Positions 1 through 26,433 of a stretch of 26,433 bases of DNA are shown piece by piece (the first letter of the stretch is position 1; each line of letters opens with the position of its first letter). The stretch is taken from positions 1 to 26,433 of IMG/VR virus record IMGVR_UViG_3300032304_000618. The stretch is one strand, 5' to 3'. A program made the position numbers and the translations under genes. Under the pieces are notes generated by a model, which had not been told where the DNA came from, searched no databases, and saw only the letters and a list, made by a program, of their open reading frames with translations. Origin of the DNA: a virus.

Positions 1-39
1 CGTATCGAAGTCATCATCCTCGTAGTCATAATTGGACAT
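1..39 (-). CDS. 5' end of an acidic phage protein, cut by the left edge
   Basis: Only 13 codons are inside the window, reading MSNYDYEDDDFDT, and the frame is open to the edge. The start is supported by GGGAGAAGG a few bases upstream on the minus strand. It follows the 471-residue virion-type gene in the same direction after a 128-base gap, so it probably continues the late operon. The Asp/Tyr-rich start could suit a scaffold or other structural protein, but nothing in 13 residues allows identification. Confidence 0.6.
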   Translation of the reverse strand, partial: MSNYDYEDDDFDT

Positions 40-131
40 AGGTCCTTCTCCCATTCTTGTTAGATTGACGCAAGCCTCACATTCACCTTGGGGAAAGTGG
101 TGTGGCTCTTGCTACTGGTTTTAATCTCACT

Positions 132-155
132 CCAACGGACCAGTCGTCCCGTTGG
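132..155 (-). terminator. stem-loop between late genes
   Basis: CCAACGG and CCGTTGG form a perfect 7-bp outer stem. Inner GGAC/GTCC pairing extends it with one bulged C and a 5-base loop. It lies between the stop at 168 and the start at 39. No run of U follows on the minus strand, so it is not a textbook intrinsic terminator and may instead be an RNA processing or stabilising hairpin. Confidence 0.4.
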
Positions 156-167
156 CAGGCTTGTTAT

Positions 168-1583
168 TTAGAAAGCGCCAGCACGTTCCCGTGATATCGC
201 ACTTGATGAAGCACCAGTCTGACCACTAAAAGTAGCCTTCTCTAGTCCTGCAATCTTTTGACGTTTAGTGCGTGCTTCTGTCTGTCCAGCAAGTCCAAAG
301 ACTTCTTGTTCTGCTGTTGTCTGGTTATATGCATCTTCTCCATAAATTGAAGCAAGTTGTGAACCACGTTGTAATCCACCTGCAATAGTTCCAAATCCTT
401 GCTGTGCTTGCGCCTTGGTAATACCAGCAGCGCCTAGTTCTTCTGCACGTGCCATACCAGTTTGTAGTCCTGATTGGATTGCAGCGCCACCAATTTCAGC
501 AGCAGTAACCTTACGCTTAATCTGTTCGATAGCGTTCGTTGGATCTAGTACATAAGCCAAGATATCTCCATTAGAGATACCTGGATAAAATTCTTTGAGT
601 GCCTTAGCAACTTCTGGGTTAGAGTTAAGTACACGATTCTGTGCTGTCTGAATGCGGTCTTCTAGTTCTACTGCAGATACATCTCCTGCTAGGAACTTCT
701 CGAATCCACTCTGGATACCCATTTCACCCTTTGTGTAATAGGACTCAGGCATACCATATCGACGCATTACATCCTGATACTGGTCTTCAGTACCGATGTA
801 CTCAGCCTCAGATAGTGCACGTAGACCCTTAGCCACACGCTGTGCGTTTGCAGCAAAGCGCTTCTTGTAGGCATCTGTTTCACGTAGGCGAAGTGTAAAC
901 TCTGATGGAGATACACCCTCTTCGATTAAAGACTTTAATGGGGTTACTAGTGCCTCAAGTCCATAGTTCTTAAACTCTGATAGCAATAGGTCATATGCTG
1001 AACGACGCTCTGCTTTGTTCTGATCTGCGATGAGTTTTGCTTGAGTGCCAGTCTCACGTAAGTTTACTTCGTAATCTACAAATGCTGCTTGGTCTGTAAA
1101 TGTCTGACCATCTGATGCAGTGTATACCTTAGTACCAGCACCACCATCTGTGCCAGCACCTTCATCAAACTGGAAACCAGTATCACCAGATACAGCATTG
1201 CTTGCATTAACGTTAAAGTTTAATGGACGTATCTTGCGATACTCACCTTGACCACCAGCGCCAGTGCGTACAAACTGAACCTTAAACCCAGCGGCTTGTT
1301 CTTCAGGAGTAAGTTCAATAGGTGCAGCAAAAGCCTTGTAGCCCTCTGTTACTCGCCTATTAAAATCAGCATTAGATTCATTAGCCAACTTCTTAAATGT
1401 TGCTGGGTTATCTTTGCCTGCTTCAATTTGCTCTTCGCTTAGTTCAAGAGTTTCTGCAGCATCTTTAAGTGCCTGGTCAATATCTTCCTGCTTGACTTTG
1501 CTTGTATCATTAGGTTCACCAAAGACTCGTCCTGCTGCTTCACCTGAATCAATTTGCATAAGTTCTGGATTATATCTAGCCAT
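168..1583 (-). CDS. putative virion protein, 471 aa
   Basis: I do not recognise a family. The protein is hydrophilic and largely helical in appearance, rich in Ala, Gln, Glu and Lys, with no signal peptide or membrane segment. The last third is low in complexity, with repeated Gly/Ala/Gln stretches (around residues 365-440), as in elongated structural or ejection proteins. AGGGG lies five bases before the ATG, and the gene begins just after the stop of the 548-residue gene. Its place at the end of a block of large leftward genes after terminase and portal makes a structural role likely by context only. Confidence 0.7.
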   Translation of the reverse strand: MARYNPELMQIDSGEAAGRVFGEPNDTSKVKQEDIDQALKDAAETLELSEEQIEAGKDNPATFKKLANESNADFNRRVTEGYKAFAAPIELTPEEQAAGFKVQFVRTGAGGQGEYRKIRPLNFNVNASNAVSGDTGFQFDEGAGTDGGAGTKVYTASDGQTFTDQAAFVDYEVNLRETGTQAKLIADQNKAERRSAYDLLLSEFKNYGLEALVTPLKSLIEEGVSPSEFTLRLRETDAYKKRFAANAQRVAKGLRALSEAEYIGTEDQYQDVMRRYGMPESYYTKGEMGIQSGFEKFLAGDVSAVELEDRIQTAQNRVLNSNPEVAKALKEFYPGISNGDILAYVLDPTNAIEQIKRKVTAAEIGGAAIQSGLQTGMARAEELGAAGITKAQAQQGFGTIAGGLQRGSQLASIYGEDAYNQTTAEQEVFGLAGQTEARTKRQKIAGLEKATFSGQTGASSSAISRERAGAF

Positions 1584-1585
1584 TA

Positions 1586-3232
1586 TTACCCCTGGAATCC
1601 GAAGTCACGTAGGACCTTAAGTACTGAATCTGATGCTTCAGTGCGAGCATTGTCTGTGTACTGCCAACGTGGATCCTTGCGAAGAACTCGTTGGAAATCA
1701 TAGAGAGACATTTCCTTCTCTGGTCCAATTGCAGAACGCAATGTTCCATCATTAAGGTTAATAGAATCAGGTGCTACTTCTAGCACAGCAGCCATAAGGT
1801 TCTTGTATGGTGCATAGATGTTTGCCAGATCAAGACCCTGGTCTAGTAGGTTTGCTACCTTATCTGGTAGACCTAACTTAGCCTGGCTTCTGATTGTATT
1901 CTGGAATGTCTCTACTGACTCACCTACTGCTAGGCGTTGCATCCAGTTATTGATTTGATCTTTGAATGTAGTATCTAAATCAAAGCCGTTAGCACGTGCT
2001 GTTGCACGCAACTTTGTTAGGTCTGCGCCTACTGATCCACCTAGTTGAGTACCAGGCTTGTACGAGATAAGTGCAGCCAATTCACGATTGATGATATTTA
2101 CATCTTTATCATTGGCTGAGTCGTACATCTTCTTAACAAAAGCATCAAGGCGCTTTGGATCCATAGTTCCAGTAAGACCTGATGCAGTTGCTTCGATGAA
2201 TGCCTTAGCAGATGCAAGACCACGAGCATAACCAGATGTTGTATTTAACTGACCAATCTTAGAAAGAATTGCATCTTTCTTTTCTTGTGTATCAGCCATT
2301 TCCAACTGCTTGTTGTACTTGTCAAGAGTTTCGTTGTATTCTCTGCGTTGTGCATCACGAGCACGATATGTGCTAGCGTTGCGAATAGCCCATTCAGATG
2401 CATTAAGACGACGGAGAAACTCTGATTCTTCCATATCGTCTTTAGCAGTTGCTGGATCACCAACAGCGTCAATAAGAATCTGCTTGAGTTCTGGGTCATA
2501 CAAGAAGATAGAATCTACATTGTCGTATTTAGAACGAGCAAGAGCATAGATAGCATTGATGTCTTCATTGCCAGTAGCAGTCTTAGTGCCAGTAACGGTA
2601 CGAGCACTTGCTTTTCTGATGCCTTCTAAGGTTGTTGTATCGACTACATCTTCTTGAGCAAATGCTGTAGTTGATGGGGTCTTAACTGGCTTAGCATCAG
2701 GCTTTACTTGTTGGTTAACTGCTGGAGTTGTTACTTTTGGCTTGGCTGCTGCTGCCTTAGATGCAGCAGTTTCAGCAGCAGGAGTAACTGCAGTACCAGT
2801 AGTCATTTGGACATTACCCATTGGACCAGTCTTTGCTGCTGCTGCAGGCTTTACCTTAATTTCAGGAAATGTTTCTTCAACCTTTGGAGCAATAGAATTA
2901 AACTTGTCAGTCAAATCTTTTTGATCGGACTTTAGTTGAGTTGTGTCTTCTCCACGAGCCTCAGCCTTAGCAATTGCTATTTGCTTTTCTTTTATTTTTG
3001 TTTGAAGATTGCTATAATCTTTTGCTGTCTTTTCTAACTTCTTTGCTTTTGCAAGTTCATCAAAGATTGTTTTGATATCTGCATCAAGAGTATTGATTAA
3101 ACCATTAAGTCTTTTAACCTCAGCATCTGACACGCTTTTGCGGCGTTCTTCTACAAGTTTACGCTTCTCTTTTACTTTAGCGCTGTATTGGTTACTAAGT
3201 CTAGTTAACTTAGCGGTGACTGGATTAGCCAT
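1586..3232 (-). CDS. putative virion protein with N-terminal coiled coil, 548 aa
   Basis: Residues 1-110 are dense in Lys, Glu, Leu and Ala with heptad-like spacing, indicating a coiled coil. A Pro/Ala/Thr-rich linker follows (about 130-205), then a mixed helical region. The C-terminal segment around LRKDPRWQYTDNAR followed by VLRDFGFQG looks like a compact capping motif. GGAGGGG precedes the ATG and is itself encoded by the end of the upstream gene; the stop and start share a base in TAATG. This tight coupling with neighbouring large genes suggests a virion component. No enzymatic motif is visible. Confidence 0.7.
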   Translation of the reverse strand: MANPVTAKLTRLSNQYSAKVKEKRKLVEERRKSVSDAEVKRLNGLINTLDADIKTIFDELAKAKKLEKTAKDYSNLQTKIKEKQIAIAKAEARGEDTTQLKSDQKDLTDKFNSIAPKVEETFPEIKVKPAAAAKTGPMGNVQMTTGTAVTPAAETAASKAAAAKPKVTTPAVNQQVKPDAKPVKTPSTTAFAQEDVVDTTTLEGIRKASARTVTGTKTATGNEDINAIYALARSKYDNVDSIFLYDPELKQILIDAVGDPATAKDDMEESEFLRRLNASEWAIRNASTYRARDAQRREYNETLDKYNKQLEMADTQEKKDAILSKIGQLNTTSGYARGLASAKAFIEATASGLTGTMDPKRLDAFVKKMYDSANDKDVNIINRELAALISYKPGTQLGGSVGADLTKLRATARANGFDLDTTFKDQINNWMQRLAVGESVETFQNTIRSQAKLGLPDKVANLLDQGLDLANIYAPYKNLMAAVLEVAPDSINLNDGTLRSAIGPEKEMSLYDFQRVLRKDPRWQYTDNARTEASDSVLKVLRDFGFQG

Positions 3233-3996
3233 TATCCCCTCCCAATAAACTTGTTGAACGCTTCATAAAATCCCATAACGCTACTTGCTCGTGCAGGATC
3301 ACCCTTAGATACTTCTTCGATAAGGAATGACTCTGGGTCAAACGCAGCCTCAGTTACGATCTGGCGCTGTACTCCACCACCCATATCCTTGTACTCTGTT
3401 TTTGCAAGGTTCTTTGGGTTAGCCAATTGCTTTTCGATGTTCTTTGTATACTTGGCAATCTGTGCCTTAGACGCACCGCTACCTGTTAGGTCACGGAATA
3501 CCTTGTCGATAGTTGCTTCAATTGTGTCAGGGCTATACTTGCGCTGTTGCTGGATTACATTGAATCCACCACCACCGCCACCTCCTGCACCACCATCATC
3601 AGCAGTCTGCTTAGATAGAAATGATTCAAGGTTATCTATCGGAGTAGTCTGTTGTGCTGCAGCAGGAAGTGCTGTAAATCGCTCACGTGTGTAAGCATTG
3701 AGATCTTCATAGGCATTAAAGTATGCATCTTGTAACTTTAGAGTTGGCTTACCAGTAACATCTCCACGGTAATAGCCAGCAGCCTTTAACTTCTGCGACA
3801 AAGCCTTGCGGTAGTCAGCAGTAAATCCTTCAAAGTCTTGTAATAGTTTGTTTCTGTCTGCAAGTAATGGTTCTGTAGCGACAACATCTACGAGAGCGGT
3901 ACCTTGGTATCGCTTGGTCTTTGCTGTTGTTCCACCTGTGATAATGACTCCTGCTGGTACCTTCTTTGGGTCAAAAGGTATGAATGTCTCTGCCAT
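3232..3996 (-). CDS. putative virion protein with poly-Gly hinge, 254 aa
   Basis: A glycine-only stretch at about residues 136-144 divides the protein into two halves. The N-terminal half contains a segment around KLKAAGYYRGDVTGKPT that faintly resembles a peptidoglycan-binding repeat (inference; the match is weak). The C-terminal half is helical and Lys-rich. The ATG overlaps the stop of the 1611-residue gene in TAATG, and its own stop overlaps the next start in the same way, so the three genes are translationally coupled. Function is unknown; the context is structural. Confidence 0.7.
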   Translation of the reverse strand: MAETFIPFDPKKVPAGVIITGGTTAKTKRYQGTALVDVVATEPLLADRNKLLQDFEGFTADYRKALSQKLKAAGYYRGDVTGKPTLKLQDAYFNAYEDLNAYTRERFTALPAAAQQTTPIDNLESFLSKQTADDGGAGGGGGGGFNVIQQQRKYSPDTIEATIDKVFRDLTGSGASKAQIAKYTKNIEKQLANPKNLAKTEYKDMGGGVQRQIVTEAAFDPESFLIEEVSKGDPARASSVMGFYEAFNKFIGRG

Positions 3997-6900
3997 TAGT
4001 CACCAATCAATCTGCTAAATAGAACGCTGTATGTAGATACTGCATTAGGATCTCCTGCTGCAATTTCCTGTAAGCGTAGTTTTAATGATTCTTTGTAGGA
4101 CTTACGGATTTTAATATCGCGGTCTGAACTTGAGTTGTACTGAGTAGTAGTGATAACTTCATAGTCATCATACTCACGTACCATCTCACGCAAACGGCTG
4201 ATAGTAGGTCCAGTAAGGTTTGGTTCTTTAATCATCTCACGTAGATCAGCAAATGCTGCATCACGCTTGATGGTGTTTTCTGCTGCACTAGCAAACTCCA
4301 TACGAAGTAGTGGACGTGCTGCTAGGAATTCCTTAAACCAGGCTTGCCAGTTGTCATTAACAATAGAACGCTCACGATCTGTAAAGGAGTTCGTTAATGC
4401 TTCATCACGAATAGCCTTTTGTGAGTAGTAGACCTGCTCATCCTTGGCTACTGATACTTCCTTCAGGTAATCACCGATCAACTTCTTTTGGCGATATCCT
4501 TCATTCATCAATGTCTGGTAAGCATCGTAGGTAAACTCGCCAGTGTTTGGAATCAAGAATGCTGAACCCTGTGGGTATCTCTTAACCAAACCACGGTTAT
4601 CTTCTACCCACTTTGATGCTGCATTACTGGACTGGAAGTATGGCAATACCTGTGGATCTGACTCATTAACAGTAAATGGAATCTGATTAGGGAAGTACTT
4701 CACCCAATCTGCCATTGCCTCACCATATGGATCCTCAGATCCCTGCTCAGCGTACTTGTTAATCAGTTTGTTCCAGGTCTGCTTGAAGTTAACGTTGCCG
4801 TTATCTCGTGCCCACTCAGCCATATCTGATTTTAGAGATACAGATGGGCTTGCTGGAGCAAAGAATCCTGCTACGAAACGAACACCAAGAATACTTTGAA
4901 CACTTGCTTCTAGTGATTCTTGATACGCCTTTATTTCACCTGGAGATGCACCTGCACCTGGTGTTCTTCCTGCCGCTTCAAGATATGTTACAGCCTTGCG
5001 AAATGCTGATGCGTATTGGGATTCACGTTCATCCTTATTCATAGTGGCAAGTAATCTATTTACGTGTGCTGGAAGCAATGCGTTAATAAACGGTTGATCT
5101 TGTCCAATAGGTCCAAGTGTTGCACGCTCTACTGTTCCTAGTTCCTTACCAATACGAGCAACAATTGCGTTCTCTGATTTAGCAAGGCTTGGTACTAGAG
5201 AATAGATGGTGTTTAGCGGTAATGCCGCTAATGGACCAGAGAATGTTGGCATCCAAGACTCAGGATCAAAGGATGGTGTAAGCATCTTTAACTTTGCACT
5301 GAACTCTAGCGGTAGCGGTGCTACGAACTTGTCTCCAAGACCAAATACATCTAGTGCTTTCTTCATTGCACCGTAGACTGGAGCCAATCCAGGGTAAACG
5401 AAGTACGCTTCTCCCTGGTCATCCTTTTGTACGAACCCAGAATGGCTTACGCCTTCATAAGTTAGCGCCGCTTTCTGTATAGCCTCTGGGTTATACTTAG
5501 CAGTACGGTATAAACGACGATAAAAGTCTTCAGTTGCACGATAGAAACGAGCAAAGTTACGTGCAGACCACGCTAACTGTGTGCGAAGTGCAGGGTTATC
5601 TACAAATGCAAGGGTAGATTCCAGTGCAAGTTCCTCAGATATGCGTACAATCTGCGACTTTGCTGCATCTGTTGCTGCTTCAAGGGCTACAGGATCTGTA
5701 ATTCCCTTGGTGTACAGGTTAATTAAGTCTTCTGCGTAGCCACCAGGTGCGTTAAGGTCATCGTAGTAGCGAACTGCAGCGTTAACCACCAATGGTTCAC
5801 GTGAGAAACGTGCGTTTGATTCACCTAACCAGGTCCATCCACGCTTAGATAAGTCAGTAAGGATATTCTTACTTTCCATTACTGGCATAAATGCAGGTCC
5901 TGCTACAGATGCTGGAAGATCTGCAATGTTTGTTGGCAGGTCTTCTAGGTTAAAGTCTTCTAAATCTATGTAAGCGTTACCTTGGTCATCTACTTTACGA
6001 ATCTTACCTAATAATTCCATATTAACAGACTTGCCATCTTGACGACTGAAGAGATTCTTTAGATCATCATAGATTGCTGCAGCGTGCTGCTGTGGTGTGT
6101 AGCCTTCTTTTGAATATCGAATAAAAGTTGATAGTTCGTCACCGAATGATTGGATATATGGTGCTAACTGATCAACAAATTCTTGCTGTGTAATCTTATC
6201 GTCAAAGAGTTGGATAGCACGTCCACCGATATCATCGGTTCCACGTGTAATGATGTTCCAACCCCAGGCAAGTTTACCTTGGTCATCAATAAGAGACTTT
6301 TGTGTAAAGCCACTGCCACCGATTGGACGCATTGCTCTGTTGTTATATGTAAGAGCAACAGTCTTTCCGTTACGATCTGCAGTTACTGCTGCACGTGATG
6401 ATGCGTTAAGACCGCTAACAGCATTAGATGCACCTTCACCTGCTCCGCGCAGGAGTGTTTCTAAATTTCCATACTTAACAAAGTCTTTAATATGTGATGG
6501 CAGTTTCTCGATAATGTCTGCATTAGCAACATCATCAATCTTAGAACCTAGTAGTGCCTCTGCCATAATAATACGGCGTTGCTCTAATCTTTGACGTGGA
6601 GTTAAACCACGATAAGTAGCAACTTCTTCTTTGGTAAGAATTCCACGTTTGACAAGATCATCAATAGCACCTACTTCACCGTCAACTGCCTTAAGGCGAG
6701 TTCTGAAATACTCTTGATCCTTACGCTTTACAATGCGGTTAACCATACCTAGGTCTTGTCCAGAGCCTAAGCGAATCTTAGTTGCTGTGCGACGTGAACG
6801 AGCAGTCTTAAGAATTGACTGACCATTAAGAATACCCATTGTGTAATCTTCAATAGCGTTACGTACTGGGAAACGAGGACCTGCGATAGTTCCAAATGTC

Positions 6901-8831
6901 CAAGCATCAACTATGCGCTCAGCACCTTCTTTGTACTGCATACCTAATACACGACTTAGGAAAGACTCACGTCCTGCAAAGCGCTGCATATCACGCAAAC
7001 CAATAACACGAGAAACATTAGATGTTTGTGCAAAGTACAATGCGCTATCAAAGCCGTCAACCTCTGATGGAATAGAACCATCTGCTGAACGTGCAGAATA
7101 TGTAGCACCTGTAAAAAGTTCATCTGAGATTGCGCCAAGTAATCTGCGTCCACCCTCAGTCTTATCTAATCCGATAAGGTTTCCAACTGTTGATTGGATA
7201 CCCTTCATCATTACTTTACGTTGACCAATATCTGCTGATGCATAGATTTCGGTAAATGCTCTAGCGTGGTATGAACCTAAAGCCATACGTGCGTAGCGGA
7301 AGAAATCCTGTGTTGCTGTCTTTGATGAATGGTCAAAGGCTTCATCATCTATCAGGGAAGCAATAGGTGTGAACTTGGCTTTGATGCGATCAATACGATT
7401 AGCAAAGTACTCTGGAGTAAACTTCTTAATGTTCTGACGGCCTTCAATAATTCTCTGTGCAAAATCTGCACCTGCTTCTACTGGAGATAGTGTCTCAGTA
7501 CCTACGACAGCCTGAAGCAATGCTGCATCATCTGTTAATTCCATTGTTTCGATAAGAGCGCGAGAATCTTTATCAAGATCAAATACACGTCGTCCAGTAG
7601 TTAATGCAAGTACTCGTGCCTTACGTGCAGTTGTCATACGTGGTGCTAACTTGATACGAGCACCAGCCTGACCATAAAGCATAGTCTCAACCTTTGAGGC
7701 ATCTGATAGGAAAGCCTTAGCAGTATCTAGATCCCACTTACCACCAAACTCCTTTTCGCCAAAAGACTTGAAGGTAACAATAAAATCATCTTTTAGTTCT
7801 GGTAAAAGGTCGTTAAGTGCAGTACGTGCTGCAATAATATCCTCATTTACTCCTGAGTTCTTTGCAGAAACATACTTTGTAAAAAGATCTGTGTAATCTG
7901 TCCACAGATTCTGTACATTCTTTGTACCAAAGATATCTGTAGTATCAAAATACTTAGATACCTTTTCAGCGCTGCCAAGTTTTGCAGTTGCTGCATACTT
8001 TCCAGTAATCTTAAGAGCCTGTGACCCACCAAGATAAATCTTGCGTGCCTTGCCTAATGCAAGTGTTGGATCCATAAAGATTCGGTAGGTCGCATCTGTT
8101 GCACCTGAGATCCAAGAATATAGTGGACCCTTACCCTCTAAATCTTTAGGCAGAAATAGGTTTGCTAACTGACGGCCTGGAGAATACTTAGCAGCATTTA
8201 CCTCTGCAAGTGCATCACGAAGTAGCGGATCAATAATGTCGCCTGTTTCGCTTTGCTGTGCTTGAGCAGCAATCTTCTTTTCTTCTTCATTTTGTGCTTC
8301 TGCAAAGATAACTTCTGGAGCAACACCTGCAGCAATGCGCTTGGCTACGTTTACACGTGCTGCACCATAGCGAGATGTTGCAGTGTTAATGCGATCTTGG
8401 ATGAATACGTTCTCACCATCACGACCTGCCTTACCCCAGGCATCACCAAAGTTAACGTTCTCAGTTACTGAGATAGCACCAGCACGATAGATGCGAGTCA
8501 TTGTATCTGATGCATAATCTAATACATCAAACAAAGTCTTTGCTGCTTGCTTGTAAGGACTAAATGCATAGTGAGCAGCAGTTTCCAACCAAGAGCGACT
8601 AGGTTCATCTGTGTCTGGTTTGTTAGTACCAGTCAGTGCTACTAATGATTGCTTCTTGTTGTCAGGCATTTTGTTAAATGCATCGTATGCGTACTCTTTA
8701 GGAAGATCTGATAAGCGTTGATGCATAGATAGCGCTGATGCAAGACCATCGATTTGACGAGTCTGTGACGGATTAAGACCTGCACGAAATGCAGCCTGCG
8801 ATAAGTTAGAGTTCTTTGGCGTTTCTGCCAT
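3996..8831 (-). CDS. giant putative virion/ejection protein, 1611 aa
   Basis: This is by far the largest gene in the window. It opens with an Asn/Ser/Gln-rich stretch and continues as soluble, mostly helical sequence with many Lys/Arg/Asp-rich segments and no signal peptide. I see no SLT, NlpC/P60 or polymerase motif. A short aromatic and Arg-rich segment near residue 1130 (ARNFARFYRATEDFYRRLYR) is distinctive. Tape-measure proteins normally show long repeats or membrane helices, which are not evident, so a podovirus-type internal ejection protein is the better guess (inference from size and position). Start and stop are both coupled to neighbours through TAATG. Confidence 0.75.
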   Translation of the reverse strand: MAETPKNSNLSQAAFRAGLNPSQTRQIDGLASALSMHQRLSDLPKEYAYDAFNKMPDNKKQSLVALTGTNKPDTDEPSRSWLETAAHYAFSPYKQAAKTLFDVLDYASDTMTRIYRAGAISVTENVNFGDAWGKAGRDGENVFIQDRINTATSRYGAARVNVAKRIAAGVAPEVIFAEAQNEEEKKIAAQAQQSETGDIIDPLLRDALAEVNAAKYSPGRQLANLFLPKDLEGKGPLYSWISGATDATYRIFMDPTLALGKARKIYLGGSQALKITGKYAATAKLGSAEKVSKYFDTTDIFGTKNVQNLWTDYTDLFTKYVSAKNSGVNEDIIAARTALNDLLPELKDDFIVTFKSFGEKEFGGKWDLDTAKAFLSDASKVETMLYGQAGARIKLAPRMTTARKARVLALTTGRRVFDLDKDSRALIETMELTDDAALLQAVVGTETLSPVEAGADFAQRIIEGRQNIKKFTPEYFANRIDRIKAKFTPIASLIDDEAFDHSSKTATQDFFRYARMALGSYHARAFTEIYASADIGQRKVMMKGIQSTVGNLIGLDKTEGGRRLLGAISDELFTGATYSARSADGSIPSEVDGFDSALYFAQTSNVSRVIGLRDMQRFAGRESFLSRVLGMQYKEGAERIVDAWTFGTIAGPRFPVRNAIEDYTMGILNGQSILKTARSRRTATKIRLGSGQDLGMVNRIVKRKDQEYFRTRLKAVDGEVGAIDDLVKRGILTKEEVATYRGLTPRQRLEQRRIIMAEALLGSKIDDVANADIIEKLPSHIKDFVKYGNLETLLRGAGEGASNAVSGLNASSRAAVTADRNGKTVALTYNNRAMRPIGGSGFTQKSLIDDQGKLAWGWNIITRGTDDIGGRAIQLFDDKITQQEFVDQLAPYIQSFGDELSTFIRYSKEGYTPQQHAAAIYDDLKNLFSRQDGKSVNMELLGKIRKVDDQGNAYIDLEDFNLEDLPTNIADLPASVAGPAFMPVMESKNILTDLSKRGWTWLGESNARFSREPLVVNAAVRYYDDLNAPGGYAEDLINLYTKGITDPVALEAATDAAKSQIVRISEELALESTLAFVDNPALRTQLAWSARNFARFYRATEDFYRRLYRTAKYNPEAIQKAALTYEGVSHSGFVQKDDQGEAYFVYPGLAPVYGAMKKALDVFGLGDKFVAPLPLEFSAKLKMLTPSFDPESWMPTFSGPLAALPLNTIYSLVPSLAKSENAIVARIGKELGTVERATLGPIGQDQPFINALLPAHVNRLLATMNKDERESQYASAFRKAVTYLEAAGRTPGAGASPGEIKAYQESLEASVQSILGVRFVAGFFAPASPSVSLKSDMAEWARDNGNVNFKQTWNKLINKYAEQGSEDPYGEAMADWVKYFPNQIPFTVNESDPQVLPYFQSSNAASKWVEDNRGLVKRYPQGSAFLIPNTGEFTYDAYQTLMNEGYRQKKLIGDYLKEVSVAKDEQVYYSQKAIRDEALTNSFTDRERSIVNDNWQAWFKEFLAARPLLRMEFASAAENTIKRDAAFADLREMIKEPNLTGPTISRLREMVREYDDYEVITTTQYNSSSDRDIKIRKSYKESLKLRLQEIAAGDPNAVSTYSVLFSRLIGD

Positions 8832-9235
8832 TACAGACCTCTGGATACGGCTTGCTGATAAAGGATTGCTATTTCACCATCTGTGTCGTATGGAAGCATC
8901 TGAGAAAGAATGTCAGATAGTTTTTCTGACTGTGTTGCATAACCCATTACCTCTGGTCCTGGGCCTGGTCCTACTGCTACACCTGAAGTGATTGGCTCGT
9001 TAGGACGTTCTGTTGGTGCATATAATTCTGTGACAGGTGGTTGTTGTGCAGCCTGTGCTGCAGCCTGAACTTGACCTGTAGGTAAGCCGCGAACATCTGG
9101 TGTTCTAGCGGTAGGTGCTCCTGCTATTTGTTCTTGCATAGCCTTACGGTCACCATAATTTTGTGATGCTGGTAGATCTGTACGAACGGAGAATTTACCA
9201 GGACCTGATACGCCCCTGATTGGGTTATCTGCCAT
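8831..9235 (-). CDS. small Pro/Gly/Gln-rich phage protein, 134 aa
   Basis: No family recognised. The first 95 residues are low in hydrophobic core and rich in Pro, Gly, Ala and Gln, hence probably disordered. The last 40, from YATQSEKLSDIL to the end, could fold as two short helices. AGGAGG stands seven bases before the ATG and lies inside the end of the upstream gene, which overlaps by 11 bases. A small head or connector accessory protein is possible by position between the portal and the giant virion protein. Confidence 0.65.
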   Translation of the reverse strand: MADNPIRGVSGPGKFSVRTDLPASQNYGDRKAMQEQIAGAPTARTPDVRGLPTGQVQAAAQAAQQPPVTELYAPTERPNEPITSGVAVGPGPGPEVMGYATQSEKLSDILSQMLPYDTDGEIAILYQQAVSRGL

Positions 9236-9449
9236 CGGTTTCCTCCTGTATCTTTTCTAAATCATTTGTAAATTGTTCCCAAGCCTTGTTGACTTTGGAG
9301 TTTCTATTAGCATTGTAAATTGCTATTTCCATAATTTCTTCTGTAAAAGTTTGTACGGAACTTGCAAGATTATGCACAAGACCTGCAACGGTAACTAAGA
9401 AGTCGGCGAAATGTACTGGACGCGGAACATCGTTATTATTTTTATCCAC
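9225..9449 (-). CDS. small helical phage protein, 74 aa (GTG start)
   Basis: The product begins MDKNNNDVPRPVHFADFLVT and contains one amphipathic, moderately hydrophobic helix (residues 13-35) followed by a charged helix rich in Glu, Asn and Lys. The GTG start has AAAGG upstream. An internal ATG near residue 39 would give a much shorter protein and lose the hydrophobic helix. The hydrophobic stretch is too polar for a confident membrane segment. Unknown function; late-operon context. Confidence 0.6.
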   Translation of the reverse strand: MDKNNNDVPRPVHFADFLVTVAGLVHNLASSVQTFTEEIMEIAIYNANRNSKVNKAWEQFTNDLEKIQEETDGR

Positions 9450-9475
9450 GCCCAGTACCTTTCATTAGAATTATG

Positions 9476-9616
9476 TTATCCCTTTTTTACCGCATTGCCG
9501 CGACGACCTGCTGGCATCATTGATGGTACTACCTTGCCACCTGCTGGCTTGGAAGTATCCTTCTTGCCTTCGACTGGCTTTGACATTGGTGCTGTTGCAC
9601 GTGATCCTTTGTTCAT
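9476..9616 (-). CDS. tiny basic protein, 46 aa
   Basis: This gene fills the gap between the 74-residue gene and the portal gene. It starts MNKGSRATAPMSKPVEGKKD and ends RRGNAVKKG, rich in Lys, Pro, Gly and Ala with few acidic residues. GAGGGGG lies about six bases before the ATG, which supports translation. Its composition resembles the three basic proteins upstream near the terminase gene. It is likely disordered and could bind DNA or the portal; no homology is claimed. Confidence 0.6.
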   Translation of the reverse strand: MNKGSRATAPMSKPVEGKKDTSKPAGGKVVPSMMPAGRRGNAVKKG

Positions 9617-9631
9617 ATTTACACCCCCTCT

Positions 9632-11386
9632 TTATGCTGCCCCGCCGATGGCGGCTAGTAGGTTTGCTATATCTGGACGTTGAGCAGCAGCGGGTGCGCC
9701 TCCTGGTTGTTCTGGAGTTGGCTGCGAGGCAGGGGCAGGGAGTGCTCCCGCTGCTGGAACTTGAGGTGCACCTTGCATTAGGTCTGGTGCTACTGGCATC
9801 TCTGGCGCTTCTTGTGGCGCAAATGCCTTACCAATAATAGTTTCTAGTTGGAGTCCCTTTTGGCGACCTTGAATAACTTCTGCAATGCGGGTAATGATCT
9901 GCGAAGGATCCTGACCTTGCGCTGCAAGGGCTGGAATGGCTTGAGCATACTGAGCAACAGCCACCCGCAAAGAATCGCGCATTTCTTCGATATCAACACG
10001 TTGTTCCTCCTGCGTTACATTTAACTCCATTGGAATCTCACGACGTACATAGTCACGAGATACGAGTTTGTCTGAACGCATTTGTAGTAAAGCAATGATG
10101 GCACGGTTTGGATCCATACCAGACATAATGCCGTAGCGAACATCTACACCGTAGTTACCATCAATCTGCTTTGATGGGATGTACTTCATATTAAACGGAG
10201 TACCGTCGTCTACACCCTTGATTTCCTTCTGCATAGAACCAAAGATTTTCTCATCTACTTCAAAGCAAAGAGAAGCAAGGTCTGTAAACATACGAGCAAA
10301 CTGTGCTTGTGCTGACTTGATTTGTGTATCAAAGCCTGCTTGTAGCGCTTGTACTCCGCGACCTGTAACGATAGATGCATCGATATTACCTGAGCGTACT
10401 TCTGGGTAACGAGAACCTAAACGTAGTTCACGCTCTAGTACACCTGACTCTGTGAAGACTCCAGGTGGTAGTTCCAATGGAACACGGCGGATACCTTGTG
10501 GATTAGCAGAACGCATAATCGCATCAGGGCCAAGAGCAAGTTCTTGCACATCTTGTGGGATAGCAATAGGTGCTTGGATAGACTTTTCTGCTGCTTGGAT
10601 CTGCAATACTGCAAAGCGAGCACGAGCAAGTTGAACTGATAGAACATCATCAAACTGTCCACGTGCTTCACCATCGATAGATGAGCGCATAGCAACGTAT
10701 GCCATACACTTACCGATAGGGTTTGGAATGTTTGAGAGTACTAGGTTCTTACGCTCTGGGATAAAGATTAGATCTTGGTCTTTGTCGTGGTAGCGAACTA
10801 GTGAGACATAAGGTGAGCCAGGAGAATAAACATTCTTTGGCATAATCTGGTCATAGAACTCTGGGTACTGCATTGCAAGTGTTTCAGCATCAGTTGCCAT
10901 TACCTGCGTGAGCGAGACGGTGCGACCAAATCTATCAATTTCAGGATAAGTACCAAAAGGATTAAGCAAACGTATTCTCGGATTGTTGGTTTCATAATCC
11001 ATCTCCACAATTCCTGGCAACATACCGTAAGTATTAAACCAGTCAGCACCAGTATACATTTGAATTTGTAGTTCAGATGCACTGATGTAATGGTTGACAA
11101 TACGAGTACGTGTATCTGCAGCCTTGCGTGCTGAGTCTGAAACCATATTGGTTGCAGCGCAGTTAAACGATGGCAGTGGTGCCATCGCTTCTGCAAGGTC
11201 GCGTGCTGCTACGTCAATAAAGTTAGCAACTAGAGGCTTTGGATATTCCTCTGAAAACATTGCAGGGTAAACCTTGCTAATGTCTCCCTGACGTACAGAG
11301 AGCACATCACGCATTCTCTGGTCACGTGCGGAGTAGCGCGTTTGTAGGCGACTAACCTTGGCTACTACCTCTTTAGTTGATAACAA
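9632..11386 (-). CDS. portal protein, 584 aa (TTG start)
   Basis: The portal is the dodecameric ring at the capsid vertex through which DNA is packaged and ejected. Identification rests on size, position soon after the terminase, and overall character: a mixed alpha/beta body, a long helical segment around residues 345-395 (ALQAGFDTQIKSAQAQFARM) that suits the stem/clip region, and a disordered Pro/Ala/Gln-rich tail from about 530. I see no strict motif, so this is a strong contextual call rather than proof. The frame opens with TTG, and AAGGA is well placed upstream; no closer ATG preserves the N-terminal helix. Confidence 0.75.
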   Translation of the reverse strand: MLSTKEVVAKVSRLQTRYSARDQRMRDVLSVRQGDISKVYPAMFSEEYPKPLVANFIDVAARDLAEAMAPLPSFNCAATNMVSDSARKAADTRTRIVNHYISASELQIQMYTGADWFNTYGMLPGIVEMDYETNNPRIRLLNPFGTYPEIDRFGRTVSLTQVMATDAETLAMQYPEFYDQIMPKNVYSPGSPYVSLVRYHDKDQDLIFIPERKNLVLSNIPNPIGKCMAYVAMRSSIDGEARGQFDDVLSVQLARARFAVLQIQAAEKSIQAPIAIPQDVQELALGPDAIMRSANPQGIRRVPLELPPGVFTESGVLERELRLGSRYPEVRSGNIDASIVTGRGVQALQAGFDTQIKSAQAQFARMFTDLASLCFEVDEKIFGSMQKEIKGVDDGTPFNMKYIPSKQIDGNYGVDVRYGIMSGMDPNRAIIALLQMRSDKLVSRDYVRREIPMELNVTQEEQRVDIEEMRDSLRVAVAQYAQAIPALAAQGQDPSQIITRIAEVIQGRQKGLQLETIIGKAFAPQEAPEMPVAPDLMQGAPQVPAAGALPAPASQPTPEQPGGAPAAAQRPDIANLLAAIGGAA

Positions 11387-11395
11387 TTGTTTTCC

Positions 11396-11668
11396 TTACT
11401 TCTTCTTTTTTCTTGCTGCTTCTGCAGCGTCCATCTTCTTATTCCACACAATTACTTCAGATGTATACTTTGGCTTTTCCTTAAAGAAATCTTTAACCTT
11501 TGAAGCATTAGAAGGACCAGTTTTCTTAGGTGTGGTTTTCTTCTTAGCACTAGGTCCAAAAGACACTAGACCAGCACCTGATTTTTTAGGATTACTGGTT
11601 GCAGTTTTCTTTACGGTAGGTGCATTAGATGTCATACCTGCAAATGTTTTTTTGGTTGTTTTAGCCAT
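11396..11668 (-). CDS. Lys-rich basic protein, 90 aa
   Basis: About a quarter of the residues are lysine, mixed with Thr, Ser, Pro and Ala, ending in AARKKKK. One short ordered-looking segment is present (about 60-80, with Trp). The composition recalls linker-histone tails, suggesting nucleic acid binding or virion DNA condensation (inference). AAGGA precedes the ATG. It is the third of three consecutive basic genes between the terminase and the portal. Confidence 0.7.
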   Translation of the reverse strand: MAKTTKKTFAGMTSNAPTVKKTATSNPKKSGAGLVSFGPSAKKKTTPKKTGPSNASKVKDFFKEKPKYTSEVIVWNKKMDAAEAARKKKK

Positions 11669-11686
11669 TAGTAATCCTTAAGTTGT

Positions 11687-12007
11687 TTAGTAAATTGTTT
11701 TCTTAGGCTTTACTGGCACAGCAAAAACTCCACCAATACGCTTGCTTTCCAAAGGTGCTCTCTTTGCAACCTTTGGACTAGCCGCTGCTTTCTTTGCTGC
11801 AGTTGCCACTCTCTTTGGAGCAGATGCTGCAAGTGCAGAGTTAGCCAGCAGTCTCCTTGGACCAGGTGCTGCATTTGTAACTCTTGGCATTAGTTTTTTT
11901 GTACCAGGCTTAGCACCTTGAATCTTAGGCATTGGATTCTTAGTGCCTTTTGCTGGTGCGCGAGGACCTGTAAGTTTCTTAACTGCAGGAACATTCTTCT
12001 TTGGCAT
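11687..12007 (-). CDS. Lys/Pro/Ala-rich basic protein, 106 aa
   Basis: The sequence is built from short repeats of Lys, Pro, Ala and Gly, such as the recurring KKLxxPRAP/KKLMPRVT and AAKKAAASPKVAKRA patterns, with almost no acidic residues. It is expected to be disordered and strongly DNA-binding. AAGGGG is placed well before the ATG. It is adjacent to two other basic genes in the same direction, so a shared role in packaged DNA or head assembly is plausible but unproven. Confidence 0.7.
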   Translation of the reverse strand: MPKKNVPAVKKLTGPRAPAKGTKNPMPKIQGAKPGTKKLMPRVTNAAPGPRRLLANSALAASAPKRVATAAKKAAASPKVAKRAPLESKRIGGVFAVPVKPKKTIY

Positions 12008-12017
12008 TAGTTTCCCC

Positions 12018-12569
12018 TTATCGATTCACATTGCTGCGACCGCTACCGCCGCCGCCACCCATACCAAAACCTCCACGAAGACCTCCGCCACCGACGCTTT
12101 GGCGTGCTGCCTTGGCTGCTGCTGCACGTTTTGCTTTTCCTTCGGCCTTTGCTTTCGTTGATACTTCTTTGAATTTACGTTCTGCTTCTGCTTTTGCTTT
12201 GTTTACTGCTTTGGTTTGAGCAGCGCTTGGCTTATTGCCAAACTTTGTTTGATCTACATCAAAGCCAGCACGTCTTAATGCATCTTGACCTGCTGCTCTA
12301 ACAGCGTATCGGCGATTTTCTGCAATAGACCTTTGAAGATTCTTCTTATCTACCCTTGCTTTTTCTTTTGCCTTTGCGCGAGCAGCAGGAGTTCTATCTT
12401 GAGCCCTCTCCATTATTGCTCGCTTTTCAGTTAAAGTCTGTGTTAACGGCTTTGACCCAGGCTTAAGAACCTTTACGTTTGATGATACTTTCTTAACTAC
12501 TGTTGCAGTCATCGCGCCCTTGCGAGCAGCATCTGCAGACTTTGCTACTGTCTTTTTCTTTAGTGCCAT
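12018..12569 (-). CDS. basic Ala/Lys/Arg-rich protein with Gly-rich tail, 183 aa
   Basis: Residues 1-60 are Lys/Thr/Val-rich. Residues 60-155 form a long Ala/Lys/Arg/Glu-rich helix-prone stretch. The tail is a Gly/Ser/Arg tract ending in NVNR, reminiscent of RNA- or DNA-binding RGG-like tails. AAGGAG precedes the ATG, and the gene starts 14 bases after the terminase stop. The small terminase subunit often neighbours the large subunit, but no helix-turn-helix is seen here, so that assignment is not made. Confidence 0.65.
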   Translation of the reverse strand: MALKKKTVAKSADAARKGAMTATVVKKVSSNVKVLKPGSKPLTQTLTEKRAIMERAQDRTPAARAKAKEKARVDKKNLQRSIAENRRYAVRAAGQDALRRAGFDVDQTKFGNKPSAAQTKAVNKAKAEAERKFKEVSTKAKAEGKAKRAAAAKAARQSVGGGGLRGGFGMGGGGGSGRSNVNR

Positions 12570-12583
12570 TTGCTATCTCCTTA

Positions 12584-14443
12584 TTAGATGAATGTACGAT
12601 CTTTCTCGGCGAGCAATTCATCTATATTGATAACTGTTCGCTTGCCTATCTCACTACGAGACAGGAATGGATTTTTCATATGGTGGGTCTTGTGCATACC
12701 TTGGTTGAGCATCTCGCGTGCGCGGATCTCACAGAACCAAAGAGCCATCACCATATCTGTTTTGCCTTTGGTCGTAGGCGACCAGGTGATTAGTTGCTCG
12801 ATGAGCGCCTTAATGTTTTCAGTTTGGTCAGAAGGTAAATGAATAAGGTTGTCTCTGTGGTGCTTACCATCGTGTTGCTTGGTCCCAAACAAAGTTGACA
12901 TTGATGCAACACCAAAGCCTGAGTCCCACTTGTTGGATCCAGTATGGTGTTCCCGCAGTAGCACTCCTCTGGAGGCCAGGTTCTGACGGATTCCCTCATC
13001 TTGCGTAAGGAATGATTGGAAAGCATTCTTTTCTACAATCCACTCGGTAGGCTGGTAGAGCGCAGTCCAGTCAAAGATTATCTGACGGATTGCAGCAGGC
13101 GTAGGACGAGTAATCTTAATAGCATCAACGATATAGCGTTTATGACTAACCCGATCAATAGCGTAACAAACGACGGCTGTATCACCAACCATAGCGGGAT
13201 CAAGACCACAAATAATTGAAAAGCCACTAAGGTCACGCGGATGGCCTGGGTGACCAGGAACCAAGCGACCTGCTTTACGCATACCATCTATAGAACCTCG
13301 CACACATACTGGGTCAAAGATTGCATCATCTGATATATCCTGCTGCTGGTAAACCAGCGCCCAGGTAGATGCATCCATTGCTTGTCGTTCATTGTAAAGG
13401 TTACGACCATTCCATCTAGGGTATAGTCCATCCTCATTCAAATCTGATTCTGTCTGTCCATCAAAAGGAGCATCAGATGCTGGCCACAAGGTAACCCACT
13501 TATCGGGGTCTTCGTGTGTTTCTAGTAATGCTGGCATAGCCAAGTACTTCCACGGGACCAGTCCACCAGGGTAGCGGTCTTCGGAGCGTAGTTCTTTGTA
13601 GAGATCAATTGCTGTAACGCGGGTACCAATAATGATTAACTTACCAGTAGGGTTAAGACGAGAGCGCACATCCTGAGTTAACCAGCGAATTTGTTTCTCA
13701 AACTCGTTAGCGTTCTTTAAGGTAATAGCGTCATCGACAATAATCATATCTGCACGCTTACCGTAGATCTGACCACCGATACCGACGGCTTCGATGTTTG
13801 GATCCTTTTCAGATGACTCACGGAGTTCATCACCAAAGGTCACGCGGGTTGCTTGCCAGGAAGCGGTCTTAGAGTTAAACCCTACGCCAGCAGCGTAAGC
13901 CTGTTGCAGTGCTTCATAGTTAGGATGAGTCAGGCGTTGCTTGATGGCGTAGAGAAAGTCGGCTGCTAGTTGCTGAGTCTGAGAGACAATCAGCACACGA
14001 AAGTTAGGATTCTGACATACCTGCCAGGTAACGTAGTCAATAGTGACCGTCATCGACTTGGCGTGGTTGGGCGGGATATTGATAAGGATACGGTTACTAG
14101 CCAGCCCTGGTTCGTACTTCATACTGGGATGTAGCCAGCCAGGTTCCCTACCCTCGATTACATCTATGAGGTTTTGCTGATGAGCAAAGGTCTTAGAGTG
14201 TAGGTAGCGTTCACGGAACTGGGCAAAGGTTAAGTCGTGGACATCGGATGAGGCAAAGTTCTTATCCTTTAACCCTAGCCGTGTTCGGTCCATCTTGTCT
14301 GCAAAGACCTTATCGGTCCTGCGGTAGTACTCGTAGGTCTTATAGGATTTACCAGATGCAGCCGTGGCTGCCTCGATGGTTAGACCTTCTGCTACACCTG
14401 AAAGGATCAGACGCTTGGCGATGTCACTGGACTTCTCCGTCAT
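12584..14443 (-). CDS. terL: terminase large subunit, 619 aa
   Basis: This is the ATP-driven DNA packaging motor and headful/site nuclease. The ATPase domain shows a variant Walker A PPNHAKS (residues 124-130), Walker B IIVDD (234-238) and a coupling motif IIIGTR (270-275). The C-terminal RNase-H-like nuclease has acidic residues D415 (in GLDPAMVGD), E471 (VEKNAF) and D563 (KTDMVMALW). The first 60 residues may carry a helix-turn-helix-like segment, as if part of a small-subunit function were fused. GGAG stands five bases before the ATG. It is the first gene of the leftward late module, preceded by a long structured leader. Confidence 0.95.
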   Translation of the reverse strand: MTEKSSDIAKRLILSGVAEGLTIEAATAASGKSYKTYEYYRRTDKVFADKMDRTRLGLKDKNFASSDVHDLTFAQFRERYLHSKTFAHQQNLIDVIEGREPGWLHPSMKYEPGLASNRILINIPPNHAKSMTVTIDYVTWQVCQNPNFRVLIVSQTQQLAADFLYAIKQRLTHPNYEALQQAYAAGVGFNSKTASWQATRVTFGDELRESSEKDPNIEAVGIGGQIYGKRADMIIVDDAITLKNANEFEKQIRWLTQDVRSRLNPTGKLIIIGTRVTAIDLYKELRSEDRYPGGLVPWKYLAMPALLETHEDPDKWVTLWPASDAPFDGQTESDLNEDGLYPRWNGRNLYNERQAMDASTWALVYQQQDISDDAIFDPVCVRGSIDGMRKAGRLVPGHPGHPRDLSGFSIICGLDPAMVGDTAVVCYAIDRVSHKRYIVDAIKITRPTPAAIRQIIFDWTALYQPTEWIVEKNAFQSFLTQDEGIRQNLASRGVLLREHHTGSNKWDSGFGVASMSTLFGTKQHDGKHHRDNLIHLPSDQTENIKALIEQLITWSPTTKGKTDMVMALWFCEIRAREMLNQGMHKTHHMKNPFLSRSEIGKRTVINIDELLAEKDRTFI

Positions 14444-14461
14444 CTGCTCTCCTCTAATAAA

Positions 14462-14474
14462 GCGCCGAAGGCGC
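14462..14474 (-). terminator. hairpin just upstream of the terminase ribosome site
   Basis: GCGCC-GAA-GGCGC is a perfect 5-bp stem. On the minus strand it is followed by TTTATT and then the terminase ribosome binding site, so it could act as an attenuator or weak terminator of leader transcription. On the plus strand it is followed by GAAAAAAATTTTTT. Confidence 0.4.
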
Positions 14475-14491
14475 GAAAAAAATTTTTTATA

Positions 14492-14690
14492 CGAGGGGCG
14501 TAGCCCTCGAACGGAATCACAGATTCCTTTACTAGGGGAAGTATCTCTATACTGGAGATAGTCCTATCCCCACTAAAAGCGGTGCCGTGCACCGCACCAT
14601 TCGGGCTTAACGCCCGAGCAAGCCACAGCGCAGCGAGGGGTAAGTTGGTGCTCGTCCTAGGGGGACTCGCGTAGTGCCAACGTAGCGAGT
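14492..14690. repeat. cluster of six consecutive stem-loops
   Basis: Perfect or near-perfect inverted repeats are at 14492-14509 (CGAGGG/CCCTCG), 14513-14527 (GGAATC/GATTCC), 14535-14571 (outer GGGGA/TCCCC, inner TATCTC/GAGATA), 14581-14593 (GGTGC/GCACC), 14601-14617 (TCGGGC/GCCCGA) and 14665-14690 (ACTCGC/GCGAGT). Together they would fold the 5' leader of the late transcript into a chain of hairpins. They are not copies of one repeat, so duplication alone does not explain them. Confidence 0.6.
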
Positions 14691-14774
14691 AACGGTCGTA
14701 AAACTAGTACTGGTTCGTTTTACTCCCTACTATATATAAGGCAGGAAAAATAACCGATTTCCCGTCTACGGTAT

Positions 14775-14804
14775 ATTTTATTTACGTTTTGTGACTAAGG
14801 TCAC
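14775..14804 (-). promoter_or_regulatory. candidate leftward promoter for the late operon
   Basis: On the minus strand GTGACC (14804-14799) and TAAAAT (14780-14775) are separated by 18 bases and match the sigma-70 boxes at 4/6 and 5/6. The -35 box lies inside the TGTGA-N6-TCACA operator. Transcription would begin near 14768 and give a leader of about 325 bases before the terminase gene. Confidence 0.35.
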
Positions 14805-14805
14805 A
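14790..14805. promoter_or_regulatory. CRP/GlxR-type operator
   Basis: TGTGACTAAGGTCACA is a perfect palindromic match to TGTGA-N6-TCACA, the site recognised by CRP-family regulators such as actinobacterial GlxR/Crp. It overlaps the -35 box of the candidate leftward promoter and touches a TAGAAT at 14806-14811 on the plus strand. Host cAMP-responsive control is inferred, not shown. Confidence 0.5.
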
Positions 14806-14816
14806 TAGAATATGTG
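14802..14816. repeat. inverted repeat next to the operator
   Basis: CACATA-GAA-TATGTG is a perfect 6-bp inverted repeat that shares four bases with the right half of the TGTGA-N6-TCACA site. It could be a second overlapping operator or part of a composite site. Confidence 0.4.
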
Positions 14817-14950
14817 TACAAAATAGGACATTTCCAGGGGATCTCACTTTAGCGTATATTTTTTGTTGGGGTGTATATGTACTGCCGCCGTCAAACTTAA
14901 CACACGGGGGTCTGCTTTAGATGACCAGTCAAGACCAGACAAGACAAAGC

Positions 14951-14987
14951 CTGACCATACCTGACTGCTTATGCCCTGACTAGTCAG
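14951..14987. repeat. CTGAC repeats with a 12-bp perfect palindrome
   Basis: CTGAC occurs at 14951, 14961 and 14976. The last copy opens the perfect palindrome CTGACTAGTCAG (14976-14987). Related GACCAG/GACAAGAC words lie just to the left (14922-14945). The spacing resembles short iterons, so a replication initiator binding site is one option. Confidence 0.4.
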
Positions 14988-15065
14988 AAATAGATGGCCT
15001 GCTCCCCCCTCGGCGGGTGTACATACATAACTAATCTGTCCATTTATAAACATCATCTCAACAGT

Positions 15066-15194
15066 TAGACAGTTGCGCCCTATCTGTCTACCTTGTTTCC
15101 TTCCTTAATCTACGGGCAGACCTTCCCCTTCTTGATTACTCAATAGCGACAAGGCCAAGCCCTAAGTTACTAGGCTTCCCTCTTCGGTAACTTA
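15066..15194. repeat. two long-spaced inverted repeats
   Basis: TAGACAG and CTGTCTA (15066-15072 and 15084-15090) form a 7-bp stem with an 11-base loop. TAAGTTAC and GTAACTTA (15163-15170 and 15187-15194) form an 8-bp stem with a 16-base loop. Neither has a following U-run in either direction. They may be protein-binding or origin hairpins. Confidence 0.45.
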
Positions 15195-15267
15195 TGCACT
15201 CTTTGAATTGTCGATAAAGAGACAAGATACGACACAGAAAAAAGATTCCGCCCTCTTGTGTATACGG

Positions 15268-15297
15268 TAGACACCCGCACTCTTTTGCCCCTAGAAT
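15268..15297 (+). promoter_or_regulatory. rightward promoter of the small-gene operon
   Basis: TAGACA (15268-15273) and TAGAAT (15292-15297), 18 bases apart, each match the sigma-70 boxes at 5/6. Transcription should start near 15304, about 63 bases before the first rightward gene, with two hairpins in the leader. Confidence 0.55.
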
Positions 15298-15307
15298 AGG
15301 AACATCA

Positions 15308-15348
15308 AAGAGCGAAGGGCTCTTAGATATAGTTGAAAGTTCAACTAT
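15308..15348 (+). promoter_or_regulatory. leader hairpin and 20-bp operator-like palindrome
   Basis: AAGAGC-GAAGG-GCTCTT (15308-15324) is followed by ATAGTTGAA-AG-TTCAACTAT (15329-15348), a perfect 9-bp inverted repeat with a 2-base centre. The tight spacing of the second suits a dimeric repressor site better than an RNA loop. Both lie between the promoter and the GAAGGG ribosome site of the first gene, a good place to gate early expression. Confidence 0.5.
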
Positions 15349-15366
15349 TAACGAAGGGAAAAAACA

Positions 15367-15564
15367 GTGCTAGACACTAACAATTCAACATTCAACAAGG
15401 AAATAACAAGAGCATTAATCAAAGAGATGAAGGCCCGCGGATTAAGTGAAAAGGCCGCCGCATACGTCTGCTCTAACTATGACTTCACCTCTTACCTTTT
15501 GGAGGGCTCACTCTCACACTTAGAGAAGCAAATCTACGAAGTAGAAACAGCGGCGGGCTTCTAA
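15367..15564 (+). CDS. small helical protein, 65 aa (GTG start)
   Basis: First gene of the rightward operon. The product begins MLDTNNSTFNKEITRALIKE and is predicted helical, with a segment KARGLSEKAAAYVCSNYDF that faintly recalls a helix-turn-helix, but I do not assign it. GAAGGG lies eight bases before the GTG. Its stop overlaps the next ATG in TAATG. A role in early takeover or self-regulation is only suggested by position beside the operator-like palindrome. Confidence 0.65.
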   Translation: MLDTNNSTFNKEITRALIKEMKARGLSEKAAAYVCSNYDFTSYLLEGSLSHLEKQIYEVETAAGF

Positions 15565-15740
15565 TGAAAAACCAAACCTTCACAATTCGTTTGCAAGTAC
15601 GCGAGGGATACGACACACCAAACACAACAGCGGAAGAGGTGGAAATCTATCTCAAAGACCTCTTGCAGAAAGCGGTTTTGCCCGCCCTTAACCTTGATCT
15701 TGTTCCCCTATCCCTAGAAGTAAAGAAAGCGAGAAAGTAA
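15564..15740 (+). CDS. small protein, 58 aa
   Basis: The product runs from MKNQTFTIRLQVREGYDT to VKKARK. An N-terminal beta strand and a following helix (residues 22-40, EEVEIYLKDLLQKAV) suggest a compact alpha/beta fold. The start shares a base with the previous stop (TAATG), so it is translated by coupling rather than from a clear ribosome site. The stop is immediately followed by the next ATG. Function unknown. Confidence 0.6.
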   Translation: MKNQTFTIRLQVREGYDTPNTTAEEVEIYLKDLLQKAVLPALNLDLVPLSLEVKKARK

Positions 15741-15863
15741 ATGAACAAAGGCGCACTTATTGAAGCGTTAGCGGTAGCCCGTGACCATTTCGATTTTGAA
15801 GGCGAACACATCAAGGCACAAGCGATACGCGATTACATCGACACATTGAAGGGTTCTAATTAA
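15741..15863 (+). CDS. small acidic protein, 40 aa
   Basis: The product begins MNKGALIEALAVARDHFDFE and is probably one or two helices with a His/Asp/Glu-rich centre. It starts on the base after the previous stop; a GAAAGCGAGAAAG stretch just upstream could serve as a weak ribosome site. Its stop abuts the next ATG (TAAATG). No family recognised. Confidence 0.55.
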   Translation: MNKGALIEALAVARDHFDFEGEHIKAQAIRDYIDTLKGSN

Positions 15864-16028
15864 ATGAAACTAACATCCAAGGAACTAATACTCATCACCT
15901 CATCCCTCGAAGCCGACACCCTAGGCAATTGGGGAGACGGGCGCGGGGATGAGATTAAGGCGCTATTGAAGAAGATTAATAAGGAAAGGCGCCGCCTAGT
16001 GGTAGAGAAGGTCTACACGGCACAATAG
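15864..16028 (+). CDS. small basic-tailed protein, 54 aa
   Basis: The product begins MKLTSKELILITSSLEADTL, followed by a Gly/Asp-rich turn (GNWGDGRGDE) and a Lys/Arg-rich helix (IKALLKKINKERRRLVVEK). It starts directly after the previous stop, so it belongs to the same coupled chain. A helical hairpin with a nucleic-acid-friendly second helix is plausible; no function is assigned. Confidence 0.55.
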   Translation: MKLTSKELILITSSLEADTLGNWGDGRGDEIKALLKKINKERRRLVVEKVYTAQ

Positions 16029-16101
16029 AACACCGCCCCCGCGCTATAGGCTAGAGACTCACACTCTCACGGGGGCACAAGGTAAGGGGCAACACCGCCC
16101 C
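16029..16101 (+). repeat. direct repeats with two GC-rich hairpins between genes
   Basis: AACACCGCCCC occurs at 16029-16039 and 16091-16101, each followed by a related TAGGCT word. GCCCCCG (16035-16041) pairs with CGGGGGC (16070-16076), and GGGGC (16086-16090) pairs with GCCCC (16097-16101). There is no U-run, so this is not an intrinsic terminator. It may tune the downstream messages. Confidence 0.5.
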
Positions 16102-16127
16102 GCCTTAGGCTCAGGAAGGGGCTTAGA

Positions 16128-16346
16128 ATGGCAGTTTACTACGTATCAAACGAAAATGGCGATTGGTGGACGATTGACACCGCGACCGCACAAGGCGACA
16201 CCCTATTCATTATCAAGGAGGAAGACTTAGCGCGAGCCGTGGCGGATAAGAATCCAAACGAGAAGGAGATTGATATCGATTCAATCGATAAGTTAGAAAA
16301 TGTTATCCGTGAATATGGCAAAGCCCAGACCGTGGAGGTAATGTGA
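16128..16346 (+). CDS. small acidic protein, 72 aa
   Basis: AGGAAGGGG lies a few bases before the ATG, so this starts a new translation unit after the hairpin-bearing gap. The N-terminus MAVYYVSNENGDWWTIDT reads as beta strands, followed by an acidic helix (IIKEEDLARAVADK) and a last helical stretch. It may be a small alpha/beta protein; I do not recognise a family. Its stop overlaps the next ATG (TGATG). Confidence 0.65.
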   Translation: MAVYYVSNENGDWWTIDTATAQGDTLFIIKEEDLARAVADKNPNEKEIDIDSIDKLENVIREYGKAQTVEVM

Positions 16347-16678
16347 TGCAAACAACAATAGAAGAAGTTCGCTCATTAGTGGCGACGCTTGAGAAGTTAA
16401 TCGAACCACTATTCGAGGGCGAAGTGGTGGAGGATGCGCCTTATGAATCTATGAAGCGCCCGCACTTAGTACTACAAGAAGGAAGCAAGACATACGGGCG
16501 AGCCTGGCGCGTCCACTTTACGGGCGGTAGTAAGTACGGCTCAGGGCACTGGGAGCCACGCGGATTTAGCGACTACCTAGGCGGAAGCAAAGCGGAAGCA
16601 GCCCATACCCTACGCAAACTAATTGCGGGCATTCACACAGGGCTATTGATTGCAGAGAAGAAGGAGGTCAAGGCGTGA
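16346..16678 (+). CDS. small phage protein, 110 aa
   Basis: A GTG three bases upstream is in frame, but GGAGG sits seven bases before the ATG and four before the GTG, so the ATG is chosen. The N-terminal helix MQTTIEEVRSLVATLEKLIE is followed by a beta-rich middle with aromatic and Gly residues (TYGRAWRVHFTGGSKYGSG) and a C-terminal helix. The fold may be a small binding domain. Function unknown. Confidence 0.65.
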   Translation: MQTTIEEVRSLVATLEKLIEPLFEGEVVEDAPYESMKRPHLVLQEGSKTYGRAWRVHFTGGSKYGSGHWEPRGFSDYLGGSKAEAAHTLRKLIAGIHTGLLIAEKKEVKA

Positions 16679-16839
16679 AGTTACAAGAGGTAGACACGAT
16701 TCAAGACCTGAAGGAATGGGTCGAAGAGAATATGCCAGGGGCACGGCTCACGGTGGACAGTATGGGAGACGTGGTTATCCACACAGGGCTGCACTCTACT
16801 ATGGGAGGATACTTACACGAAAGGGAAGAAGATGACTGA
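16675..16839 (+). CDS. small acidic protein, 54 aa (GTG start)
   Basis: The GTG overlaps the previous stop (GTGA) and AAGGAGG lies eight bases upstream. The product begins MKLQEVDTIQDLKEWVEENM and then forms strands around LTVDSMGDVVIHTGL. It ends EREEDD, where those last codons are also the ribosome site and start of the next gene. No family recognised; the junction design recurs along this operon. Confidence 0.6.
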   Translation: MKLQEVDTIQDLKEWVEENMPGARLTVDSMGDVVIHTGLHSTMGGYLHEREEDD

Positions 16840-16903
16840 CTATTGCGAAGATTGCGGTCAGGTTATGTGGCTATGTATATGTGAGAAGGAGGACGTGGCG
16901 TGA
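16832..16903 (+). CDS. 23-aa cysteine-rich micro-protein
   Basis: The product begins MTDYCEDCGQVMWLCICEKE and ends DVA. Cys5, Cys8, Cys15 and Cys17 form a CxxC...CxC pattern that could hold one zinc ion. GGGAAGAAG precedes the ATG, and the stop overlaps the next ATG (TGATG). Being so short, it could also be a leader peptide, but the four-Cys pattern and good ribosome site favour a real zinc knuckle. Confidence 0.5.
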   Translation: MTDYCEDCGQVMWLCICEKEDVA

Positions 16904-17013
16904 TGGATGATGCAATAGTCCTGTGGGGCTTACTGTTAGTATATGGAATTCCAATTGTCACCGTGGCATATTGGATGGAGAAGATGATGCACAAGGGAGA
17001 AGATGATGAATGA
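16903..17013 (+). CDS. 36-aa single-pass membrane micro-protein
   Basis: Residues 4-24 (AIVLWGLLLVYGIPIVTVAYW) form one hydrophobic membrane segment, with a short acidic N-terminus and a charged, Met/Lys/Glu/Asp-rich C-terminus. GGAGG lies upstream and the start shares a base with the previous stop. Such proteins may be superinfection exclusion factors, holin partners or host membrane modulators; none can be chosen from sequence. Confidence 0.55.
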   Translation: MDDAIVLWGLLLVYGIPIVTVAYWMEKMMHKGEDDE

Positions 17014-17251
17014 GCAGGAGAAGATGGCGCAGTTCGTGTTTACCGTGGTGATTGCACCCGCTAACAAGCAGTACGACGTGGAACTGTGGGACTTTGCAGG
17101 TGATGAACCTAAGCAACTCTCAACAGGTGGAGGCAGCAACTGGCGCACGGCGCTAGGTGAGGCGCTATCAAAGATCGAATTACCAATAGACAAGGTGGAG
17201 AAGACCATCAATGATGTAATCAAGGAAGGTGTGGAAGATGAAGCGCTATGA
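17006..17251 (+). CDS. small protein, 81 aa
   Basis: Two consecutive ATGs exist at 17003 and 17006. GGGAG is six bases from the second and three from the first, so the second is chosen, with little effect on the product. The N-terminal half is beta-rich (FVFTVVIAPANKQYDVELWDF) and the C-terminal half helical (WRTALGEALSKIELPIDKVE). The layout suggests a compact alpha/beta domain. Unknown function. Confidence 0.6.
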   Translation: MNEQEKMAQFVFTVVIAPANKQYDVELWDFAGDEPKQLSTGGGSNWRTALGEALSKIELPIDKVEKTINDVIKEGVEDEAL

Positions 17252-17405
17252 GATAACAATATCCAAGGTAATGCACAGGACTATTGATGAGTTTGATACA
17301 GAAGGAGAAGCCCGCGCCTATGCTATCGCCAAGCGTGATGAACATATCTTGGAAGACTACAAGGTGGAATACTTCTATGAACTAACGGAGGTTTCTAATG
17401 TCTGA
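17238..17405 (+). CDS. small protein, 55 aa
   Basis: The product begins MKRYEITISKVMHRTIDEFD, an edge of beta strands, then a helix (GEARAYAIAKRDEHILEDY) and a last strand (YKVEYFYEL). This strand-helix-strand order resembles tiny phage beta-alpha-beta proteins. GGAAGGTGTGG lies upstream and the gene overlaps the previous one by 14 bases. No function assigned. Confidence 0.6.
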   Translation: MKRYEITISKVMHRTIDEFDTEGEARAYAIAKRDEHILEDYKVEYFYELTEVSNV

Positions 17406-17577
17406 GCCTACGGTAGACTACTGGCGTGCAAAGGCAGAGTTATGTCGTGACCTTGCACTAGCACAGATTATAGATGGTGATGAGAAGATGGAGAAGGAGG
17501 CAGGTATGAACCTAATGCGTATGACCTATGCTCTGTCTATGGTAGATGCATTCAACGAAGGAGGAGAAGATGACTGA
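17398..17577 (+). CDS. small helical acidic protein, 59 aa
   Basis: The product begins MSEPTVDYWRAKAELCRDLA and is helical throughout, with Met-rich and acidic segments, ending EGGEDD. GGAGG is seven bases before the ATG. The end overlaps the next start by eight bases, and its C-terminal codons are the next ribosome site. Unknown function. Confidence 0.6.
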   Translation: MSEPTVDYWRAKAELCRDLALAQIIDGDEKMEKEAGMNLMRMTYALSMVDAFNEGGEDD

Positions 17578-17824
17578 GGATAACGTGGTGGGCTTTCACC
17601 CAAAGAATAAACTGGTAAACTTCTACGAGATAGCAACGGCAGAAGGCAACGCAGTATGGGGCGGGGAGGATCCGCATAGCGCAGTGCAGTGGCTACGCCA
17701 ATCACCACTCAACTCACGCCTATTGGTGTCCTGCTGGGAAGCAGGGGAAGAGGATGCGCGATTGATAATCGAACCCATTGACATCACAAAGATTGTCTTT
17801 GCAGTAATGGCAGGTGCACAATGA
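17570..17824 (+). CDS. small protein, 84 aa
   Basis: An upstream ATG at 17546 is in frame, but AAGGAGGAGAAG directly precedes 17570, so the later start is chosen. The product begins MTEDNVVGFHPKNKLVNFYE and contains strands with aromatic residues, then ISSUE-free helix segments and a hydrophobic end (ITKIVFAVMAGAQ). No signal peptide is seen. Function unknown. Confidence 0.6.
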   Translation: MTEDNVVGFHPKNKLVNFYEIATAEGNAVWGGEDPHSAVQWLRQSPLNSRLLVSCWEAGEEDARLIIEPIDITKIVFAVMAGAQ

Positions 17825-17913
17825 ATCTAGTAATAGGGGTAGCGATAGTGATGCTGATAGCCTATGTTCTAATTGTATGGGAGGATAAGACAAACAATGG
17901 AGGCGGAAAATAA
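17821..17913 (+). CDS. 30-aa single-pass membrane micro-protein
   Basis: MNLVIGVAIVMLIAYVLIVW is one uninterrupted hydrophobic helix, followed by a polar tail EDKTNNGGGK. The start overlaps the previous stop (ATGA), giving coupled translation. It is the second such membrane micro-protein in this operon. A holin-like, antiholin or exclusion role is possible but unproven. Confidence 0.5.
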   Translation: MNLVIGVAIVMLIAYVLIVWEDKTNNGGGK

Positions 17914-18202
17914 AAGATTGCGCGGTGCTGCTAACCAAGCAGTGCGCCAACGTAACTACAGAAGGGCAAGAGACCGTGCGTTAGTACGCCTTGCTCATCT
18001 ATACCCTGATACCTATAAGCAGTTGCTCGAAATGGAGAAGAAGACAGATGAACAAGAAGGTAAAACGTGGCTTGACCTTAGCGGTAATACTGTCCCTGTT
18101 GTTGGTGTTCGTATCCGCACAGCAGACGGACGAGGTGCACCTGTCCTCAAAGAAGACATACATAGAAGCACGGACGAAGGCAACGATGGAGGAGAAGCGT
18201 GA
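17897..18202 (+). CDS. basic helical protein, 101 aa
   Basis: The ATG lies within the end of the preceding micro-gene; no strong ribosome site is seen, so coupling is likely. Residues 4-50 are helical and Arg-rich (a stretch reading NYRRARDRALVRLAHLYPD), suggesting nucleic acid binding. The C-terminal half is Gly/Val/Asp-rich. From 18048 onward it shares bases with the transglycosylase gene in another frame. The C-terminal codons hold the ribosome site for the gene starting at 18199. Confidence 0.6.
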   Translation: MEAENKRLRGAANQAVRQRNYRRARDRALVRLAHLYPDTYKQLLEMEKKTDEQEGKTWLDLSGNTVPVVGVRIRTADGRGAPVLKEDIHRSTDEGNDGGEA

Positions 18203-18491
18203 GAACAAATCACTTGCAGTTAGTTACGCACGAGCACTCGGTTACAATCAAGACCAAATCAGATGTCTCGTCACCTTATGGACCCGTGAATCCCGCTTCG
18301 ACCACCTTGCTCGCCCAAGAGACGCTTCGGGCAAACCAAGAAGCACGGCTTACGGAATTGCTCAACTCCTTAGAGAACGTAGTGGACAACCTGAACTACA
18401 AATCCTTCACGGTCTACGATACCTTGAACATCGCTATGGAAAATCTGCGTGTCGCGCTCTCCAACATAGCAACAGAGTCGGCTGGTACTGA
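18048..18491 (+). CDS. secreted SLT-type lytic transglycosylase, 147 aa, fully overprinted
   Basis: This enzyme would cleave cell-wall glycan strands. Residues 9-24 form a signal peptide or membrane anchor (LTLAVILSLLLVFVSA). The C-terminal domain shows CLVTLWTRES with the likely catalytic Glu at position 81, then STAYGIAQLL, the GLRYLEHRYG block, a second Cys near 135 and the end HSNRVGWY; this layout is that of the small actinobacterial/phage transglycosylase family. GGAG lies ten bases before the ATG. The entire gene is shared with two other frames: 17897-18202 covers its first third and 18199-18501 the rest. Confidence 0.75.
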   Translation: MNKKVKRGLTLAVILSLLLVFVSAQQTDEVHLSSKKTYIEARTKATMEEKRENKSLAVSYARALGYNQDQIRCLVTLWTRESRFDHLARPRDASGKPRSTAYGIAQLLRERSGQPELQILHGLRYLEHRYGKSACRALQHSNRVGWY

Positions 18492-18501
18492 TACACTATA
18501 A
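18199..18501 (+). CDS. 100-aa helical protein overlapping the transglycosylase (GTG start)
   Basis: GGAGGAGAAGC directly precedes the GTG, the best ribosome site in this neighbourhood, and the start overlaps the previous stop (GTGA). The product begins MRTNHLQLVTHEHSVTIKTK and has a well-formed amphipathic helical region (ANQEARLTELLNSLENVVDN), with normal composition. It is in a different frame from the transglycosylase over 293 bases. Both look genuine, one by homology and one by ribosome site and composition. Function unknown. Confidence 0.6.
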   Translation: MRTNHLQLVTHEHSVTIKTKSDVSSPYGPVNPASTTLLAQETLRANQEARLTELLNSLENVVDNLNYKSFTVYDTLNIAMENLRVALSNIATESAGTDTL

Positions 18502-18524
18502 GTGCATCCTCCTTTCGGGCGACT

Positions 18525-18563
18525 AAGAACCTCACCGCAAACCCTTCCTGCGGTGGGGTTCTT
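18525..18563. terminator. terminator between convergent operons
   Basis: AAGAACCTCACCGCA and TGCGGTGGGGTTCTT pair over 15 bp with one G-U and a 9-base loop. It lies between the end of the rightward operon at 18501 and the end of the leftward operon at 18566, so it may stop both. The U-run is short (TTCTTT on the plus strand). Confidence 0.75.
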
Positions 18564-18565
18564 TG

Positions 18566-18739
18566 CTATCCACCCGTAGAGTAGAAGCCTTTGCCCTTAA
18601 ATGTAATAGAAGGGGAATCCCACTTGCGTATCATAGGTATGTGGCAATCAAAGCAAGATGGTTCACGTGGTTCTTCGTGGATGCTACGTTCCACTGTTAG
18701 TTCTGCCTTGCACTCAGTGCAGCGATAGTCGTACTGCAT
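18566..18739 (-). CDS. FmdB-like zinc ribbon protein, 57 aa
   Basis: The N-terminus MQYDYRCTECKAEL with Cys7/Cys10 and the later Cys29/Cys32 form a zinc ribbon. The C-terminal block SPSITFKGKGFYSTGG matches the conserved end of the FmdB family of putative regulatory proteins, which I recognise from general knowledge. The ATG overlaps the stop of the upstream gene (TGATG). It is the last gene of the leftward DNA metabolism operon and ends three bases from the terminator. A role in transcription control or translation is possible; the family function is poorly defined. Confidence 0.7.
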   Translation of the reverse strand: MQYDYRCTECKAELTVERSIHEEPREPSCFDCHIPMIRKWDSPSITFKGKGFYSTGG

Positions 18740-18951
18740 CAGCCCAACTCCTTCTCAATTGCTCGGATGGTTGGGCAGGGATAGATGTGAGCGCACCAAC
18801 ACATAAATTCTTCTTTGGTTGGTACCCAATCTGGTATCGGACTTGGTGTATGTAATTCCACTACTGCACTAAGAGCAAAATGAATATCTAAATGGTCGCA
18901 TCCAGCGTTGCGCTTTTCCCATAACTTCATAATCAATTCATCGTGTGTCAT
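18739..18951 (-). CDS. small protein with C-terminal Cys cluster, 70 aa
   Basis: The product begins MTHDELIMKLWEKRNAGCDH and has a helical N-terminal half, a Pro-rich centre (HTPSPIPDWVPTKEEF) and an end with three closely spaced Cys (MCWCAHIYPCPTIRAIEKEL). Metal binding is possible. Its ATG overlaps the stop of the sigma-like gene (ATGA). I do not recognise a family. Confidence 0.6.
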   Translation of the reverse strand: MTHDELIMKLWEKRNAGCDHLDIHFALSAVVELHTPSPIPDWVPTKEEFMCWCAHIYPCPTIRAIEKELG

Positions 18952-19613
18952 TGGTAAGGCGACTCCCCTCCCATAAAGTTAAGTATCTTACGTAATGCAT
19001 TGGAACATCTGCGATCAGCAGTAGAGATAGCACACTCTGTTGCCTCACTTAACTGTTGCAGTGTGTAGTTCTCGTGGTATCGAAGGCGCAAGATGTTCTT
19101 CTCATCTTCATCTAGTAGTTCATAAGACTTCTTGATGTCAATCAGTGTGGCTAACAGGTTGCCACCTTCTGCGGGTGCAGCAGGCTTACGTGGTGTGCCA
19201 TCATTGACTAGGTTCTGTGCCTGTTCAATGGCGGTCTCATTGACCACGCTTGCGATAACATATGGTAACAACTGTGCAATGGTAGTTACATCATAGAAGG
19301 ACTCATCATTGGTCTGGTATCCAGACCTAGTAGCCTTCTCCTTGCGGGCATAGCGTTCAAGTCCACGTCGCATCTGAAATGCAATACGCTTCTGATTGAT
19401 AAGGCGTTTAGTATCATCTTCTTCTGCAAGTAACCCATTGAAATAGGACACACGTGTCATCAACCAAGCGTATGCTTCTTGCGTGAGATCAGCACGATCT
19501 ACATACTTACGATAGCGACGGTGCACAGTGGTGACCACACTAGGCACAAGGTCAGCAAGTATTGGGTGTGGATCAGTCACAATCAGGTTCCAAAACTTCA
19601 GGCCATACGCCAT
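18948..19613 (-). CDS. phage sigma-70-like factor, 221 aa
   Basis: The C-terminal 58 residues resemble sigma region 4: LDEDEKNILRLRYHENYTLQQLSE followed by a helix-turn-helix with an Arg-rich recognition helix (STADRRCSNALRKIL). Residues 30-55 (VHRRYRKYVDRADLTQEAYAWL) recall region 2.1-2.2. The middle is unusual and may be lineage-specific. It could direct host RNA polymerase to phage promoters, most likely the late ones. The start is uncertain because the upstream ribosome site is weak; this frame overlaps the preceding gene by 41 bases. Confidence 0.75.
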   Translation of the reverse strand: MAYGLKFWNLIVTDPHPILADLVPSVVTTVHRRYRKYVDRADLTQEAYAWLMTRVSYFNGLLAEEDDTKRLINQKRIAFQMRRGLERYARKEKATRSGYQTNDESFYDVTTIAQLLPYVIASVVNETAIEQAQNLVNDGTPRKPAAPAEGGNLLATLIDIKKSYELLDEDEKNILRLRYHENYTLQQLSEATECAISTADRRCSNALRKILNFMGGESPYQ

Positions 19614-19998
19614 CTAGTACCATCATTGCGATGGCAGAGTAGTTGAGTAAGTCTAAGAATGAATCACGCAAGGACTCATTGCTTGGCTTAACGCCAGAGT
19701 CAATCAAGTTATTGATGCGTGCTATCTTGTCCCACATACGTACACGCAGACCATTAAGTGGTCCACCTGGTGAGTGAGCAATGTTCTTTGGGCCGTAGTC
19801 GTGATGCTTACGTACCAGTAGGTTACCTGCTTGATCCATAATACGCCAGACATCAGCAATGAAAGCATCATTTACCTTATCGGTGTAGGGCGCAAGAGTA
19901 TTGTCTCTGTTTCCAAATTCACTTCTAGGATCTGGAAGCCCATATGCTGCAAAGTCTGTACCATCGTGGCCCAGTCGCTCTCGGTCATTGTCATACAT
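19573..19998 (-). CDS. Nmad1/DUF1599-type nucleotide-modification-associated protein, 141 aa
   Basis: The segment around LVRKHHDYGPKNIAHSPGGP and the following helices (MWDKIARINNLID, LRDSFLDLLNYSAIAMMVLD) match the domain called nucleotide modification associated domain 1 (DUF1599), a family linked by gene context to modified bases. A TTG one codon upstream is possible, but GGAGGCGTTTG-ATG supports this start. It overlaps the sigma-like gene by 41 bases. Whether the phage DNA is modified cannot be told here, since no glycosyl- or methyltransferase is in the window. Confidence 0.65.
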   Translation of the reverse strand: MYDNDRERLGHDGTDFAAYGLPDPRSEFGNRDNTLAPYTDKVNDAFIADVWRIMDQAGNLLVRKHHDYGPKNIAHSPGGPLNGLRVRMWDKIARINNLIDSGVKPSNESLRDSFLDLLNYSAIAMMVLDGVWPEVLEPDCD

Positions 19999-20639
19999 CA
20001 AACGCCTCCAAATAATTTCAACGCCTCATCTTTACCGTGTGTAAGGTAGAAGTCATTGATGTCCATTGATGCAGGCAATGATACTATACGTGAGTTCATT
20101 ACCTCTTGTGACACACGACGAGAGAACTCTGCCCCTGGGTTAGTGCCATCCTCTTTGATGTCATTATCGCCTACAACATAGACGGTATCGTAACCAGTAA
20201 ACAACTTAACAAAGTGTGGCTTCCAAGCCTGCACTCCAGGCACACCGACAGCAGGTATGCCAATCAAACCTGATACAACTACTGCATCTAACTCACCTTC
20301 ACATACTACGATGGTGGATGAATCAATAGTTACATCAGCAACATTAAACAGATGACCCTTCTGCCCTGTAGGTGCACCATACTTAGGCTTACCATCATCT
20401 AACCTACGAAACTTAACGCCAACGCACATACCTAACGCAGTCAGGTAAGGTATAGAAAGCCAGCCAGCGTGGTGTTCGTGACCATTGATAGGGTCAGTGA
20501 CTAGTCCTAATGAATACTGTTCGGCAATGCCTTTAGATATCCCACGTCCTTCGAGGTAGGCCAGTGCCTTTTCGTCCAGGCTTTTGCTGTAATGTGTGAC
20601 CGCTTCCAGCAGCGATTTCGATTGCTCTTTTGAGTGCAT
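19998..20639 (-). CDS. toprim half of a split DNA primase, 213 aa
   Basis: The toprim domain is marked by CEGELDA (113-119, catalytic Glu114) and by DND (158-160) in VVGDND, the metal-binding acidic pairs of primases. The N-terminal part, ALAYLEGRGISKGIAEQYSLG, is the motif found just before toprim in DnaG-like enzymes. The zinc-binding part is supplied by the gene just upstream, which overlaps by 107 bases in another frame. GGAG lies seven bases before the ATG. It would make RNA primers for phage replication, partnering the RecA-fold ATPase gene in the same operon. Confidence 0.85.
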   Translation of the reverse strand: MHSKEQSKSLLEAVTHYSKSLDEKALAYLEGRGISKGIAEQYSLGLVTDPINGHEHHAGWLSIPYLTALGMCVGVKFRRLDDGKPKYGAPTGQKGHLFNVADVTIDSSTIVVCEGELDAVVVSGLIGIPAVGVPGVQAWKPHFVKLFTGYDTVYVVGDNDIKEDGTNPGAEFSRRVSQEVMNSRIVSLPASMDINDFYLTHGKDEALKLFGGV

Positions 20640-20910
20640 CCTTAAACTCCAAGTTCTCTATGATACCGACAACATTTACTGCGTTGCCACCCTTTCCACA
20701 GGTGTGACAAAAGAATAGGTTGTCATAGGTATTGATGACAGCACTACGCCTTTTGTCTGGGTGGATGCAGCACCTAACAGATGCGCTCCTACCTTCTCTT
20801 ACTTCTCCACCGTAGTGAAGAACGATTGCTCCTATGGGGATTGTGTTTGCATCAACGGGACCTTTGTACCTGCCCGCTTTACGTACCCTGGACCAGTCTT
20901 GTGTTGACAT
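20533..20910 (-). CDS. CHC2 zinc-finger half of a split primase, 125 aa
   Basis: Cys47, His50, Cys68 and Cys71 form the CHC2 zinc ribbon of DnaG-type primases (CCIHPDKRRSAVIN, then FFCHTCGKGGNAVNVV), followed by a helix ending the fold. The open frame extends to 20931, but AAGGGG five bases before 20910 favours the internal ATG. The tail from about residue 100 is basic and lies in the zone shared with the toprim gene. Moving from this frame into the toprim frame would need a +1 shift. Confidence 0.8.
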   Translation of the reverse strand: MSTQDWSRVRKAGRYKGPVDANTIPIGAIVLHYGGEVREGRSASVRCCIHPDKRRSAVINTYDNLFFCHTCGKGGNAVNVVGIIENLEFKDALKRAIEIAAGSGHTLQQKPGRKGTGLPRRTWDI

Positions 20911-21011
20911 ACACACCCCTTGTCGTCGCACTTATTGTGATACTTAGCAGCACGTTTGTATTCGGCTACAGAATTTTCTACGCCTGCATCCATACAGTTA
21001 TTACAAATCAT
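20832..21011 (-). CDS. small zinc-binding protein, 59 aa
   Basis: Cys3, Cys6, Cys28, Cys33 and Cys35, plus His26 and His37, give a likely zinc site (MICNNC, later KCDDKGCVCQH). AAGGAG lies five bases before this ATG, so it is preferred to the start at 21047. The start overlaps the previous stop (TAATG), and the end overlaps the primase zinc-finger gene by 79 bases. Function unknown; a nucleic acid or primase accessory role is a guess. Confidence 0.6.
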   Translation of the reverse strand: MICNNCMDAGVENSVAEYKRAAKYHNKCDDKGCVCQHKTGPGYVKRAGTKVPLMQTQSP

Positions 21012-21496
21012 TAGAACTCCTTCAACTCTGTTACTGGTACACGCCATCCACCGATGGCTTCATCCCTGTACTGGGACTTTGCATACTCTTCAGGGTTGCA
21101 CCAGCCATAGACTTCAACCTGTGAATAGTAATCTTCATCAAGAATCTTTGTGCCTACTATGATCTTGCCGTTATCCTTATTCCAAAATGGAATTGAATCA
21201 CGTGTGCGTACCGTACGTACCTCAAAGTTGTTACCCACGTCAGGCAACTTAGCCCGACGAGGATGTAGTTCATTGGGATACCACGGTACATTCCAAGAGG
21301 TATCAGTAAGAGATGCAACCGCCCACTCAGAGACGTTGGCTCGGACATTGGCAAGAAGTTCGTGCTCTAAGTAGCCGTTCTTCTTACCCTCTGCGTAGTT
21401 AGGTCGATCTACTGACCCATACTTAGCAAGCCAACGCTCTGTTGCAAGCATTGTGCAGACTCTTATTTCATCCCTGCTCAGGTTTACTATCATCAT
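21011..21496 (-). CDS. putative PD-(D/E)XK-like protein, 161 aa
   Basis: The protein contains Glu57 in ANVSEWAVAS, then Asp86 and Glu92-x-Arg94 in LPDVGNNFEVRT, then a hydrophobic strand (KIIVGTKIL). This E...D...ExR order and secondary structure resemble the PD-(D/E)XK nuclease core with Arg in place of Lys, but the match is only suggestive. A second ATG immediately follows the first and either may be used. It lies among recombination and replication genes, which fits a nuclease or DNA-binding role. Confidence 0.55.
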   Translation of the reverse strand: MMIVNLSRDEIRVCTMLATERWLAKYGSVDRPNYAEGKKNGYLEHELLANVRANVSEWAVASLTDTSWNVPWYPNELHPRRAKLPDVGNNFEVRTVRTRDSIPFWNKDNGKIIVGTKILDEDYYSQVEVYGWCNPEEYAKSQYRDEAIGGWRVPVTELKEF

Positions 21497-21677
21497 CTAC
21501 TTTCTCAAAGGATTCTATAAGATCTAAATACTTCAGACGTGCTCTAGGTCTTTCCGTTTTCCAGTCTTCACCTTCAAAAAAGATTGCTATTAGATATTCT
21601 GAATTAGAGGTATGGTTATTGAAAGTATCGTAAGCATCATAAACAGAACCTGTTGCTTTACTCTTCCACTTTGCCAT
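21468..21677 (-). CDS. small protein, 69 aa
   Basis: GAGGACACAG precedes this ATG, so it is chosen over the in-frame one at 21710. The product begins MAKWKSKATGSVYDAYDTFN and reads as a small beta-rich domain (SEYLIAIFFEGEDWKTERP) with a charged tail. It overlaps genes at both ends. The Trp/Tyr spacing could suit an OB- or SH3-like barrel; no assignment. Confidence 0.5.
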   Translation of the reverse strand: MAKWKSKATGSVYDAYDTFNNHTSNSEYLIAIFFEGEDWKTERPRARLKYLDLIESFEKVDDDSKPEQG

Positions 21678-21774
21678 CTGTGTCCTCTTCTTCAGTAGTT
21701 GAATCTTCAACCACTTCTTCTACTACTGGTACTAGTATTTCTGATGTTGTGATTTCTCCGCCTGGTACTGGCAT
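21658..21774 (-). CDS. acidic micro-protein, 38 aa
   Basis: The product MPVPGGEITTSEILVPVVEE continues with a Glu/Asp/Thr-rich tail and is very acidic. AAAGGAG lies eight bases before the ATG, which overlaps the previous stop (TAATG). An extension to 21795 is in frame but lies inside the upstream gene. An acidic decoy or DNA-mimic role is imaginable; nothing proves it. Confidence 0.45.
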   Translation of the reverse strand: MPVPGGEITTSEILVPVVEEVVEDSTTEEEDTDGKVEE

Positions 21775-22124
21775 TACTGTTTCTCCTTTAGCCATTGAGT
21801 TAAGTCTTGGATTACCCAAGCCTGATCGATTGATGCGTTGCGACGCTTAACTACAACATAAGACAGAGGGACTTCCCCGATACCTCGTGCCTTTGCGTAG
21901 TTAAGCGCCTCAACTTGTGCTTCTCTCCAGAACTCAGGCAGGGAAAGGGTCTGCCTGTTCTTGAGTTCAAGGATGTAGGTTTCTCCAGATATGATAACAA
22001 CCATATCCCCTTCATCCTTTGCCCCAGCCTTAGTCAAACGTTCTGCCATAACTCCCGCATTGCGTAGCCATTTCATAACATCTGTCTCAAACTGAGAACC
22101 TTTACGTCCGTTCTTGTTAGCCAT
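21774..22124 (-). CDS. Holliday-junction-resolvase-like PD-(D/E)XK nuclease, 116 aa
   Basis: The start RKGSQFETDVMKWLR (Glu13), then EGDMVVI (Asp40) and ILELKNR (Glu53-x-Lys55) is the catalytic layout of archaeal-Hjc/RecB-like small nucleases. A basic Arg/Lys-rich surface follows. Such enzymes resolve branched DNA before packaging. The gene is coupled to the RecA-fold ATPase gene upstream (the ATPase stop shares a base with this start) and sits among replication genes, supporting a role in replication or recombination. Confidence 0.75.
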   Translation of the reverse strand: MANKNGRKGSQFETDVMKWLRNAGVMAERLTKAGAKDEGDMVVIISGETYILELKNRQTLSLPEFWREAQVEALNYAKARGIGEVPLSYVVVKRRNASIDQAWVIQDLTQWLKEKQ

Positions 22125-22948
22125 CAGACTCGCAAGTATGCTCTGCCTTGTGCATCTTGATCTCCAATCTGACAGGAAGCAAAGTTAACAAATAGTGTAG
22201 CCCATTGTGATGCATCTGCTGTGTGAGGACCGAAGCGATTCTTCACTGCAGCAACCCGCAACATCCCTTGTCCTGGATCATAGCCTAATGTAAGTATCAG
22301 TGCTGGTAACTGACTGACCTTACCGTGGATAGCACGTCGTGGTGGTGGCATCATCGGGGATCCATACTCACTCTGCTCTGATACGTGATGAAGTACTAAG
22401 ACACAAGCCTCTGTCTTGCGTGCCATATCGTGCAACTCCATCATAATTGCACGTAGCCCTGCCCATTCGTTGTCTGTTTCGGCTGCAACATTCATTAAGT
22501 TATCGATGATAATTAACTCAGGTGCTATGCCAAAGAGTTCAACGTAGGCTTTGATTTCTAATTCAATGTCATCTAGTGATGGACTTGAATCAAACACCCA
22601 TTGTATGTGCGACATCTTAGATAGATGGTCAGCGTAGTAGTCAGGTTTGTAATCCATATTGGTTTCAACTGTTAACTGTGTGTGTCCTGAGATCTGCGCT
22701 GCAGATCGCATCAACACCGTAGCAGTATCAGTATCTGCGGAAAAGAAAAGTGTTGGTACCTTTGCCTTGATTGCATAGACAAGAGCAAACATACTCTTGC
22801 CAGCATTAGGTGCAGCAGCAACCATACATACTTGCCCTCGTCTAAACTTGATGGACTGAGCAGACAACCCAGTCCATACATCAGGCAGTGGCACAGCCTT
22901 AATAGTGCTAGTGCCTAGCGCCCTCTTTAGATTAAGCAACTTCCTCAT
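22124..22948 (-). CDS. RecA-fold ATPase, DnaB/RepA-like helicase, 274 aa
   Basis: Walker A APNAGKS (46-52) follows the strand QVCMVAA; Walker B LIIIDN is at about 145-150; a conserved ACVLVLHHVSE strand follows, as in DnaB/RadA-type ATPases. The N-terminal DnaB domain is absent, so this is a minimal hexameric helicase or RadA-like recombinase. A TTG at 22957 is in frame, but the ATG at 22948 is preferred, with GGAGG only two bases away, an unusually tight spacing. It overlaps the WhiB gene by 17 bases. Confidence 0.8.
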   Translation of the reverse strand: MRKLLNLKRALGTSTIKAVPLPDVWTGLSAQSIKFRRGQVCMVAAAPNAGKSMFALVYAIKAKVPTLFFSADTDTATVLMRSAAQISGHTQLTVETNMDYKPDYYADHLSKMSHIQWVFDSSPSLDDIELEIKAYVELFGIAPELIIIDNLMNVAAETDNEWAGLRAIMMELHDMARKTEACVLVLHHVSEQSEYGSPMMPPPRRAIHGKVSQLPALILTLGYDPGQGMLRVAAVKNRFGPHTADASQWATLFVNFASCQIGDQDAQGRAYLRV

Positions 22949-23198
22949 CCCCTCCAAGATTTATTCTGCGAACTCTTCTTACTGCTAGGCGTTCACGTGG
23001 TGACAAACCACCCCATATACCGAAATGTTCTTTGTAGATTCCCCACTCAGCGCATTCGATCTTATGAGTACAAGCCTTGCAGATTGATTTCGCATACTGA
23101 CTTTCACCAAGACTTACTGTTCCCTCTTTGTCAGGGAACCAGAAATCTCCACCTATCTGTGCACATAGCGGGTTCTCGTACTCACGAGGTTCCCGCAT
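22932..23198 (-). CDS. whiB: WhiB-family transcription factor, 88 aa
   Basis: Four Cys (12, 40, 43, 49; the last three in CKACTHKIEC) ligate a [4Fe-4S] cluster, followed by the GIWGG turn (60-64) and a basic tail (RERLAVRRVRR) that contacts DNA. WhiB proteins bind the host principal sigma factor and alter promoter choice. The open frame reaches 23279, but this ATG lies five bases before the upstream stop and gives a normal WhiB length. The family is restricted to Actinobacteria and their phages, so this fixes the host phylum. Confidence 0.9.
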   Translation of the reverse strand: MREPREYENPLCAQIGGDFWFPDKEGTVSLGESQYAKSICKACTHKIECAEWGIYKEHFGIWGGLSPRERLAVRRVRRINLGGDEEVA

Positions 23199-23202
23199 TG
23201 AA

Positions 23203-23577
23203 TTATCGCAAGAAGATAGGGTCGCACTTATCTGCTGCACCCTTTGGTGCAGAACACATCCACGCTTTCCACGGTCCACGTGCTGATGTTCCAGTACGGA
23301 AGGTCATATTGCCGTGCTTACAGGTAGGTGCCTGTCCTTCTGTAACTACTGGAGCAGGTGCTGCAACTGGTGTTGCCCCAAATGATTCTGCAACTGATGC
23401 AACTGTTGGTGCTGGTGTACCACGTAGTGATCCATTAACAGAGTTAATCAATGACGATACATCCTGCACACTAGCAAGTAGTGCTTCTAATTCTGCTTGA
23501 TTGTCTGCGTAAACATTAACGAGTACGCCATCCTTACCATAGTTGACTTGGATCTTTGTTGTTGCATTTGCAGCCAT
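23203..23577 (-). CDS. zinc-binding phage protein, 124 aa
   Basis: Residues 8-45 form a small alpha/beta segment. A Pro/Ala/Val/Thr-rich linker follows (about 50-82), then a probable zinc site with Cys86, His88, Cys108 and Cys118 (TCKHGNMTF, WMCSAPKG, KCDPIFLR). GGAGGAAAGTAA precedes the ATG. The arrangement of a binding domain, flexible linker and zinc ribbon suits a single-strand DNA or replication accessory protein, but that is inference. Confidence 0.65.
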   Translation of the reverse strand: MAANATTKIQVNYGKDGVLVNVYADNQAELEALLASVQDVSSLINSVNGSLRGTPAPTVASVAESFGATPVAAPAPVVTEGQAPTCKHGNMTFRTGTSARGPWKAWMCSAPKGAADKCDPIFLR

Positions 23578-24519
23578 TTACTTTCCTCCAGTTTGTTTGA
23601 TTTGTAACCGCTGTGATTCATTACCAAACTTCTTAGGTACAAACCCAAGTAGTTTTTCTACCTCTTCACTGTCAATACTTTCACGACCCTTGACAGTTGT
23701 CCAACTGACTTCTACTCCACTGGGTGTTGTACCTAGTAGTCCTTCAAAAGAAGTCTTCAAAGAATCTTGGTGTTTTTCTAACTCTTTAATCTGCGCTGCT
23801 AACTGTAGATACAACAGTGCATTCCTGTCAATATCAGCATCATCAATGACTACATCACTGACTGCCGTATGTTCTTTTTTTATACCAACGCATCCCATCT
23901 GCCCACTTGCGTCATAGAATTTGCAGTAGTGTTGACAGTAACTACTATCTCGTTCTGGATCTGGTGCCTCTGTTGCAGTTTTGATTGCTGCTAACCAATT
24001 CAATGCTTGCAGTGCAACTGTCTCATCATAATCTTCTGTGTGCACCTTGACATCTCGCTCATCACCATCACGTGCAATGGCAACCAGTGATACACGCTTT
24101 ACATCGTAGCCATTCTTTGCTAGTAGGTAGCCGTATGTCTGCACCTGCCAGCGCTGCTGTGTTGATGGGAAGTAAGAAAGGTTCTTCACCTTGCTTGTCT
24201 TCCAGTCAATAACATCTCCAGTACCAGGTACGAAGCAGTCGATGTGTGCCTTCATACCGTTGTACTCAACAGATGTTTCAATCATTACATCAGGGTTATC
24301 TGCTAGTGCTCGCTCAATCTCTGCGTGAATAGCAGTACCCATAATCGCAGCGAGTTTCATCTCGTTCTCATTAGTTTCAGGTTGATCGTTTAATCTGTAC
24401 CAAACCTTACGACGACAGCCACCTAACTCTGATGGTCCTATCTGTACCTGTGTAGAACGTGAACGCTTTGCATCACCTGCACGTAGTGCAGTAAGTAATA
24501 GTTCCTTTGGGTCAGTCAT
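23578..24519 (-). CDS. Cas4/RecB-like PD-(D/E)XK exonuclease with Fe-S Cys, 313 aa
   Basis: Motifs in order: GTAIH (His65), AHIDCF (Asp94), VIDWKTSK (Asp105-x-Lys107) and QVQTYGY (Gln125/Tyr129), the catalytic core of the RecB/Cas4 family. Cys35 plus Cys195, Cys199 and Cys210 follow the spacing of the Cas4/AddB iron-sulfur cluster. It would be a single-strand DNA exonuclease for recombination, repair or host DNA degradation. There is no CRISPR array nearby. AAAGGATGTAA precedes the ATG. The C-terminal 100 residues have no recognised domain. Confidence 0.85.
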   Translation of the reverse strand: MTDPKELLLTALRAGDAKRSRSTQVQIGPSELGGCRRKVWYRLNDQPETNENEMKLAAIMGTAIHAEIERALADNPDVMIETSVEYNGMKAHIDCFVPGTGDVIDWKTSKVKNLSYFPSTQQRWQVQTYGYLLAKNGYDVKRVSLVAIARDGDERDVKVHTEDYDETVALQALNWLAAIKTATEAPDPERDSSYCQHYCKFYDASGQMGCVGIKKEHTAVSDVVIDDADIDRNALLYLQLAAQIKELEKHQDSLKTSFEGLLGTTPSGVEVSWTTVKGRESIDSEEVEKLLGFVPKKFGNESQRLQIKQTGGK

Positions 24520-25077
24520 TTACATCCTTTCCTGGACCACTAACTGTATGGGCTTACCAGTATTAGAGTCAAGGACCGAAGCAATCTCTACTGCTTTACG
24601 GGCGTGTCTCTTTGCATAGGCTAACTCCATATCAGGTTTGCAGATTGAATACAGATAGCCAAGAGCAAGTTGACCCCCACTACCAATGCCGTACGCTCCG
24701 TGATTTGCTTGGAAAAAAGAGAGATCACAAGCAATACGAAAGATATTGCCGTTAAAAGCAATGAGATAATCGAAGCCACCATCTTTGTCCACCTTGTTGT
24801 AGTCGTAGTTGTTGTCGGTAAATGCTTGGTTGATACTGGGTATAATCTTCTTACCCATAAATTGTGCTGGCTCTTCGCCACGATACACGGGTGGCTTCCA
24901 GTTGTAAGCAAGGATATCACCTGGTCGTGTATCACCTGAGATACCGATGAGATACTTACCAACCTCAACGATCTTAGGTGTACTGGTTGCTAACGTTACG
25001 AGATTGTCTTCTGTAATCTGTGAATCTGCCACGAGTACGGCGTAATCAATACCCTCTAACGCTGCGATTGTTGTCAT
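24520..25077 (-). CDS. proteasome beta/HslV-like Ntn hydrolase, 185 aa
   Basis: After removal of Met1 the chain begins TTIAALEG, as in HslV. The catalytic set is present: Thr1, Asp17 (VADSQ), Lys34 (TPKI, near the family's Lys33), the GSGG turn with Ser132, then Asp169 and Thr172 in the last helix region. The strand YLIGISGD and the end GKPIQLVVQ fit the fold. It could form a self-compartmentalised peptidase, alone or with host parts. No ATPase partner is in the window. It starts the leftward operon and appears leaderless. Confidence 0.8.
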   Translation of the reverse strand: MTTIAALEGIDYAVLVADSQITEDNLVTLATSTPKIVEVGKYLIGISGDTRPGDILAYNWKPPVYRGEEPAQFMGKKIIPSINQAFTDNNYDYNKVDKDGGFDYLIAFNGNIFRIACDLSFFQANHGAYGIGSGGQLALGYLYSICKPDMELAYAKRHARKAVEIASVLDSNTGKPIQLVVQERM

Positions 25078-25083
25078 ACTGGA

Positions 25084-25089
25084 ATCATA
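25084..25089 (-). promoter_or_regulatory. leaderless -10 of the leftward DNA metabolism operon
   Basis: TATGAT stands six bases before the ATG at 25077, the spacing of actinobacterial TANNNT promoters that start transcription at the first codon. No ribosome site and no good -35 box are seen. Confidence 0.55.
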
Positions 25090-25132
25090 CTACACATCGG
25101 CGTGTCGTCGCGTTAGCGACACTACTGGTTAC

Positions 25133-25138
25133 TACAAT
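25133..25138 (+). promoter_or_regulatory. leaderless -10 of the rightward zinc-ribbon gene
   Basis: TACAAT stands seven bases before the GTG at 25146, again matching TANNNT at leaderless spacing. A GTCGC/GCGAC hairpin in the 43 bases between this and the facing TATGAT could hold a shared regulator. Confidence 0.5.
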
Positions 25139-25145
25139 ATGAGCC

Positions 25146-25442
25146 GTGAGGCGAATAAAACAGGGTGCCCCGAGGGGGCACGATGGTGCAGTACTGACTT
25201 TGCGGTTCCGTCTACCAAGGCTGCCAAAATTCAGGGCTAAACTACCAGAGAAATTTGGTACTGACCTGCGAGGCTTAGGTCCAGTACACGTCTGTCCTTG
25301 TGGATCACAAGTCTTTAGTGTGATGGCCTCCTTTGAAGATCACGAACTGGTCTGGTACTTCCTTGATGGTACCTGTGTTAACTGTGGCAACATCGTAACT
25401 GTCCCTTGTCCAGTAGATAAAGATGAATCACAAACTCTCTGA
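25146..25442 (+). CDS. zinc-ribbon phage protein, 98 aa (GTG start)
   Basis: Cys50, Cys52, Cys77 and Cys80 (VCPCG, later CVNCGNIV) form a zinc ribbon. The block GLGPVHVCPCG and the hydrophobic strands after it read as a small beta domain, a type seen in actinophages (general recollection). The first 38 residues are Arg/Leu-rich and less certain. The start is chosen from the TACAAT seven bases upstream; there is no ribosome site. A perfect hairpin, GTGCCCC-GAG-GGGGCAC (25165-25181), lies in the early codons and may regulate translation. Confidence 0.6.
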   Translation: MRRIKQGAPRGHDGAVLTLRFRLPRLPKFRAKLPEKFGTDLRGLGPVHVCPCGSQVFSVMASFEDHELVWYFLDGTCVNCGNIVTVPCPVDKDESQTL

Positions 25443-25773
25443 GATAAACGAAGAAGAACGCACAGGATTGTGCACAGTTTGTGGTCCCACCAGAATAAAG
25501 ATGCGGGACAAATCAAAACCAATATCAGGTAGATACAGGTGCAATACCGTATACAAAGTTAACCAAATGAAACTGCGTTCCCCTTACCACGCATACCGTA
25601 AGGACTACTGCGAACAGTGTGACTTCAAGCCAGTACATATCAGTCAGTTAGATGTAGACCACATAGACGGTGACCGCTTTAACAATGACCAGTCAAATCT
25701 GCAGACACTATGTGCTAACTGCCACAGACTCAAGACTCATCTGGCAGATGATTACAACTCAGGCATCAATTAG
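25423..25773 (+). CDS. HNH endonuclease, 116 aa
   Basis: The HNH core is LDVDHIDGDR (Asp79, His80), NN at 87-88, Asn92 and CANCHRL (Cys97, Cys100, His101). Cys63/Cys66 (CEQC) and Cys97/Cys100 hold the structural zinc. Two more Cys pairs near the N-terminus (CTVC, RYRC) suggest another zinc site. HNH nucleases in phages act in packaging or as free-standing homing enzymes; this one lies far from the terminase and on the opposite strand, so the latter is possible. It overlaps the zinc-ribbon gene by 20 bases. Confidence 0.85.
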   Translation: MNHKLSEINEEERTGLCTVCGPTRIKMRDKSKPISGRYRCNTVYKVNQMKLRSPYHAYRKDYCEQCDFKPVHISQLDVDHIDGDRFNNDQSNLQTLCANCHRLKTHLADDYNSGIN

Positions 25774-25783
25774 TTTTATGGCA

Positions 25784-25819
25784 TAAAAAAAGAAGCCCCT
25801 CCGAAGAGGGGCCTCTTTC
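25784..25819. terminator. strong bidirectional terminator
   Basis: GCCCCTC-CGAA-GAGGGGC has a perfect 7-bp stem. On the minus strand it has a TTCG loop and is followed by TTCTTTTTTT, a textbook intrinsic terminator for the holin/endolysin transcript. On the plus strand it is followed by CTCTTTCT and can end the HNH transcript. Confidence 0.9.
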
Positions 25820-25836
25820 TGCCTCGCGCTAGTGGA

Positions 25837-26028
25837 TTACTTAGATCCACGTCCAAAATCTGTAGCCTTTGGATCCAATGCCTTAAGCAGTGGACCTGCA
25901 ACTGCAGCAAGTGCTGCTGATGCTAGGGCTTTTGGATCTGTTACACCTGCAAGGTATAAAGCGATTACTGATGCGATACCAGCACGTAGGTACGTTGCTG
26001 CCATTGCCTTTAACTTGTTCTTATCCAT
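25837..26028 (-). CDS. holin, 63 aa
   Basis: Two hydrophobic segments (about 13-30, LRAGIASVIALYLAGVTD; and 35-50, ASAALAAVAGPLLKAL) and a short charged tail ending in GRGSK give the shape of a small actinophage holin. It lies directly after the endolysin gene, followed by the strong terminator, the usual lysis cassette end. AAGGAG lies before the ATG. The second segment is short, so one membrane pass is possible. Confidence 0.75.
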   Translation of the reverse strand: MDKNKLKAMAATYLRAGIASVIALYLAGVTDPKALASAALAAVAGPLLKALDPKATDFGRGSK

Positions 26029-26030
26029 TG

Positions 26031-26433
26031 TTACTCCTTTGGACTTGTTGGTTCTTTCTTCTTTGGTAGTGGCTTAACTGCAGCCTTTACCTTTGCGACA
26101 ACTTTTGGTGTTCCCAACCAAGGGAACCACGGGGAAGTGTCGTCTCCACATCCTTCTTTGATGGAGATGTGAAGATGCTTGTTGTGCTTATTGGAACCTG
26201 TGTATTCACGGTCCCCTTCTTTAGCACGATCTGCTGACCAGATCTTGCCCTGGAAAATTAAATACTTAACACGCTTGTCTGCCTTGAGTTGCTGAAATAA
26301 ATTAAAGCAATCAATGCCACCCAACTTATCGTGGGTTAGGTCTACACCGAATCCAGTATTGTGATCTGAATTAGGATTCTGATGGATGTGTTCCTTGCTT
26401 GGTAGCAACCCATCTGAGGCTTTCTTCCGAAAA
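26031..26433 (-). CDS. M15-type peptidase endolysin, 5' end outside the window
   Basis: The zinc-peptidase motif is SDHNTGFGVDLTH (the SxHxxGxxxD pattern of D-Ala-D-Ala carboxypeptidases), with a later HLHISI supplying the third ligand. It would cut cell-wall peptide stems at lysis. The frame stays open through the right edge (residues FRKKASDG before LLPSKEH), so the TTG at 26408 is not the true start. The tail after residue 95 of the visible part is Lys/Pro/Val-rich. It is followed by the holin gene. Confidence 0.8.
   Translation of the reverse strand, partial: FRKKASDGLLPSKEHIHQNPNSDHNTGFGVDLTHDKLGGIDCFNLFQQLKADKRVKYLIFQGKIWSADRAKEGDREYTGSNKHNKHLHISIKEGCGDDTSPWFPWLGTPKVVAKVKAAVKPLPKKKEPTSPKE

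Follow-up and report, generated by a model that had tools for sequence, protein, structure and literature searches.

GlxR of Corynebacterium glutamicum recognizes the consensus TGTGANNTANNTCACA (PMC4254451), binds the ctaE-qcrCAB promoter (PMC7026483) and mostly activates, by recruiting RNA polymerase (PMC4254451, PMC7026483). A host regulator of this family can also act directly on phage promoters: cAMP-CRP represses the pir, dam and recE promoters of E. coli phage T1 (PMC6737242), and the expression of this phage follows host metabolism. Planktophila phages E7 and F5 were isolated on 'Ca. Planktophila' LanE-43 (PMC10202952), in a study whose main text makes no mention of the operator described here. 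In the open-access literature we found no paper on GlxR or Crp sites in actinophages, an absence which by itself proves little.

The stretch of viral DNA that we analysed (26,433 nucleotides, hereafter the window) encodes a WhiB protein and a sigma factor, which identifies it as an actinophage, together with many small proteins without a family. Its nearest named phages are E7 and F5, with about 46% TerL identity; they and the G2 actinophages (PMC10202952) resemble it in their related TerL, WhiB and sigma factor. Between the leftward terL and a rightward block of small ORFs beginning at 15367 lies a noncoding stretch of 0.9 kb, which contains a CRP/GlxR-type palindrome of 16 bp (Table 1). We propose, with a probability of roughly 0.7, that the Crp/GlxR protein of an actinobacterial host binds this palindrome, which the phage retains in order to control a promoter.

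Table 1. Features of the window discussed in the text (strand - is that of terL).
Feature	Position	Strand	Basis or remarks
CRP/GlxR-type operator TGTGACTAAGGTCACA (terL strand TGTGACCTTAGTCACA)	14790..14805	.	sequence, conservation, GlxR consensus TGTGANNTANNTCACA of PMC4254451
Overlapping palindrome CACATA-GAA-TATGTG	14802..14816	.	only the block AATATGTGTACAAA beside the operator is conserved
TerL (large terminase subunit), which opens the leftward block	12584..14443	-	PHROG 38, E 2e-65
TATATATAGT, conserved; probable -10 of the promoter reading towards terL	14729..14738	-	hexamer TATAGT at 14734-14729, predicted start about 14722; spacing to the operator fixed within each clade
Imperfect inverted repeat GGGAAAT-n-ATTTTTCC, between operator and -10	14744..14763	-	conserved in clades A and B
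TAAAAT, -10 of the initial annotation	14775..14780	-	in a stretch that only the window's own clade has
Leader between probable start and terL	14444..14722	-	strongly conserved in clades A and B, several hairpins
Sigma factor	18948..19613
WhiB	22932..23279

The exact TGTGA-N6-TCACA reported by the initial annotation is present, and it is the only copy in the window. When up to two mismatches are allowed, 13 matches are observed for 17.1 expected, with no excess over shuffled sequences. Since loose matches stay at chance level and 26 kb hold a single perfect one, the window alone is weak evidence, and it is the comparative data that decide. The central two bases of this operator are AA/TT and not TA.

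A TerL search retrieved 80 IMG/VR loci with 89-100% amino-acid identity, and the operator is found, exact or with one or two changes, in every close relative with measurable upstream DNA. Indeed, the conservation in relatives that had been proposed as a check is there: the half sites and the 6-bp spacing are kept while the N6 itself varies (CCTTAG, CCTTGG, TGAAGG, TGCAAC, TGTAGT and others). In the region upstream of terL in the window's group, TGTGA-Nk-TCACA occurs 27 times at k = 6 and at most once at the remaining values of k between 0 and 16. We also considered that the palindrome could act as an RNA hairpin and rejected this, as in clade B the N6 is free to vary and does not pair, which a DNA dyad fits better. 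A second, overlapping site, CACATA-GAA-TATGTG, had also been noticed; the motif is present in the window, but its palindrome is lost in relatives, where the three middle bases and one half site change.

Across 63 sequences (the window and its terL relatives), the operator, perfect or slightly degraded, lies at a clade-specific fixed distance from TATATATAGT. In clade A, to which the window belongs, its centre is 63.5 nt upstream of TATAGT in 42 of 42 sequences, window included; in clade B this distance is 47.5 nt, in all 21. If transcription starts 12 nt on from the first base of the -10 hexamer, the operator is centred at -75.5 and -59.5, respectively.

The same pattern recurs in more distant freshwater phages. 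The F5 genome carries two perfect sites upstream of terL, and the 1.3 kb or less examined upstream of terL in 80 F5-type loci contained 62 perfect sites and 6 with one mismatch against no match to the reversed control pattern; some of these loci have no perfect site within 1.3 kb of terL. Over 34 whole records we counted 47 perfect sites versus a single reversed-pattern match, 7 of the 34 being devoid of any perfect site. Here too the spacing is strict, with 62 occurrences of TGTGA-Nk-TCACA at k = 6 and none or one at any other k between 0 and 16.

Furthermore, the F5-type sites are in phase with a promoter element. TTGACA is found within 45 nt, on the strand reading away from terL, at 35 of the 57 distinct sites (about 1.8 expected by chance, at any gap). 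The gap corresponds to one, two or three helical turns in 33 of these 35, namely 10-11 bp (18 sites), 21 bp (11) and 30-31 bp (4), the exceptions being single cases at 0 and 27. For a 10.5-bp turn the phase coherence is R = 0.91, a value obtained on related and hence not independent loci, yet with widely differing intervening sequences. A TATAAT-like hexamer (at least 4 of 6 bases) follows the TTGACA in 16 of the 34 examined, usually after 15-16 nt; in L129 all six bases agree. Several of these sites have small ORFs starting 100-130 nt further on, and where the site occurs a second time it stands before a second ORF cluster. Judged by its layout, this is a class I arrangement, with a host-type promoter that faces away from terL and that bound Crp would be expected to activate.

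In nine Streptomyces phages of the Beephvirinae type (43-46% TerL identity), two sites form a pair upstream of terL, each perfect or with one mismatch. In the eight for which a TATAAT-like box (TATATATAAT-like) could be located, 46-57 bp separate the paired sites, and the distance from the proximal one to the box is 48.5-50.5 nt, despite the divergence of the intervening sequence, which places the operator at -60.5 to -62.5. This conservation at a fixed place, in the window's phage and in many related actinobacterial phages, suggests the borrowing of a host control protein.

Which promoter would the operator serve? In class I CRP promoters, such as those of the lac type in E. coli, the dyad centre is near -61.5 or -72.5, in helical steps to the promoter. 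A position close to -61.5, or whole turns further, fits the Streptomyces phages and clade B, and the F5-type phages by their phasing; the window's clade differs, with its -75.5 and no -35 match. With a shared -10, the 16 bp (about 1.5 helical turns) by which the positions in clades A and B differ are incompatible with a single activation geometry. TTGACA at phased gaps was found on neither side of the operator in the window, clades A and B or the Streptomyces phages. In the absence of a phased TTGACA, the terL promoter is the better candidate in the window's clade, at an unusual distance, TATATATAGT being the nearest conserved promoter element; GGGAAAT-n-ATTTTTCC is possibly its -35 region. 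We thus envisage that bound Crp would contact RNA polymerase and activate the promoter in class I style: in the F5-type phages, the one facing away from terL towards small early-type genes; and in the Streptomyces phages and clade B, where the operator centre is near -60, probably the terL one.

The initial annotation had instead placed the operator over the -35 box of a leftward late promoter. The overlap with GTGACC-18-TAAAAT is real, but this candidate scores only 9/12, and a scan of the window for such promoter-like sites returned 3 where shuffles give 1.7 (sd 1.5). That it is the late promoter is not supported by the relatives, in which the conserved -10 is TATATATAGT and the TAAAAT stretch is missing from clade B. 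Late control as the sole role of the operator is likewise at odds with the F5-type sites, phased with a promoter that faces the other way. Between that promoter and terL, the leader of about 280 nt shows a few compensatory changes and a shuffle z of only -1.8. An Rfam search of the window gave no match.

These same data bear on the alternative that survives best, in which host Crp acts as a repressor or organiser and, in the window's clade, covers the weak TAAAAT promoter or the divergent one, shut until Crp is lost. The overlap of the operator with the -35 position of GTGACC-18-TAAAAT would agree with this, as would the position -75.5, which is no standard activating one. But clade B has no TAAAAT, and the spacings in the F5-type and Streptomyces phages are activating ones, so that we regard repression as unlikely, though the most serious competitor of activation.

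Is there a protein to read the operator? Neither the window nor any of 22 related phage records contains a detectable HTH_Crp_2 domain. We reached candidate hosts through the acI FISH probe AcI-852 (PMC3699509), whose sequence, searched as a DNA pattern, matched LanE-43, the host of F5; a terminase search of the genome contigs for a prophage or other host link gave no match. A single clear Crp is encoded by each of six Nanopelagicales, LanE-43 among them. That of LanE-43 aligns to M. tuberculosis CRP with an E value of 1.5e-79, and its TGTGA-reading helix is identical. From its relatives and its WhiB, the host of the window's phage is presumably an actinobacterium like theirs, and would carry a Crp of the same kind, binding the operator as a dimer. 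On the phage side, position 8 is a T in 52 of the 76 half sites of 38 distinct pooled phage sites, in agreement with the GlxR consensus. The proposed CRP/GlxR operator thus stands as a prediction from sequence: it is conserved and lies in the control region upstream of terL; the likely hosts encode a Crp that fits it, and the phages examined showed none.

The host genomes themselves treat the motif in a particular way. In the 1.43 Mb of LanE-43, GTGA-N6-TCAC occurs once, versus a mean of 28.6 at the other spacers (2-12); P. versatilis has 8 copies versus a mean of 42.9. When all 256 tetramers were compared at N6, GTGA was the most depleted in P. versatilis, and its ratio in LanE-43 was undercut only by that of CCCC, for which counts are very small. 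Four further Nanopelagicales genomes have 8, 9, 5 and 6 copies at N6 against 23, 33, 44 and 20 at N7. In five of the six hosts a copy lies just upstream of ctaE, and in LanE-43 it is the single one of the genome; the sixth has a similar site, with no adjoining ctaE in the stretch examined. We considered whether the Crp regulon is enriched in the host, and the opposite is seen: the noncoding DNA of LanE-43 has no TGTGA-N6-TCACA even with one mismatch. We also set aside avoidance of a restriction site as the cause of the depletion, as F5 infects LanE-43 with its sites intact and the hosts retain the one at ctaE. A simple reading is that Crp binds GTGA-N6-TCAC strongly and that stray sites would be selected against. 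More speculatively, and with the odds against it, Nanopelagicales Crp may work without cAMP and be dedicated to very few promoters (ctaE and respiration), nearly all other strong sites having been purged. An infecting phage genome would then hold most of the best Crp sites and draw Crp to phage promoters, perhaps off the respiratory operon.

This special treatment of precisely a TGTGA-N6-TCACA-type pattern by the hosts also weighs against a reader encoded by the phage (the WhiB, the sigma factor or a small protein), the likeness to GlxR being then a convergence. Such candidates do exist in the window, with its many small proteins without a family, but the N6 spacer and the NNTANN centre agree with GlxR, and we hold this explanation to be improbable. 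Recognition of such a dyad is not known for either WhiB proteins or sigma factors.

A part in a replication origin or packaging site, bound by an initiator or the terminase, appears more improbable still. The operator does lie beside terL in a long noncoding region, and TTATCCACA repeats are found near it in a few relatives; but second copies are placed like operators, with separate small divergent genes beginning about 100 nt downstream, and the helical phasing to TTGACA also speaks against it. A chance palindrome, which only the shuffle-level number of loose matches in the window would favour, is refuted by all the conservation evidence.

What would Crp report to the phage? The initial reading, in which the phage senses host cAMP or carbon state, is left unsupported for Nanopelagicales hosts, which have a Crp but no visible usual source of cAMP. 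A search for class III adenylate cyclase (PF00211) was negative in six complete Nanopelagicales genomes and in 41 genomes of the family, while the same search recovered it in C. glutamicum; the CYTH domain (PF01928) was likewise absent from the six complete genomes. Other cyclase classes or imported cAMP may still supply the ligand, and the nucleotide-pocket motif FGELSLFDPGPRTS of M. tuberculosis CRP is almost unchanged in LanE-43 Crp. Because the likely hosts appear to have no adenylate cyclase, the operator would rather report the presence of Crp, or another ligand. The cyclase search covered Nanopelagicales hosts; cAMP sensing may still apply to the Streptomyces phages.

Compared with the known systems, the locus resembles the GlxR regulon in its consensus and in the ctaE promoter site, which acI hosts also keep; it differs in that the site sits in phage genomes and that the likely hosts show no adenylate cyclase. 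With coliphage T1 it would share direct action of host CRP on phage promoters and a coupling of phage expression to host metabolism. In T1, however, CRP represses and cAMP is the signal, whereas here the geometry suggests activation and cAMP is doubtful; the phages and hosts are unrelated. Unlike the F5-type sites, mostly on a promoter facing away from terL, that of the window is nearer to the terL promoter. The action of host CRP on phage promoters is already known. The new element is an actinobacterial Crp site across a wide range of actinophages, in class I geometry and with hosts lacking a visible cyclase, for which binding and the direction of the effect are predicted. Nanopelagicales rank among the most abundant bacteria of fresh water, and transcription control in their phages is little known. 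A host-regulator site common to freshwater and Streptomyces phages offers an entry point for cultured pairs (LanE-43 with F5; Streptomyces with Abafar or JXY1), in which what Crp senses becomes testable in cells seemingly without adenylate cyclase. Moreover, motif avoidance with a conserved ctaE exception is an unusual sign of a transcription factor shaping a whole streamlined genome.

Several other motifs accompany these sites. In the window, a palindrome ATAGTTGAA-AG-TTCAACTAT at 15329-15348 just precedes the rightward ORF at 15367, and its TAGTTGAAnnTTCAACTA motif recurs on the terL side of the Crp sites in F5-type phages. Another palindrome, TTGTCGACAA, recurs about 35-60 nt to the terL side of the Crp site in F5-type loci such as L084, L085 and L093. 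CGGAAC, which resembles an ECF sigma -35 box, starts 4 nt to the terL side of the site (GGAAC at offset 5) in 15 of 57 F5-type cases, and the phages encode a sigma factor. The DnaA-box-like TTATCCACA, or the similar TATCCACA, is found near the Crp site in L099, L160 and L162; it is repeated in L099, where an origin is possibly nearby. Finally, the L113-L124 group has, at about -283 from terL, TGTGAC[CG]TACGTCACA followed by two hairpin-like stretches and then a TATAGTATA box, an arrangement unlike those of both other groups.
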